Below are positions 1 to 64,000 of a stretch of 64,000 bases of DNA, piece after piece. Below the pieces are notes generated by a model. That model ran no database searches and was not told where the DNA came from. It saw nothing but the letters and a program-made list of their open reading frames with translations. The stretch is from Branchiostoma lanceolatum. Taxonomy: Eukaryota > Chordata > Leptocardii > Amphioxiformes > Branchiostomatidae. The position numbers and the translations under genes were made by a program. The stretch's first letter is position 1; the number at the start of each line of letters is the position of its first letter. Where the stretch lies: contig NC_089739.1 in assembly GCF_035083965.1 (NCBI RefSeq), positions 8,482,001 through 8,546,000 of the forward strand. The letters run 5' to 3'.

Positions 1-119
1 GATAAGTCCTATACTGTTGGTATGAACAAAAACACCATTTAGGGACAGAAGGGCTGTCGCTGAAGAAAAAGATACTCGATATGAAGACGCTCCCGACAGT
101 AGTCCACTTATCCCAACCG

Positions 120-860
120 ATAGAAATATAAATTATGCAAATTAGGCCCTCATTTGCATGATTCATCTTCAACTTTGTTCACCTTCACATAACTTCCAAA
201 TGCCACAAGTATGAAATTCCAGTTATCTACCAATATGGAATTTAAGTATTTTCTCATTAATTATACAAATTAGGTATTCATTTGCATAACTTTTATCGAT
301 TAATGTCCCTCTTTTTCTCAGTTATATATTGCATATTTAATAGTCTTACCGTTGAGTGGAGTGTGTTTATGAAATTTCTCCATTACTTATGCAAATTAGA
401 ATTACTTCGCTGCCACAACATGCATGAGTCCTATCATGGAAAACATCGTAAATATAGATTTTCATTATTAATTATGCAAATTAAGTCCCATTTAGCACTT
501 CATTATGTACATCTTTGTTTAAGCTACCTGCATACTAAATATCATGAAAATCCGTCGTTCCTTTGTTCAGTCATTCTCCTTAGAAAATTTTCACAATAAC
601 GCACCTGCAGTTTCAGAGCAATCTGCTAGGGGGCCCAAACCTACAGCACTTCTTCCTTACATCACAAGCTATTTGCCACCCATAAATAAACACCAAAGCA
701 TGTTCATGCAGGTCAAAAGATACAAAAATGGAATTTCTGCTGCAGTACTAAGGTAGCATACCAGGGGGCCCAAAACTGACCTTTGTTTTCCCAACACCTA
801 CCCATATACTAAATATCATTACAATCCATCCAGATGTTTTTGAGTTATATATATATATAC
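120..860. repeat. Dispersed repeat family A, copy 1
   Basis: AT-rich stretch in which the phrase 'atgcaaattaggccctcatt' and variants recur about every 110 bases (near 135, 263, 390, 475), followed by two 'ggggggcccaaac'-type blocks near 629 and 765. The same order of motifs appears at about 22880-23480 inside an intron of the downstream gene, so this is an interspersed repeat and not a gene. The short ORFs here (282-599, 544-756) have no recognisable domain. A CA microsatellite follows at 882-912. I cannot assign it to a transposon class. Confidence 0.55.
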
Positions 861-878
861 TGACTACAAGCATCCAGA

Positions 879-911
<33 letters not shown>

Positions 912-912
912 G

Positions 913-1725
913 CTCAAAACTATATCTCCATTTTTCATGGAGATGATAATGATGCAGAAATCTCCTGACGTCATCTGAGCGTCTCAGACGCCTACTAGCT
1001 GCTCACGGAGCTAATGCTTTTACAATGAATCCAAAACTGTCCCTGCTTCAAGATTCTCTGGCCCGCACCCTGTGGGGACAGGGAATCACTTTCCCTCCCA
1101 TTGTTAATCGACCGTGAAATGAATGTAAACAATGTTTCTGAAGCGTAGGTAGTGGGAATGAATGATTTTTCCGGCTCCTCCCGTGGACAGAAATATAACG
1201 AGAATAAAGCTCAGTAATCATTCCGGTACTATCACTTAATCAGAAAGTCGATAGTTTATATTCGCACTTTAGAAGATGATAATATCATTAAGTTTATGTT
1301 CCTTGTATGCACCACAATACTGCCAATGGCGCGTTATAAAGCGTCAGTCAAAACATCGATCTTCCCTTTGACTGAACAAAGAACATGGCATCCAATTGGC
1401 TGTTCCGGCCTTGAAGCCTACATGTGCTACCTGTCTGTTAGGCCATAGCTAAATATCAGCAGAACGCTGGTAAAGGAGCAGAAACGGTAACGGAAGAGAT
1501 AACGCGGTAGGAATATGACAACATTTTTGTGAGAAGAGCAGAGTCCTAAATCAGGGTCAACTGCTGACACATTTTTTTTTCAAAGCTAAAAAGACACTAA
1601 GTTTTACTGATTAGAAATTCTGTAGAATGATCAATCATAAATCGTGATACTTAATCATTTCAACGTTCTTTATCCATGGCTTCTTGCCTGTCTTGAGTTA
1701 TTTGTTTATTTATTTATCTATTTAT
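913..1725. other. Gene-free stretch
   Basis: No convincing coding, RNA or repeat structure seen. It is ordinary AT-rich sequence between two dispersed repeats. Confidence 0.5.
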
Positions 1726-1727
1726 TC

Positions 1728-2085
1728 AGATTTACCGCATTTGTGGAAGGATTGACATAACAGGTGACTATCACCTTTTCACGATGTCAACCCAGACCAG
1801 GCTGTAAGGTTTGGACCATCACACACCGGGGCATGCCCCTACACCTTTTCGAAAGGTGTGGTGGGTTCTTTTACGTGCGCGGGGTGTGGCTCTCCCCAAA
1901 CACGGGACCTCCATTTAACGTCCTATCCGAGGGACGTCCCTAACCCTAGATGAGCTAGGTACTCATTTACACCTGAGTGAAGTGAGGAAAGTCATGTTAA
2001 GTGCCTTTCCCAAGGGCACAACGTCGGGGCGCATGTCCAGACATGTCTGGGGGCAGGCCGGGCTCGAACTCGGGTCCCCTTGTTA
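1728..2085. repeat. SINE-like dispersed repeat family B
   Basis: Contains 'cacctgagtgaagtgagg', a 'gtgcctttcccaagggcaca' block and a 'ggctcgaactcgggtcc' block resembling a tRNA B box. Related blocks occur at 35283-35480, 44125-44375, 52470-52620, 60885-61010 and 61330-61540, always as fragments in spacers or introns. In the 44 kb copy, read on the minus strand, a TGGC-type A-box-like block precedes the B-box-like block, so a tRNA-derived SINE head is likely. Short ORFs on both strands here are spurious. Confidence 0.55.
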
Positions 2086-2285
2086 TGCTGGCCAAAGTAT
2101 GTACGGGCATGTGGAAATACTCACAGTCACATAACGGACACTCAAACAGACGCACAGACACACATAGCAGTCCTATATATATTTCTACACGGGCCAATTC
2201 CTCGGCTCCGGGATATGCATGCCAACATGCCCCTAGCCCTAAGGAAATTTTTTACTACAAACCCTCTGAGCAAAACTGGGGTAGG

Positions 2286-2434
2286 GTGTAGTCTCCAACC
2301 AGACCCAATAGATTGCAAAGACCGTATCCAACTGGAAGAAGGAGCTTATAGTGCAATCTTGGGTTGGCTATGAAAACTCCTTCTGCCTGTTGGATACGGT
2401 CTTTGCCAACCCGTAGGTCTGCTTGGAGACTAGT
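2286..2434. repeat. Foldback (hairpin) element
   Basis: The left arm at about 2290-2345 and right arm at about 2372-2432 are reverse complements with small mismatches. Both contain the phrase gtatccaac...gaagaaggag or its complement, and 'agtctccaa...' is mirrored by '...ttggagact'. This is a MITE-sized inverted repeat abutting the SINE-like repeat. No coding potential. Confidence 0.65.
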
Positions 2435-2799
2435 AGGGTGCCTTTCAACTCTGAATGCGCAACAAGGGATCGATCTTGCGTGCTGACGGCATCTGGCGTC
2501 CAGATGGGATACGTATTAGCTCCTCCCATGCAGGGCGTAACTCTCTGAAGATCGCCCACCGCATAGCGCAACCAACCGTCCTCAGCAGGGCGCCAGGCTC
2601 AACCAACCGCTGTCAGCTAGCAGGGCGGAACTGACCGCCCACAGAAAGGTTGGAACCAACAGACACAGCAGCAGGGAGGAGCCAACGAAAGTCGACCAGT
2701 CGAGCACTTTTTTAGGATGTCATGTGAAAATTCAGTGTGACGACGTTTGGTCCATTGTTCAACACTTGGCTCTCCGTTCGGGTAAGATAGGATTTGTTA

Positions 2800-3010
2800 T
2801 AACTCGTCCTCGTCACAATCCCCGCCCTCAGCTTTTCATAACCTTCGAGGCTGCATGCAGTATACCGTTAGCTCAGCTTTAGAGCAAGGGCGCGCCACAG
2901 CGACAGACGGCGGGCCGCGTACCGAGGCTTGCCGCCGGGAATATTCTAACACGACGGGGAAACTCTTACGGGCTTGTGTTGAGTCACGGAGACCCGGAAT
3001 CCTTTCAAGG
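2800..3010 (+). promoter_or_regulatory. CpG-rich segment ending in a consensus 5' splice site (possible non-coding first exon)
   Basis: This stretch is visibly richer in CpG than its surroundings (cgcgcc, gacggcgggccgcg, gccgccggg). It ends at TTTCAAG|GTAAGTTC (junction 3010/3011), a textbook donor. That combination suits an untranslated first exon driven by a CpG-type promoter and reading rightward, possibly for the gene at 13.8-24.8 kb. No transcript evidence is available and the distance is large, so the link is inference only. Confidence 0.3.
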
Positions 3011-4722
3011 TAAGTTCTTGAAAACGTTCCATACGTTAAACGTGTTCCTCATCCTGTTAAGCCCTTACACTTGATAATAGAAAACAACTTGTAAATGTAT
3101 TTGTACTTCGCACTGATTTTACGAAATAAAAACTATGACCCATGTAGAAATACAAAGATTATAGGGGTCAGTGATTTAATTTTAGTCTCTACCAGTCCCC
3201 TCGGATTTCCCTGTTTATAGGGCCAGGGCAATACTTGGCCAAGCTTTCTTCGTGGCATACAAAACTCTCTGTTGCCAGGGTTATCCATTGCACCCAGTTT
3301 TTTTTTTACGCGGTAGGAGTTGGCCAACTCATGCCGCGTAAATGCAACAGGCCCGGGCGGCGGAAAGCCCCATCTGCCGCGACAAGAGCCCGACCACAGC
3401 ACGGTACACTCCCCCGGTGTTTCATTTACCGATTTTGATAGTGCCAAGAATTCTGAATTGTCTCTTTGTTGACGAGTTTTGTTGAATATGAATGATTTCA
3501 ATGCATTTTCGGCTTGGTTTGGATTATGTTTGTGTTTCCGTAAATAGTAATGTGTGAGCTATAGTGATTGAGGTACTTAGACAAGTTGACAACTGGCTTA
3601 AGTGTATATTTTGTACACAATTTGTCCTGCTAACGTTACATTTCAATACTAGTACATTGTTGTACACTTGACGTCTTAGAATATTTTGTTAATTTTTTGT
3701 ATATAACTCGTCAACAGTGATTTCCGCCCGGCAGAACAGTTGTGGGTTCTTGTGATCGTGGGGTACCGGGTAAAAATCTTTGTCTTTGTTGCGGACGGTA
3801 CCGTAGAATAACGTTGCCAAGAGTAGTATATATTATAAGAAGCAGCGCTTGGTCCGCTGCATTCTAAATCTGCTGGTTTTACACTAGTCAGTGCTAGTTA
3901 TATGGACTTTCTTTGATTTTTCGCTAGTTCGGAGTTTGTACGAATTTTTTGGGTTCGCTGTAGTCACGGTTGAAAGCCTGTAATTTACGGGCGTCTCTGG
4001 ACGGCCAGGAACGCCCCAGGGGACCCTGTTCCCCGGGCGTTTGGTTTGTTAAGTGCGCAGTGCAGGCCTGCATGTGGGCTACGCCATGGCCAGCCTAGAA
4101 ACCTTAGAAAGAATTCACTGGCTAGAATAAAGAGGTGAGATGAAAAAACGATCCGTATACAAAAGGCAAAAATCTGTGGCTCACCGCCTATGAGACAGCG
4201 TAAAAAATAATATAACATAGAGGTAAGCCCGCACGACCAACAGCCAGCTTGTTGGATTTTTTCCGTTATCAGAATTTTGTTTGACGAAAACATTTACCGG
4301 CAGCCGTTAGAACTTATCTACATCGGCTCTGCTACAAACTTCCTTAGTTTTACTAGTTTTCTTTGCAAAATTCCAAGCTCTCATTAGCTTTACACACCGA
4401 TTTTTGCTCGTTAAAGATGACGAAATATGCAACATCTTTTTGGATGTCATGTGTCGCATGAAGTCTTTCAAATGACGGAAATGACGAATATGCTGGCTAG
4501 GTAACTAAATTTTGCCGTTTTTGTTGACCTGGGTAACATGTAATTCATATGTTGGGTCATTGCAAAGGCTTTCCTTCATAACTGAGCAACATGTCAGACT
4601 CTCAACCTTTGTTTACTAGTTTGAATGAATATAGATAAATAGATAAATAAATAGATAAAAAGAGAGGCCAATTTGTTCCTCGGTGAGCGGCAGTGAATGA
4701 TGTTTCTTTTTGTGTCCGCAGG
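3011..4722. other. Gene-free stretch
   Basis: No supported gene. The short ORFs at 3133-3501 and 3985-4293 on the minus strand have no recognisable domain and no splice context. A second moderately GC-rich patch lies at 3340-3420. Confidence 0.45.
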
Positions 4723-4723
4723 T

Positions 4724-4811
4724 GAGCTACGCCGCAAACACCCTCGGAATGCATATGGCGTTCACTGGAGTCAACGAGGAAGGAAGGAGTGTGCGCTTGA
4801 GGAACAAATAA
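4724..4811 (+). other. Orphan exon-like segment
   Basis: A strong 3' splice site (pyrimidine-rich tract then gtccgcag) ends at 4723. It is followed by an open frame of 28 codons starting Val-Ser-Tyr-Ala-Ala-Asn and ending Arg-Asn-Lys, then TAA and TGA. It looks like a terminal coding exon, but I find no compatible upstream exon: joining it to the donor at 3010 gives only about eight open codons before a stop. It could be a chance acceptor. I do not recognise the peptide. Confidence 0.2.
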
Positions 4812-6650
4812 TGAATTCAGGATCACCACAAAGGCAAAACAAAACAAACGCACAGGATAACAGGATAAAAACAAATGAGACACAAATGAATAAAAACTCT
4901 CACACAAAACATCTACTATGCCCAATGTTCAAGAAACCTTGTCTCTGCGTCCTTCCTTTATCCTTTATGTGTTAGCTATAGTCTTCAGAGAGCATTTAAA
5001 AGAACCTGTATCAGCAACATGTTCAAACATAAAATCCTTAATTGTAGGCGGCAAAAAATAGCTTATTTGAAAATCAAGCTTTAATATTTCGATTTCTTCC
5101 TAGTTGAATCTTATCAGTATAAGAGGAATTCAGATATTGTTCTCTCTTGTTAGAAACAGAAAAGCATATTTGAAAATCAAATAATGATAGCCGGTTTCTC
5201 TGCCTTAAGTAGCAAGTTTGTCAAAATGGTGCTTTTCACATACAAATCAACAAAGGCCTCTCTTTTACCTTACATATATCACACAGCCGACAGCTACCTT
5301 AAAACCAATTCCCTAGGGAATGCATTTGTGCAATTCCTAAAATTCTTACTAACCGATCGTAATACTGTAATAAATGCCTCCGCCCCTGAGGCGTCGCCAA
5401 CAAGACTTCTGAGACCTCATTACTCCATAAACCATTTAGAGCTTTTGATAACGAAATCACCATGTGAACTTAAGAACTTACTGTTCTTGTTTTGGGTCCC
5501 TCGTCAGAGGAAATAGATGCTTTGAGGGCCATGTTTTTATGGCATTGGCATGGCAGCGCGTGTCAATGGGGGGGAAAACTGGTTAATGGTAACCTGACCT
5601 GTCACGAAAGTCAAGTAAGGGACTGTCTTTAGGGCAAACAATTACCCCAGCTGTACATTGGAACTCGTAAGCTGTGTCTTGAATGCAAATTAAGCCATGA
5701 TTTCTATAATTGGTATCTGTAGATATACCACCTGCAATACATTACATGCGAAACGTGTACAGAAAGTGCAAGATGGAATGAGATGGAACGAAATGTAGGA
5801 TTCCATATATACTGCACTATAGGATTGCACAGTACGTTGACGTTATTTCGAACGGGACATGTTCGAACGGCCGATTGCGTTCTCGTTCTCTCGCTCCACT
5901 TTTACCCTGAACAATGACATTTTCCGGGTAGTTGTGCTATACGGAATACTACCCGTTTGATCAGTTTGAGTGATCAGCATGACACCATAGAGTTCGCGTG
6001 CCAAACGGGAATTTTGCCGTAAAACGGGCTCCCCTCCGCAAGGGTGAAGGGAAGTGAGAAAATTATGATGTCAGGCTCGTTAAGCAGCAGTTCATATATT
6101 AGCATATCATTACCTATCGGATTTCCAACGCCGTCAGTAACAATCTTGAATCATTTGCATGCATGCGCAGCGCTCCCATCTTGGAGAAGACGCAAATACA
6201 ACAACAACACTGTAAAAATGTATGTTTTATTCATTCTGGGTAAATTCTGAAAATGTATATTAATCTATTTACCGCTCACTTCTGCAATTAAAGGGACGTA
6301 TTGTAACCGGAACATAATACAAAATTCACTGTTTTTGGTTACTTTTCTACATCATTAGTAGTTGAATCTATATATAGCTACCTTATTACACTGCACAGTA
6401 ATATTCATCACGTATGGATGCGACTTTGTAGTGTCGTGCGATCGTCTTGAAAATAAATTATGTACGCAATCCCCACCGCCGCTTGACTTGTCCACCATTT
6501 TGTCCAACATTCCGACGAACCACCGAACACGCGATCGAACGTGCAACGAAGTTTGTTCAGCTGTGGTGATTTTCCTGTGACGCTCGAACTCCGACCGCAA
6601 CAGTAGATTCTTCGTTTTCACGGAACGTTCGAAAACCGCTACGTCACGCG
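4812..6650. other. Gene-free stretch
   Basis: No gene supported. Short ORFs (5184-5516, 6044-6250, 6355-6660) lack recognisable features. Confidence 0.45.
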
Positions 6651-6992
6651 CGGGTGCCATGTTGGATGATTACCTGGCTGAATTAAGGGTTAATGACCCG
6701 CCCCGAGGTGTATATGGTGTCATAACGCCTGGCCATGTGCTATAACCACCGAATAAAACCACCGAGTGAGCGTCACGCGCGAGTGCCATGTTGGATGATA
6801 ACCTGGCTGAATTAAGGGTTAATGACCCGCCCCGAGGTGTATATGGTGTCATAACGCCTGGCCATGTGCTATAACCACCGAATAAAACCACCGAGTGAGC
6901 GAAGCGAACGAGGTGGTTTTATGAGGTGGTTATAGCACATGACCAGGCGTTATGACACCATATACACCGAGGAAGAGGCGGGTCATTAACGT
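6650..6992. repeat. Satellite-like block: two tandem units plus one inverted unit
   Basis: A unit of about 124 bases (starting near gtgccatgttggatgat) is present at 6653-6776 and 6777-6899. The sequence from 6900 to 6990 is a diverged reverse complement of it. The centre of symmetry is the phrase accgagtgagcgaagcgaacga. This gives a potential long hairpin with a duplicated left arm. The short minus-strand ORF over it (6670-6891) is simply the translated tandem repeat. Confidence 0.75.
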
Positions 6993-7229
6993 TATTATCA
7001 TATAGCTTATCCAAACTGACGCATATAAGAGTAGACAATTTCTGTTTGACGCATAGATCCCTTATACTATTAAGAATGCATTTCAGAATTCACATTTGTC
7101 CTTTTTTAACAGAAGATGATGAAGAATATGTACAACTGTTGCCTGATTTATTCATTTCAAACACACAGGATAGGAGGGTCGGTTTCAGGTCAGTCAGAAA
7201 ATGTTATCATTGAAGAATCTCCCTGCAAC

Positions 7230-7563
7230 ATGACCTCAGGTAACCTGAATAGAACACAGGTTCTTTGGCCAGCAGGAAATGGAATGCGCGGAACCTTAGA
7301 TAGAACGTGGTTTCTTTGGCCAACAGCAAATGGAACACGCGGAACATTTTTGGGAATTTTAAATTTGTTTTCCCTTTTTCATGTATTCTAAGGAAATTTT
7401 TAGGAATTCGAAGACAATAAAGATTTTTTTAAACAAGGTTAAGAAAAAGATTCATCAAATAGATACCCCCTCTACAAAATGCAACGGTTATAAAGATTTT
7501 TAAACAAGGTTAAGAAAAAGATTCATAAAAAAGATACCCCCTCTACAAAATGGAACGGTTGTG
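7230..7563. repeat. Two local direct duplications
   Basis: A unit of about 55 bases (gaacacaggttctttggcca...) is repeated at about 7248 and 7303. A unit of about 71 bases (aaagattttt..aaacaaggtt) is repeated at about 7422 and 7493. Neither has coding potential that I recognise. Confidence 0.7.
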
Positions 7564-8566
7564 TTCTGACCTGACGTCTATAAGTGGTGTGTTATGGCGT
7601 GATAACAGACCACTTATTGTGGGCAATGGAGGCTTCTGATTGGTCGACACCATCTACCTATGTGATAATAAAGAATAACGGCACTATCAAAGTTACCTGC
7701 GGGTCCGAGTGTGCTGTTTTTGTCTCCATGCTGTGGATCGTTGAATAATCTAGCCAACGTTAGATATAAGGGCAAAGTTGCATCAATAGGTTTTGATCCG
7801 TTTGTTTGAAAAAAAATCGGCATTTCAGAAGGTTTTCTATGTACTCAGCTCTCCGCTCTCCACAAAACAAGGCGAGTGTTTGCGAGAATCATCTTACCGC
7901 GCATAGGAGCCGCTCCACCGGATTCGGGAACCTTCTTTCAAAATCGGCAACACGTACATATGAAAATTTCTGGTTCATTTACATGTACAGAGTATATAAT
8001 TATGTTCATCTGCAGTTACTGTATCTTATTCTACAGCAACGTCTGGTTCGGTATGATTTTAAGTGCGGTGTTTGCGTTACGTAAAGGCCCCCTCTCATTG
8101 AGCTGCGGCACTGCGGCGGTAGCGTGCGGTAGCGTGGGAATGGCTACCGTCACAGTGCCGTGCACAAACCTCGGCGTACCGTCCTAGTGACGTCCCAATG
8201 CCGTTCCAGTGCCGGTCCACACCGCCGGCGTGCCGGTTGAAATGGCGATTTTTTTAAAAATTGAAAAGAAAAACGCAAGTGGCAAAGTGCCGCGCGCTCG
8301 CCGGGAGCTTGCCGGGAGCTCACCGCGCGCGCTATTGTGTAAAAGTAATATGTCAGTTTCAAGGTTATACGTATATTCTATGACATGTTACCTTTGTTGC
8401 ACCAAGTGTCATAAGTGAAAATCCTTTTATCACTTGAAATAAATTTTTGATGCATTTTTTTCATAATTTTGCATTGTATTTTTATCCATTGACAGCACTG
8501 CGATTTCTGATTAATTGAAAGCACTACCATAAAACTGCCCTAGCTATTGATCTGTTTAGAGTTTGG

Positions 8567-9923
8567 TTAAACCCTCAAACCACCGTATGGGGTCAAAACT
8601 GACCCCTGGTGTATATCAACATGTGCCATTTTGACATTTCGAGTCGAAAACAAAATTCCTTCCATGAGTTTGTTTGTATGTATGTCTTATAACTTCTCAC
8701 AAGTTTTTACCGAGATTGGCTCATTGTTGATTAAGTTATCCTAGAAAGTTTACGCGTGGTCCAGTGGGGTCAAACCTGACCCCAGCAAAATCTGCACTCA
8801 TATTCCCTATTGTTTGATACTTGTCATCTAGTAACATGTATGATAAGGGTTATCATGATCATAGTTACAAAATTTGATATTGTAGAAACGTGAAAAAAAA
8901 ACAATTTTTTCTAAAACGTAAAGATTTATGACGCTGCGACGCATTATGACGTCATTTATGTGATTTTATTGACGAAAAGCAACAAATTGGGTATTTCGAT
9001 ATAACTCAAAGGTACACGATAAAACTTAAATAGAAATATTCTGTATGATAAATCATGATATATCCAAAGACATTATTTGTAGACAGGAACGACGTCAGAA
9101 TGACGTCATTAAAATCATATTCATATCGGGTTACACTAGCAAAATCCGCCATCTTGGTTCCGCCATCTTGAATCATTTTAAATGCATTTTTTCATCATAT
9201 AACCTAATAACACAATACAAATGGACCAAAACGTTTATATTAAGATTGTTTTTGTTTGAATAAACATGGTAATGATGAGATTTGAGGTTGAAATAGCCGG
9301 TTATAGCTGATCTAATTATATCGTCCACCATCTTAGATTTTGACCAATGACGTAATCAGATATGCATTAATTATGAATATCAAATCATTAAAATGATAGT
9401 GAATAACATTGGTTGGTGTTGATACAAGAAAATTAGTGTAGTTTATAACGAAAGCCCTAGAATTACATTGTAAAATCCAAAATTAGCGACTTTTTCCAAA
9501 TATGGCTCTCAAAACCGGTTGCCATAGCAACATGAAAACATTGATTGGTTATTTCATTAAATTAACATTGTTGCCAACGAAATTTTAGCAAAGGTGACCA
9601 AGTTTGGTTCTTCTAGTGTAAGACATTCAGATGCTATATGACATCAAGTGTTGGCACAGGCCTCAAAAGAGCCCTCTTATCTCAATAGCGTTAGTCGCAA
9701 AAGACGATGTTCCCTATTTTTGCATAAATTATGATAATAAGCAGAAATTATTCACACCTAATCATGTCAAACTGTCCCTTATAGATTACTTAAACTATAC
9801 ATATATGCAAACCACAAAAATAGTCACCGATAAAGCTGTATCTGTAGAAAACATTGTGGGGTCAGTTTTGACCCCATACGGTAAGATTAGTCGTAAAAAA
9901 GCTACGGTGGTTTGAGGGTTAAA
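8567..9923. mobile_element. piggyBac-like non-autonomous transposon
   Basis: The left end at 8572 reads CCCTCAAACCACCGTA and the right end at 9918 is its perfect reverse complement. Both sides are flanked by TTAAA (8567-8571 and 9919-9923). TTAA is the diagnostic piggyBac target site, and CCCT-type termini fit that superfamily. Each end also carries a subterminal palindrome-like block (ggggtcaaaactgacccc, about 8591 and 9860; a variant at 8766). The interior of about 1.35 kb is AT-rich. Its longest ORF (9631-9915, 94 codons) runs into the right terminal repeat and has no transposase motif, so the element is non-autonomous. Confidence 0.75.
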
Positions 9924-10425
9924 CCTAATTTACTGCATTAGTGAGGTTGGGGATTGTAGCTGTAGATCCTCTGATATTTTCATTGGGATATTGCTTAATC
10001 TCACTGAAAATTAGATCTCTGCATTGTACATTTATTCCGGTACGGAAGTTGATAGACTAGTCGCCCAGGAAAGGAATCAGACCACTGGTCTACATGCACT
10101 CGTCCTGCTCCTGTGCCATTCAAGAAATACAGTGATTATTAACTGAACTCGATATACCAGTCAGGCACTGTATCGCAAAGTTTACTCAATGTTTCGCCGT
10201 AAGGGGTGAATTAGAAGAATTCCTATTGATCGTTGATAGTCAAACATATAGTAGTTGATTAGATACTCTCGCTAAGATTAAATAATTTACCTACTAACAG
10301 GATTATTAAAAAAACATACGACACTTCATCATTCGAAGAAGAAAATGACTGGGCTACTCACGTTCAGGACATACTATGTAGACATGTTTGGCTTAGCCCC
10401 GCAGTTAATACCAACCGTTTTGGAT

Positions 10426-11502
10426 ATAACGTTGGGTAACATAAATTCGGGATTTTTCCGATAATGATTGACTGAAATCAATCTAGCAGAACAATAAACA
10501 ATCCTTTTTTTCTATTATTCTGTCAGTATCATGTACTATCTTTGGACTAATCATATATATGGTAGATTTTGTCTCTAGTCGTGCTGACACCATAATATTT
10601 CAACTTGAAACTACCGTCCGCCGCACGCACAATGACGGTGATGTCGGACAGGGGTGAACATTAATTCGGGAGAGAAGATTCGTCTTGAATATCTTACCGC
10701 TAATTACATTTTATACAGCAGCTATTCGTTCCATCCTTGGCTTGAGGAGAGTACTATGGATATTGAGGTGTCCAAGTAAAAAAATTCACGAAAAAACGGC
10801 CGTACCGCACACATCAGGCCTACGGGAACAACCCGTGTGTTGAGTCGGTAGCTATAGAACGTCAAAGTCGACATCCACCATCATGGCAACGTGTACATTA
10901 TTCATGAAAAGTTAGCCGGATGCCGTAGCATTGATAATACTACTATGTCCATGTATTCCTTGTTGTGTTAGGAGCAAACTTTGAGGAAAATATCGTCCTC
11001 AGTCCACAATCACACGCAACATTTAGACAAAAAAGTGTTCCTCACAAACCTTTGTCGTCTGCTTGACAACAGGATTCTGGGTAATGATATGGCGGCGGGA
11101 AAATACGTAGGTTGTAGCAACAAAGAGGGGTTTTGATGATTGGTCACACTTAGAGTCCAATTGCAGGTCAGCAATTTTAAGAAAATAAGTTGTCTTGTAA
11201 ATGATTGTGTTTAGCAGGAGGCGGATGTGACATTTGTCTTATAAACCAGCCGACAACGATGTAGTGTGATTCTCCCACGAAGCCCCCAGACTGTTCCAAT
11301 AAGGGACGGAGAGTTTTTGTCCTCGTCGCCTTCTAATGCAAGCTTATCGAAGCTTTTCAGACAGTGTTCTGAATACGTTAGTCTGTCAAGTTTGCATTTC
11401 TAGCGGTATTACTGATGTTGCATCTAGCACATATCCCTAAATACCCCGTTTTCGAAAAATCCCGAATTTAAGTACCCCACGAATTTATGTTACCCAACGT
11501 TA
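10426..11502. mobile_element. Terminal-inverted-repeat element, about 1.08 kb
   Basis: Positions 10426-10448 and 11480-11502 form a perfect 23-base inverted repeat beginning taacgttgggtaacataa. A further mirrored block (cgggatttttc / gaaaaatcccg) lies just inside. The interior has no ORF with recognisable transposase features. The class is not determined. Confidence 0.55.
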
Positions 11503-13040
11503 CATTTAAAGCAAGTGTGAAACTCACGTTTCTCCCTGGCTGGAGGGAACCACTTAGAAATATTAGTAAACTTCACACATAATATACAATCGGCGCACTC
11601 GAAATGCAGTCTAAATATGCTATTGAAGCCCATGTGATAAAAAGAGAACCCCGTTTGATACGGTAAATTCAAATTTTCGACAGCAGCGTACGCGAAGTGT
11701 GTTCGAATGATTCTATTGAAGAACGTGCACACGTGTGATAAAAGTAGAACCGTGTGCTGAATATAGAAGACAACACGGTGTATTCCGTATCACCCGACGA
11801 CCGAATCAAGGCTGGAGGGCGATGCTACCCGCGGGAGGGCCGTAAATCCACCCAACAACACTTGGTACCGGCGCAAATGCGGGTCAAAAGTTATCATCTA
11901 TAATACATTGTATTACAAAAATTTTGGCATTTAAAAACAGTCCGTCTTGTTCTTCGAAACTTCTTCATTCTCGTTGGGCGGTAACGTAACATGACAAATT
12001 ATCGTCCAATGTATTAGAAACGTATCTATCTTACAACCGCGCGGACAGAGCCAAATGTTTAACCCATGGGAAGAAATATAAGCTCTACTAAAAAGAACAT
12101 GCATAGTCTGTAAGTTTTTCTCCGCCTGTTTACGCCGTGCGAGCATTTATACTGAGGTCTATAATGAAGAATTGTGCTAGGGTTACCCATTATCGTCCAT
12201 TTCAGCCTTTCTCCTTCTAGCGCTATACTTGAAGAACATAGACCAGAAAAAAATGCACATGAACTGTCCAAAGTAGTCTACAGACAAATGATAGAGTCAT
12301 TATGTTTGACCCACCGCTTGCTTGACCCGATGGAAGAAAACAATGTTGTGTAGTGAATTTCACCGACATAAGCGGCACGTGGCGTTCACGTGATAAACGA
12401 ATGGCCATGATGTTTTGCCGTGCAAAAATGTACCACCGGTGTGGGGTCGCTAGGTTGTATCAAACCTCCCTAAAACGAGTAAGAGTTTTCAACCTCGAAT
12501 CGCCATGGATAGCTTGAATATCAAAGAAAGGCTTAACGTCGGCTACTTTTAACAGATACTAGCTATCGTGTAAGTTAGAAAACATGATGAAGTGCGCGGT
12601 GTCGAATTGCATATGAAATACGTCATGCAGGACACTTCCATGCAACTTGCTGTTACTGGTTCAGGAGTTTATTCTGTCATGTTGCTGGACGTAAACCTAT
12701 TTCATTGTTTTGTATCAAGAGAGTTATGAACTAAGGATCATACTTCTGACGTTCTTTATTGCTCATGATGGCTGCTTTAGCTTAATACACCAATGTGGAC
12801 ATGACACAAGTGGACGATAGTTGGTAGCGCACCATGTTGCGTTACCTTAGATGTTTGTATTGCGGTAACATCACTATGTATAGTCATGATCATCTTGCTG
12901 TTAACCTTTATACGGCAGCTGTTACTTTCCTATTTCTTGTTTTACTTTTCTTGGCTCGAAGAAAGTGATCAAATATTGACTTATCTAAGCAACAGAAAAT
13001 CGCGACAAAAGGTCACACCGACATCAGCGGTCAAAGGTGA
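11503..13040. other. Gene-free stretch
   Basis: Short minus-strand ORFs (11490-11732, 11931-12408) have no recognisable domain. No splice-supported gene was found. Confidence 0.45.
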
Positions 13041-13290
13041 AATGTTTTGGGCATCACATATCTAGACCGTGTTACTAACAAGGAAATCTACAACAAAGTA
13101 GTACAAGCCATTGGACCACATGACAACCTCTTGATAACTGTAATGAAGCGCAAGCTAAGATGGTTCGGTCATGTGGTAAGATCGTCAGGGCTTGCAAAAA
13201 CTATACTACAAGGAACAGTGCCAGGTAGCCGAACGAAAGGAAGACAGAGAAAACGGTGGGAAGATAACATAAATGTTTGATCTCGTGGTC
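13041..13290 (+). mobile_element. Truncated LINE: C-terminal end of a non-LTR reverse transcriptase ORF
   Basis: The frame at 13047-13280 encodes a segment with ...RKLRWFGHVVR.SGLAKTILQGTV...GRQ(R/K)KRWEDNI, which I recognise as the characteristic C-terminal tail of non-LTR retrotransposon reverse transcriptases. It is 5'-truncated: no polymerase or endonuclease domain is present. The frame closes right after WEDNINV. The following bases (13285-13625) are a diverged copy of 11310-11465. Confidence 0.8.
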
Positions 13291-13368
13291 TTCGAATGCA
13301 TGGATATCCAAGCTTTCTGAACAGTGTTCTGAACACTTAATTATCTCAAGTTTGCAATTCGGGAGGTA

Positions 13369-13573
13369 AATGCAGAAATGTTCGCGGTGGTTTTATGTTC
13401 GCGGTTCTCGCGGTAACCGTTTCACCGCGACCTCAAAGCCACCGCAAACATCTTTGTCCAATACTGTAGCAGTATGTGACTATAGCGCTACCGCGAACTT
13501 AAAACCACCGCGAACACTCCGTTTTCGCCTTAGCGCGAAATAAAAACCACGCGAACTTAAATGCATTTACAGT
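13369..13573. mobile_element. 205-bp MITE with TA target-site duplication
   Basis: It is flanked by TA (13367-13368 and 13574-13575). The termini are imperfect inverted repeats built on 'aaatgca...gttcgcg(g)tggtttt', with cgcgg and accgcgaac motifs repeated inside. The related unoccupied sequence at 11395-11465 runs straight across the TA (11407-11408), which confirms the boundaries and a TA target (Tc1/mariner-type behaviour). A strongly decayed relative may lie at 48220-48395. Confidence 0.75.
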
Positions 13574-13835
13574 TATTAGTGATGTAGCATTAGCATATCT
13601 CCCTCAATATCCCGTTTTTAAAAGAAACGGATACAGGATAATACAGCGGATAAAGGCGAACTAGCGTTATAAACGTAAATGGAAAGTACCTGTTCTGTGT
13701 GTGCGCTGAAATTTTTACATAGACAAGTCTTTTACTTTTCAATCGAAATAGTTTGTAGATTACGAATCTCTAACCTAGGCATAGCAATGTTGAAGGTTGT
13801 GTCTTGTTACTGATATCATGATTTGTGTCAGATCT

Positions 13836-16800
13836 TTTCAGAAAACATGATGAAATAAAACCAGTACATCAGCAGGAGGTCCCAAAAGCTACATATTCAT
13901 ACAGAGAAGATCTGTCAAACCTTGCACGGGATACCAAAGGGTACAAAAAACCCCTACCGGCATTGAAAATGGCCTCGTACTCAACAAAGCAAGTAGCAAG
14001 AAAATTCCACCCAACAACGCATGGAAGCAACGTTCACATAGAGTATGAAGGTTTGGTAGCTCGCAGTGATGATAGTTCTAAAAATAGTATTTGCTTCAGC
14101 GAACTGCCAATCAAAATCGGAGAGAAGATCCACCTAAAAACAATTGAGAGCAGAAGGTTTAAAGGGGCCACCAAGATAGGATTCACCTCAAAGAATCCAG
14201 ACGAGATGACAGCGAAACAGCTGCCAATGCATTCCTACCCTAACCTCAACCGTACAGATGGATTTTGGATAAAGCCCTTACCTGAAGTGTATGGCCACAA
14301 TGAATATGCTGTGACATTTTGCGTGGATGACAGCGGAAATGTGTTCTTTTCCATCAACGGAGACAATGAGGTATTCTTCTTTGACGGTGTGGATGTCTCC
14401 AGGGATCTGTGGGCAGTTGTGGATATACATGGCAGCGCAGTGGCTTTGCAATTCGAAGGTAATTCACATCAATTATCAGCATTCTAATTTCAGCTAATAC
14501 ACTGGACCCTTTTTGGTCAAAATCAGTAGAGTAATAGGTAAAAGTTGCCATGGCAACTTTGATTGTGGTTCACATAAAACTTCCGCATTTTGAACGTCAA
14601 AGTAGAATATCTACTGCTTTTTCTTTATCAGGAATCATTTAAGCATAACCTTTGTGCTTTTTTTTAATACTTAGCCATGTTCGATAAGACAAATAGACGC
14701 TATCCATCTTTCTGACGTTGTATGTGTTCACGATCCAGACGAAATTGTGCAGCCTGCCCCAAGAGAAGGGATCCGAGAAGGCGACCATGTGATGCTAACG
14801 GCGGAGAACATGGAGACTCTCCGTGTACTACAAGATGACCATGGTGACTGTCCTCCTGATATGGAAGAGGTAAATTAGGATTCAGGCGTGATTGTATCGT
14901 CATCAGGTAACTTTGACAAACTTGGTCTATTTCGCATACTAACCCAGTGAATAACTATGAATAGATATAGAAAGTATTACTAAAATCTGTGCTTTTCACT
15001 ATTGCAGGGAATAGGAAAAATAGGGATAGCAAGAGAAATTGATCACAATGAAGATGTCACCGTATACTTCCCAGAAATTGACAAAAAGTAAGTATTTTGT
15101 ATGACCTAATCATTTTGATACGTCAAAAAGTTCATTTGAAATATATATATAAGGTATTCCTATTCATTAAACCCTACATGTAATATGTACAAATCTACAT
15201 TACAGTTCAAACTGAGTTTATTTTCATCTAATACAATAACAACAAATGTGCGGTACACTATTTACTGTGTCAGAGTTGAGCTTTCATCCTATCAAACATT
15301 TTACATACATACCGTTTACAATCAGGTGGCGTCTGAGTCCAGCAGTCTTACAAACGGTTGAAAATGTTGGTTCGGATTTTGTGACCAGTTTAGAAGGTGA
15401 GTTACATGAAAGTTTTATGCCTCTGCTATTTTGCCATGTAATCAATGTATGCACAACGTCCTCAACCTCTGGTTTACAACTTTAAAGGGCCTTTGGATAT
15501 TGAATCATATATAAAATTTGTATGCCAAATTTGCATTGCGAATATGCATCGCAAATTATCACCGGTCGGCTGTAGCGCAGTTCTTTTTGTTGCCAGCGAG
15601 ATGAGGGATCTGTTTTGGTGTAAGTAAACTATCGTATTCTGTCTGGAGATGTTGGAAGTTGCAAATATTCATCGCAAATATGTTAGAACATATTTGAGCA
15701 TCCCTCATGTCAGTATTTTTTTCTATAACATGCTGTTGTGAACAATAGTCACTATCATGAATGCTATGACAAAAACTCATATATAGTGATCCAGTTCAGT
15801 GGTTCACAGCTGCCAAGTGTTCTTGCTTTTTTAAGAGGTAGCGATGGGCACGGGTCTTAAAGGATTGAAGGCCCGTGGGCTAATGTCTCGAACGACACTG
15901 TCTGGGAGCGCGTTCCAGGGGCTGGTTGATGCATGTGTCTTGTATGAGTTCTGGAGACAGGTTCGGTGAGAGCGTGTCGACTAGGCATAGCTAGGGTGGA
16001 GCGTGTTGTACGCCTGGGTGCGAACGGCTGAGGTAGCAACTTCTTCAGGTCAAATAGGCACTGGTTTGTCATAGAGACAACGTTATAGTTCAGGTATGGA
16101 TGTCAACAGGAAGTTGCATAGGGGAATATCAGTTACAGTAAACAAGCTAGCTTAATCCCGTATTTTTTTTAGATTCCAAAATGTGACCTACTGCTGTGCT
16201 GTGCTGTTGATACCATAATGTGTGTTCTGGTTCTATCATATTCAAAACTTATCTGTAAACAAGCATAGCCTCTCAGTATAGTACGCTGATGTTGTCATGA
16301 TTTTAGGAATTTGTGAAAAAGTTGGTCACCACTGGAAGATGGGACTCTCGAGGGTCTGCACACAATGTGGAGAATGTACATCAAAAGGGGAGGAATGCAT
16401 CATGAAAGGCTTGCCACTTCGCCCTTTAGGCAGGTAATTAATTTAAAATTTGTCATTGCTACTCTATCATATGCATACTTTCTGCTCTTACTTACCAGAA
16501 GATGGGAACAACATCGAACATACTGTAAACGCAAGTTTGATAAAAAATGGCGGTTCAAACCACTGACATGTAGGGAATTATACATCAAAGTCGTTACCAT
16601 TTGGTGTGGTGACAAGTACACATCTTTGCAAAAATGTTACAGTGAACAGTTTTCATATTTGAATTCCTATGACACCAAATCTTCATTATTGCAGCACCTG
16701 TGGATGCAGACACGAAGGTAAGAGATGTGCAAACTGTGGGCTTTGCCGCACTTGTGCTGGATTACGTCATGAGGACCTGATAGAGTCTTTGAGAAATCAA

Positions 16801-19800
16801 CTGCAAGCCGGCACTGAGGACGAGCACTTGAAGCACTTTGTTGAGTCGGTGACAAGTACACTGCCAGAGCAACTTACAAGTAAGTTTTCCATGAAATCAT
16901 GAAAAACCTTACAGCTTTAAAACTTTTGAGGTTTTCCCTGCCAAGGTTAACAAATATTAAACTAGAAGGGCAACATTTGCGATAGCATATTTTGCCCATC
17001 TCCCTCCCAATGCAAAAACTAAATCGAAACGGGGCTTGTGTCCCCTATGCAAGAATGGATGCTAGAATGGTGCGAATAGGCTTTTACAGGAACTCCCATG
17101 CATAATGGGCCATTCAGAAAACATGTCTATTAAAAAAGTGAACTTTTGTGTAATCACTTTTGTGTAATCACAAAATAATTTTGAAGTAGTGTATGCAGAA
17201 AATGATTATGGAGTCATTTGGGTAAATACCCAATGCACAACTGCACCAAATTTCAGGTCCTTTGGTTTAAATACTACAAAATGTACGTTTTTTGTCAGAA
17301 AATGGAAAAAATGTCTTGGGGTATGCACTCGCTCTACCTGCATACCAAGTTTACGCTTATGTGGCCCATGGTCGACCGAGATAAATCGATTTGAAGATTT
17401 GACAGGATGGGGGGAGGGGTGAGGAGGAGAAAGAAACATGGCCAAAGACTGTATATTTTGACCATACTTATAGTGTGGGCAAAATATAATAATTCAGCCA
17501 CCATACGTAGGAGTATGGTCCATATTTATAGGAATATCATTAAATGATTTTGTTGACATCGCGACAATGTATTGATTTTGAGGTGACTTTTATATATGGA
17601 TACATCAGTAAATCACAAAATAATGTTGAAAATTGTTGAGTATGCATTTCTATACCACACTGAGCCATAAATCTGATGCTTCTTATTTACAACGTTATCC
17701 ACTACAGAGTTGCATAAAGTTGGTCACGACCTGACAGTAGGAGATCAAGTCAAAGTACAAGTGGATGAAGAGGCATTTGAATTTCTACAAAAGGAGAGTG
17801 GTTGTGACTGGAAGAAAGAAATGATAGAGGTTTGGGTTAATATGTCTACTTGTTTCACAAGGTGCATGAGTTTCATATTCCCCTTCCTATTTCTCAACAA
17901 TTGGCCAGGGCAGTCAAATAAGTTGCTGTGATCGTTATTGGATAAGCATGAATTCTTCCAGACGGCACAAGATTCAATGATATATCTTGCAATTTTACTG
18001 GACCATGTATGAGTAGTATACTGGGCAAATCGCACGTCTTATAGTACTGGATGAAACATTTGCCCCAAATCTCTGTATAAAGTTATTCATCATGCCAGTC
18101 TTGGCTTAAATTTGGGTATTTTTGAATCGTTGTCCTTTACAACATGATAGCATAACTACTAAGATGTTGATTCTGAACAAGCACAGAACATTTCACATAT
18201 TTTCAATCTTAATTGCTGTCCTCATCTGTAGTACCTTTTGATATTGTACAAGGTTATTGGCAGGACTGGTGAAGTAACTGGTTTGGTTGGGAAGAAAGCT
18301 GTGACTGTCAACTTTTCGAATGGGACGAGGTACCATTTTTAACATATCTTTTATACTATCAAATTTGTAAAGTTGGATAAGGTATTTTTTGAAACGTTGC
18401 TGATCGTACTGTGAATGAATGATATCATACTGTTGACATTTATATAAGCAAGTATTAATGATATTTCTATTGGCAGCTAGGTTATTAGATGAGTTTCTTT
18501 GCAGGTGGGATATCGCCCCTGACTGCCTTATCAAGACTTCCCCTGCACAAAAGGAGGAGGAAGAATCACTGAAGAAAGGAGATTTGGTGAAAGTTCTAAA
18601 GGATGAGAAAGAACTAAAAAAACTACAAATAGGACATGGTGGATATAATGAAAAGATGAACACGGTATGTTTTATTTCTCAGCAGCACAGAACTCCTTTT
18701 TCTGTTGTTATCTATTACAGAGTCTATTCTAAAGCGATATCATAGGGCCAGATTTCTCTATATTATGATTTTAAAACTAAGATTAATGTTGAAAAAAGAT
18801 ATTGAGATGCTTGACTGGCATATTATGCACTCCATGCAGTGGCTTGGAAAGACTGGCAGAGTGAGGAAGGTCCGAAAACAAATGGTTCAGGTTGAAATTG
18901 CCGGGCAGAAGTGGTGGTTCAACCGGGCGGCTGTTTCCTCAACCGTTGCAGGTACACAGGAATGAGCAATTTATGCATATTGTACGAAAACGAATGAGAC
19001 CTTATAAGAATATAAGAAGAACAAATAAGTAAGAACAATAATATCACGGCCATACATCTTAGGACGATTAGACCCACAACGTTACCTTCAGAGTATTATT
19101 GCATTTCATTGACTAAAACCGAATGGATGTCAGTTTCGCACCTCATCTTGTACTTTGCTTCTGCCACGTTTGCACAGTCGAGACTATTCCATCCACAATT
19201 GCAGTCCAGTTTAGACAATTAGTCAGAAAAGATATCTAGACGTTAATGGTACAACGAGTTTAAGAACCCTTTAAAACTCCATCGCACATAACATCACCAG
19301 GAAAAAGACACTTGATGGTATTTAGCTAATTCATAGGGGACGGAATTTGGTCTGATTTCAGAACCTTATCTGTGATTTGTTTGTATGTAAAACATATAGT
19401 TGGAGAGGAATCTGGCCGTGTTAGAGAGGGAGACTTTGTTAAAGTAGTGGTGGATGAGGAAACCTTTCGGCAAAACCAAATCGGCCACGGAGGGCAAGGA
19501 GACAAAATGAAACAGGTATGTAGCACATACTTCTAATAAGCAACGCGGATTTTACTGAAAATATCATACGTAAAATATAAGTAAACCAATCCTCAAGTGG
19601 CGTTGCGCTACAAATTCGTTCAGAGAAAACCTGTGTCTGCTCTTTTCTTTGACAAACTTCCTTACTTTTCCCCTACTGATGCAGTTGGTGGACAAAGTTG
19701 GCATGGTTCATCAGATTGACCTTGATGGTGATGCTGTCGTCTACTACGCAGATGGCATCAAGTAGGTGCACGAAATGTATTTGGGAAAAGCACGTACTAG

Positions 19801-22800
19801 GAATATAAACCTAAAATGGTGTCATAATGGTGCCACTGTGGCCTTGTGGTTAAGATTGATGACTAAGAGTCAAATGTTACAGGCTCGGCTCCCAAATAGG
19901 TGTTCATGTTGTGTCACTGGAATAGGCACTGCACAACAATTCCCTCACTCGACACACTCAAAAGAGACCAACTTTAACAATAGTATGCAGGGATACTGAA
20001 AATACTAGCGTGCCCAAACCTATACCACTTTGTATTGATGTAATAAGCTATAGCTATCTGCCACCCAAATATCAAGACCATACCTCATATCCCAGACAAA
20101 AGATACATTGAAAGAAATGTTATAATACAACTATCTCATGAATCCTGCTAATATATATAGTCTTATTTTGCATGATTTACATTTCATCGTGTGTAGTCTA
20201 AGCTACCATCATCCAAATCCTTTGTTCCTTTTTCAGTACTATCAGTACATAAACTGCATTGACACCTTTGTAATAATCAATCAATTAGCAAAATAGAGAC
20301 AAGTCTCCATACTAAATTACTTTTTTTTATTTTCAGATGGACTATCAATCCCTTGAGCCTAGACAAGGTGAATCCGGAGGACTGCGATTCTGAAGACTTA
20401 AGCCATGTTCTAGAGACGATAGAGGTTGGAGACTGGGTTAAGGTGGACGCCGACAAGGACAGAATCAAAGAAATTCAAGAAAGAACCGTTCCTTGGAATG
20501 ATGGCTACTACGATGTATGTTTTCATTATGGACAGTCTGCTAAGTCATAGCTCGAAACGCTTAACAATAATTGTAGTTGAATAGATAAATGTCACTGTTA
20601 ACTTTGACAATATATCAATAGCTTTTTCTTTACACATACTGGTTTCGTCAATAAGCACTGTAGCGCGTTCATGTCTGAACAGCATTTTTATGAATCTTGC
20701 GAACTGTTCATGAATCTCTTGAGTTTCTTTCTAGGCTGCAGGACATGTTGGACGTGTGGACGAAACTGTCCCCAGTAAAAATTTACTAAGAGTGTCTATC
20801 CAAAAGGCAGTCTATCCACTGAACACAAGGCTTCTGAAGAAAGCGACAGTAAAAGGTAAGGAAATTCTCAACTATGTAATACTATATAGAGCAAAAGGTT
20901 AGCTACTTGTAAAATGTATTATCGTTGTTTTCTTAGTTTCTCCTCACCCTTTTCTTATATCTTGACTTGTACAGACACTTAAAAGGAAAGAAATCAAATC
21001 ATTGCTGGGTCCATTGTAGAAATTCCCCAATGTCTTGATATACATACACCAATATTGTATTATGGCGTTGAATCATACCATATCTGTCAATCAGAAAAGC
21101 TAAGTATACATAGTAGTTTGATTGCAAATAGTGACGTGTACATGTTGTTGCTCAGATATGAGAGAAGCATTTGCTCCAGCAGACACCCAATGCCCAGTCT
21201 TTGCAAGGGGTGACCTTGTGAAGATATGTACAAGTTTGGGAGAGCTAAAGAGTCGACAGCATAGACACGGAGGATACACTGACAGGATGGAAAAGGTATA
21301 CAAGTCATTGCCATCCAAAATCATCAAAAACCTCCTTAACTTTGATGTATCCTTTTTATCTCTAAGATATGAGGTCCAACATTGAAACTACAATTAGAAA
21401 TTTTGTAGCGGCACATCGGGTTGTCTTTTATTGTGTTTATAAACAAATTAGTAATAGAAAAGCGATTTGGGTGGTTAGATATTTATATGCATACAGGCAT
21501 AAAAGCAACAAATCAAATAGCTTCTAGCAATAATTGTGATCTATCACTTCAAGGACATTATTAGCGTTATCTGAAACTCGTAATAGACAAAAGAATACTG
21601 TTGTAGCAACTTTGTTAGCGACAGGTCGTGTTTTCTATGTCATTTCTGGCTTGCCCACTAAGCACGTCATCACTTCATATATATATACTTGAGGGCGTGT
21701 TCAGTAGACTATTGGTAATTCAAGACTTAGATTTGTGATGAAAGGGTCAGGAATCACCTCAAAACACCTAATTGTTTTTTGTTTCACTGTTTCATTACGT
21801 GATTCAAATAACGAAAGCTTACATTGCTGACGGTCCAAGCTTTCTCGTCAGTAATAGATCAGGTTAATTGGATTATTTATACATGTACATGAAACTAAAA
21901 CATGATGTTTTTCATTGGCATCAATCATTGTCAAAACAGACTTATTTTCTTTACATACAGGTCATGGCCTCAATAGGTTCCGTCAGGTATATTGATGGCG
22001 ATGGCGATGTTCACGTGAAATTCAGTCTCCAAGGGTGAGTGTAAGGCGTTAGAGTGAGAGGTAGACAAGCTTGATCACAACGTTTTGGGGGTTTACCGAA
22101 ACAGACGTAAGATCTTTACCCACTGTTGAAGCATTCTTAGTTTGATAAGACCAGTATCGGCATAGCGTCAGAAATCATGTTTAACTTACTTTGACATATC
22201 CAGTTTGGGGTGTACTTTGCAATGGTTTAAGGGTAGCATGCAGTGGAGGACATCCTTCCCATTGATCTTCGGAAGGGAAGAAACAGCCATTAAGGGTGAG
22301 ATCAGGTACCATTAATCGAAAGTATTTAGAGACCGTTACCAGATATTGCAATATTGGCATGTTGATGTGCAGCAAGATTGGCATGCATGTCTGATTCGTT
22401 TTCTTACTTATTTCGCGGCAGGTTTTGCTTCAGCCCTGACGTACTGTCGAAAGTCGAACGTACCGAGGAGACATTCCATGTGGGCGACATGGCTCTCATT
22501 GAGCCGGACAGGTCACGGTTTGTGTCACTTCAAAAGGACTCAAAACATGGTGGCTACGTTCAAGGAATGGTTTCGGTATGTAGACTTTTCTTTTCTATGA
22601 TTATTGAATTCCGACGAAACTCTTCGCATATACTTTAAAAGCTTAAATGGAGAGAAAGCTACTCCGACGTCCCAGAATCTTCCAGGACAAATACAAATCG
22701 TAAGTACATGATTAGTCGCTCTAACAAATAACCATTTGACTGGTAGATTCGGAGAAAGAAACTAAAAGAAGCATGAAATGCTAGGATGCTTTCCTCAAAT

Positions 22801-24760
22801 TCTCATCGAAATATTAAACAGACTAGATCCCACGACCCCATAACTTCGCCAAATGATGTTAACCTTTTTGGATGACGCATTAGAACTTCTCATTGATTCT
22901 GAAAATAAGGTCCTCATTTGCATAAATCATTTCAGGAGATCATCTTCTCCAACCAAATAACACAAGTTGTTCAAAGCATGAAATTCTTAACTTAGCAAAT
23001 AAGGCTGTTGAAGTATTGTCTCGAGAATCATATGTGTGATTCAACATATATATTTGCTGAGATTCGGAATACCACAAGAATGAGATTCCCATCATTTACC
23101 ACTATGAAATTATCGTGTATCTTATCAATTATGCAAATTCGGTGTTCATTTGCATATTTAATATCTATTGACATTTCTCTCCATGTTTGAGATTCCTATA
23201 ATGGAATACAACAGATTTCTAAGCTTACTTAATTGATTATGTTTAATTATTATCCAGAGGACGAGATATCAAAACCTGAAGTTCTACTGCAGTACCTTAC
23301 AAAGACCCTAGGGGGCCCAAACCTAATCATTTTGAGGTCCCATCAAGGCCTACCCACATACCGAATTTCAAGACAAACTACTCGAGTCATGTTGTTCACA
23401 AACAGACAAGTAACTAGTCAAGTTGATCCTGTCCTCTGCCTATTTCCCTCAATGATGGTGCATTGGTCACACTAACGCCTTATACAAAAGGGCCAAACGA
23501 CCCCAGTAACTACAGGGGAATATCTATTATAATTATCAGTTGTCTCGCGATCGCTAAACCATTATAGTCTGCATTGAGCTTGCGCCTCACAGCAATTCTA
23601 GATCAAAATAAAATTGGCTCTCTGAATCAGGACGGACATTTGAAAATGGTACAAACGACAACATATGCATCATGGACTCACTATAAAGCAAATACCTTCC
23701 AAGGAATAGAATCTTTTATTCGTGTTTTATTAACTCTATAAAATCTTTTAACATCATTTGCAGACAGGGACTATGGCAGTATGTGTATGATTTGTTTCTC
23801 TTTACAGGCATGTGGGAAGATAGGACGTCTTCTGGACATCATCGACGGGGGTAGGATAAGAGTAAAAGTTGATGGAACAGCTAGGATCTACTGTCCGGAT
23901 TTGCTAGAAAGGCAGGGGAATCCAGGACTTGGTAGGAACTTTTATATATACTTTTATTAAAGCAAATAATGATTAAAAAATGATTTTACTTAGGCAATAA
24001 ATATACCCTCATGGACGGTCAGTCATCAGGGTATACCTTATGTGGTACACGTTTTACTCCATATATTTCATTTCACAACTTATTACTCTTAATAGACCGT
24101 GGTGTTTGGAAATCCACGAAGAACTCCATCTGTGCTCCTGGCAGCCATGACTGGAGCAAAGGTCGATGCCTGGTGTGCGTCAACTGTGGAGAATGCACCC
24201 AGTATGGAAAACAGTGTCCCATACGTGACAGATCAGACAGCCGGGACCCTGGCAGGTCTGTATTGACCTCTTTGTAAAGGACAGCAGATATGCATGCCCA
24301 AGCATTCTCCATTAAGTTCCTAACGGTTTGGAACATGCATTTTGCAGATCGGACTTGGTTAACAATTAGTACATACGTCAGCCTATTCCCTGATTGGTCT
24401 GGATAAATATTTAGCAAAAGAAGCCTGAACATGCATGATAACACTTAACTTTGGGGAGTAATATCGATCATCTGTCAGAGGAAATGAGTCCATAAGTAGT
24501 GTTTAAACTAAATCATTTTAGGTCACGCATGAGTGCCAATTAATTCTAACTACATTTTACTGTTTAACAGTTGTAAATAGGTTTCTTTTGTGTCTCTAAT
24601 GCTAACTGTTGTTGTTTCTGACTGTCCCACGCTCAGCATCTGTGGCTGTGGATTTGGTCATGCCGGATGTGATGACTGCGGCTACTGTAAGACATGCGCA
24701 AATGAAGACTCAGATTCAGATTCAGATGACCAACCAGGGGCACAATGCAAAGTGTCTTGA
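13836..24760 (+). CDS. Neuralized-repeat / Mind-bomb-repeat protein with two Cys-rich cassettes (multi-exon; 5' end not resolved)
   Basis: Exons: ~13836-14458, 14675-14869, 15008-15087, 15326-15396, 16307-16433, 16695-16879, 17708-17829, 18253-18329, 18505-18664, 18840-18951, 19400-19515, 19685-19761, 20337-20514, 20735-20855, 21156-21295, 21961-22034, 22422-22575, 23808-23931, 24096-24255, 24637-24760 (TGA). Phases agree except at the first junction, where the obvious pairing 14458/14675 shifts frame; an acceptor near 14694 would repair it. The first exon encodes a Neuralized homology repeat (KFHP..HGSNV, GFTSKNP, FWIKPLPE, VFFSINGD, LWAVVDIHG), a phosphotransfer-unrelated recognition fold. 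Then come seven Mind-bomb-type SH3-like repeats (GD.VKV..D...L...HGG..D.M, then G..G.V..., W.(F/I)NP), usually split between two exons. Cys-rich cassettes lie after repeat 1 and at the C terminus, followed by an acidic (SD)n tail. No ankyrin repeats or RING are visible. The first exon is open upstream of the ATG at 13969, so upstream coding exons may exist. In known proteins both domain types recognise Notch ligands; a role here is inference. Confidence 0.85.
15835..16085 (-). mobile_element. LINE 3' ORF fragment in an intron
   Basis: Read on the minus strand with frame changes, it gives segments such as NSYKTHASTSPWNALPDSVV and an AFNPLRP end, the usual C-terminal motif (W-N-x-L-P) of non-LTR reverse transcriptase ORFs. 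It is frame-broken and 5'-truncated, and inserted between exons 15326-15396 and 16307-16433 in antisense. Confidence 0.65.
16307..16879 (+). other. Cys-rich cassette 1 (two exons)
   Basis: The pattern is C-x4-H-x-W-x2-G-x4-C-x2-C-x2-C-x6-C, then 13 residues, then C-x-C-x6-C-x2-C-x2-C-x2-C, giving 12 possible metal ligands. The phase-2 intron (after 16433) falls just before the second half. The residues after it (16750-16879) look helical and lead into repeat 2. I do not recognise it as a named zinc finger. It is not a canonical RING, since the Cys/His spacing and order differ. Confidence 0.7.
16880..17707 (+). other. Intron, no further feature
   Basis: Intron between Cys cassette 1 and MIB-type repeat 2. 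The two opposite short ORFs at 17189-17445 have no recognisable content. Confidence 0.6.
19822..19990 (+). mobile_element. tRNA-derived SINE
   Basis: It contains TGGCCTTGTGGTTAAGAT (A-box-like) and GGCTCGGCTCCC (B-box-like) at roughly tRNA spacing, followed by an unrelated body. It lies in the intron between exons ending 19761 and starting 20337. The folds are too poor for a functional tRNA gene. Confidence 0.6.
22880..23490. repeat. Dispersed repeat family A, copy 2
   Basis: This repeats the motif order of 120-860 (ttatgcaaattcggtgttcatttgcat, then ctagggggcccaaac, then cctacccacataccgaattt). It is located in the large intron between exons 22422-22575 and 23808-23931. Confidence 0.55.
24096..24760 (+). 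other. Cys-rich cassette 2 (two exons, C-terminal)
   Basis: It has the same Cys/His/Trp spacing as cassette 1, with a 14-residue linker in place of 13. The intron (24256-24636) lies at the same place and phase, so the exon pair was duplicated within the gene. The C-terminal tail is acidic, with SDSDSDD at about 24713-24730, and ends ...KVS, TGA. Confidence 0.7.
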
Positions 24761-25800
24761 TACATTCTTCTGAGAGGGTTATCAAGTAGCTGTATATCTA
24801 ACAATTAAGCGAGATCATCAGATGTTGGCAGTTCTGCCAAATTTTGCTGGTTTTCATAAACAAACAAAAACATGGCAGCTACCAGCCAAAGAAAATCCAT
24901 TCATAGTTCATTTCAGAAGTACATCAACCTCTGCTAGCTGATTCCTCACTCTAGTTACTTGTTAGATATTCAAAACTGCTGTGCTTCTACCTGAAGTAGA
25001 CCAGCCTGAAGATAATCCATCATTATCACTTGTAGCTAGAAATCACTTCTGTAAATGTTTATTGTGAATGTAAGCAGCGATGGAAGCAATGCTTTATAAC
25101 GCTACTAACTTCTGTAAACTTTATTGTACGATAGCTGATATTCAATAAGGTTACCAGAGATAGAAAGATATTTGTGTTTTCATGGTATTTCGCATGTCGT
25201 TTGTACTGAATTACACTGTACTGTGTTGTGGTTCTGTGGTACAGAAATGTTATAGTGTGCTATCACTTTTAGATTTCACATGTTTTCCCGTATTGGTTTT
25301 GTGTGCTTGTGTGTTTATGAACAGTGCGTCTCAATAAGTTCTCAATGGATTAACGTGATATATATCGAGCAGTGATTTTGTTATTTGCAAAGACATACAT
25401 TTTAGCCAAGGAACCAAATAGCTCCATATGGATTTTTTTCTCATACTAAAATAAGTTGTCAAGATAATCTAATGAGATGTATTTTTCTCAAAGTAGCTGA
25501 TTTTGAACCATATTGCGAACATGAGCCAAATTCCCAGGGTGATGAATTTCACTGCATACAGATATTCAATAATTCAGAGATAGAAAGATATTTGTTTTCA
25601 GTTCCGCATGTCGTTTGTGCTGAATTACACTGTGCTGTGTTGTGGTTCTGTGAGGCTGAATTGCTGGGATACGGTGTGCTATCACTTTTAGATTTCACAT
25701 GTTTTCACCGTCTTGGTTTGTGTGCTTGTGTGTTTATGAACAGTGTATCTCAATAAGTTCTCAATGGATTAACGTGATTCATTCTAAAAGAATTAGTGTT
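24761..25800 (+). other. 3' flank with a 215-bp direct duplication
   Basis: This is the probable 3' untranslated or flanking region of the NHR/MIB-repeat gene. Positions about 25146-25360 and 25565-25785 are near-identical (agatagaaagatatttgt ... tcaataagttctcaatgg). The copy at 25472-25756 happens to stay open for 94 codons but has no recognisable domain. I see no convincing AATAAA close to the stop. Confidence 0.6.
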
Positions 25801-26156
25801 CAATTCAAACAAAATTGTGATGTTTTAATTCTTGATTTTGTGTGATTATGAAATGTTACAAGACATACTAACAACATGTGAAGCCTGAATGATTCTGACA
25901 TAAACCTGACCTATGAAATTACCTGTCATTAGTACAGACATGCATACATTGTTCGACTGATACTTGTTAAAATCTTTCAGGCAATATTGCTGCAGACCGC
26001 TTGGTCGAAAATAAAGAGCAGAATTCAAATGTGCAGCCATTGTGTTTTGATGTTGTTTTATAATCTGCAAAATCCAAGAAACCATTTGTAATAAAAGTGA
26101 AATATATTCCAATGACAATATGGAGTTACAGACCGAAATATTTACCACGAGGCGTT

Positions 26157-26162
26157 TTTATT
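26157..26162 (-). terminator. Polyadenylation signal AATAAA (decarboxylase gene)
   Basis: tttatt on the + strand reads AATAAA on the minus strand, about 70 bases after the decarboxylase stop codon. Confidence 0.55.
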
Positions 26163-26229
26163 TTGAAATCAAACGTTTGATATGGAAAATCTCCTGATAG
26201 CCATTCTGCATTCTATACTCAAATAAAAC

Positions 26230-34321
<8,092 letters not shown>

Positions 34322-35000
34322 CTTAGAGGGCTTGAGTCGAACAGCACACTGCGGATGGGAAACCAAGGTTTAAAATCAGACTCCTTGGGAAACCGAGCTG
34401 TTTTGAATTCCTCAGGTGTCACGTCGTTGTTATGCAATCATGGATGTCACGTGATGAGAGTGTTAAAAGTGGGAAAAGCTGTTTTTGTTACCAAGTTTTT
34501 CCGGTAACAGTTCGTATGTCTTGCATAAACGTGTACGAATTCGATGAAAAAAATCGCACGGTCCAAATTTATTCCACATGTGATCTCCAAGCAGATGTAG
34601 CAGTCGGGCTCGTTTTGAGCAAGGAGGTTTAAAAATCATATCTGGCGGTGTTTGTACTCTGCTGGTATATGTATGTATAAAAAAAGGCGTAATCCCCAGA
34701 AAGACTTAAAGACACCGCCTAATAGTGAAGTAGTTGTAAAAAATGTGCTTGTAACAACAAATCTAATCATAAAAAAACACAAGAACGGCAACAACAAGAA
34801 CAACAAATTACGTGCAGGTACTGTGTGATTTGCATATAAGCTTATCCCTAATCAGCATACAAAAACCTTGAAATTAGACGCTATCAGTTTGTTAAACCTG
34901 GCGTCGGCAGCACGCAACACAGACTGCACGTAACACAGGTACGAAAATCTTCTATAACATTTAAGTTTATAAGGTAGGCCCATAGCATTTTTGAGGCTGT
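34322..35000. promoter_or_regulatory. Upstream region of the decarboxylase
   Basis: Divergent spacer start. A CACGTG E-box-like site occurs at 34447-34452. No TATA box was identified with confidence, so the promoter position is only inferred from the gene start. Confidence 0.25.
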
Positions 35001-35056
35001 AGAGGCAGTGGGTTGTTGTTACCCACGGTGTCTAGGGTAAGGTATTTGAAGGTGGA

Positions 35057-35282
35057 GCCCAGCCCTAGCCTCTACCAGGCCCCCGTCGGTAATCGCCCCC
35101 GTCCTATCGCTGGCAGAAATCGGCCGAGGTACTCCGCTATACTGGGTAGTCCGCTATACAGTGAAGCTCCGTCCATCGAAATGGAACTTTACTGTATAGC
35201 GGACCTACCCTGTATAGCGGAGTACCTTGGCTGATTTCTACTTTTTCCCAGCGATAGGACGGAAGCCTGGTAGAGGCTAGCC
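35057..35282. mobile_element. Foldback MITE, about 225 bp
   Basis: The arms mirror each other from agcctctaccagg (35067) to cctggtagaggct (35279), through the cctatcgctgg and ggtactccgctata blocks, to a loop near 35170. It is nested in or beside a SINE-like family B fragment (35000-35056 and 35283-35480). Confidence 0.8.
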
Positions 35283-35480
35283 CATCCCCCCCTTCCACCG
35301 CCTTTTACCTCCCAACCCGAAGTCAGGAACCCCGGCATCTTTACACCTGGGTATAGCAAGGCGGTTATAGGCAGACTATAACCGCCTTGGGTAGAGAGAG
35401 GAAAGTCGTATTCAAGCCAGGAATGGAACCCATGACAGTTCGATCTTGTGTCCGCTAGTCATTTGACGCCACTAGGTTTG
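35283..35480. repeat. SINE-like family B fragment
   Basis: Shares cccgaagtcagg, ttacacctggg and the gttcgatcttgtgtccgcta block with the copy at 44125-44375. A short inverted block (aaggcggttatag / ctataaccgcctt) is inserted at 35359-35390. Confidence 0.55.
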
Positions 35481-35989
35481 AGAGCCTGGCGGGACAGAAA
35501 TATACTATAACACATGCTCTTTTAAACAATTCGTTGAGCGGCCTGTCAAATCTTTGGTCGTTCAGCCTTTAGTGGGAAAGGGGATGTAAACAGCGCGCTT
35601 CCTGACCTCTTCTCGCTCCGGTTCAGTCCTAGCTCGTCACCGGTGTCCAAGATGCCGCCTGCGCCTCCAGATGGATATACAGGTCGTTGACCTTTGGATT
35701 CGACTTTAGAATCTTCCTGTTAGACCTTTGTATCTGTTCCAAGTTGAAGCGGATGCGGTGTGACCTATATAGAGATTTTATGGTTAGGATACTTTGGCAA
35801 CTTGACAGTTCGGTCCGAGCCAATCAGGACGATTCGGTACAATGTCCCAGACGACTCGGCTTATGGTTATAGTTATGGTTAGAATTATGGAGTTAAAACA
35901 AGAGTTAGAGTTAGGCGTTGTCTTGCCGGAGAAACGTCCAGAAACAGTACTTGGCATGGTGCCGAATCGTCCATTCAAGGTTGGAACCG

Positions 35990-36290
35990 GATGTGATGTG
36001 ACCTATATAGAGATTCAACACATCTGCCAATCTCGTCACCAAGATTATTATGTAAACGATATTCCAAACGTTTGGCTGGTGAACAAACATATTAAACACC
36101 TGACAAAACAGAAAGCCCAATAAAAGGCCTAAAAAAGTTTCCGATGTGATGTGACCTATATAGATATTCAACACATCTGCCAATCTCGTTACCAAGATTA
36201 TTATATAAACAATGTTCCAAACGTTTGGCTGGTGAACAACAAATAACACATGACAAAACAGAAAGCCCGATAAAATGCCTAAAAAAGACG
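35990..36290. repeat. 149-bp tandem duplication
   Basis: The unit starting gatgtgatgtgacctatata at 35991 is repeated at 36143 with a few substitutions. A short partial unit lies at about 35755. Opposite short ORFs spanning it are repeat artefacts. Confidence 0.8.
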
Positions 36291-36504
36291 TCCAAAACAA
36301 GCTGGAGCCTAACCTCACTGTTGAGACTACCCTCTCTGCTGTATGCTTGCGCCAGCGTTCGTGTAAAAGTTGCTCCGTGTTCCAAGAAGCTTATGACATG
36401 TCATCTCTTCAGAAGAGTTCATCTGACGTTAGCCAATGGAAAACAGATGACTACAAAAAGAATGACCATATATGGCAATATGCAAACGATTTACGTAATG
36501 CAAA

Positions 36505-37218
36505 CGATTTACTCCGCCCACCACTTACGCAACTGTATCTTCAGGTCTTATCTAAGTACTGTATTACAATCGTTCCAAAAGGTCTTATCTAACTTTCTTG
36601 TGAATCTCATTACAGTAGCCAGGTTTGCGTAACACCGCTCCTTTAAACTCGGACGGACCGTCTTCGGGAGTCACTTGGTCTACAGAGGTGGCAACGTCGC
36701 AACTATTCTGACATCTTAAGAAAGAAATTTTAGGTAAGTGTTTCAGTTATTTGAAATTCGTAAGCGTTGGGGGTATTTGAAGAACCCGAGTACAACTTTT
36801 TATATGTTTTGTTCGTAAGCCACGAATTATGACCTCCTTGGTGCACTGTTGTCATTAGTTAAAACTGCTTTACTCCGCCCACCACTTACGCAGCTGTATC
36901 TTCAGGTCTTATCTAAGTATTTGCACAATCGTTCCAAAAGGTCTTATTTAACTTTCTTGTGAATCTCATTACATTAGGTTTGCGTAACACCGCTCCTTTA
37001 AACTCGGACGGACCGTCTTCGGGAATCACTTGGTCTGCAGAGGTGGCAACGTCGCAATTGTTCTGACATCATAAGAAAGAAATTGTAGGTAAGTGTTTCA
37101 GTTATTTGAAATTTGTAAGCGTTGGGGGCATTTGAAGAACCTGAATACAACTTTCTGTATGTTTTGTTCGTAAGCCACAAAATTATGACCTCCTTGGTGC
37201 ACTGTTGTCATTAGTTGA
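36505..37218. repeat. Approximately 358-bp tandem duplication
   Basis: The block from ttactccgcccaccacttac (about 36509) to ggtgcactgttgtcattagtt (about 36859) recurs from about 36869 to 37215 at high identity. Confidence 0.85.
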
Positions 37219-37279
37219 AACTGTTTCTCTCATTTTTGACCTCAATATCTTCAAATTCTGTGGTTCAAATTGGACTTTA

Positions 37280-38752
37280 TTGTATCAAAATGTGCAGAAT
37301 CTAGTACGTAATGAAATGTATGATTTTCATTAATCTGTATTTTGGCGATCTCGACTAATACTCCAAAGCGCCAGGGTATCGTTACCAAAATCGCAAAGAC
37401 CGATAAATTATGATCATGATCACGAGGCTCTGATGTCACGCGGCAATCCACGTGCGCGCACTTTGGCCACATCTTGAAAACTCAGACTTTTTCCAGCTTT
37501 TAACGATGATATCTCAAAATTCTGTGGAACATATTCTGACTTAAATACCTCAAAATTTACTAAATCTAGTTAGCCATTACATGTAAAAGTTTTTTTTAAT
37601 AAACTTTGCCTCGAAGTGATCTCGGGTTATGCTGCAAATTTGCAGAATCTAGTACGTATCAAAATGTGCAGAATCTAGTACGTAATGAAATATATGATAT
37701 TCATTAATCTGTTTTTTTTTTGCGATCTCGACTAATACTCCAAATCGCCAGTGCAAATCGCAAAGACCGATAAATTATGATCATGATCACGAGGCTCTGA
37801 TGTCACGCGGCAATCCACGTGCGCGCACTTTGGCCACATCTTGAAAACTCAGACTTTTTCCACCTTTTAACGATGATATCTCAAAATTCTGTGGAACAAA
37901 TTCTGACTTTAATACCTCAAAATTTACTAAATCTAGTTAGCCATTACATGTAAAAGTTTTTTTAAAATAAACTTTGCCTCGTAGTGGTCTCGGGTTATGC
38001 TGCAAATTTGCAGAATCTAGTACGTATCAAAATGTGCAGAATCTAGTACGTAATGAAATATATGATATTCATTAATCTGTTTTTTTTTTGCGATCTCGAC
38101 TAATACTCCAAATCGCCAGTGCAAATCGCAAAGACCGATAAATTATGATCATGATCACGAGGCTCTGATGTCACGCGGCAATCCACGTGCGCGCACTTTG
38201 GCCACATCTTGAAAACTCAGACTTTTTCCACCTTTTAAAGATGATATATCAAAATTCTGTGGAACAAATTCTGACTTTAATACCTCAAAATTTACTAAAT
38301 CTAGTTAGCCATTACATGTAAAAGTTTTTTTTTAATAAACTTTGCCTCGAAGTGATCTCGGGTTATGCTGCAAATTTGCAGAATCAAGTACGTATCAAAA
38401 TGTGCAGAATCTAGTACGTAATGAAATATATGATATTCATTAATCTGTTTTTTTTGCGATCTCGACTAGTACTCCAAATCGCCAGTGCAAATCGCAAAGA
38501 CCGATAAATTATGATCATGATCACGAGGCTCTGATGTCACGCGGCAAACCACGTGCGCGCACTTTGGCCACATCTATCTTGAAAACTCAAGAATTTTTCT
38601 ACCTTTAAACGATGATATCTCAAAATTCTGTGGAACAAATTCTGACTTAAATACCCAAAAATTTACTAAATCTAGTTAGTCATTACATGTAGAAGTTTTT
38701 TTTCATAAACTTTGCCTCGAAGTGGTCTTGGGTTATGCTGCAAATTTAATAC
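37280..38752. repeat. Four-copy satellite, unit about 368 bp, upstream of the P450 gene
   Basis: The units start near 37282, 37657, 38026 and 38393 (tatcaaaatgtgcagaatct). Each contains the palindrome tgatcatgatca, the block tgatgtcacgcgg (37431, 37798, 38166, 38532) and ccacgtgcgcgcac. These hold CRE/ATF-like (TGATGTCA), dioxin-response-core-like (GCGTG on the minus strand) and E-box (CACGTG) sequences. Regulatory use is inference. Confidence 0.85.
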
Positions 38753-39235
38753 ACTACGAGGCAGGGCGGTATCTCAAAATCACGCCAGGCGTAGGCTCGT
38801 GTGTAGTGTGTACAGAAGAGATACTTAGTACATGGATGGAAATTTGTGTGTGATTTGGAAACCAGTGTTTGTGTTAAAAGGTAGATAAGCGGCTCCCTTT
38901 ACAGCTCTAAAGCATCAGAGATTACGTGTTTGAGGAGAGTCACACCCGGAGCATGTTAAAGAACCGACACCATGCTTGAATGTCGACAACAGTCGGTCCA
39001 CTGATTAAACTATTAGAAACAAACAAAAAACAAATTATGAAAAAAATAAAGTGTGCAGGCTATTGTCCATAGTTGTTATGCAGCTAACTCCCTACACCCC
39101 TCCTCCTGAACCTGTTGTTTATCGTATTATGTATCATGTACTTTCTTGTTGTGCAAAAAAGATAAACAAACAAACAAACAAACTATGATACATGTAACTT
39201 TATTTTTTTCTCAAATTGTTTGTTCGAATCTTTGT
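38753..39235. other. Spacer, no gene
   Basis: Possible decayed repeat remnants; no gene or clear structure. Confidence 0.4.
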
Positions 39236-39237
39236 CA

Positions 39238-39905
39238 CCACTTCTAGTGATACGCCTACTGATACGCAATGTAACAGTTACTCAAGCAACTAGATAGATT
39301 TTGAAAATGGACAGACGTTTCAGTGCAAATGTTGTCTCGCGGATCAACAGTACTCAAGAGCTAATCGACTCAATAGCATCAACCATATCTTGACGTTGTC
39401 TTATTTTTGTTTCCACTTTGACTATCTAAAAATATGTTACATATAAATTCATAGTTTTTGGGTTAAAGTCTGGTGAACAACATTATCTGTTCAGTTCAAC
39501 GGTCATTGACGAGAGGTGGAGGATATCACCTGATACTATTTCAAAAAAATAGGAGCTATTGTCTCTTTTACATCAACCTTGTCTTAACCTTGTCTAATTT
39601 GTTTCCTTATTGGACATCTAAAATTGTCTTCTCTTTATTTGCATATTAATTCATAGTTCGTGGTTAAAACCTGCTGTTCGACTTTTCGACAAATCTTGCT
39701 CATAGTCACTGACGAAAAGTAGTGGATGCTACTTGAAACGTCCAACCGTTTCCAAAATCATATCAAGCTGCCTGAGTAACTGTTATTTGGCGTATCGTAT
39801 TACCTGGATGTCTAACCTTCATCGACGTAGTACTACCTGAAAAGTGTGACCACTTCCAAATTTTGTCCAGTTGTTTGAGTAACTGTTATTTGGCGTATCT
39901 AATTA
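39238..39905. repeat. Element with diverged inverted ends
   Basis: gatacgc..taacagttactcaa.caact at 39250-39292 is mirrored by agttgtttgagtaactgtta..gcgtatc at 39870-39900. A further copy of the right arm lies at 39770-39800. It ends immediately before the P450 promoter. Confidence 0.5.
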
Positions 39906-39941
39906 CATGGATGTGTAACCTTCATCGGCGTAGCCTACTGA

Positions 39942-39948
39942 TATAAAC
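39942..39948 (+). promoter_or_regulatory. TATA-like box of the P450 gene
   Basis: TATAAAC about 57 bases before the ATG at 40005, with pyrimidine/CAG context (ctcagttttc, 39961) where an initiator would fall. Confidence 0.45.
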
Positions 39949-40004
39949 CGAAGACGCACCCTCAGTTTTCTACAGCGGAACTTCCCAACCAGACTCTATA
40001 CGCG

Positions 40005-40949
40005 ATGTTCCTCCTCCACGGCCTTCTCAAGTGCACGTGGGACCTGTACAGTCTTCTGAAGCTGGCAGCGGTCCTCCTGTGTCTGTGGTGGCTGCGGAAA
40101 CCCCGTCGCCTCCCGCCCGGTCCAGTCAACTGGCCGCTCCTGGGCAACTTCCTCAGCCTCACACAGGTCAGTAGGCTTGGGCTGACATAACCTGGAATCG
40201 AGTCTGAATCGTCGTTAGGCCGGGCGTTATATGCCAGGCGCTCTACGGGGCAGCAGGCGCTTTCCGCCGCCGAACTATCTTTGCCACCCGGTAGTTTATA
40301 GGGCCACGAGGATCCGCCTGCTACCCGGTAAAGCGCCCGGCCTATGGCGCCCGGCCTAACGACGACGTAGACTGGCTTCCAGGCTAGGGCTGACATCACT
40401 GTCATTGATGGTAAAGGTAGTCCTATAGCCTTTTTGATGAGGCCGTTTGGGGAGTATCTTGTTATCCACTGTGTCTTGGAAAGCCCCCCCCCCCCCCCCA
40501 GCACGACGTTTTCTTCTGAACAACGTCTCATGCCAAAAGATTAAATCTTCTACACAGATGCTTGATATTAATGTTCGGGACAGCCAATACCAGTCCTAAC
40601 GGTAACCACTCTGGTCCACCCTACCACAGGACGAGCCGATGCTGCTGAAGTCCTGGGCCAGGCAGTACGGGGACGTGTTCATGTACCACGTGGGCAGCAG
40701 GGCCGTGGTGGTTCTCAACGGCTACAGGACCATCCACCAGGCCCTGGTCAAACAGGCGGAGGACTTCTCCAGCAGACCCTACATGCCCATCACTGCAGAG
40801 AACTCACAGAGGAAAGGTAGTTATACACAGTTTATCACATTGAAATCTATCTGTGATGGAAAAATTGATTATGATCATGAATAAAGATGTTTAAATGCAA
40901 TTGCCAACAGAAAGTTGATGTTAAAGAATGGGTTTCTCATAGACCTTTG

Positions 40950-40998
<49 letters not shown>

Positions 40999-43900
40999 TA
41001 GTTATAATGTAATGCTTTACTATTGTTATATTTGTGTTTTACTGTTGGTATACTCACATGTTTTAAAGTAGTTGATACATGTATTTACCATATTTACATG
41101 TTTTGCTGTTGTTATATCTACACGTTTTAAACTGAAGTTAGAAATACGTCGATGTTGAAGCCCTGCACTCTCTCTGTAACACTTTACCGCAGCTGGTATT
41201 TGTTGAATTTTAGATTTTCATATTATAACATGTTTGTTGTACCTGTTTCCCCACCCAGGTGTCATCCACGTGCCTTACGGTCCCTTCTGGAAGCAGCACA
41301 GAAAGTCCACCCTGCTGAAGATGCGCGAAATCGGAGTGGACAAGCCGGTCTTAGACCAGAAAATCGCCGAAGAAGGACAGTCCCTGGTCCAAGAGATCAC
41401 GAAGAAAGAAGGAAGACCGTTCGACATGACTAAGTTAATACAAACGGCCGTTTCCAACATCATATCCACCATGCTATGCGGTACAAGGTACGAATACGAT
41501 CACCCTGGGTTTCAACGGTTTATCTCCAACGTCGCTTTGAATTTCAAATTTTCCCGCCTTTCCATGCTGCCCAATCACTACCCGTGGACCAAGTGGGTCC
41601 CTGGTCTCAACACGGAGTTTAACCGGACCCTGGAGTGTAATAAAGAGATTCGGGAACATATCCGCGAGCACCTCGTGGAACACGAGACCTCATTCGACCC
41701 CGACAACATCCGGGACTTCATGGACGCCTTCCTTAATGAGATACGTCATCAAGACGACGAGGCTGCGACCGTCAACAAAGAACAGCTAGTGCAGGTAAGC
41801 ATTAAAATCAACATTTTGAAAAAAAAGAGCAAGCTCTTATCTTTGCTCAAACACCTTTGAGCGGTATGTATCTTGTAGAAAACAGGAGGATCAGTACTTT
41901 GCTGATGTGGAATTGTTTTAAGTTGCATGCGCTGCAAGTATTCCTCCTTAATCCTATATATAGTTCAAACGACTCACTTCAGAAACACCGTATGTTTGTT
42001 GTACATTGAAAATTGGTAAGATCATTTTTGTGAACATGACAAGGCTACTGAACTTCATAGCACCCGAGGACCTAATGCAAGTTTTACTGTCATTCTTTTC
42101 CATGGATCCAGTGCTCCTATGGTCAGAACATTATCCAGAAATGAAAACCCCCAAATGAAAACCCCAAATAACAACATTCATATAACCTATGAAACTCCAA
42201 TTGCAGGTGATCAGAGACATGTTCGTGGCTGGTATAGAGAACATCGCCACTGCGCTGCGCTGGTCCCTGCTGTACTCCGTCCTGTACCCGGACATACAGG
42301 GCAGAGTGCAGGAGGAGATCGACCACGTGCTGGGGAGAAACGGCACTCCTACCATGGCCGATCGGAAAAAGGTGGGTTTTATAAATACAAAAATAAATGC
42401 ACATAAGTATGCCGCAAGCGTCAAAACCACAGCATGACTTCATCTTCAGAACTTTTTGAACGGAACCGGGTGTTCTCCAGGTTCGTCGGAAACTTTGAAA
42501 AAATGACGGACATCTCAAGCGGTAGCGGGAAGTGCGTGTCTTCCAAGACGTTCTCACTGCACAGCAAAGTCGCATCCATACGTGGTTGATATTGCTATGC
42601 AGTGTTATAAGGTAGATTCAACTAATGATGCAGAAAAATAATCAAAAACAAAGAATTTTGTTTTATGTTCATATCACAATATGCCCCTTTAAAGAACCCA
42701 ACATCCAAGAGTAGGGGTGACCTGTCGTGCTTAGTGCAAGTCGAGGAAATAACCGCGCAGTGCGTCATCAGCTACCGAAGAAAGCATTACGCTTAATTTG
42801 CCTCAAGCTTTTCGCTTCGAATTCGACTTATGATGAAGAAACATGGATGCACGTGTTACGAATAGGAAGTGACCACCTTTGCATAAGGACCACATGGCCA
42901 CTGATACAGTCAAACCTATACCAGTAACCACTTCTACACACTATTAAGGACCCCCTGGCCAATGTGACCACTTTTTGGTGATCCCTTAGATGTTTTTTCC
43001 CATTGACACAAGCATTCCTGTCCACGTTTTGTCGCTCCCTTTGGTGCTTTTTTTTAGGCCGACTGTATCGATATAGCATCAATCTATAACGAAGCGCTAA
43101 CTCATGAAACAATTGGCCATATTTTACCCAGATGCCGTTCACCGAGGCGACTATAGAGGAGGTACTCCGGTACGCCACAGTCGCGCCGCTTACCGTGGAC
43201 CACGCCACCAGTAGGGACACCTCCCTCAACGGGTACTACATTCCTAGGGTGAGCAGATCCAACAGCTTCTAGTTTGAATCGCATGATACTGTCACAATGA
43301 TGCATGTTTGACTTTACCATCAGACAGTAGGAGCTGCGTAGCCTGGTCTATTCCGCTGGTCAGGCCCCTAAAAGGTGGGCAGATCCAACAGCTTTACTGT
43401 ATCATTAGCATGATACTGTAACAGTTACGCATGTCTGACTTTGCCCTCGGAAAGGAGGCGTTGTGTAGCCTGGTATCCATCGTATCTTAGCTCTATTTCG
43501 CTCCTCCTATCGCTTCCTTGCCGTATATCCTGGGATCGTTGGAGCAACCCGGAGCTAGAATAGGATGAATTCCAGACCAGAGTTGTGGTGCAGTACTAGC
43601 ATTTAATCTAATACGTTTGCAGCGTGGAACTGTAAAAGAATGATAAAACGTATCTTCCTAACCTATGTTTCCTTCAACGTGAATATGTTTTGCATAAATG
43701 AGGGGGGCTTAGCACAATAAGAAGGCCAGTTATTAATAAGATATAAAGGAACATATAACAGGACAAGTTTTCCCTCTGGAGTTTAGGACTCCTTTAAGTT
43801 GGACATGTCTACTAGACTCAGTTTTCGGTAGTACCAATGTAGTGGCAAAAGGCTACTTCAGCAGGGTTTTGGTTAACTAGAGCACACGTTTCTTTCCGCA

Positions 43901-44649
43901 GGACACCCTGGTGCAGGTTAACCTGTGGTCTGTCCACCACGACCCGGAAACCTGGCCGGAACCGGAAACGTTCGATCCAACACGCTTCCTCAACGACGAG
44001 GGACAGTTCCAGAGGAAGGCCGAAAACATCCCGTTCTCACTAGGTAAATGTCATGTTGTACATCGTATACTATTTGTTCAACTGCAAATTTTCTGCTCTC
44101 TAGGACGGGTAAAATGTAGTCCCTAGCCTTTATGAGGCTGTAGGGGCAGTAGCTTGTTATCCACTCTGTCAATGGAACGGTATTGGAAGTCGGAGTCGAA
44201 CCCTCTCTTTCCACCCAACCGAAGTCAGGTACCCATTTTACACCTGGGTGAAGTGAGGAAAGCCGTGCGAAGTGCCTTTTCAAGGACACAACGTCTTAGC
44301 CAGGAATACCAAAGATTGAACCCGTACCTCTCGATCCCGTGTCCGCTAGCCTAGCCACTCAATGCCAGTGCTCTCATTGAACGCCCGAAAAAAAGTTACA
44401 GAAAGTTTGTCATATCTTTAAAGTAACGAGAGGTCTTATTTTGTCTCTTTAGGTCGCCGCATCTGTCTCGGAGAACGAATGGCTCGCGCGGAACTGCTGC
44501 TGTTCTACATAACGCTGCTGCAGCACTTCTACTTCAAGCTACCAGAGGGCGCTGCACGACCGTCAGAAAAGGGCCTGTTCGGCATCACGTATAACCCGGT
44601 GGACTTTGACATTGTCGCAGTGCCACGGTTCAGCGACATGTGTACTTAA
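40005..44649 (+). CDS. Cytochrome P450, family 2-like, complete
   Basis: Membrane-anchored heme monooxygenase; the substrate cannot be read from sequence. Exons: 40005-40166, 40630-40816, 41259-41794, 42207-42371, 43132-43248, 43902-44043, 44453-44649 (TAA). Phases agree and give 501 residues, typical for the family. In order: an N-terminal hydrophobic anchor ([13 protein letters not shown]), the PPGP hinge, helix C W..HRK, I helix [15 protein letters not shown]-helix EEVLR, FDPTRF (PERF region), and the heme loop [11 protein letters not shown] split by the last intron. In the I helix the usual AGxET(T/S) reads AGIENI, so the conserved oxygen-activating Thr is Asn. Intron 1 holds a foldback (40207-40372) and a poly-C run (40484-40500), intron 2 an AC microsatellite (40959-40997), and intron 6 a SINE-like repeat. 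It may be constitutive or xenobiotic-responsive; nothing here settles that. Confidence 0.93.
40207..40372. mobile_element. Foldback element in P450 intron 1
   Basis: gtcgttaggccgggcg at 40211 is mirrored by cgcccggcctaacgac at about 40349-40364, with inner mirrored parts (cagcaggcg / cgcctgct). GC-rich, no coding potential. Confidence 0.7.
40959..40997. repeat. (AC)n microsatellite
   Basis: Pure AC run in P450 intron 2. Confidence 0.95.
44125..44375 (-). mobile_element. SINE-like repeat family B in P450 intron 6
   Basis: Best-preserved family B copy. Read on the minus strand it has TGGCTAGGCTAGCGG (A-box-like) and GGGTTCAATC (B-box-like) near the 5' side, followed by the family-specific body (ttcacccaggtgtaaaatgg, gacttcggttgggtgg). 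Confidence 0.55.
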
Positions 44650-45286
44650 TGATACGAACAGATACCTCAATTGTAGAGAATGTACAGAGTCTGGTAGGGA
44701 CCATGTTTGCGAATCTTAATGGGAAATGTCGAACTACAACTTTTAGCTATGATACAACGATGACATGTTTTAATCTCAACAGTACTTAATGATGTACACC
44801 ACCGCGCTGGACAGTGGGATTTTATCTGATCATTTATGACGCCGACTCAAGTTTTAGTTTTTGAGTGCGTTGCTACTAATGTAATGTTTGATTTCAACTG
44901 TCGATAGGGTACTAATGTAATGCTTGACTTCGACTGTCGTTAGGATTTTAGCCTTATTTCATTTTCTGGCTTTACGCCTTTCAATTTTTATTGTATTTGT
45001 TTTATTTATTATGACACTTAAAATGCACAAGTTGAAGTACCTTAAGTTGTTCTATCTATTTTTTCTCTTCTTAGTTTGAAAATGGCATGATATATATAGA
45101 TGTAAATAACGGAATATTTGTTGTGACGTGAAGGGATGGCGGGAAATCCTCAATGCTTCACTGTGCATGCAACTGCAAAAGTCGAAGACTCTCTCTTGTT
45201 AAGGTTTGAAAGAACGCACCAACTTACATGTATATTGTACAGTTGGTCTAGCTAATCGTAAACCAGTTACTGTAAAACATCATACA

Positions 45287-45292
45287 AATAAA
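45287..45292 (+). terminator. Polyadenylation signal AATAAA (P450 gene)
   Basis: First good AATAAA after the P450 stop at 44649. It implies a 3' UTR of about 660 bases, ending before the TRIM gene. Confidence 0.5.
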
Positions 45293-45506
45293 CTGAATTG
45301 TGATAAAAGATCACTGGATGGAATGTGGCTAATTTCTTCACGCAAAAAGAGCTGATAAATATTAATATAACTCTTCACCTGTTTTACCCAAAAGTTGGCT
45401 CTTGAAGTGGTTCATATATTTGTGACGTAACATTCAACAAACACTGGTCTGACCCTTCTCGAAGTTCCGGTAAGTGCTCAGAGTTCAAAATATCTCGCTG
45501 GAAACG

Positions 45507-47546
45507 ATGGCGTCCAATGCGATGAGCGAAATTACCGAGGAATTCCTCGTCTGCCAGGTCTGTTTGGAGGACTTCAAGCAGCCTAAGATGCTGCCGTGTC
45601 TTCACACCTTCTGCCAGCCGTGTTTAGAGAGGCTCCTGGCCACAGAGCCGGTAGGGAAACTAGACTGTCCGACATGCCGACAGGAAGTGCCCCTCCCCCA
45701 AAACGGCGCCCAGGGGCTGAAGTCTAACTACCTCGTTGGTAAACTACACAACATTTTACAAAAACAGCCGAAAGGGAAAGGGTTAACGTCACATCCACCA
45801 GAGAACGGGGTCACATGCACAGCTTGTGAGGCTGGTGACTCGGCTCAGTTCTACTGTGTGGAGTGTACCGACTACCTGTGTCAGAAGTGTAACGACGCGC
45901 ACAGCCGACTCAGAGCAACTCGATCCCACAACGTCAGAACAGTGGCGGAGCTGAAATTGGGAGGACTGCCAATCAAGCTTCAAGCAAGGAAGACTTCTAA
46001 ATGCGTGGCTCACAATGAACTGCACAAGTTCTACTGCGATACCTGTCACTGGGTCATCTGTTTACACTGTGTGGTAACGGCGCACAAAGATCACCAGTAT
46101 GTGGAAGTAGAGAAGGTAGCAGAGAGGGAGAGGGCAGAGCTGTCGAGAGTGCAAGCCGCAGCAGACCTGCACGAGAAGTGGATTGAAAAGCTACGGTCGG
46201 TGGAGGAAGAGTGGTCTTCACAGGTACAGCGTGCAGAAGAGCAGATAGAAGAACAGGAAAGGACCATTATTGAAACCGTCAAAAAGGTGAAAAATAACAG
46301 GATCAGCCAGCTTCATGCCATGCATGCTACTAGGAAGAAACAGACGGAAGCCGCCATTGAGGCAGCTGAGATGGACCTGGCCTCAGCCAAGAGCTGTATC
46401 CAGTTCACCGGCAACGTGTTGGACTACGGGAGCCCAGCGGAGTTCATGTCGGTGGCCGGCCGGACGGAGCAAAGTGCAGACAAGAAGATCGCAGAGAAGG
46501 CTGAAATGACCAAAGGTTTTATGAACTTAACCTTTGACTCTCAGGCTAGGGATGTTGAGGAGAAATTGTTAAAATTGATGGTAATAAAGCAACAAGCAGT
46601 ACCGATGCCAAATGCGCTAATGCTAGCTCGACCGAAAGTTGCAAGTGCCTACAGACAATTAAAAGCTATTGACAACCATGGCGGGAAGAGTGGACATGGC
46701 AGAGACAATCTGCAGCTGCAATCGCTTGTTGTCATCGCAGAGGGAGACATTGCAGTGGCTGACAACGGAAACCTGCAGTTTTTTGGCAGAGATGGCTCTT
46801 TCAAGATTGAGAGGAGGGTCAGGCTGGGTTGGAGGCCATGTTGTTTGGGCGTCTTGGCAACTGGTGAGCTGTTGGTGACAGGAGACGGACACAAGATTCA
46901 CGTACTGGACAAACAGGGGAGAGGACGTATCATCCAGGTGACAGGAGTTGCAGAGGAACTGCAACATATGACCACAGACGGCATTGCTGTTGACGGTATG
47001 GGGCGTATTGTCGTTAATATCGGGTACCAAGTCTTTGTGCTCAATTCAAATGGTGACACTTTGCTTAAGTTCGGTGAAAAAGGTAATGATTATGGTCGTC
47101 AGCAGGGTTTGAGGTTCCCCGTCCGCATTGCAGTCAACAGCAACAACCAAATCATCATCTGCAGCAGAAACAGCATGAAGATATTCGACCCCACCGGTCA
47201 TCACCTCTTCTCGGTCGGGGCACGTGGCTCGGGACCTGGTCAGCTGGACGACCCCCAAAGTGTCACAACGGACAATGATGACAACATCATCGTGGCCGAC
47301 ATGGGGGCTGGATCCCAGAACAGAGACAATCGTGCTTACCCTTTCAGTCCGGGCGGAACGTCTAGGGCTGGATCCCAGAGCAGTAACTGTCGTGTTTCCC
47401 TGTTCAGTCGGGACGGTACGTTTATCAGGGACGTGCTGACAAAGAAGGAACACGGACTAGAATCTCCAAGTGGCCTGGTACTGTCTCATGACGGACATCT
47501 AGTCGTTTCTGAAGGCAATTCTCTTAAGATTTTCGTCCCCAATTAA
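45507..47546 (+). CDS. TRIM-NHL protein, intronless (probable RING E3 ubiquitin ligase)
   Basis: Single-exon frame of 679 residues from the ATG at 45507, which has a good context (acgATGG); an upstream in-frame ATG at 45474 is possible but weaker. Residues about 16-57 form a C3HC4 RING (CQVC, C.HTFCQPC, CPTC). B-box 1 lies at about 104-145 (CTAC...CVEC...C.KC) and B-box 2 at about 165-205 (C..H...FYCDTC...C..C...H..H). A coiled coil spans about 210-330, and C-terminal NHL-type beta-propeller repeats about 390-679 (GL.FP..IAV...I.I.., G.LDDPQSVTTD.DDNIIVAD). No filamin domain is seen between coiled coil and NHL. An in-frame 60-nt duplication (47307-47366 and 47367-47426) adds 20 residues in one propeller loop. 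An intronless coding region suggests a retroposed member of an expanded family. The target is unknown. Confidence 0.9.
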   Translation: MASNAMSEITEEFLVCQVCLEDFKQPKMLPCLHTFCQPCLERLLATEPVGKLDCPTCRQEVPLPQNGAQGLKSNYLVGKLHNILQKQPKGKGLTSHPPENGVTCTACEAGDSAQFYCVECTDYLCQKCNDAHSRLRATRSHNVRTVAELKLGGLPIKLQARKTSKCVAHNELHKFYCDTCHWVICLHCVVTAHKDHQYVEVEKVAERERAELSRVQAAADLHEKWIEKLRSVEEEWSSQVQRAEEQIEEQERTIIETVKKVKNNRISQLHAMHATRKKQTEAAIEAAEMDLASAKSCIQFTGNVLDYGSPAEFMSVAGRTEQSADKKIAEKAEMTKGFMNLTFDSQARDVEEKLLKLMVIKQQAVPMPNALMLARPKVASAYRQLKAIDNHGGKSGHGRDNLQLQSLVVIAEGDIAVADNGNLQFFGRDGSFKIERRVRLGWRPCCLGVLATGELLVTGDGHKIHVLDKQGRGRIIQVTGVAEELQHMTTDGIAVDGMGRIVVNIGYQVFVLNSNGDTLLKFGEKGNDYGRQQGLRFPVRIAVNSNNQIIICSRNSMKIFDPTGHHLFSVGARGSGPGQLDDPQSVTTDNDDNIIVADMGAGSQNRDNRAYPFSPGGTSRAGSQSSNCRVSLFSRDGTFIRDVLTKKEHGLESPSGLVLSHDGHLVVSEGNSLKIFVPN

Positions 47547-48400
47547 GAATGGCAGCAAAGTCTCAAATTCTTCGAGTGGTATATAACAACTTATGGACTG
47601 TTGTAGGTTTATCCTTTGTTCAAAAGAAAAGAAAGGATGAAAAGAGGAATATGATGATCCTTAGTTCTAGAAGCTGTAAACAGATGTTAACACCTTGTCA
47701 TGCAAGACATATAAGGTTGCCTTCTAGTTTACATAACACACATGTGAAACTTCATCACTAAAAATGTAGAGTCATCTGACAATGTACAAAATGTACATAC
47801 AAGTACAAGCCTTGGACTTAATGTTGATAAGGAAAGTCACAGAGTGATTCTCTGACCTCAATATACTGGACAAAATAATGAAATCATTCAGAGAGGTTAC
47901 CTAGATGAGGTAAGATTGGACAGTACATGTATGTATTCAATTCAGGAATTACAGTTCATCTGATTGGTCTCTTGAATTTGTCCACTTGGTACAATGACAG
48001 AGGGTATTTGCTAATGAAAACCTGAAACTTTTGATCAAACATGAATACGGAATATAAAAAAAAGTCCTAGTAAGAAATGTTGGAAGATGTCTTCTCAAGC
48101 TCTTTTAACAAACCAAAGACAATAGAATTCAAGTTCAACAAGAAGCTGCCTTCAAACTGTAATGTCTACAACATGAATACTGTAAACCAGCATCTACATG
48201 TATTGACCAGTCTTTTACTGTAAATTTGCGCATTTGGCGTGTACTTTAATCCTTGGTACAATGGGAAAGGAAGATTTTGTGGTGTTTTAAATTCGCAGTA
48301 GAAACAATTCTATACTAGAAATACAAAACATAGTCATGGCGTCATGATTCCACAATAAGACGTCACCACGAAAATAAAACCACTGCGAAAATGTCAAGAT
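47547..48400. other. Spacer between TRIM gene and SMCHD1
   Basis: Presumed TRIM 3' UTR followed by spacer. A decayed MITE resembling 13369-13573 may lie at 48220-48395 (ttactgtaaatttgcgcat ... aaataaaaccactgcgaaa). Confidence 0.4.
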
Positions 48401-48401
48401 T

Positions 48402-48407
48402 TTTAAT
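48402..48407 (-). terminator. Candidate polyadenylation signal ATTAAA (SMCHD1)
   Basis: tttaat on the + strand, about 265 bases after the SMCHD1 stop. A weaker hexamer with no other support. Confidence 0.3.
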
Positions 48408-48522
48408 ATCTAACACACAAATTCTTGCCTGTTCTGCTTTTTGCAGAGTTTTCCTAAAAAAAGGTGAATACTGGAAAACAACAGTTTCCTTATGCAAACA
48501 GTCATTTTCAACTGTAAAAAGG

Positions 48523-48682
48523 ATTTGGTGTGTAACTGAAATGTAGTTGTACCAAAACATCCCAAAGTATTATCTTCCCTGGTCCAATTTCTTCTGCAAA
48601 TTGTGGCACATTTGGTACTAAAATGATTTGATGTGTGACTGAAATGTAGTACCACAACTTCCCAATGTATTATCTTCGTTGC
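48523..48682 (-). repeat. Duplication around the SMCHD1 stop codon
   Basis: About 60 bases containing gtattatcttc...g, the complement of the last codons and start of the 3' UTR (48622-48682), recur at 48523-48585 within the 3' UTR. Confidence 0.55.
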
Positions 48683-51600
48683 TTTTTGATGACTGGAATA
48701 TCTGCGGCACTGGCGGCCATTGCGGCCCTTCTCGCAGAAGTTCTTGTAGGCGTGTCGGACCCTGAGCTCGACCCATAACCGTTCACGGTGGAAGGAGAGT
48801 CACGATTGTTTGAGCGTAGTCGCTTTGGTGGCGACTCGTTCTCGTACGGTGGCGGCGGCTGACTGCGTACATTGTTGGGGGTTCTGGTCCTTCTTTCGGT
48901 GGAGGTTGGCGGACTGCCAAAATTTGTGGGTTTCAGTCCTGTGGAAAAAACGAGAAAAAATTAGTTTCCGATTATGGTCCTGGGAAAATTATGGTAGGTA
49001 GAAAGGAATTCTCTTTAAGATTTGGCCATCAACATAACAGGGTGTCAACATAAAGGGGACCAAGGTTTAGTGACTTTTTCTATTGTAACAGAAATGAGAA
49101 CATTCTATGTTTACATCATTCATATGTCAAATCAGACTTTTAGACCCATTGCCGACCCAAAACAGGGACAGGTTTTTGCTAGGGTTAGTCGTGTAACCGG
49201 AAACACAATGGTTTTTGTAGGCCTTACCCAGTCTTTTCTCGATGTCCCTGAACTGTTCCTGGGCTCTCTAGGATTTAAGCATGATGGAACAAAACAAAAA
49301 GGGGCAGGATACGGCTGTGTGGCGTTTATATATCGGTTGCAGCCAGATATGCAAAGACTATGTGTAACAGACCGTTTGGTGTAATATAACGAGCTGCTGC
49401 CACGCCGCGTGCCTGCGAAGCTGGTGTATTACGCCTAATGGCAGTTGTACCGGCTATACAGATACAGATAATTACAGCTACAGAGCAAACTGCACCTCAT
49501 CATCATCACTAGCATCATCATCACTAGCATGACCATCATTATCCTCATATCTATGTAATAGCACATATAATCTACCCAGTCTTTTCTCAATGTCCCTGAA
49601 CTGTTCCTGGGCCTCCTGTAGCTCCCGTCTCTGCTGCTGTTTCTCCGGAAGCTCCTCTGCCTCCAGCTGGAAGTTCAGATCATCTTCCGCATTTATTCTC
49701 TTGATCATGGCTTCTCTGTACTTCTCTAGTGTGTCTACAGATGAAAAAAAAAACACCCAAAATTAATGAAGCTCTATCAATATCTGATTCATTTATCATT
49801 AAAGATTCTTCTTCTACTTTATTCGCATGTAATTCCTTTTAAAATAATTGTCACAAGAAACTACAGTTCCCTTTATAAAATCTATCTGTAATGTATTTGG
49901 CAAGACAAGCTTTCAATATCCAATACCTCTTTCAATACCTCTTAAAATTCTTAATTGCTCTGATATGTCTTATATACTATTCACTGTACATACAATTAAA
50001 CAAATTGGGATCATCAATTAATTTAGACACAACAATCATGTCATGAAGGTTACATGTAGGTAAGACTATAATGTAATCATAAATTGAGGCATGCCAACAT
50101 GATTACACAAAATGCTGACATCACGAGCATTATGCACAAAAAATTCTGACATCATACCTATCTGTGTACACAAGGCATGATATGCCAGGGGGAGGGGGGT
50201 ACCAAAATGTCTCCCTTCATTTTAGTCTATCACTTGTTGACAAGCAATATCAACAAAAATAATGACATCACAAACATCTATGCACAAAAAATGCTGACAT
50301 CATACCTATCTGTGTACACAAGGCGTGATATGTTGAGGGGAGGGGGGCACCAAAGATGGCTCCCTTCATTTTAGACTATCATTTGCTTACTAGTAAATCA
50401 ACAAAAATGATGACAACACAACACATGTGAACAAACAATGCTGACATCATACCTATCTGTGTACACAAGGCGTGATATGCCAAGGGGAGGGGGGCACCAA
50501 AAATGGCTCCCTTCATCTTTTCCACAGGAATGGCCTTGTTCTGCACTCCCCCAAACTTCCCGTTACTCCTGATCCTGTCTCCTGATCTGGTCAGGAGGGT
50601 TGGACAGTGGGTGATCTTTACTACCTGCAACATGCGAGGGAAAAGGAAACTTAAGAACATGTGCTACGGTTCCTTAGCTATCTCTTCGAAGCAAGAGAAA
50701 GTTTTTGGTGCTTACAAACAAATTTTACAATGAAGAACAGATGAGGAACTTTAGTTTTTAAGATTCTTAAAAGATTGTTAAGTAAGAAATGTAGGGAATA
50801 GTTATTCAACAACCACAAGTACATGAAAACTGGACTCATGGCTGAAGGACAAGAACATGCATGGAGGGATTTCTTCAATACACAAGGCACATTCAATATT
50901 CTACATCAATATTAAAGTCCTTTGATTTTTGAGTCATAGGAAATGAAAATCACCTCTTGTCTGTAGGCATTGGCATCATCTAGTGTGTCCAGAATAACTG
51001 TTTCTCCTAGCAGCATACCAAACACTGGAAGACAGAAAAGGCAGTGTTAACACAGTCAAGCTATACATGCATACCGGTAGTATGTCACTGTCAGTCACCA
51101 AAGCTGAGATGCTTTTGTACTATAGTTTGATGAAGTTTCCATCTATTTGTCATAGCATGTACACATGTACCAGATAACATTTAATACTTTGCCTAAAACA
51201 GACCAAAAGTACAAAATGGCAAGATAACTCTCAGGCATGAACTTAATCCATGAAGATTTTGTACTGATTTATTTTGTTGAAAGCTTGGTGATTTAGTGTT
51301 CATTGGTATTGTTGTCTGACACTGTATCACTTCTGTAAGAAAACATATACCTACAAAATCACCACTGCTACCACAAACTACTCTAAGAAGGATAAAAAAT
51401 TGACAAAAGTTTATCCAAGTCCTAACCATACCCAGTTTGCAGTTGTCGGGGTCCTGCGGGAAGATGAGCATGTCTCGTGCATAGACTGGGTTTCCTTTTG
51501 TCACAAAGTTGGACCTGTTTCCTCTCAGGTGGGGGAGTGGTCTGCAACACACAAGTCTCAAGTTTACAATTTCTTAGAAGATAATTGGTTTAACTGTTCT

Positions 51601-54582
51601 CTACATTCCCTACTATCAAACTTCAAAGTTAAAAACTTCACTGGTAAATTACCAACATATAAAAATGCAGTCAAACCTGTACAAGGGACCACCTCTACAT
51701 AAGGACAACCTGGCCATTGTGGCCACCTCTTAGTGGCCCTTAAGATTATTTTCCCATTGACACAAGCTTTAGGAATCCTGTTTTCAACAATTTCTTAATT
51801 CTAGTGGTCACTATACACAGGTTTTCCTTCCAATGTATGATACTCCAAAGTCTTAACACCCCTTCAACTTCATGTTGTTGCATCTACCTTTCATACTTCT
51901 AACTTAAACCTAGACCACACCATTACATCTAGAGGGGTGACCAACCTGTTCCAGTCTGGGAGGTTTCGTCTGTAGATGGAGTCTAGCGGCAGGACTTGCT
52001 GACGACCATGCGACCCCGTGTAAACCTGCTTGGCCTTGGCGGTGGTTACCGTGACGACACAGTCCATGTCGCTAGCCATGTGCCAGGATAACACGCGCGC
52101 GATGTCGTCATCTTCAACCAGAGCAAGGTGGCCGATCTGTAGAGATCACATAGTTTACTAGAAATAAAATCATCTTAAAGGCCTATATCTAATAAAATGA
52201 AAAAGAAAAGCCTACTCTACCTGTGTGCCTAACTTCAGGTTATTTAGCCCCAAAATGACAGAGATGAATCAATTTGAACATTTTACAAGAGAAGAAGAAA
52301 AAAACATAAGGAAAAACAATATATTTGTTTGTCATCTTCTACCAGGGCAAGGTGGCTGATCTGAGGTGGGGAGGGTGAAGTTAATACATCCAGAAAGTCT
52401 TTTGTTTGTTTGTTTTGCATAAATGGTAAACAGCCTTTAGGCATAACACACCAGATTTGTACAGTAGGTACAAGCTACGTTAGACCAGACCGTGAGGTTT
52501 GATCCACTCACACCAGGATAGACCCCTCCTCTTTCTGATAAGCACGGTGGGATTTTTAATGTGCTCGAGGAGTGGCTGTCCTCAAACACAGGACCTCTGC
52601 CTTGGCGTCTGAGAGTACATGTACATCTTGATCTTCTACGGAAGGACTTCTGCCACCACAAAAATGGAATTGTAAGAAATATTTCTCTCACCTTCCCCAT
52701 GATTTCCTGGTCCCCTTTTGGTGCAGGGTTGAGTCCACACTGTCTGCGGGGGCTGTTCAGGGTCTCGTCTCTCTCCTGCATCCGGATACCCAGCAGTTCA
52801 TCTACCTTCTCGATCTGTCAACAAAGAAACAGAGAAAACCTCTTTTCATTAAAATCACAGTAAATAACAGATTGGTGGAGGATCATAAATGATGGAAACC
52901 TTGTGTAGAACATCATACTGCCCAAACGGCTGACTAGCCATGGGACTGATGATGTGAGTGTGAAATATCAGACCATCATTTCAGAAAAAGTAGTGTGAGG
53001 AACAAGTTGATAGGCCAGTTTTGCAAGAAAAAAACACACATAAATTACTACAAAAAAGTACTACTAGTGACCTTTGAAGGGATATCACAGCGGCAGAATC
53101 TAGGCTTAAGGTTTGTACAAAATTTAAAATCCCGCCCCCCCCCAAACAAATTATCATAAACATATAATCTTGCGTAAAGTTGACTTACAGACTCCAAACA
53201 GGACGCCGGTACTGCCTGGTTCCTCAGCTCCATTCTAAGCGACTGTTCAGACTGCTTGGCCTCATGGACAGATACTGTGGATAGAAACAAACAGAAAAAA
53301 GCTCATTATTATGTATATCTGCCCTTTGGTATGACACACCATCTTTACAGGCTTGCGATGGCAGCTTATCATATCACACTGTACGACAACATGGTGAAAA
53401 ATCACACAACACTGGCATTTGTGGAAGGTACATGTATTATGAATGATTGAGTCTTGTTATTCACTTGGATGTATTTCAATATTTGAATAAAACATGCCAC
53501 AAAAACTGTTTTCGAGAGTAACAATCTATGCCTTTTATTCTGTATCTGTATAGCCGATATAACCGCCCTACGATGTAACACACCAGCTTCACATGTATAC
53601 GGCAGCAGCTTGTTACATTACACTGAATGACCTATCACTCCTAAGCTTTGCATGCATCATTAATGGTATAAAGTTCCTTACTTTTCATCTCACTGATGAG
53701 CTGCTGTGTGGTGTCGAAGAGTTGTTTGTAGGTGCGGATGGTCTGCAGCAGGGCGTCTTTCTCACGGGTCAGGTTTGCCATCTCTTCCTGCTTACGTACA
53801 TCTGTGTGGGGGGAAACAAAATAAAATTAAGTTCAGATTCAAAACTTACTAAAACGAAGTGTGTGGCCACTATCAGAAATGATTTTGAACATTAAAGGAG
53901 CAGGTTAACCAACCAGCTCCAAGGACAGACACTAGTGTTAACCAATCAGTACCAGAGACAGACACTAGCGTTGACCAATCAGCACTAAGGACAGTGAAAA
54001 GTACTGCAGACTAACTTCTTGCTGATTACCTCAAACTGTTTTTAGTATGACATTTGATCAAAATCCACCTTGCAAATATATCATGTACTTGTACTTGTTT
54101 TGCATGTACATTCAATACTATCAATCACATTCAAAATATTACTGGTTCTGTCTCTAGTTTTTCCTGTTATTTTCAGAACTGGGAAGACTTAAAAATCAAT
54201 TGCAGGAGAGATGTCGAGCCTTCCTGACATATTCAAATGCAACAGCCCTACTAGATACCGAGGTAACCTACTGTTATAGAACATGAAGGAGAGGTTGAAG
54301 GCAGGAATGGGGTTGGTTCTGGACAGCTGGAGGCTCTTGGGGCGGCACTGCAGGAAGTACTGCTGCCCATCTCTGCCTGGGGAGTTCTGCTGCATCGTCA
54401 CATTCTGCAATAAACAAAAGAACACTTTTTCTAGCAAATACAGCATGTTTCAGTAAGCACTGAAGCAGGGAGAGAAAGAGAATCCATAAGTGTCCAGAGT
54501 ATTCGATCAGCACAAAGGACAATGTATTTGAACAAGTGAACAAAAAAGTGCTCAGTCTGAGACAAAAAGAGAGAGAGATAGA

Positions 54583-54656
<74 letters not shown>

Positions 54657-54893
54657 AAGAGAGAATCCAGTAGTGTCCAGGAGTATTCGATCAGTACCAA
54701 GGGCAGTGTATATGAACAAGTGAACAAAATAGTGCTCAGTCTCAGGCAAAAAGAAAGTGAGAGAAAGAGAGAGGGAAAGAGACCAACTTGTGTCCGGGAG
54801 TGTTCAATCAGCACCAAGGACAGTATATATGAACTAGTGAACAAGATAGTGCTTAGTCTACTCTCAGTGCACAGAGAGAGAGAGACAGAGAGG

Positions 54894-54925
<32 letters not shown>

Positions 54926-57900
54926 AAGGAAGAGGAGGGAGAGAGAAAGAGAGAAAGGAAGAGGAGGGAGAGAAAGAGTTACCTGTACAAGTGCGACACC
55001 CCTGACCAGCTCCACAGTCATCTCCTTGGTCCCCCCCACCATCTGTGGAACCTCCTCCTCCTGTGTTTTCTCTCCAGTCACCTTCACTACTACTTCTCCA
55101 TTCACATGTTCACCTGCAGGGTTATCATATTGGTCCTGCAGAGAAAAACAACAAACAAAGAAACAAATGTAAAAGAGGCCAGCTTTGGGTTTAAAAAGCA
55201 ATGCTGCTTAAAAGCATATATTGTAGAATTTTGGCACCGCAACTGCAAGTAACTTTAATTCATAAATCTCAATGTTTTTGGGCACTTGGTTAACTTAATA
55301 TATTTTTAACATATTTGCATCATTTTTCACATTTCCAGCATTGGTTAATGATGTGAAAGCAAGCCATGGGAAGTTACACCAATCAGCACCAAGGACAGAC
55401 ACTACAGTTAACCAATCGGTAGCAACAACCGGCACTGGTATTAACCAATCAGCACCAAGGACAGGCACTGGTGTTAACCAATCAGCACCAAGGACAGCTA
55501 CTGGTAAATAAACTATTTAGCACCAAGAACAGACACTAGTGTTAACCAATCACCCACAATTACAAGACACTGCTCTTTACCAATCAGCACCAAGGACAGT
55601 GAAAACAATTTACCAAAAACACAATCCCCCAATAATAAGAAGGTGATAAAAAACACAGACAAATGTCTACTTATAGAAACCTGTCATTAGACACCATCCC
55701 ACCTTTAGGATGAGTTTGAGCTGCCTGACGAGAGTCCTGCTGGCTGACCGTGCTGTGTTGGACACAGTAGGGGTGCCTGGAGCCGCCTCAGGGGCCAGCT
55801 TTACTGGAGCACCCGGCTGGACATTGATGGCAATCTGGGGGGAAAAAGAAGAGTTTTATAGAGGCAACTACAGTGATACAAGGAGCACTGAAGATCATTA
55901 AGTGTTAGAAAGTCCACCAAAGACTGTGCAAGTATATAGCCTCATCACTTACTACATACATTGTAGTCTCTTGTTGGGTCTATTGTCTTTTACAATTGTT
56001 GAGCAATAAAGCTATTTTATCATATCCACATAGGATCTAAAGTGCATACGTAACTGAACATTTGGTAATTTGTAATTCATTCACCAACCATTTGAACTTA
56101 AAAGGCTGTTCCTGTGATTTTGAATGGCCTGAAATTTCTATTTTGTGCCTTTTCAGTCACGATGTCTGTATCATATGTCTATGGCCACTATGCAAATGAT
56201 TTGAAAAGTACTGAATCATCATCAAAGTATTTGAGACATAAAAATGCATTCGAGTGCAGAGTTACTGAACATTTACATATTTGAATACCATATCAAGGAC
56301 TTACTAGGTTGCTGTATATAATGTCCTGTCTGGACACGTTGTACTGGAACATTATGTTGTGGATACCAGACTTTTCTGGTACTCTCCTATCCCTGCAAAC
56401 ACACGAGAAGAAGTATGGTTAAAGTTACAAAATGGTCCCCAATAGTGTTGATACAGATTACAACTTACAATACATTGGACATTGAAGCAAATTTTACTAC
56501 AAAACAAAACAGTGGTTTCTGTTAATTCAGAGAGACACTATTGAAATAAATCTAGTGAGCAATATGTTGGATATTGAAGCAAAGATTTTCCACAAAACAC
56601 CAATAATGTAGTTCTTGTCTGTCTAGTTTTGAAGTTAGAATTCTAAAAGTGAAGACATCAGAGGACAAACCTGAAGTAAAAGTGCCCTTTCTTGTCTGAT
56701 TCTTTTATAGGATCGGGATCAAACACAAAGGCCTGGAAAAAATGCAATTCAGATAACATTAAACATAGTAAACAGTCAGTGGAAAGCAATCAGTCTTGTA
56801 GCTTGTAATGAACGTAACATGCTTTTTTTGTTCATTATATTCCCTCTACATTTGATAATTTCTAATCTAAAAAATAAACAAAAACAATTAAATGACAATT
56901 ATGAGTACATTTACAAACATAACGAAACAAACATATGTCACAAACAAACAGAATGCTACCTACACATAAGTTAAGGTGATACGTCCTGGTAGAACATTAC
57001 ATAATACAAAATAAATCAAGCAACTGGATAAATTCTCTAAAAAGTTAGATGTTTTAGATAGCATCCGCTTTCACTAGTAACTGAAATAGTGAATGCTATC
57101 TGAAACTCATAAGAGCATTTATTCAGTTGCTCGATTTATGTTATATTGTGTAATGTTACCTCTAACTATCTACCTACCACAGGAGGCGGTCTCTTCAGCA
57201 GTTGTGGGCCGTCCTGTTTCCACACTTTCATCCTCACATTACTGATGGGCACTTCTGTTATCACACTGTCGTCTTCTGCACAGATGCTCACTACAAACTC
57301 TGTAAGAACAGATAAACACACATTACTGATGGGCACTTCTGTTATCACACTGTCGTCTTCTGCACAGATGCTCACTACAAACTCTGTAAGAACAGATAAA
57401 CACACATTATTGATGGGCACTTCTGTTATCACACTGTCGTCTTCTGCACAGATGCTCACTACAAACTCTGTAAGAACAGATGAACACACATTATTGATGG
57501 GCACTTCTGTTATCACACTGTCGTCTTCTGCACAGATACTCACTACAAACTCTGTAAGAACAGATAAACACACATTACTGATGGGGACTTCTGTTATCAC
57601 ACTGTCGTCCTCTGCACAGATGCTCACTACAAACTCTGTAAGAACAGATAAACACACATTACTGATGGGCACTTCTGTTATCACACTGTCGTCTTCTGCA
57701 CAGATACTCACTACAAACTCTGTAAGAACAGGTAAACACACATTACTGATGGGGACTTCTGTTATCACACTGTCGTCCTCTGCACAGATGCTCACTACAA
57801 ACTCTGTAAGAACAGGTAAACACACATTACTGATGGGGACTTCTGTTATCACACTGTCGTCCTCTGCACAGATGCTCACTACAAACTCTGTAAGAACAGA

Positions 57901-60900
57901 TAAACACACATTACTGATGGGGACTTCTGTTATCACACTGTCGTCCTCTGCACAGATGCTCACTACAAACTCTGTAAGAACAGATAAACACACATTACTG
58001 ATGGGGACTTCTGTTATCACACTGTCGTCCTCTGCACAGATGCTCACTACAAACTCTGTAAGAACAGATAAACACACATTACTGATGGGCACTTCTGTTA
58101 TCACTCTGTCGTCCTCTGCACAGATGCTCACTACAAACTCTGTAAGGACAGATAAACACACATTACTGATGGGCACTTCTGTTATCACACTGTCGTCATC
58201 TGCACAGATGCTCACTACAAACTCTGTAAGAACAGATAAACACACATTACTGATGGGGACTTCTGTTATCACACTGTCGTCTTCTGCACAGATACTCACT
58301 ACAAACTCTGGGAACAGTACAAAACTAGTCAGAAACATATAGCAACTACCAAAAGGCTATACACACCATACAGGCATAAGGTAGGAACCCTCAGCCATTT
58401 ACTTAAGAAAGGTTACCTCTTTTCAAGCATATGACTGTTAAGAGAATGATTTAAGATGATAGCTTTACATGAATTTTGCAGGTTTGTGGATTACTGTTTT
58501 TAGAGATGCCCAATTCAAACATCTTCAGATCTATTCTTTCACTTTCTATTCTATCACATCAAACAATGCATACAACAATTGCATGAAATAAAGGAGTTCT
58601 TGTGAAAATCTGCATGTGATACAATGTAAGCATTGAGTAACTTAAAGAAGAAATGCACAAACCAGACCAACTTTGGAATCTCCATAAGTCATGTATTACT
58701 ATCCAAGATTTTAGGAACTGAGTGCAAGTCAGTTGCATATTCAACGACTATTGGCTTTAACTATAATATTCATGATAAATAACAATGAATACCTGTTAGC
58801 TTGTCCCCAGCAATGTAGACAGCGTTCCTGTTATATTCCACATTCACAGCAACTGGTTTGGTGGGATCAGGTACTATCATTACTGTCAGCGTTGGTCCTT
58901 CTATCGTCTTCTTTCCTATCTGGGCTTTTGGTCTGAACTCATAGTCACCTCTGCGCAAAAAAGAACATTTCATGTTGGGTCTTAGGTTTTAATCATTGTA
59001 ACTCTCAATCCTCTATAACTTGCCAGTAAATGGTTAACAGCTAACTAGAAAGCTTGCTAAACTATTTAATCCTGCAATATTTTTTAGCTACTCTTCTTTC
59101 CATTAAACAAGATTTCTTACAAAAAACACCATCACCACTGACTGTCCATCCCCTGAGCTTTTGAAATAGATTAGACATCAGAAAGTTCTAAAAGTGCATT
59201 CTTTTTTTTTACAGTATTTCTATACTACATTTTCACAACCACTTTGCACTTGTCTATGTCATACATGTACAATTTTACAAGAACCTACTTTTTCCCTGAG
59301 GCCGCCATGATGCCAAAGTTGGCTCGACCGCTGGCATCAGTCTTCACACTCTGGGGTGCTGGGGTCAGCTGGAAGGGGAAAATACATGTTAGGAAGGAAA
59401 ATGTCTGAACATTTGTACAATTAAATGCTAAACTTGCTCACTAATTGTCTTGATGCACCAGTGCATATTTGGTGAGTAAAGAAAAAGATGAAAAGATTAA
59501 AAGTATCTAATTCTTTTAATCGGTAAAACGTTGATTAATTTTTGCCTCAGACAATCTGTGTAAAAGTTGGTGAAGCTTGACAACAAAGGTAGATGCCTGT
59601 ATATTCTGCCTTTTATTTGGGAAGTCCTTGTTTTACTGCAATACAACCTTCTGTATGAAGAATTTTGGAACAAAACTCATATATAGAATGGGACAACACG
59701 CTACTACTAGAAGGAAATGTGGCTATACAAATGTATAACAAAACTGACCTCCAGTCCTTTGTCCTTGTCCAGTTGAACTGCGACCCCCGACTCTTGTGAT
59801 GGGTTCCCGGCAGCATCAATCAGCTGAACCACCAGCGGTTTGTCAAACTGGGTCCCATTGTACACCATCAACGGCTGAAACAAAGGACACAGGATGGTTT
59901 TATATGCTTCAACATGGACTTCATATTTGTAGGTTTTCTTGTCTATAGGGCCCAAAACAATGGGCTTGTAGTACATAATGTATGTCAGATTTACCTTGAT
60001 TACCAGATTTAACTTGTAGTAAACGACATTGTTCACTTGAATTTTGAGGAAGACTGCAGTAGGACAGTCAAACATCCAACTTGTTGAGTTGGAACAAAGT
60101 TTTAGCACTGTACAACATTTCATTCTTTCTCAACTTTTCAGACTATACTTCAAGAACTGACTGAAGAATGTACCCAAACAAGATCCTTTGAAAGCTAAAA
60201 TGGCAAGAGATTGGGGAATAGTTTCTGTAGTTTTGATATACATCTGATGTTCCACCTACCCCATCATCTGGCCAGTCTATGAGGTCCATCCCGGCAGGCG
60301 GGCCCGGCACCAACACCAGCCGCACAAACTCCTGCAGGTCCTGCCACGTCACGCACAGCTCCTTCGTACCTAGGGGGCCTTTACTGTGGAACCTGATGTT
60401 ATTCAGCACAAAGTGATCTGATTTCTAGAAAGAGAGAAAGAAAGAAAACTTCGAAACTCGTCTTGTAACATAACAAGGTTTTCATTGTTGGTTCTTCCTG
60501 TTTGTTTACCAAGCAACAGCTATTTCCAACCTAGGGGGCCTTCACTGTGGAACCTAATGTTTTTGAGCACAAAGTGATCTGATTTCTAGAAAAAAAGAGG
60601 AAAAAAAATGAATCCTGTTGTAGTAACAACAAGGTCTCCATTTTTTACACCAATCAGCACCAAGGGCAGACACCAGTGTAGTCAAATCAGCACCAAGGAC
60701 AGATGCTGGTGCTATCCAATCAGAACCAAGGGAAGACAATAAAAGAAAAAAAAGGGAACATACATCTGCTGTTACTTTCATCAAGCTGTTGTTTACCTTG
60801 TAGTATCTAGGACATATAGGTCAGCAAGTTTCCTCTTTTTTCTGTAGCAGGGTATATTTTTACAGGGAGGGGTTGCTAGCATTGCAAAAAACAGGTGTAG

Positions 60901-63900
60901 CCCAAACCGAGATGCCCTTGAGGCACCTCCTCTAACACGGGACCCCTATCTTATGTCCCTTCCGAAAGACGGGTGCAGCCCAAACCGAGATGCCCTTTCC
61001 ATCAAGGCAATACCTTAAAAGTAGCTAATCTGTATTTTCAACTTAACAGTGTTTCTTTATTGTAGGTGAACATGATAGGCTACCGAAATTAGAAGGAATT
61101 CAAAATGAAGTTCCTACCTCCCCCAGTGCCCTACTGCAAGCAGATGTGTCCAGACCCTCAGCCTCAACATTCAGGAACTTCAAACCTCCCTGGGTTAGCT
61201 GGCAATACGTATGAAACACATTAGCAGACATATTGTTAATCCAAACAAAACCTTTAGATGCACAGTACTGTAGACACACTAAGTTATAATGATAAGGGAT
61301 GCACAATGAAGAATCTGTGGGAACAAGATCCTTATTCTTATTGATAAGTGCGGCAGGTTCTTTAAGTTGTTCGAAGTGTGGCTCTCCTAAAAAACATGAC
61401 CTCTATGTTACGTATCATCTGACAGGATGTTCTTAAACGAAGCTAGGTACTCACTTTCACCTGAGTTTAGAGAGAAATAGGTGTAAAGTGTCCTTTGTAG
61501 GGATTTTAATCTAACCCAGGTCCTTGAGATTCCATGTCAACAACCCTCATACCTTGGTGGGGTTGCCATGTGTATCCACCACAGCGATGTGGATGTCTCC
61601 CTGCAGCTTCTCCCCATACCTGACCATCTGTTCACCTGTACAGCTGCACCTCAGATGGGTCGCCTCACCTGCCTGAGGTCTAAATACAGGGGAGACAAAA
61701 TATAGCATTGTAACAAGTACAGAAACAAACACCCAATCTGTAAATCTTAAACCTTTTGTAGTGATTTTATTTCTGTGTTTTTCTGGGTAATCTCTCAATT
61801 ATGAATCCAAAACACCATTGATATGCCCCCTTGTATTAATACTGTACTAAAAATTGTTTCAGCCGCAAATTTAAAACACTGCTAAACCCTCCTATTGCAA
61901 AATAAAACAACCTCAAAAGTAAATGCATTAAATTTAACTGTAGACGGTTTGATTGCATCCACCTCAATGCTTTGGCTTTTGTAGTTTTTTCACATTCATC
62001 AAAGACAACATTTCACAAAAATAAAAACAGAAGTTTCAACAGTTCACAATTACTCTGAATCCCCCCCCCCTAAACCTGTGTTTGAACATTTCTGAGGATA
62101 GGAGCACGGAAAGTTAGTTTAAGCTGTTTTTGTTTTAAAAATCCTTCTAAAGTTACAGCAAATAATGTTGTATATTTTTCAGCTGTACCTTATAGTGAAG
62201 CCCAGTTCAATAGGGTAGTGGTCATGGAGGGTGACTTGACAGTATTTGGTCTCTGCGACGGAAAGAGGAACCTTAATAGCGGGAAGGTTCCCCTTAAGGA
62301 GCTCCTTAGTATTCAATCTTGGTGTCCAGTTCACCTGAAGAATAAAAACATGGAAATGATGATAACAAGTACCAAATGGAAGAATTCTCACTAACTTTTG
62401 TAGCCTTCTCATAATGTATTTTATACTCTCCCCTACTTTCTTGAGTAACCAATACAAATTTGATGTACCATATCAGGGATCTCCCCAGAAATTTTTAGGG
62501 CAGTGGTGCTCCCAATTGTAACAGAGGGCGCAAAGCGCCCGAAAGTCGTGCGTAGCGCGACAAGGAGGGGGGGAGAGGTTTGGAGAGGGGGGGGATTCCC
62601 CCCCTTTCCAAATTAGAAGCTATTGCATTTTGGCCATCTTGATTGCAATTTGAGGCCTTTTCCTGGAACTTGAGCTGTAAATCTTACAGAATAAAGAGAC
62701 GGAAAATTTTTTGCATTTTGCCTTTATAAATTGCAATTGGAAGCTTTCTCCTGCAACTTAGGCTGTGAATGTTACAAATTAAGATAGGATCAGAAGATCA
62801 ATCCCAAATTGTTTTAAATTATTATTGAAATTAGGTTATTTAAAAAATTGTTTAAAAAATAATGAAAAAAAATTAATGACTATTCCTAAAATTATGTAAT
62901 GAATTTGAAATAAGAATTAGAAATTTATGCCAGTAGAAAATTATTCATAAGTATAGAGCACTTTCAATAAAAACCATTAAAAAAAAAATTAATAGGTTTT
63001 GCTATCTATTTAGTAAAATGCCCCGCCAAACCTCGTCCAATTCCGCCTGGTTTGGAAGGATATACCAGGAAAATTAACAGAATGTTGCCATCAGAAAGTG
63101 CTTGCAATTTTTCAAATTTCAATAATGTTACAATTGTCACAAAACTGCTCCAATAATATCGTCACAAAATGCGATCCATGCCGAAACTGTGTTAGGGGAT
63201 TTCCCGCCATGTGATCACGTGATATCTTGCATCAACCAATCAGAGCACATGTTTTCATGACGCGGACCAATCAGCGCTTAGATTTATGCATATCAATGGA
63301 TAAACAAAGATGGCCGCCAGTCGGCGATTGCCGCTAGCGAGCTATTTTGATGTCAAATCCCGGCGTAAAATATGACTTGTCTACGCTACCAAAGCAGGTT
63401 TTCACGGGAAAACAATTAAAGGAATAGATTCTCCGCCGAATACGGCCACAAATGACAGCAAATCGCGGCAAATCACAACGTAGGGGCTGAAATGCTCGGC
63501 CAAAAATCTTGTTTTTGCTGGCTTTCTTGTCCTGAAAAAACAGGTTTTTAATGAGATCAATGCATGTCAAAGGCAGCGATATTCATAACAATAACAAGAA
63601 ACAAAGGAGAGTGATTAACCCCTGGTAGACGGCGTCCCCACGCCCGTAAGTACAATACAAAGCCAAAATTGTGTGACTGTGTTTCGATAATTATTTTCCT
63701 ATTTCTCGGCAAAGTATGTGTGTAGCGGTCGGGAGTTACTAGTCGGGAGTATCGACGCCGCTCCAATAATTTTTTCACTATTTTTTTATCTACAAAAATA
63801 CAAAGAAAAGACCCTAAATTTGAAAATTTTGGGAGAGGCGCTAAGAATTTTGGGAGAGGCGCAGCGCCCTTGCACCATTGCGCAGGGAGACCCCTGCATA

Positions 63901-64000
63901 TCAACAGAATCTCTACATAGTTAACACTAGAAACAACAGAACATGTACCTTGATTTTGGCGGCCATGGATTCTGTGATTGGTAGAACTCTTGAAGCCTCA
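48670..64000 (-). CDS. SMCHD1: SMCHD1 (SMC flexible hinge domain-containing protein 1), C-terminal half; continues past the right edge
   Basis: Non-canonical SMC-family chromatin protein; in mammals it acts in X inactivation and repeat silencing. Exons in transcript order: >64000-63949, 62334-62189, 61679-61553, 61189-61118, 60424-60260, 59874-59749, 59368-59289, 58950-58793, 58307-57178 (or 57299-57178), 56732-56671, 56392-56305, 55834-55703, 55135-54983, 54404-54272, 53801-53682, 53274-53189, 52814-52692, 52136-51946, 51541-51432, 51024-50954, 50624-50453, 49734-49576, 48938-48670. Every phase agrees. About 971 residues are encoded with the short form of exon 9. Visible: Ig-like segments with D(T/A)(H/A)GNP turns, a coiled coil, then the hinge ([42 protein letters not shown]) matching vertebrate SMCHD1 closely, a second coiled coil ([17 protein letters not shown]) and a basic tail ending VIKKQRR. 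The GHKL ATPase half lies outside the window. Confidence 0.93.
49226..49268 (-). pseudogene. Partial exon copy with its own 5' splice site (SMCHD1 second coiled coil)
   Basis: Near-identical to the 3' end of exon 49734-49576 (encodes [13 protein letters not shown]). It ends at CTGG|GTAAGG, a stronger donor than the parent's CTGG|GTAGAT. It lies downstream of the parent exon in the same intron. It could be a dead fragment or an alternative exon end. Confidence 0.65.
49368..49470 (+). mobile_element. LINE 3' tail
   Basis: Matches the 3' UTR of the LINE at 28905-29276 (gagctgctgccacgccgcgtgc, then acagataca). Solo 3' fragment in the last SMCHD1 intron. Confidence 0.7.
50146..50452 (-). repeat. 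Two extra copies of the 3' end of the SMCHD1 hinge exon, with donor sites
   Basis: The terminal part of exon 50624-50453 plus its intron start (unit about 155 bases) is repeated at about 50302-50372 and 50146-50220. Each copy keeps the ACAGATAG|GTATGATGTCAG junction. The copies encode [21 protein letters not shown] and a more diverged [11 protein letters not shown]... version. Three equivalent 5' splice sites thus lie in tandem. Confidence 0.75.
51665..51800. repeat. Dispersed repeat family C
   Basis: gcagtcaaacctgtacaagg ... cctggccattgtggccacct ... ttcccattgacacaagct. Shared with 42890-43060 in P450 intron 4; inverted relative at 26590-26765. Confidence 0.6.
52331..52362 (-). pseudogene. 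Partial copy of the start of an SMCHD1 hinge exon
   Basis: On the minus strand: tcag, then a 29-base copy of the beginning of exon 52136-51946 (encodes [10 protein letters not shown] versus [10 protein letters not shown]), in the intron just upstream of it. The AG acceptor is retained. Confidence 0.65.
53318..53630 (-). mobile_element. Two LINE 3' tails (one decayed)
   Basis: 53547-53630 is the reverse complement of the LINE tail seen at 29170-29276. 53318-53400 is a more diverged copy. Both are intronic in SMCHD1. Confidence 0.6.
53905..53995. repeat. 33-bp minisatellite, block 1
   Basis: Three units of the type aaccaatcagcaccaaggac + agacactagtgtt. Same unit at 55377-55600 and 60645-60730. 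Confidence 0.75.
54440..54980. repeat. Triplicated block with (GA)n tracts
   Basis: About 95 bases (gtgtccaggagtattcgatc ... gtgaacaaaatagtgctcag) recur at about 54490, 54673 and 54793, separated by GA tracts at 54565-54650, 54750-54780 and 54875-54980. The block includes a relative of the 33-bp minisatellite unit. Long ORFs across it on both strands are artefacts, though the right end abuts exon 55135-54983. Confidence 0.75.
55377..55600. repeat. 33-bp minisatellite, block 2
   Basis: Six to seven imperfect units of aaccaatcagcaccaaggac + agacactagtgtt type, in the intron between exons 55834-55703 and 55135-54983. Confidence 0.8.
56988..57165. mobile_element. Foldback element beside the donor of the 84-bp-array exon
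   Basis: gaacattacataatacaaaa..aatc(a)agcaactg is mirrored by cagttgctcgattt...attgtgtaatgttac. The inner parts gatagcat / atgctatc pair too. Its right edge is about 15 bases from the splice donor at 57177. Confidence 0.75.
57236..58310 (-). repeat. 84-bp tandem array: 13 copies of a splice acceptor plus the start of an SMCHD1 exon, in frame
   Basis: The exon begins AG-TTT-GTA after an acceptor. Thirteen copies of its first 21 codons ([21 protein letters not shown]) occur exactly every 84 bases from 58307 to 57299. In the 12 spacers, seven codons (CLSVLTE) double as a pyrimidine tract and acceptor, TTTATCTGTTCTTACAG. No indel occurs across 1008 bases, so the frame stays open on the coding strand and, by chance, also on the other. 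The outermost copy has a different, good acceptor (TTTTGTACTGTTCCCAG). Use of the first acceptor gives a 1130-nt exon (376 full codons); use of the last gives 122 nt (40 codons). Both splice in phase 1 from exon 58950-58793. Confidence 0.93.
60528..60590 (-). pseudogene. Partial copy of an SMCHD1 exon start, with acceptor
   Basis: About 55 bases nearly identical to the first part of exon 60424-60260. It encodes [19 protein letters not shown] (parent: [19 protein letters not shown]) and is preceded by the same ttctag acceptor. It is located about 165 bases upstream in the intron and has no donor of its own. Confidence 0.75.
60645..60730. repeat. 33-bp minisatellite, block 3
   Basis: Three imperfect units (caatcagcaccaagggcaga, aaatcagcaccaaggacaga, caatcagaaccaagg). 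Confidence 0.7.
60885..61010. repeat. SINE-like family B fragment with local duplication
   Basis: ggtgtagcccaaaccgagat and gatgcccttgaggcac...acacgggacc blocks; 'cagcccaaaccgagatgccc' occurs twice (60898 and 60976). Confidence 0.5.
61330..61540. repeat. SINE-like family B fragment
   Basis: Contains gtgtggctctcc, aacatgacctctatgttacg, gctaggtactcactttcacctgag, parallel to 1880-2075. Intronic in SMCHD1. Confidence 0.5.
62475..63905. mobile_element. 1.4-kb intronic element with inverted ends and promoter-like interior
   Basis: The left end atatcagggatctcccc is mirrored by ggggtctccctgc...gatatgc at the right end (63870-63900). Adjacent 'gcgcaaagcgcccg' and 'ggcgcagcgccc' blocks recur near both ends. 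The interior is AT-rich to 63050, then at 63190-63345 carries CACGTG, two ccaatcag motifs, an octamer-like atttatgcatat and aagatggccgcc. ORFs at 63334-63904 (-) show no recognised transposase. The class is unknown. Confidence 0.5.

Follow-up and report, generated by a model that had tools for sequence, protein, structure and literature searches.

The DNA analysed here, a window of 64,000 nucleotides from Branchiostoma lanceolatum, carries on its minus strand a gene that is SMCHD1-like, judging from its predicted protein. The encoded hinge aligns with PDB chain 6n64_A (E 1.6e-79; query residues 1-171 of 181) and matches PF06470 (E 1.9e-07; 31.9 bits against a cut-off of 22.5), which bears out the identity proposed in a preliminary description of the locus. 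A PDB search with the 475-aa single-unit part preceding the hinge returned no matches. SMCHD1 has an N-terminal GHKL-type ATPase domain; if present here, its coding sequence would fall beyond the end of the window at 64000, farther upstream in the gene. In our gene model the 18 other internal exons measure 62-191 nt and the 18 other introns 278-718 nt; these ranges, like the search for edge duplications, include exon 51541-51432 (acceptor score -0.3, donor 1.1), at which no edge duplication was found. Exons 56732-56671 and 56392-56305 had been skipped by the gene-model script and were added by hand, and exons 62334-62189, 49267-49228 and 48938-48670, proposed by the script only when it was run with the lower penalty, were judged uncertain and omitted. 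The protein predicted with a single array unit is identical to human SMCHD1 at 93 of 247 residues and aligns without a gap across the junction.

Table 1. Features of the array and of the other boundary duplications in the SMCHD1-like gene (a slash marks the splice junction)
Feature	Positions	Strand	Details
84-bp tandem array	57235..58310	-	TRF: 12.8 copies, 97% matches, 0% indels
First acceptor AG	58308..58309	-	PWM 4.70; intron end differs from spacers
Last (13th) acceptor AG	57300..57301	-	PWM 5.47; adjoins authentic exon; putatively used
Authentic 122-nt exon, donor GTG/GTAGGT	57178..57299	-	Gene model; colinear with human SMCHD1
Upstream exon, 3' end CTAACAG/GTATTC	58793..58950	-	Gene model
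Downstream exon	56671..56732	-	Coordinates from the preliminary description; added to model by hand
Second boundary array, 147-148 bp, 2.8 copies	50109..50516	-	Copies exon 50624-50453 3' end and donor
Third duplication, acceptor 60424 and flanks (60489-60355)	60355..60645	-	Copy at 60645-60516, 79% identical
Fourth, short duplication, acceptor CAG and exon start at 52136	52107..52363	-	33-bp copy 52363-52331, 91% identical

The tandem unit spans an exon-intron boundary, as placed by the gene model, in the manner of the mirage minisatellites of lancelets, and consists of a 63-nt exon start followed by a 21-nt spacer that terminates in a 3' splice site. A motif scan located 13 acceptors, AG/AGTTTGTAGTGAG, with AGs from 58309 to 57301, spaced exactly 84 bp apart and in the same phase, their initial exon bases being 58307, 58223 and so on to 57299. 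The codon G/AG split at the 58793 junction is common to all 13, and the length of the exon rises with the choice of acceptor from 122 through 206 to 1130 nt, from which the 40 to 376 residues in 28-residue steps foreseen in the preliminary description follow. Its account of an 84-bp in-frame unit with 13 acceptors was likewise reproduced, with one qualification: the acceptor recurs 13 times, but the array holds only 12 spacers, and the first acceptor is preceded by gactagttttgtactgttcccag, a distinct intron end that is not a spacer copy and that has a branch-like CTGAC 20 nt upstream with a further AG in between. The splice-like quality ascribed to the acceptors also stood. A splice-signal AG is present in 13 of 13 units with PWM scores of 4.70-5.47, of which 5.47 belongs to eight of the 12 spacer sites (the last included) and 5.19 to the other four; the 18 model acceptors compared score 1.5-9.9 and a 19th, that of exon 51541-51432, -0.3. 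The array acceptors are not separable by sequence scores, and a candidate branch site is present in all three acceptor contexts checked (58307, 57299 and 57467). Donor-like sites within the units (GTA/GTGAGY, 0.70-1.82; AAT/GTGTGT, 1.40) do not share a frame with the acceptors of the array but, by phase, would be in frame with exon 56732. Folding of two units as RNA gave no signal (z -0.75), Rfam returned no match at gathering score over the whole window, and the unit pattern had no exact match in viral contigs. Within the authentic exon, AAT/GTGAGG at 57238 comes close in score to the donor at 57178 (3.33 and 3.39 respectively); use of this site as donor would trim 60 nt and keep the frame, and the residues that would be lost are present in human SMCHD1.

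On the minus strand, one frame runs through 376 codons (58305 to 57178) with no stop. The plus strand over the array is likewise open (409 aa), and the consensus unit has one stop-free frame on each strand, two out of six in all. Among 21-nt stretches that precede an AG, 737 of 1058 are stop-free, and placing the observed variants at random left a stop absent in about 75-78% of trials. Because the antisense strand is open too and so many pre-AG 21-mers are free of stops, openness is weak evidence of coding, and we rejected it as proof, given also that one open unit suffices to open the whole frame. The spacer translates as CLSVLT before a shared E, so that the CLSVLTE originally read from it applies to most copies, two of the 12 reading CLPVLT and one CSSVLT. 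Across units 1-12 the synonymous share of pairwise codon differences is 0.59, against 0.32 or 0.26 expected by null (P 0.063 with variants kept within exon part or spacer, 0.026 with variants anywhere; 4000 trials each), a comparison built on few events, with eight variable sites over the 12 units. This skew is a hint of coding constraint on the copies, and conversion from a constrained exon copy could be an alternative source of it. Pfam assigned no family over the array region of the single-unit protein, leaving the Ig-like region placed there by the preliminary description without a match. With the repeat-containing protein, hits over the repeats to UpxZ (36 bits, cut-off 21.2), RIH_assoc (25.7, cut-off 28.5) and Galaxin_repeat (12.9, cut-off 28) were taken as repeat artefacts, no stretch passing alone.

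Units 4, 5, 6, 7 and 9 share one exon-part sequence, which is what homogenisation would be expected to produce; edge unit 1 differs from the others by 1-4 nt, whereas edge unit 13 has the same sequence as unit 12. The residue changes are E>D in unit 2, S>R in unit 3, L>S in unit 10, S>P in units 6-7 and S>N in units 10-11. The local alignment score of the spacer with the flanking intron end, 20, falls within the 13-23 obtained for 18 other intron ends and so lends no support to a derivation of the spacer from that intron.

The same gene holds three sister duplications, the first affecting a donor and the other two an acceptor each (Table 1). In the array at 50109..50516 the donor AGATAG/GTATGATG recurs at 50453, 50306 and 50158; when it is read through, stops precede copy 2, and copy 3 is out of frame. 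At the acceptor 60424 duplication the exon's frame is closed by TAG at 60427, and at that of acceptor 52136 by TGA at 52148. Since all three hit a stop when read in the exon's frame, mirages in this gene need not be coding. Two of six arrays touch an exon boundary, as expected by chance (P for at least two, 0.96), and a boundary falls inside a copy at three of seven local-duplication loci, for which chance gives 0.08 (33-bp copy) to 0.54 (250-bp copy), both sets of figures being computed with exon 51541-51432 set aside. Boundary placement of local duplications is thus in mild excess at most, and array position, being near chance, was rejected as evidence of a mirage; our mirage assignment draws on anatomy, not placement.

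We consider it likely that the array is a mirage-type minisatellite and that most transcripts use its last acceptor, the upstream copies being spliced out. The founding segment, about 21 nt at a 3' splice site plus the adjoining 63 nt of exon start, would have been duplicated in tandem, and slippage or unequal exchange would then have expanded and homogenised them to 13 copies of the exon start. Most transcripts would join exon 58950-58793 to the acceptor at 57300-57301. Exon definition could account for this choice, the donor at 57178 pairing with the nearest upstream acceptor to give a normal-sized 122-nt exon while the 12 upstream copies are excised inside a 1493-nt intron. Should splicing slip to an upstream copy, the protein would gain 28n residues with its frame intact, and since the unit is free of stops and its 84 nt are divisible by three, the array would be well tolerated; minor in-frame isoforms of greater length are possible, and the array may leak them. 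The last acceptor is the one most likely used because its 122-nt exon falls in the 62-191 nt range and its junction is gap-free against the human protein; the other 12 would give exons of 206 to 1130 nt, outside that range. Against it, the gene-model script chose 58223, which makes 12 units coding, its 1493-nt intron would be the longest whereas the first acceptor's 485 nt lies within 278-718 nt, and the branch-like site is better at the first acceptor (CTGAC).

It is unlikely, in our judgement, that several of the 13 acceptors are substantially used, such that SMCHD1 length varies by 28 residues and germline copy number adds further variation. The close scores and common phase of the acceptors, the branch-site candidates in the three contexts, the stop-free run of codons and the synonymous skew between units all fit such use, as does the capacity of human boundary repeats to alter splicing stated in excerpts of PMC2812944; however, globin RT-PCR and Adh3 data reportedly suggest regular splicing at mirages (PMC3087553), the sister duplications are unreadable in frame, and openness comes cheaply on either strand. 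A length-variable protein made by a coding VNTR, as the preliminary description proposed, is not supported, given the mirage layout with its reportedly regular splicing, the stop-closed sisters and the fit of a single unit to the human protein. Rather doubtful, too, is a coding-compatible mirage that acts as a splicing ladder and yields SMCHD1 proteins 28 residues apart in length ahead of the hinge, the number of steps changing between individuals, and perhaps between cells of the same animal, as arrays of this type grow and shrink; the idea is prompted by a stop-free unit whose length is divisible by three and which includes an entire 3' splice site.

Constitutive translation of the entire array from the first acceptor, as 376 codons in one 1130-nt exon, appears very improbable: the CTGAC site, an intron of ordinary size and the open frame would suit it, but the exon would be some six times as long as any of the 18 other internal exons, which reach 191 nt, its 12 additional 28-residue units are absent from the human protein, and 12 downstream acceptors would compete. 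The copy number is that of the assembly, and exact self-repeats within the array reach 189 bp, so that short reads could misjudge it; one mirage in the B. floridae draft was seemingly misassembled (PMC3087553). We nevertheless hold it highly unlikely that the count is partly an artefact and the true number of units lower or higher, and the variants private to one or two adjacent units argue against a pure assembly artefact.

Thirteen near-identical acceptors in one intron amount to a natural competition assay between the first acceptor, the one nearest to the donor and any acceptor; as all are in one phase, the mRNA from any of these choices could persist, and long-read cDNA could count each of them. 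The four boundary duplications at differing stages of decay in one chromatin-regulator gene further provide a series for testing mirage-derived intron gain.

Several known systems bear comparison. In human segmentally duplicated genes, minisatellites likewise occur in coding exons and at exon-intron boundaries, some in frame, and those in coding exons are kept or spliced out; these are recent paralogs with transcript evidence (PMC2812944), whereas the SMCHD1 array is described from genomic sequence. The Rogers model, in which introns are gained by tandem duplication (taken up in PMC3087553 and, with regard to Drosophila, in passages of PMC2891723), likewise involves duplicated splice signals within coding sequence from which introns could arise; unlike in that model, the extra SMCHD1 copies probably only lengthen an existing intron. 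As far as their excerpts go, reports of C. elegans minisatellites near alternative splicing (PMC4039745) and of amphioxus huntingtin scaffolds with tandem repeats and assembly errors (PMC2206037) have no bearing on the array. Among the literature matches listed, none concerned an SMCHD1 mirage, and those joining SMCHD1 with amphioxus were, as listed, unrelated. The closest parallel is found in the mirage minisatellites of lancelets, tandem units over an exon/intron boundary, many with splice signals, exemplified by the globins BflGb6 and BflGb9 and by Adh3, whose repeats, according to the globin paper itself, could serve as cryptic sites (PMC3087553); excerpts of PMC3902484 also cite TnC and PGBD5, the lancelet PGBD5 repeats overlapping splice sites, with splicing there a prediction. 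The SMCHD1 array agrees with this published anatomy: as in BflGb6, an intron 3' end and the 5' part of an exon stand in tandem in near-identical units (81-100% in BflGb6). It differs in having 84 bp x 13, where BflGb6 has 150-160 bp in 6 or 3 units and Adh3 10-72 bp, and, unlike the lancelet mirages cited, its unit length is divisible by three, with all copies stop-free and in one common phase. Lancelet mirages are thus a kind already described, of which the SMCHD1 array is most likely another case.

The SMCHD1-like gene carries a regular tandem array across an exon start and its 3' splice site. On the minus strand, TRF reports a repeat of period 84 over 57235-58310 with 12.8 copies, 97% matches and zero indels, and a direct scan reveals 13 acceptors of the form AG/AGTTTGTAGTGAG (slash, exon boundary) spaced exactly 84 bp apart, with first exon bases running from 58307 to 57299. 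The upstream exon ends in CTAACAG/GT, so that every acceptor completes the codon G/AG (E) in identical phase, and 376 codons are open in one minus-strand frame over the array. The preliminary description, which had reported these 13 acceptors, their spacing and the 376-codon frame, was right in its main points, with the copy number being that of the assembly. The sequence 5' of the first acceptor differs from the 21-nt spacers that end in the other acceptors, and unit 13, where the array ends, shares its exon part with unit 12 and continues as GTGAGGATGAAAGTG... in place of a spacer.

That the array itself is more than chance is beyond doubt, because the spacer pattern (at most 3 mismatches) has 12 occurrences in the window, against none in any of 100 shuffles. 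The open frame is far weaker evidence than the array itself. One open unit with a length that is a multiple of three renders all units open; the antisense strand over the array is likewise open (409 aa), and 2 of the 6 frames of the consensus unit lack stops. The same region has 1058 stretches of 21 nt that precede an AG, those of the array among them, and 737 lack a stop in the required frame; random placement of the observed variants left 75-78% of trials without any stop.

Identification of the gene rests on its hinge part (181 residues), which matches the SMCHD1 hinge chain 6n64_A (E 1.6e-79, residues 1-171) and scores 31.9 bits against Pfam SMC_hinge. The exon chain was built with a simple exon-chaining script using generic splice matrices and codon use from one ORF of the window plus five exons, and ends at 49478 in one run and at 48670 in the other. 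The array had also been placed within an Ig-like region, a label that is not established there because a Pfam search of the single-unit protein returned no family over the array region; weak matches to Invasin_D3 and Big_1, under their cut-offs, are located upstream of the array.

Scores from the generic splice matrix predict that all 13 acceptors compete, with 4.70 for the first and values between 5.19 and 5.47 for the 12 sites in spacers. The 18 listed model acceptors score 1.5-9.9 and a further one at 51541 scores -0.3. Outside the array there are 927 AGs, among them the acceptors of the model, and 25 of these score at least 4.70. The chaining script itself picked acceptor 58223, since its scoring favours open sequence. 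Exon size argues for the last acceptor, which yields a 122-nt exon, the others yielding 206 to 1130 nt and the 18 other internal exons spanning 62-191 nt. Intron size favours the first acceptor, which leaves a 485-nt intron compared with 1493 nt for the last and 278-718 nt for the 18 other introns. Alignment of the single-unit protein to a provisional human SMCHD1 sequence, which serves as a lead rather than a test, gave 93 of 247 identical residues with 5 gap positions elsewhere and no gap across the junction, so the ancestral exon probably held one unit. A donor-like AAT/GTGAGG also lies within the authentic exon at 57238 on the minus strand (3.33 vs 3.39 for donor 57178), and its use would cut 60 nt in frame.

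Most likely, a boundary segment was expanded by slippage or unequal exchange, donor 57178 would select the nearest acceptor via exon definition, as general splicing knowledge suggests, and the upstream copies would be removed by splicing. In-frame openness would render splicing errors harmless, and minor isoforms differing by steps of 28 residues may result. Variants among units 1-12 (8 variable sites) are skewed towards synonymous change, at 0.59 vs 0.32 (P 0.063) or 0.26 (P 0.026). This skew is the one result that hints at translated copies; conversion by the constrained copy can also produce it.

Comparison of 40 exon edges of the SMCHD1 gene with the window revealed that the array is not the sole boundary duplication in the gene.

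Further boundary duplications in the SMCHD1-like gene
Feature	Position	Strand	Copies	Reading frame
Donor-side boundary array	50109-50516	minus	exon 50624-50453, donor AGATAG/GTATGATG + flanks in three copies; units 147-148 bp, mean column identity 91%	read-through past first donor: two stops ahead of copy 2; copy 3 out of frame
Two-copy duplication of acceptor 60424	60355-60645	minus	135-nt stretch copied at 60645-60516, 79% identical	exon's frame closed by TAG at 60427
33-bp relic copy of hinge exon start with CAG acceptor	52107-52363	minus	acceptor 52136, copy 52363-52331	exon's frame closed by TGA at 52148

The key point is that this gene retains boundary duplications through which no reading is possible. 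Self-comparison of the whole region identified 7 loci of local duplication, and in 3 of them a copy contains a boundary; the relic at 52136, starting 3 nt before its boundary, falls outside these three. For a copy placed at random, the chance of containing a boundary runs from 0.08 (33 bp) to 0.54 (250 bp), and the excess is therefore at most mild.

TRF also finds mutually related 33-bp minisatellites at 53904-53994, 55373-55599 and 60652-60738, each in another intron of the gene, with a AATCAGCACCAAGGACAG-like core in the consensus and a similar core in a 117-bp repeat at 54673-54901. Elsewhere, a 60-bp tandem duplication (47305-47421, plus strand) lies within an ORF at 45474-47546 that has RING/B-box/NHL (TRIM-like) domains by Pfam. 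At 36508-38747, long arrays with units of 355 bp (2 copies) and 368 bp (4 copies) sit between exons that Pfam marks as decarboxylase-like and P450-like, the decarboxylase match being just under its cut-off. A Neuralized-domain ORF occupies 13822-14487 on the plus strand (Pfam, E 4.5e-30).

Among the papers listed by our literature searches, only some of which named SMCHD1, no report on a mirage in this gene appeared. Mirages are lancelet minisatellites with units spanning an exon/intron boundary; the array shares the layout of the one in globin BflGb6, an intron end plus an exon start in tandem, and this mirage-like anatomy suggests a lancelet source. According to PMC3087553, globin RT-PCR and Adh3 data are said to suggest that splicing at mirages is regular, and their copies could act as cryptic splice sites. 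PMC3902484 describes repeats of 60 and 108 bp that overlap splice sites in PGBD5 of lancelets, with splicing there predicted rather than tested, and cites Adh and TnC. PMC2812944 shows for humans that splicing can be altered by tandem repeats lying on exon-intron boundaries, some of them in frame. Together, these sources place both the structure and the idea already in print.
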